Below, in pieces: positions 1 through 8,939 of a DNA stretch of 8,939 nucleotides. Position numbers and translations under genes: made by a program. Where the stretch lies: the NCBI GenBank assembly GCA_014381035.1, contig JACMIS010000739.1, positions 1-8,939 on the forward strand, read 5' to 3'. The stretch is from Armatimonadota bacterium (GTDB lineage: Bacteria > Armatimonadota > Armatimonadia > Armatimonadales > Armatimonadaceae). Below the pieces are notes generated by a model that made no database searches, had not been told where the DNA came from, and worked only from the letters and a program-made list of their open reading frames with translations. How positions within the stretch are numbered: position 1 is the first letter of the stretch; each line of letters starts with the position of its first letter.

Positions 1-2
1 GG

Positions 3-125
3 GAGATATGGCATTTCTGGGCTTTCCCGTCTGCGCTCAGGAAGCTGAAGGCGGGCATGGAATATGACGCGAACGGTTTCCGTCTGGACGAAGAGATTAA
101 AAAAGCTCGATTAATGCATCGCTAG
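3..125 (+). CDS. C-terminal end of an unrecognised protein (5' truncated by window edge)
   Basis: One frame is open from the first bases of the window to a TAG at 123-125 and gives 40 residues. The other forward frame I read from base 1 stops within 50 bases. The tail is mixed charged (several Lys/Arg and Asp/Glu around the segment with DEEIKKARL), as expected of a soluble C-terminal helix. No motif is recognisable and the family cannot be named. The stop is followed by about 300 nt without a gene, so this gene probably ends its own transcription unit. That the fragment is coding is an inference from the open frame and its amphipathic composition only. Confidence 0.45.
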   Translation, partial: EIWHFWAFPSALRKLKAGMEYDANGFRLDEEIKKARLMHR

Positions 126-225
126 ATCTTGACATTTCAGACAGTTGCTTTTCTCTTCAAGTGTGATTTGTGGAAGCGGCAGACGCGTTGTTGCCCACCG
201 CTTTTCTTTGCCGATTTAACAGTCT

Positions 226-254
226 CAAAAACGAACGCTTTTGGAACGTTTTTG
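226..254. repeat. Inverted repeat CAAAAACG / CGTTTTTG
   Basis: There is a perfect 8-bp inverted repeat with arms at 226-233 and 247-254 and a 13-nt loop. The right arm ends in a five-T run, so a transcript from the left would form an AT-rich stem ending in U residues. The stem has only two G-C pairs per arm, weak for an intrinsic terminator, and it lies 100 nt past the upstream stop codon. It could instead be a protein-binding dyad. The arms are directly visible; the function is unknown. Confidence 0.4.
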
Positions 255-412
255 CGAAGCGCAGAAAGTTGGGGACACCCTGGCGGGCGCGAGGGGAAGT
301 CGCCCCTTAGCAAAAGTTAAGCCAAATTTTACACGTGGTGAAGGAAAGCCAGGGGAGAAAGCGAAAGAAAAGAATGTCAGCAGTTGGGCTGGCACCGCTC
401 GTATGTTGAAGG

Positions 413-418
413 TAAGTT
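413..418 (+). promoter_or_regulatory. Putative -10 element (TAAGTT) for a leaderless transcript
   Basis: TAAGTT fits the TANNNT pattern and lies 7 nt before the ATG at 426, so a transcript would begin at or next to the start codon. No convincing -35 is seen about 17 nt upstream. The nearest Shine-Dalgarno-like bases (GAAGG, 408-412) sit 13 nt from the ATG, too far for a good site. The same arrangement recurs at two other genes in this window, which raises its credibility. Confidence 0.4.
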
Positions 419-425
419 ACTCGTT

Positions 426-752
426 ATGCAATCCGTAGACCGCTATACCAAAGTCATGCTCACGCTACTGGTCATCGGCATTTGGGCAATGTTGTTGCGT
501 CCGTTCTTCCAACCTACTCCTGCGATAGCGCAATCAGGAGTAAAATATGGTGTTTATGCACAAGAAAATAATATCGTTGCTGATAGGGAAATGGGCGTGT
601 ACCCACACAGCACCTTTAAAGCGAAATCAGTGTCTTTTACTGTTACTGGCGACAATGTAGGCAAAGCATTACTCCATGCGTCCGCTAATGGTTGGAAAAT
701 CGTTAGTATTTCCCCGAATGATGGGGGATTTAGCATATTCGTTCAAAAGTAA
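426..752 (+). CDS. Small exported or membrane-anchored protein with DUF4177-like tail
   Basis: This is a 108-residue protein. The N-terminus is a signal peptide or anchor: a short charged region (MQSVDRYTK), a hydrophobic segment at residues 10-25, then a possible signal-peptidase site after AIA (residues 33-35). The exported part is about 70 residues. Its end, with ALLHASANGW followed by KIVSISPNDG and an alternating hydrophobic strand, resembles the 'LN.l...GW.lv' pattern of small DUF4177-type proteins. That resemblance is my inference, not a firm match. I chose the ATG at 426 over an in-frame TTG at 384 because the hydrophobic segment then begins near the N-terminus and a TANNNT element lies 7 nt upstream. 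The gene is clearly more AT-rich than the operon to the right. It converges with the zinc-ribbon gene across 45 bp. Function unknown. Confidence 0.7.
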   Translation: MQSVDRYTKVMLTLLVIGIWAMLLRPFFQPTPAIAQSGVKYGVYAQENNIVADREMGVYPHSTFKAKSVSFTVTGDNVGKALLHASANGWKIVSISPNDGGFSIFVQK

Positions 753-765
753 TCAAGGCGTCCCA

Positions 766-781
766 AAAAATGGTCCTTTTT
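766..781. terminator. Weak possible bidirectional terminator between convergent genes
   Basis: AAAAA at 766-770 and TTTTT at 777-781 flank TGGTCC in the 45-bp gap between two converging genes. Read from either side, the stem ends in a T run. The stem is purely A-T and short, so it would be a poor intrinsic terminator. It is recorded because of its position and because nothing better is seen in the gap. Confidence 0.2.
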
Positions 782-797
782 AAGACTGAAATGGGTG

Positions 798-1709
798 TCA
801 TAAATCGTCCCAATCCGTGCGTGGTCTCCCGCCGATGACCCGCTTTGGACCGGTGGCTATCACAAACGGTGGGATTACCGCCTGACGGATCGCGAGACGC
901 ACGACCTTGGCGCGGGAGCCATCGAACCGCTTTTTGGCGACCGCGACGATGGCGTTGTATTGTGCCATCGGGAACTGCACCGTGAACCGGTGTCCGCGTT
1001 GGCAGAACGGCTGGTATGCCTCCATGGCAGGTCCGTCGCCTTTTAACGCTTTTGCCACCGCCTCGCGAATGATTTCCGAGACGTGGTACTTGCTGGTTTT
1101 ACCGGGGTGCGCCTCCCGGTAGCGACGCTTCAGTTCCCAGATCGCTTCCATCGTCGGGCGGTCGATGCCGAACGTGATGTGTTTGGACGGCCCGAGCAGT
1201 TTCGCCGCGCGTCCCACGAAACTCGGTTCGCCGGTCGGGGCAGGTCCCCAGTAGTCGGCTTCGACCTTGTTCCACCGTCGGGCGCGATTAAGTGCCCCCT
1301 GAACCGCAACGCAGTCGGTACACCGGGTAGTGGTTGCGCCCCCCTGCTTCCGTAGTCCGCGTGGCTTGCCGCACCGGGTGCACCGTTTTTGGGCGACTCG
1401 CGCGACGGTGCGGGCTTGTTGCCACTCACGGTCGTATTTCGAGCAGGCGGGGCACAGCGTCTCAAATCCCGTGCCGCCTTTCTTTTGCTCGCTCGGTTTT
1501 CCGCACCGACCGCAAAGACCGGCGTTAACATGCGCCTCGCGTCGCGATTTTGTCTGGTTCCGCGCTCTCTCGGCACAACGGGCGCATTGGTTGCGCGTCG
1601 CCCCACCCCGCGCCGGTGCTTCCCGGAGCCGCCCGCACGTGTAGCAATATCCGGCGGCGGCACGTTCGGCACGTTTTTTTGCTATAGCCAGTGACTTCTC
1701 CGTAGCCAT
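798..1709 (-). CDS. Triple zinc-ribbon protein with two C-terminal ribbon-helix-helix-like units
   Basis: This 303-residue protein is probably cytoplasmic and nucleic-acid binding. It carries three CxxC-x16-CxxC units at C22/C25/C42/C45, C66/C69/C86/C89 and C110/C113/C130/C133. Each unit starts exactly 44 residues after the last, and units 2 and 3 share a CGKP turn. Each should bind one Zn2+. After a linker (about 140-176), residues 177-222 and 240-278 each look like strand-helix-helix: HITFGID then two helices ending EIIREAVAKAL, and RFTVQFP then two helices ending VVRLAIRQAV. This is the ribbon-helix-helix pattern. A tandem pair in one chain would make a pseudo-dimer. The start ATG is preceded by TAAAAT with a 6-nt gap and no Shine-Dalgarno, suggesting a leaderless mRNA. 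The gene is divergent from the GNAT gene. The Zn ribbons are clear; the RHH assignment is inferred. A transcriptional regulator is the best guess. Confidence 0.75.
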   Translation of the reverse strand: MATEKSLAIAKKRAERAAAGYCYTCGRLREAPARGGATRNQCARCAERARNQTKSRREAHVNAGLCGRCGKPSEQKKGGTGFETLCPACSKYDREWQQARTVARVAQKRCTRCGKPRGLRKQGGATTTRCTDCVAVQGALNRARRWNKVEADYWGPAPTGEPSFVGRAAKLLGPSKHITFGIDRPTMEAIWELKRRYREAHPGKTSKYHVSEIIREAVAKALKGDGPAMEAYQPFCQRGHRFTVQFPMAQYNAIVAVAKKRFDGSRAKVVRLAIRQAVIPPFVIATGPKRVIGGRPRTDWDDL

Positions 1710-1715
1710 GTTGCT

Positions 1716-1721
1716 ATTTTA
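1716..1721 (-). promoter_or_regulatory. Putative -10 (TAAAAT) for leaderless zinc-ribbon gene
   Basis: On the minus strand TAAAAT matches five of six bases of TATAAT and ends 6 nt before the ATG at 1709. No Shine-Dalgarno is present between them. A good -35 at the usual distance is not evident; the best bases are part of a T-rich stretch near 1735-1743. Confidence 0.45.
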
Positions 1722-1767
1722 CGGTAGCGACGCCAGCCAAAACATACATTTTGTTTCGCGGATCGCC

Positions 1768-1807
1768 CAGGCATTTCTCATGAGTTTTATCCCGTGAGAA
1801 ACGCCTG
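1768..1807. promoter_or_regulatory. Imperfect inverted repeat in divergent promoter region (candidate operator)
   Basis: The left arm CAGGCATTTCTCA (1768-1780) pairs with TGAGAAACGCCTG (1795-1807) at 12 of 13 positions around a 14-nt centre. The right arm covers the place where the -35 of the GNAT promoter should lie (about 1799-1804, given the -10 at 1822-1827). A protein bound here would be well placed to control the GNAT gene, and perhaps the divergent zinc-ribbon/RHH gene whose start is 58 bp away. The dyad is visible; its role as an operator is inferred. Confidence 0.45.
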
Positions 1808-1818
1808 ATGATGGATTG

Positions 1819-1827
1819 TGCTAAAAT
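1819..1827 (+). promoter_or_regulatory. Extended -10 promoter element (TGCTAAAAT) for the GNAT gene
   Basis: TAAAAT at 1822-1827 is preceded by TGC, the extended -10 arrangement, which can compensate for a poor -35. Transcription would start near 1834, giving a leader of about 55 nt before the ATG at 1889. The leader contains the perfect hairpin at 1860-1874. Confidence 0.45.
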
Positions 1828-1859
1828 AATGAGACAGGACGCCAGTCGCTGATCTACAG

Positions 1860-1874
1860 GATGACTGTGTCATC
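1860..1874. repeat. Perfect short palindrome GATGAC-TGT-GTCATC in the GNAT leader
   Basis: Six-base arms are perfectly complementary around a 3-nt centre and end 14 nt before the GNAT start codon. On RNA this would be a small hairpin next to the ribosome-binding region. On DNA it is a dyad of the size bound by small dimeric regulators. Function not shown. Confidence 0.4.
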
Positions 1875-1888
1875 AATGGGAAACGGAA

Positions 1889-2338
1889 ATGATTACCCTA
1901 ATACGAACGGATTCGGACAACGCGGATTTTCTGGAACTGGTGAAACATCTCGATGCTTATTTAGCCGAGAAAGATGGGGAGGACCATTCCTTCTACGCCC
2001 AGTTCAACAAAGTCGCCAAAATCAAGTATGTCGTGGTCGCGTATGAAAACGGCGACCCGATAGGGTGCGGTGCCATAAAAGAATACGCCCCGGACACGAT
2101 GGAAATCAAGCGGATGTATACGTCGCCCGAGGGAAGGGGAAAAGGCGTGGCTACTCAGGTTTTGACCGCGTTGGAACGATGGGCGGCAGAACTGGGTTAC
2201 GAGAAGTGCGTGCTGGAAACCGGGATACGACAAACGGAAGCAATCGGGCTCTACAAAAAGAACGACTACGCCATTATTCCCAACTACGGGCAGTATGCTG
2301 GCGTCGAAAACAGTCTGTGCTTCGAGAAACCGGTATAG
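1889..2338 (+). CDS. GNAT family N-acetyltransferase
   Basis: This 149-residue single-domain protein should transfer acetyl from acetyl-CoA to an amine; the substrate cannot be told. The GNAT core is complete. Strand VVVAYENGDPIGCGAI (residues 48-63) leads into MEIKRMYTSPEGRGKGVA, whose R83-x-x-G86-x-A88 is the acetyl-CoA pyrophosphate loop (motif A). It is followed by the helix TQVLTALERWAAEL, a LETG strand (109-112) and the motif B segment EAIGLYKKNDYAIIPNYG (117-134). The end SLCFEK is typical of this soluble branch. No signal peptide is present, so it is cytoplasmic. The ATG at 1889 is preceded by a GGGAA stretch at 1878-1882, a usable weak Shine-Dalgarno, and an in-frame stop at 1862-1864 limits upstream extension. 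It is divergent from the zinc-ribbon gene and seems monocistronic: 161 nt and a separate promoter precede the next gene. Confidence 0.92.
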   Translation: MITLIRTDSDNADFLELVKHLDAYLAEKDGEDHSFYAQFNKVAKIKYVVVAYENGDPIGCGAIKEYAPDTMEIKRMYTSPEGRGKGVATQVLTALERWAAELGYEKCVLETGIRQTEAIGLYKKNDYAIIPNYGQYAGVENSLCFEKPV

Positions 2339-2419
2339 CAGGGACCGAATCGAATGCCTGATATGTGGAGACGGACCGATTTTCCTCGGTACCCACGAAA
2401 GCACGACGCGGTGATTGGA

Positions 2420-2435
2420 CTCCCGCCCCTGGGAG
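2420..2435. repeat. Small hairpin CTCCC-GCCCCT-GGGAG between GNAT and the operon
   Basis: Perfect five-base GC-rich arms flank a 6-nt loop in the gap 2339-2499. No T run follows on either strand, so it is not a standard intrinsic terminator. A second weak pairing, ACCGA/TCGGT, lies just upstream near 2376-2391. Together they could slow or end the GNAT transcript, but evidence is slight. Confidence 0.25.
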
Positions 2436-2462
2436 CTCACGAAAATAATCCCCTTCTCCCGC

Positions 2463-2492
2463 TTGACTACAACGTTAGTCATATGTTAAACT
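2463..2492 (+). promoter_or_regulatory. Sigma-70-like promoter for the AMMECR1-A2M-NodB operon, probably leaderless
   Basis: TTGACT (2463-2468) matches five of six -35 bases. After an 18-nt spacer, TAAACT (2487-2492) is a TANNNT -10. The ATG at 2500 comes only 7 nt later, and nothing resembling a Shine-Dalgarno lies between. Initiation at about 2499-2500 would give an mRNA starting at the codon itself. This is the best-formed promoter in the window. Confidence 0.6.
2464..2481. promoter_or_regulatory. Perfect dyad TGACTA-CAACGT-TAGTCA inside the operon promoter (candidate operator)
   Basis: Six-base arms at 2464-2469 and 2476-2481 are exact reverse complements. The left arm overlaps the -35 hexamer and the right arm fills the spacer before the -10. 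A dimeric protein bound here would compete with RNA polymerase, the arrangement of a classical repressor site. The binder is unknown. Confidence 0.5.
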
Positions 2493-2499
2493 GTCGCCA

Positions 2500-3126
2500 A
2501 TGAAACCACGTGGCAGTAACACAACCTCTCACCGAAGAGCATTGATCGTAGCCTGTTTTCTGGCGATAATGGCAGTCGTTGCCGGAGTACGTGCCCAGAA
2601 CACGGCTTCCCTGTCGCCGCAGGATGCCGCGTTGCTCGCGCTTGCCCGCGAAGCCGTGCGCGGTGCCGTCACCGGTTCCTCGCCAATTGCTTTACCGGTT
2701 GCTGCGCTCGGTGACCTGCCTTCGCAGGGCGTGTTTGTTACCATCGAGCGGAACGGAAACGTGGTCGGGTGCCGGGGGACGCTCCAGCCGCGCTTCGCCA
2801 ATTTACGAACCGAGGTGCAGACCGCCGCACGCTCTGCCGCGACCACCGACCCGCGTTACCGTCCGCTGACGCCCCCCGATCTGTCCCGATTTCTGGTGAC
2901 AGTCACGGTCATCGAACGGCTGGAGCCTATCGGGCGGGCGGAGGCACTGACACTGACTTCCGCCGACGGGATCGCGTTACAAGCCGGGAACAACACCGGC
3001 GTGGTCCTGCCCTACGAAGGGCGCGACCCGGCGACCCGGCTGCGCTGGGCATATCAGAAAGCGGGCGTTCCCAACAACTCCTCCTGCCGCCTCTGGCGCG
3101 TCGTCGCCCGACGGTTTCGCGGCTGA
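2500..3126 (+). CDS. Secreted AMMECR1-domain protein
   Basis: This 208-residue protein starts with a classical Sec signal peptide: basic HRR at 11-13, hydrophobic core at 14-30 (ALIVACFLAIMAVVAGV), and likely cleavage after VRA (residue 32). The rest is an AMMECR1 domain: GVFVTIERNGNVVGCRGTL (77-95) corresponds to the family's G-V-F-V-T with the conserved R/G-G-C-x-G turn. It is followed by the helix with AARSAATTDPRYRPLTPPDL (109-128), the strand FLVTVTVIERLEPI (131-144), GVVLPYEGRD (167-176) and a C-terminal W183...W199 region. Family members are mostly cytoplasmic and include human AMMECR1 and the archaeal and AmmeMemoRadiSam-associated proteins; their biochemical role is unsettled. No Memo or radical-SAM partner gene is present here. 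It is the first gene of a probable operon, with 32 nt to the alpha-2-macroglobulin gene. Domain assignment is firm; the exported role is unknown. Confidence 0.88.
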   Translation: MKPRGSNTTSHRRALIVACFLAIMAVVAGVRAQNTASLSPQDAALLALAREAVRGAVTGSSPIALPVAALGDLPSQGVFVTIERNGNVVGCRGTLQPRFANLRTEVQTAARSAATTDPRYRPLTPPDLSRFLVTVTVIERLEPIGRAEALTLTSADGIALQAGNNTGVVLPYEGRDPATRLRWAYQKAGVPNNSSCRLWRVVARRFRG

Positions 3127-3158
3127 CCGCGACGAACAAACTCCGGGATATTCTAACT

Positions 3159-6100
3159 ATGTGGAACTTTAAAAAAGCAAAGAATCTTGCGCGACCGACG
3201 GCGGTTGTTTTCCTCGCGGCGATGATTCTGGCACTGGGCGCATTTTTCCGGAGCGGCGTCGCGGCAGACCCGGCACCGGCAACCGACCCGCCGAACGTTC
3301 TGGTGCCGACCCGTCCGGTGACCGAGATACGCCTGTCCACGAAACGAAATGTGGCTCCCGGTCCCCACATTCGCATGTATGTCAACACGCGGAATCTGGC
3401 GCGGATCGAGGTTTCCGTCTACCGGATGGACACCGCGAAATGGTTGCGTATTCGGGAGGAGAGCGATAACAACGGCGAGTTTAAGCCAATGCCGGAAGTG
3501 TTACCCGGCAAGCCGGTCCGCGTTTTCCCGGTGACCGTCGGCGACCCAAAGCTGAAATCGTCGCCGCAACAACCGGATATTTACCGTAGCAAGCAGTTCA
3601 ACCTTCCCGTGCTTCCGCCGGGCGCGTATCTTCTGGTGGCGAGCGGCGGCGGGGAGAAAGCCTGGTCGGTCGTGAATATCACGAACCTTGCCGTGGTGCT
3701 CAAACGGGCACCGGGAACCCTCCTGACCTGGGTGACAGACCACGCGAGCGGGGTACCCATCGCCGGGGCGACGGTGACCGTGTGGGACCGTGCCGCGAAA
3801 AAGACCGTTTCCGAGGGGCGGACCGATAAAGATGGAATCTATCGGGCGGGGGCGCGTCCGGACGGCTCGCAGACCGTGATCGTGGCGCGGAACGTGCCGG
3901 GCAGGCAGTCCGATCTCGCCGGATTGCCGCTCCCCCTTTCCGACCCCGATAACCGACTGGTCAGTCATCTGCAAACCGACCGACCGGTGTATCGCCCCGG
4001 CGCGACCGTGTCGTACCGGGCGATCCTGCGCCGGACGAAAGGCACGGGCTACATCGCCGAGGCGAACGCTTCCGTGACCGCCGAAGTCCGTGACAGTCGC
4101 GACAATGTCCAGCAACAAACCAAGGAGACTACCAGTCCGCTGGGAACGGTCGCAGGATCGTTTTCGATCCCGGCACAGGGCGCACTCGGGCCGTATTCGC
4201 TGGTGCTGACCACCGGCGACGGGCAGCGGGTGTACGCGACATTCACTGTCGCCGAGTATCGTAAACCGGACTTTCTGGCGACGGTCACGCCGGAAAAGAA
4301 GCGGTACCTGTCCGGCGAGACCGGGAAGTTTGCTCTTCAAACCAATTACTACTTCGGTGCGCCACTCCCCGGTGCCACAGTGCGATACGTGATCCGGCGC
4401 AGTGCAAGCCCGTATTACGGCGCGTTCGGGGGCGGCGATCCCGCCGAAACCGCCTGGTTCGCCAGCGGCGACGGCAACCTGTACGCGCGTGATACCTACG
4501 CCGCCGATGACGTGGTCGCCGACAACACCATAACCACCGACGCCGAAGGACGCGCCAGCATTTCGTTCCCGACGCGCACGGATGTCGGAGACTCCGCGTA
4601 TTCGATCTCCTGCACCGTCACCGACGGACAGCGGCGCGAAGTGACGGCGAGTGGTTCCGTGCCGGTCTACGGCGCAACGGTGCGACTCGGCATCCGGACA
4701 AAGGTCTACACCGCACCGCTCAACGGGATCGTGCCGGTGGAACTGCGCCTCGCCGACCTGGACGGTCGCCCGGTCGCAGGCAGAGTGACGCTCCTCACAC
4801 GGCAACAGATATACGATGAGAAGACGCAAGCGTCGTCCTGGCGCACGCTCAGCCAGTCTGCCGCCGTGGTCCCGGCGAGCGGCAAGGCGACCACCAACGT
4901 TCCCGCCGCGAGAGAGGGCGAGGTGGAGATCCGCGCCACCGTCACTGATTCCGCGAAACGAAAAGCGGTCGCCGTTTCCTCGTTCTATGTCACCGCGCCT
5001 GATACACCGACCCCGAAGGAGCGACCGGAACCGACCGTGCGCCTCCGGCTGGGCGCGTCGTCGTACCAGCCCGGCGACACCGTCACCGTGTTTTTGACCG
5101 CGAACACGCCGGAACGCTCCGTGCTACTGACGGTCGAGGGCAACGCGCTGTTCGCCTACAAAGTCGTTCCGCCGGGAAAGACCGGCTTCACCTGGAAAGT
5201 ACCCGCCACCGCCGGGATGGCACCCAACGCGCACGTTTCGGCGGCGCAGTGGGCAGCGATGAACGGTGATCCGGCGAACAAGACACGCGCCGTCCGCCTC
5301 CTGACCGCAACCGTTCCGCTCCCGGTCCCCGACCGTTCCCGACGGCTCGACCTATCCGTAACGCCGGACCGACCCGATCATCGCCCCGGCGACCGCGTGA
5401 TTTACACGGTCCGGGCACGCGACGGGAAAACAGGGAAGCCGGTCGGCGGAGCCGAGGTCGCGCTGGCGGTGATCGACGAGGCGATCTTCGCCGTCCGCCC
5501 CGACGCAACGCCGGATATATACGGGACGTTCTGGGGGTTCCGCGAAAACCACACGCACACCGCCGCGTCCGCGCCGGAAGAGGTCAGCGGCGGCGCGTAT
5601 CAGAACGCCGAGCCGACCGGCGTCGCCCCGGTGCGGCAGCGGTTCCTCGACACGGCGTTCTGGAACGCCCGCCTCGTCACCGGTCCCGACGGTACCGCCG
5701 TCGCCACCGTGGAACTGCCCGGTAACCTGACCGCGTGGCGGGCGACCGCGCTCGGCGTCACGGATTCGACGGCGGTCGGACGTGCCTTATCCCGCGTGAA
5801 TTCATCGCGCCCGGTCATGTTGCGCCTCGCCACGCCGCGTCAGTTCGTCCAGGGCGACCGACTCACCCTGATCGGCACCGTCAGCAACCGGACCGAGCAA
5901 AAGCGGACGTTCAAAGTCACCCTGACCGCGACCGGTGTACAGCCCGCACCGGGCGAGAATGCCATGAAGTCCGTGACCATCCCGGCAAAAGGCGAGGCGA
6001 CGGTGGAATGGCGCGTGTCGGCGGACAGCATCCCCGTGCCGGACGGTCGGGCGACATTGGAAGGAACGCTGATCGCCGCCGACCTCGAGCCGGGCGAAAC

Positions 6101-7739
6101 CCTTACCGAACTGTCCGACCGCGTTCGTGTCAGCGTGCCGGTGCGACCACGCGGCGTCGCCGCGACCGTGCGGGTCGGCGGTGCGGTTTCCGGTGATGCC
6201 GAAACATCGCTTTCCCTGGATCTGCCCGCCGGACGCATCGAACCGGCGACCGAACTGCGAGTCACGGTGCGCGGGGGAGCGGGTGCCACGGCGCGGTCTG
6301 ATGCGAACCGACTGTACAAAAATAGCGACTACGGCACGCTTGGGGCGGCAGACCTGCTGTTAGTCGCGGCGACTCCCGGTGCACCGCCCGCGGACCCGGC
6401 GGCGGTGCGCGACGCCCTCGCGCTACTATCACGCGGTCAAACCCCGCAAGGCGCGTGGGGTTGGTGGGACGACGCCCCCGCCGACGCCCGCATCACGGCG
6501 CGGGTACTACGGGCACTATCCGCTCTGAAACGATCCCCGCAAGTGCTTCCTGCCAGTGTGCCGTTCCCCGAAAATCTCCTGAAACGCGGCGTCAGCGGGG
6601 GGAATAGTCTGTACCGCGAGATCGGATTATGGGAGGATCGCGCCTATCTCGCCCCGGCACTCGCCGCACTATCTGCGGAAGCCGCGCCCTATCTCGCGGA
6701 GGTGGCGGACCGCAACGCCGGTACCCTGTCCCCGGCGGCGACACTCGTGCTTGCGAAAGGGCTATTGGAAGCCGGAAATCGGGACCGGGCGCGGAAACTG
6801 ACCCGCGCGATACTCGCGCAGGGCGTTACAGGACCGGAGACCATCTATATTCCCGCAGGAGAGCGACCGGGACAACGGGCGGGAGTGCTCGAAACCACCG
6901 CCCGCGCTCTGGAAACGCTGGTCGCGCTCGGCGAGGACGCGCCGACGCAAACGAAACTCGCCCGCTGGCTCCTGCTGCCGTCCGATGGCGAAGGCAGACC
7001 GGAGGCGACCTCGTCCGAGGAAGCGGACATCGTTCGTGCCCTGCTTCTCTACAGCCGTGCACAGGGGAACAATACGCAAGATGGCTCCGTGATGCCGTCC
7101 GCCGACAGTTACACGTTGACCGTCAATGGCGTCGCCGTTCCGTGGGGGAAACGTGCCCCCGGCACCGAAAATCTCGCGCCACTCGCGGCATCCGTACCCC
7201 GTGACTTGCTCAAGGACGGCGCGAACGCGATCAGGTTGAAACGTCTGGAGAGCGCCATGGGGGAAGCGTTCATCTCCGCCGAAGCTCTGGTCTACCGCAC
7301 TCAGGAAGCCGAGACCGCCGCCGGGATGCGCGTCCTGCGCCGGTTCGAGTCGCAGAACGAGTACGGCGTCTGGGGCGAAGTCCTGCCCGACACCCGCCTG
7401 CGTCCCGGATCGCCGGTACGTGTCACCGTGGTGGTCTGGCCCAACGAAACGGCGGACGCTCTGAAGATCATCGAGCCGCTTCCGGCAGGGTTTGAGTTCG
7501 TGGATTCCGAGCGTGGTGGGAACGCCCGCGAGGAAGTGCGCGACGGTGCCCTGCTCCATTATTTGCCCGTGACCAGCTCCGAGCCGGTAACATTCCGCTA
7601 CTACCTGCGTTCCGAGTCGGAAGGGACGCTGATGGCACTGCCCGCGACCGGCGAGTTGATCCGACGCCCGGCGATCCGCGGCGGTAGCGCGGCGCAGGTG
7701 CTGGATGTTCGCGACACCCCAAAGGAGAAAACACCATGA
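3159..7739 (+). CDS. Alpha-2-macroglobulin family protein lacking the thioester (MagD/YfaS-like)
   Basis: The protein has 1526 residues, within the usual size of bacterial alpha-2-macroglobulins. The start ATG is chosen because a signal peptide follows at once (basic KKAK, hydrophobic 13-30, cleavage near VAA at 34-36); the frame stays open upstream only inside the AMMECR1 gene. Repeated macroglobulin beta-domains are marked by Y/R-x-P-G-x-x-V turns at 274-286, 635-645, 738-750, 897-904 and 1412-1425. VIDEAIFAVRPD (771-782), then a flexible bait-like stretch (about 795-826), then RFLDTAFWNARLVTGPDG and LPGNLTAWRATALG (828-866) form the family signature. An alpha-toroid like the thioester domain spans about 1058-1310 (QGAWGWWDDAPADARITARV). 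At the CxEQ position the sequence reads Y1058-G-T-L-G-A, so no thioester can form; the only Cys in the protein is C485. It is likely periplasmic or surface-located, trapping or blocking proteases without covalent capture, or structural. Confidence 0.93.
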   Translation: MWNFKKAKNLARPTAVVFLAAMILALGAFFRSGVAADPAPATDPPNVLVPTRPVTEIRLSTKRNVAPGPHIRMYVNTRNLARIEVSVYRMDTAKWLRIREESDNNGEFKPMPEVLPGKPVRVFPVTVGDPKLKSSPQQPDIYRSKQFNLPVLPPGAYLLVASGGGEKAWSVVNITNLAVVLKRAPGTLLTWVTDHASGVPIAGATVTVWDRAAKKTVSEGRTDKDGIYRAGARPDGSQTVIVARNVPGRQSDLAGLPLPLSDPDNRLVSHLQTDRPVYRPGATVSYRAILRRTKGTGYIAEANASVTAEVRDSRDNVQQQTKETTSPLGTVAGSFSIPAQGALGPYSLVLTTGDGQRVYATFTVAEYRKPDFLATVTPEKKRYLSGETGKFALQTNYYFGAPLPGATVRYVIRRSASPYYGAFGGGDPAETAWFASGDGNLYARDTYAADDVVADNTITTDAEGRASISFPTRTDVGDSAYSISCTVTDGQRREVTASGSVPVYGATVRLGIRTKVYTAPLNGIVPVELRLADLDGRPVAGRVTLLTRQQIYDEKTQASSWRTLSQSAAVVPASGKATTNVPAAREGEVEIRATVTDSAKRKAVAVSSFYVTAPDTPTPKERPEPTVRLRLGASSYQPGDTVTVFLTANTPERSVLLTVEGNALFAYKVVPPGKTGFTWKVPATAGMAPNAHVSAAQWAAMNGDPANKTRAVRLLTATVPLPVPDRSRRLDLSVTPDRPDHRPGDRVIYTVRARDGKTGKPVGGAEVALAVIDEAIFAVRPDATPDIYGTFWGFRENHTHTAASAPEEVSGGAYQNAEPTGVAPVRQRFLDTAFWNARLVTGPDGTAVATVELPGNLTAWRATALGVTDSTAVGRALSRVNSSRPVMLRLATPRQFVQGDRLTLIGTVSNRTEQKRTFKVTLTATGVQPAPGENAMKSVTIPAKGEATVEWRVSADSIPVPDGRATLEGTLIAADLEPGETLTELSDRVRVSVPVRPRGVAATVRVGGAVSGDAETSLSLDLPAGRIEPATELRVTVRGGAGATARSDANRLYKNSDYGTLGAADLLLVAATPGAPPADPAAVRDALALLSRGQTPQGAWGWWDDAPADARITARVLRALSALKRSPQVLPASVPFPENLLKRGVSGGNSLYREIGLWEDRAYLAPALAALSAEAAPYLAEVADRNAGTLSPAATLVLAKGLLEAGNRDRARKLTRAILAQGVTGPETIYIPAGERPGQRAGVLETTARALETLVALGEDAPTQTKLARWLLLPSDGEGRPEATSSEEADIVRALLLYSRAQGNNTQDGSVMPSADSYTLTVNGVAVPWGKRAPGTENLAPLAASVPRDLLKDGANAIRLKRLESAMGEAFISAEALVYRTQEAETAAGMRVLRRFESQNEYGVWGEVLPDTRLRPGSPVRVTVVVWPNETADALKIIEPLPAGFEFVDSERGGNAREEVRDGALLHYLPVTSSEPVTFRYYLRSESEGTLMALPATGELIRRPAIRGGSAAQVLDVRDTPKEKTP
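7723..7727 (+). promoter_or_regulatory. Strong Shine-Dalgarno (AGGAG) inside the end of the A2M gene
   Basis: AGGAG lies 8 nt before the ATG at 7736, and the start codon overlaps the A2M stop as ATGA (7736-7739). This fixes the start of the last gene and implies translational coupling. It contrasts with the leaderless-looking starts elsewhere in the window. Confidence 0.85.
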
Positions 7740-8737
7740 AGCCGCCAACAGGTCCGGTCCGCGTTTCCGGTCCCGGTGACCGCGTCGCGCCCTTCACTCT
7801 GCTTCCCTTTGGTGGCACCCGCCCGCAAACCTGGCAACCGGGGCAGGTTTCCGTGCTGTCGTTCTGCGCCCTCTGGTGCGATACATGGCGCGAGCAAAGT
7901 CGCCGCCTTCTCGCCATCCAGCAACACTTGAGCGGACTGCCGATACGCTACCGAACGATCAGCGTGGACGGACGCTGGGCGGAACGATTCCCGAGCGGTT
8001 CCGCGGAGGAAAGTGTTCTGCTCGATTCCGGCGGCGAGGTCAGCGCGAGTCTGGGGCTTCGCGCCGTCCCCTGGACCGTGGTGATAGACGCGCAGGGAGT
8101 GATTGACTGGACGCGTCAGGGGATCATCCGTACCGACGAACTGGAGTCCCGATTGCGCCGCCTCGCTACCGAACGCCCCCCGCTCGCGTCCGACTCGTCC
8201 GGCGACATCTACCTGACGTTCGACGATTTCCCGACGCTTCCTGCGCCGGACACCAACCACTCACCGGACGAACTCCTCCTCGACCTTCTGCGTAAGCACA
8301 ATACCCATGCGACCTTTTTCTGCATCGCGGAACACCTAACCCACCGAACCGGCGCAAGTCTCGCCCGCCGCGCCGCCCGCGAAGGGCACCGCCTGCAAAT
8401 GCATTCCTGGGACCACGACGCGAGCCGCCCCAGCCTTTCCCGCTCTGCAAGCCTCCTGCAAGAGATCACGGGCATACGCCCCACCCTCTACCGCCCCCCC
8501 GGCAGCACCGAGTTGCGCACCGCGGATGGCACTGCCCCAGCCTCGCCCCGCCGCCCGGTCGTCCCGACCTACGACCATTCCCGCCCCGGTCCGCGAGAGA
8601 TCACACGCCGCGTCCTGTTCGCGACCCGCCCTGGCGCGGTAATCGCCCTCCACGCGGGCGTCGCCGACACCCGCGCCGCACTCCCCGACATTCTCGCCGG
8701 TCTACGCAATCGTGGCTTCCAATTCGCTGTGCTTTGA
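7736..8737 (+). CDS. Thioredoxin/TlpA-like domain fused to NodB polysaccharide deacetylase
   Basis: The protein has 333 residues and two domains. Residues 15-145 look like a redoxin: FTLLPFGG, then VSVLSFCALWCDTWREQSR (38-56), where thioredoxins have WCxxC, and later AVPWTVVID (110-118) with the cis-Pro P112 followed by the usual strand. Only C48 of the pair remains (W51 replaces the second Cys; C44 lies just before), so normal disulfide exchange is doubtful. Residues 157-333 are a NodB/CE4 domain: YLTFDDFP (base D163, metal ligand D164), HSWDH (H223, H227), YRPPGS (R253), YDH (280-281) and ALHAG (H306). All five motifs are present but R253 to H306 is short. Predicted activity is metal-dependent deacetylation of an N-acetylated glycan. 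No signal peptide is evident, odd for such an enzyme. Coupled to the A2M gene by ATGA and a strong Shine-Dalgarno. Confidence 0.85.
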   Translation: MKPPTGPVRVSGPGDRVAPFTLLPFGGTRPQTWQPGQVSVLSFCALWCDTWREQSRRLLAIQQHLSGLPIRYRTISVDGRWAERFPSGSAEESVLLDSGGEVSASLGLRAVPWTVVIDAQGVIDWTRQGIIRTDELESRLRRLATERPPLASDSSGDIYLTFDDFPTLPAPDTNHSPDELLLDLLRKHNTHATFFCIAEHLTHRTGASLARRAAREGHRLQMHSWDHDASRPSLSRSASLLQEITGIRPTLYRPPGSTELRTADGTAPASPRRPVVPTYDHSRPGPREITRRVLFATRPGAVIALHAGVADTRAALPDILAGLRNRGFQFAVL

Positions 8738-8758
8738 TTTTTATTTTCTTTCTTTTTT
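8738..8758 (+). other. T-rich tract directly after the operon
   Basis: Twenty-one bases of almost pure pyrimidine with three T runs begin immediately after the TGA of the deacetylase gene. I find no stem-loop just before it, so it is not a textbook intrinsic terminator. Small hairpins follow it at 8759-8771 (GTCC/GGAC, loop TTCGC) and 8776-8790. The tract may still end transcription with another factor, or be a U-rich RNA binding site. Confidence 0.35.
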
Positions 8759-8775
8759 GTCCTTCGCGGACGGCG

Positions 8776-8790
8776 CCAACACTTTGTTGG
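8776..8790. repeat. Perfect palindrome CCAACA-CTT-TGTTGG
   Basis: Six-base perfect arms surround a 3-nt loop, 39 nt after the last stop codon. No T run follows on the plus strand. It may stabilise the 3' end of the operon transcript against exonucleases or be a binding dyad. Confidence 0.35.
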
Positions 8791-8841
8791 ATCGGTTTCA
8801 CCTGCGGTGCTCGTTACTGCTTGGTGCTCCTGGTTCGATCC

Positions 8842-8912
8842 TTTCCCGCGAATCCGCCGCTCCCGTTTTCAACATTGCATGTGGAAACCGGAAGCGGCGG
8901 ATTCGCGGGAAA
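8842..8912. repeat. 34-bp near-perfect inverted repeat with 3-nt loop (REP/MITE-like)
   Basis: The arms at 8842-8875 and 8879-8912 pair at 31 of 34 positions around TGC. The outer 20 bp (TTTCCCGCGAATCCGCCGCT and its complement) are perfect; the three mismatches are in the inner third (8862/8892, 8866/8888, 8871/8883). No T run follows on either strand, which argues against a simple terminator. No transposase gene or target duplication is seen. The size and intergenic position suit a dispersed palindrome such as a REP or small MITE, or a recombination or protein-binding site. The rest of the region to 8939 holds no gene. Confidence 0.6.
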
Positions 8913-8939
8913 ACAGCAAGGGCTAACTCGAAACGTGGA

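Follow-up and report, generated by a model that had tools for sequence, protein, structure and literature searches.

An Armatimonadota protein joining three putative zinc ribbons to a predicted tandem ribbon-helix-helix pair: a probable DNA-binding regulator from a very small family

We wanted to know what is encoded by one gene in 8,939 nucleotides of Armatimonadota DNA (the whole analysed stretch, hereafter the window), whose product was described as three zinc ribbons followed by two units resembling ribbon-helix-helix (RHH) DNA-binding folds. The initial annotation gave its coordinates correctly and did not give the strand. The open reading frame of 303 amino acids lies on the minus strand, with its ATG at 1709 and its stop at 798-800.

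798..1709, minus strand: ribbon-array/tandem-RHH gene (open reading frame; relative P0002; dN/dS from comparison with the broken L001 copy)

The gene was compared with two relatives. P0002 is a protein of 302 amino acids, 86% identical to the window protein. A search of genome contigs found one locus, L001, from an Armatimonadota MAG, which carries a broken copy. Between the window gene and this copy there were 27, 22 and 58 differences at codon positions 1, 2 and 3, respectively, and dN/dS was 0.28 overall, 0.34 in the ribbons and 0.20 in the RHH part (measured over 237 codons in two segments without gaps, with one stop codon excluded). Since the L001 copy is decayed, purifying constraint before the decay may have exceeded the measured one. 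From the 86% relative and the pattern of codon positions and dN/dS, the gene looks real and under selection. We found no promoter-like site in 740-1950.

The N-terminal part contains 12 cysteines, at residues 22/25/42/45, 66/69/86/89 and 110/113/130/133, and one extra cysteine is present at 236. These positions confirm that CxxC-x16-CxxC occurs three times at an exact period of 44 residues. When residues 1-150 were shuffled, at least six CxxC motifs appeared in 3 of 200,000 shuffles, with equal spacing not required. Compared in pairs, the repeats have 11, 12 and 15 of their 44 residues in common.

1560..1661, minus strand: zinc ribbon 1, residues 17-50, Cys 22/25/42/45 (cysteine pattern)
1428..1529, minus strand: zinc ribbon 2, residues 61-94, Cys 66/69/86/89 (cysteine pattern)
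1296..1397, minus strand: zinc ribbon 3, residues 105-138, Cys 110/113/130/133 (cysteine pattern)
1188..1259, minus strand: linker, residues 151-174 (modelled with low confidence in the full-length protein)

The protein scored below the Pfam cut-offs for double zinc ribbons (DZR_2, 14.3 against 27 bits; DZR, 11.9 against 27.3 bits), and it has the paired CxxC motifs that characterize DZR and DZR_2, with three pairs and 12 cysteines. Judged by this pattern, the three pairs would bind zinc.

The two RHH-like units had been placed at residues 177-222 and 240-278. A first model, of the full-length protein (pLDDT 60, pTM 0.35), contained the four helices and lacked the two RHH strands. The model of residues 164-292 (pLDDT 73, pTM 0.65) showed strand-helix-helix twice, at 175-223 and 241-278, which agrees with the earlier placement within a few residues. 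Its elements are strand 175-181, helices 184-200 and 210-223, strand 241-247 and helices 248-261 and 266-278; the two strands are of at least 3 residues.

1041..1187, minus strand: RHH unit 1, residues 175-223, with strand 175-181 followed by helices 184-200 and 210-223, which a long loop separates (model; weak in sequence)
873..992, minus strand: RHH unit 2, residues 240-279, with strand 241-247 followed by helices 248-261 and 266-278 (model and sequence)

Using Foldseek, we searched the 164-292 model against the PDB. The ten best matches were chains of the F relaxosome, which we read here as TraY, a two-in-one RHH protein; none reached E <= 0.001. The best structural matches are thus tandem RHH proteins. 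The earlier proposal that the RHH pair forms a pseudo-dimer in one chain is supported, as a prediction, by this moderately confident model and by the tandem-RHH best matches.

The two units differed in sequence tests. The window protein scored 16.3 bits against the Pfam RHH_1 cut-off of 20.5 bits. We built a local RHH profile from 22 RHH_1 matches (E <= 1e-4) found in 26 genomes of the same phylum, none of whose 22 frames contained CxxC, and scored it on eight family members. The results are given below as unit 2 bits (shuffles of 500 reaching the score), followed by unit 1 bits (shuffles).

Window protein: 14.9 (0); 5.2 (1)
P0002: 12.3 (0); 3.8 (3)
P0003: 7.8 (0); 2.6 (39)
P0004: 11.5 (0); -2.0 (477)
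P0005: 1.6 (24); 2.2 (7)
L008: 8.5 (1); -0.2 (260)
L009: 3.6 (3); -0.3 (202)
L018: 2.8 (2); 0.2 (217)

In hhalign, unit 2 matched the RHH profile at 94% over 35 columns. For unit 1, the match to this profile was 12.7% and covered the last helix (14 columns), whereas its match to unit 2 was 21.8% and covered 14 columns located at the strand; each of these scores was reached by 0 of 300 column shuffles. Further, the family profile A3 matched, through its unit 2, a short open reading frame in G034 (E 1.0e-4), and this frame passes the RHH_1 cut-off with 25.9 bits. Because of these results, we assign unit 2 to RHH by its sequence, and unit 1 by model and position, as a predicted RHH with a longer inter-helix loop.

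The core residues of the strands of units 1 and 2 are I/F/I and F/V/F in both the window protein and P0002. The outward residues, H/T/G and R/T/Q, are identical in these two proteins. In both units the strand thereby alternates between core and outward residues, as in Arc. The outward positions differ in the six other members, which may reflect either target choice or drift.

Since strand-helix-helix appears twice in the model and TraY gave the best PDB matches, we read the product as most likely a DNA-binding protein of the RHH type that is monomeric, with a pseudo-dimer in its single chain and zinc ribbons at its N-terminus. Its two RHH units would fold against each other, and the strands of both would pair into a two-stranded ribbon entering the major groove. 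Because both units of one chain would fold together, one polypeptide would do the work of two Arc or CopG chains. The basic N-terminal ribbons, each followed by a predicted helix, would most likely provide further contacts to nucleic acid next to the RHH site, or else interact with a partner. The computations establish the array of cysteines, the predicted tandem RHH fold, the core common to full-length members with differing numbers of ribbons, and the very narrow distribution. We infer zinc binding, DNA binding, regulation and targets alike, and we consider it fairly probable that this is a sequence-specific DNA-binding protein, presumably a transcriptional regulator of its own gene, nearby genes or both.

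It is unlikely, in our judgement, that the protein is instead an architectural or nucleic-acid-packaging factor of DNA or RNA, one that would have no defined operators and would bind broadly through its ribbons and basic helices. The predicted pI is strongly basic (10.4), the number of ribbons varies between 1 and 3, ribbon arrays free of RHH occur in viral contigs and in P0006, and the variable groove-facing residues could reflect drift. However, the groove-facing residues of the window protein and P0002 are identical, and, in the accessible parts of the papers on relatives of known structure, the RHH pseudo-dimer reads sequence (AvtR, PMC5569661; TraY, PMC12117103).

We then turn from the single protein to its family. 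A search of approximately 5.8 billion proteins with the window protein returned itself and P0002, and a search with alignment A2 found five proteins in all (the window protein, P0002, P0003, P0004 and P0005). No model of Pfam, NCBIfam or PHROG claims the window protein. The initial annotation had suggested a new regulator family; the family part of this holds, as no library model claims the protein, while the regulator part is still presumptive.

The halves were searched separately in 291 genomes of the phylum, scoring the best 14-15 first-look candidates per genome. With the tandem-RHH profile A4, five places passed E < 1e-20, and they belong to four genomes (G001:C552, G016:C21, G016:C84, G017:C725 and G018:C330), and ribbons lie upstream in 5 of 5. 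Four of these places are rows of A4; therefore, the independent result is that no ribbonless tandem-RHH locus was found at that strength. Among the best 15 or fewer candidates per genome, there were no further tandem-RHH loci at E < 1e-20, either with ribbons or with none. The ribbon profile A7 gave four places in two genomes (E <= 1e-4), all of them family loci and two of them rows of A7 itself, and it missed C725 and C330.

Three ribbons are present in the window protein, P0002 and G001:C552 (broken, with one cysteine of ribbon 2 lost), two in G016:C84 and G017:C725 (the second ribbon of the latter is without its last cysteine), and one in G016:C21, P0004 and P0005. G018:C330 has one ribbon with three of four cysteines, and its frame continues to the contig end. 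G001:C880 is a shortened copy, in which two ribbons are joined to the final part of unit 2. Of the two copies detected in the draft MAG G001, one thus has a stop and lost stretches and the other is shortened, so the gene may be dispensable there; these changes may also come from errors of MAG assembly. The family is very small, its ribbons vary from one to three, and the tandem RHH is constant in full-length members.

The surroundings of the gene bear on what it might regulate. It converges with an open reading frame at 384-752, for which there was no Pfam match, and diverges from a GNAT acetyltransferase gene (1889-2338) across 179 bp. An inverted repeat lies in this interval.

1768..1807, no strand assigned: inverted repeat, 13-nt arms (1768-1780 and 1795-1807), 12 of 13 paired, 14 nt between them (shuffles and folding)

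The repeat was equalled in 4 of 500 shuffles and folds at -25.8 kcal/mol (z = -5.6), and it is a candidate operator or leader hairpin. We compared the upstream DNA of six family loci and obtained no alignment.

RHH antitoxins with GNAT toxins are a known type of toxin-antitoxin pair, and a GNAT gene adjoins ours. Nevertheless, the window protein is almost certainly not the antitoxin of such a pair: the two genes are divergent and 179 bp apart, with no operon, the window GNAT had no PADLOC match at E <= 0.001, and 0 of 10 neighbours scanned at other family loci were GNAT.

Farther along the window, plus-strand positions 2500-3126 encode an AMMECR1-domain protein, with an N-terminal signal sequence by eye, ahead of an alpha-2-macroglobulin-like gene (3159-7739). 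The stop of the latter is overlapped by the start of 7736-8737 (plus strand), whose product has a polysaccharide deacetylase domain (Pfam, 63 bits) and a sub-threshold N-terminal AhpC-TSA/redoxin match. It is perhaps a thioredoxin-like/deacetylase fusion.

Other family loci raised the possibility that members are dedicated regulators or accessory factors of antiviral defence operons, one paralogue per operon, like a restriction controller protein. The member at G016:C21 lies 271 bp upstream of cas3 and in line with it; this cas3 belongs to a type I-C cassette that includes a CRISPR array (Cas3, Csd1 and Cas7, with nine repeats before the contig ends). At G016:C84, a restriction enzyme of the BPTD_3080 family (907 bits against a cut-off of 800) is encoded in line with the member and 89 bp upstream of it, and this enzyme is preceded by a type III-like methyltransferase. 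The shortened member at G001:C880 has a Fic gene 38 bp downstream (PADLOC SoFic, 1.7e-26). Further, three exact 16-bp tandem repeats (L068:7545-7592) occupy positions -5 to -52 relative to the start codon of the member beside the CRISPR cassette. However, G016 contained no other exact copy of this 16-bp repeat, and 5 places matched it with two mismatches, against 0 such places for the reversed pattern.

These repeats lie between the MurB stop and the start codon of the member, and each copy contains a Shine-Dalgarno-like AGGAAAGGA. Separately, palindromic ACGACATTTGTCGT-type repeats lie at L072:1119-1170, between a penicillinase-repressor gene and the shortened family member.

The remaining loci and the controls argue against the defence reading. 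Scans of six window proteins with Pfam and of two with PADLOC revealed no defence gene, and inspection by eye showed none at G001:C552. An O-antigen ligase and a GH4 gene precede the members at C330 and C725, and beside these members the contigs of G018 and G017 end. On a generous count, 3 of 7 family loci have a defence-type gene as an in-line neighbour, compared with 2 of 22 for the control RHH loci (one-sided p = 0.075; p = 0.14 against the 16 controls with an in-line neighbour; p = 0.24 against the 22 without the Fic case), a comparison that was chosen post hoc, after the data had been seen. For the controls, 20 neighbours were scanned at E <= 1e-8 in flanks of approximately 1.5 kb. The criteria were uneven, as Cas genes were named by Pfam and NCBIfam, GH4 and O-antigen genes by Pfam alone, and C552 was judged by eye; the C84 restriction enzyme (PADLOC E 2.3e-8) falls outside the control limit of 1e-8, and its preceding methyltransferase passes (1.9e-170). 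Set against the controls, the defence association is a lead only, and a dedicated role in defence operons seems rather unlikely. We also regard it as unlikely that the family consists of lineage-restricted one-chain RHH regulators, each with its own ribbon number and base-reading residues, which were recruited beside operons for defence by type I-C CRISPR-Cas, restriction-modification or Fic and control these operons.

If the reading as a pseudo-dimeric regulator is true, the family would be a natural case of a tandem-RHH core joined to a modular ribbon array of varying length. It would allow a test of whether ribbons alter the affinity, site length or partners of a constant DNA-reading core, and it offers a handle on regulators of a little-studied phylum.

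Tandem RHH monomers were few among the known cases that we met, namely TraY, AvtR, DndE and VirC2. TraY of the F plasmid carries both RHH units in one polypeptide, as does the window protein, with which it shares about 9% identity. The window ribbons fall outside the match, and to our knowledge TraY has no zinc ribbons. No relaxase or relaxosome partner genes were seen among the six window proteins scanned with Pfam (the window is 8.9 kb). According to the accessible part of its paper, TraY binds DNA at specific sites (PMC12117103). AvtR of Acidianus filamentous virus 6 resembles the window protein in its two tandem RHH motifs, which are joined by a linker; it recognises sequence sites, is a monomer on DNA and represses its own gene (PMC5569661, a figure legend of which swaps the labels AvtR and SvtR). 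It is a protein of 11.9 kDa, and the accessible part of that paper mentions no zinc ribbons. DndE, another tandem RHH precedent, acts in DNA phosphorothioate systems, and the accessible text on it mentions no ribbon array.

The ribbons have relatives of their own. The viral contigs L013, L014 and L015 and the protein P0006 (428 amino acids, seven CxxC pairs) contain the same GxCxxC...CxxC module with basic linkers. We found no RHH match in the four viral open reading frames scanned or, by eye, in P0006. These arrays have two to seven modules.

RHH and zinc ribbons also occur in one protein elsewhere. A recurrent family of the same phylum (L050, L051, L052, L054, L056, L058 and L063) has an N-terminal RHH and then two CxxC motifs, and its proteins had no Pfam match above cut-off. 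Profile A4 picks up their RHH through its unit 2, with per-genome E values of 7.5e-4 to 0.01; single matches are weak, since 291 genomes were searched. Unlike the window protein, they have one RHH, with the ribbon after it and no tandem. The haloarchaeal VNG0195H likewise combines RHH_1 and a double zinc ribbon (PMC7439475); in the accessible part of that source, its single RHH is N-terminal and its ribbons are C-terminal, whereas in the window protein the order is reversed and the RHH doubled. Together, the single-RHH/CxxC proteins of the phylum and VNG0195H suggest that RHH and zinc ribbons were paired more than once. The combination, which the initial annotation did not recognise, thus has a precedent as far as RHH plus zinc ribbon goes; in the open-licence literature, which covers few subscription journals, we found no description of a ribbon array followed by a tandem RHH. 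In summary, each half of the window protein has precedents, and their joining is a new arrangement of known building blocks.
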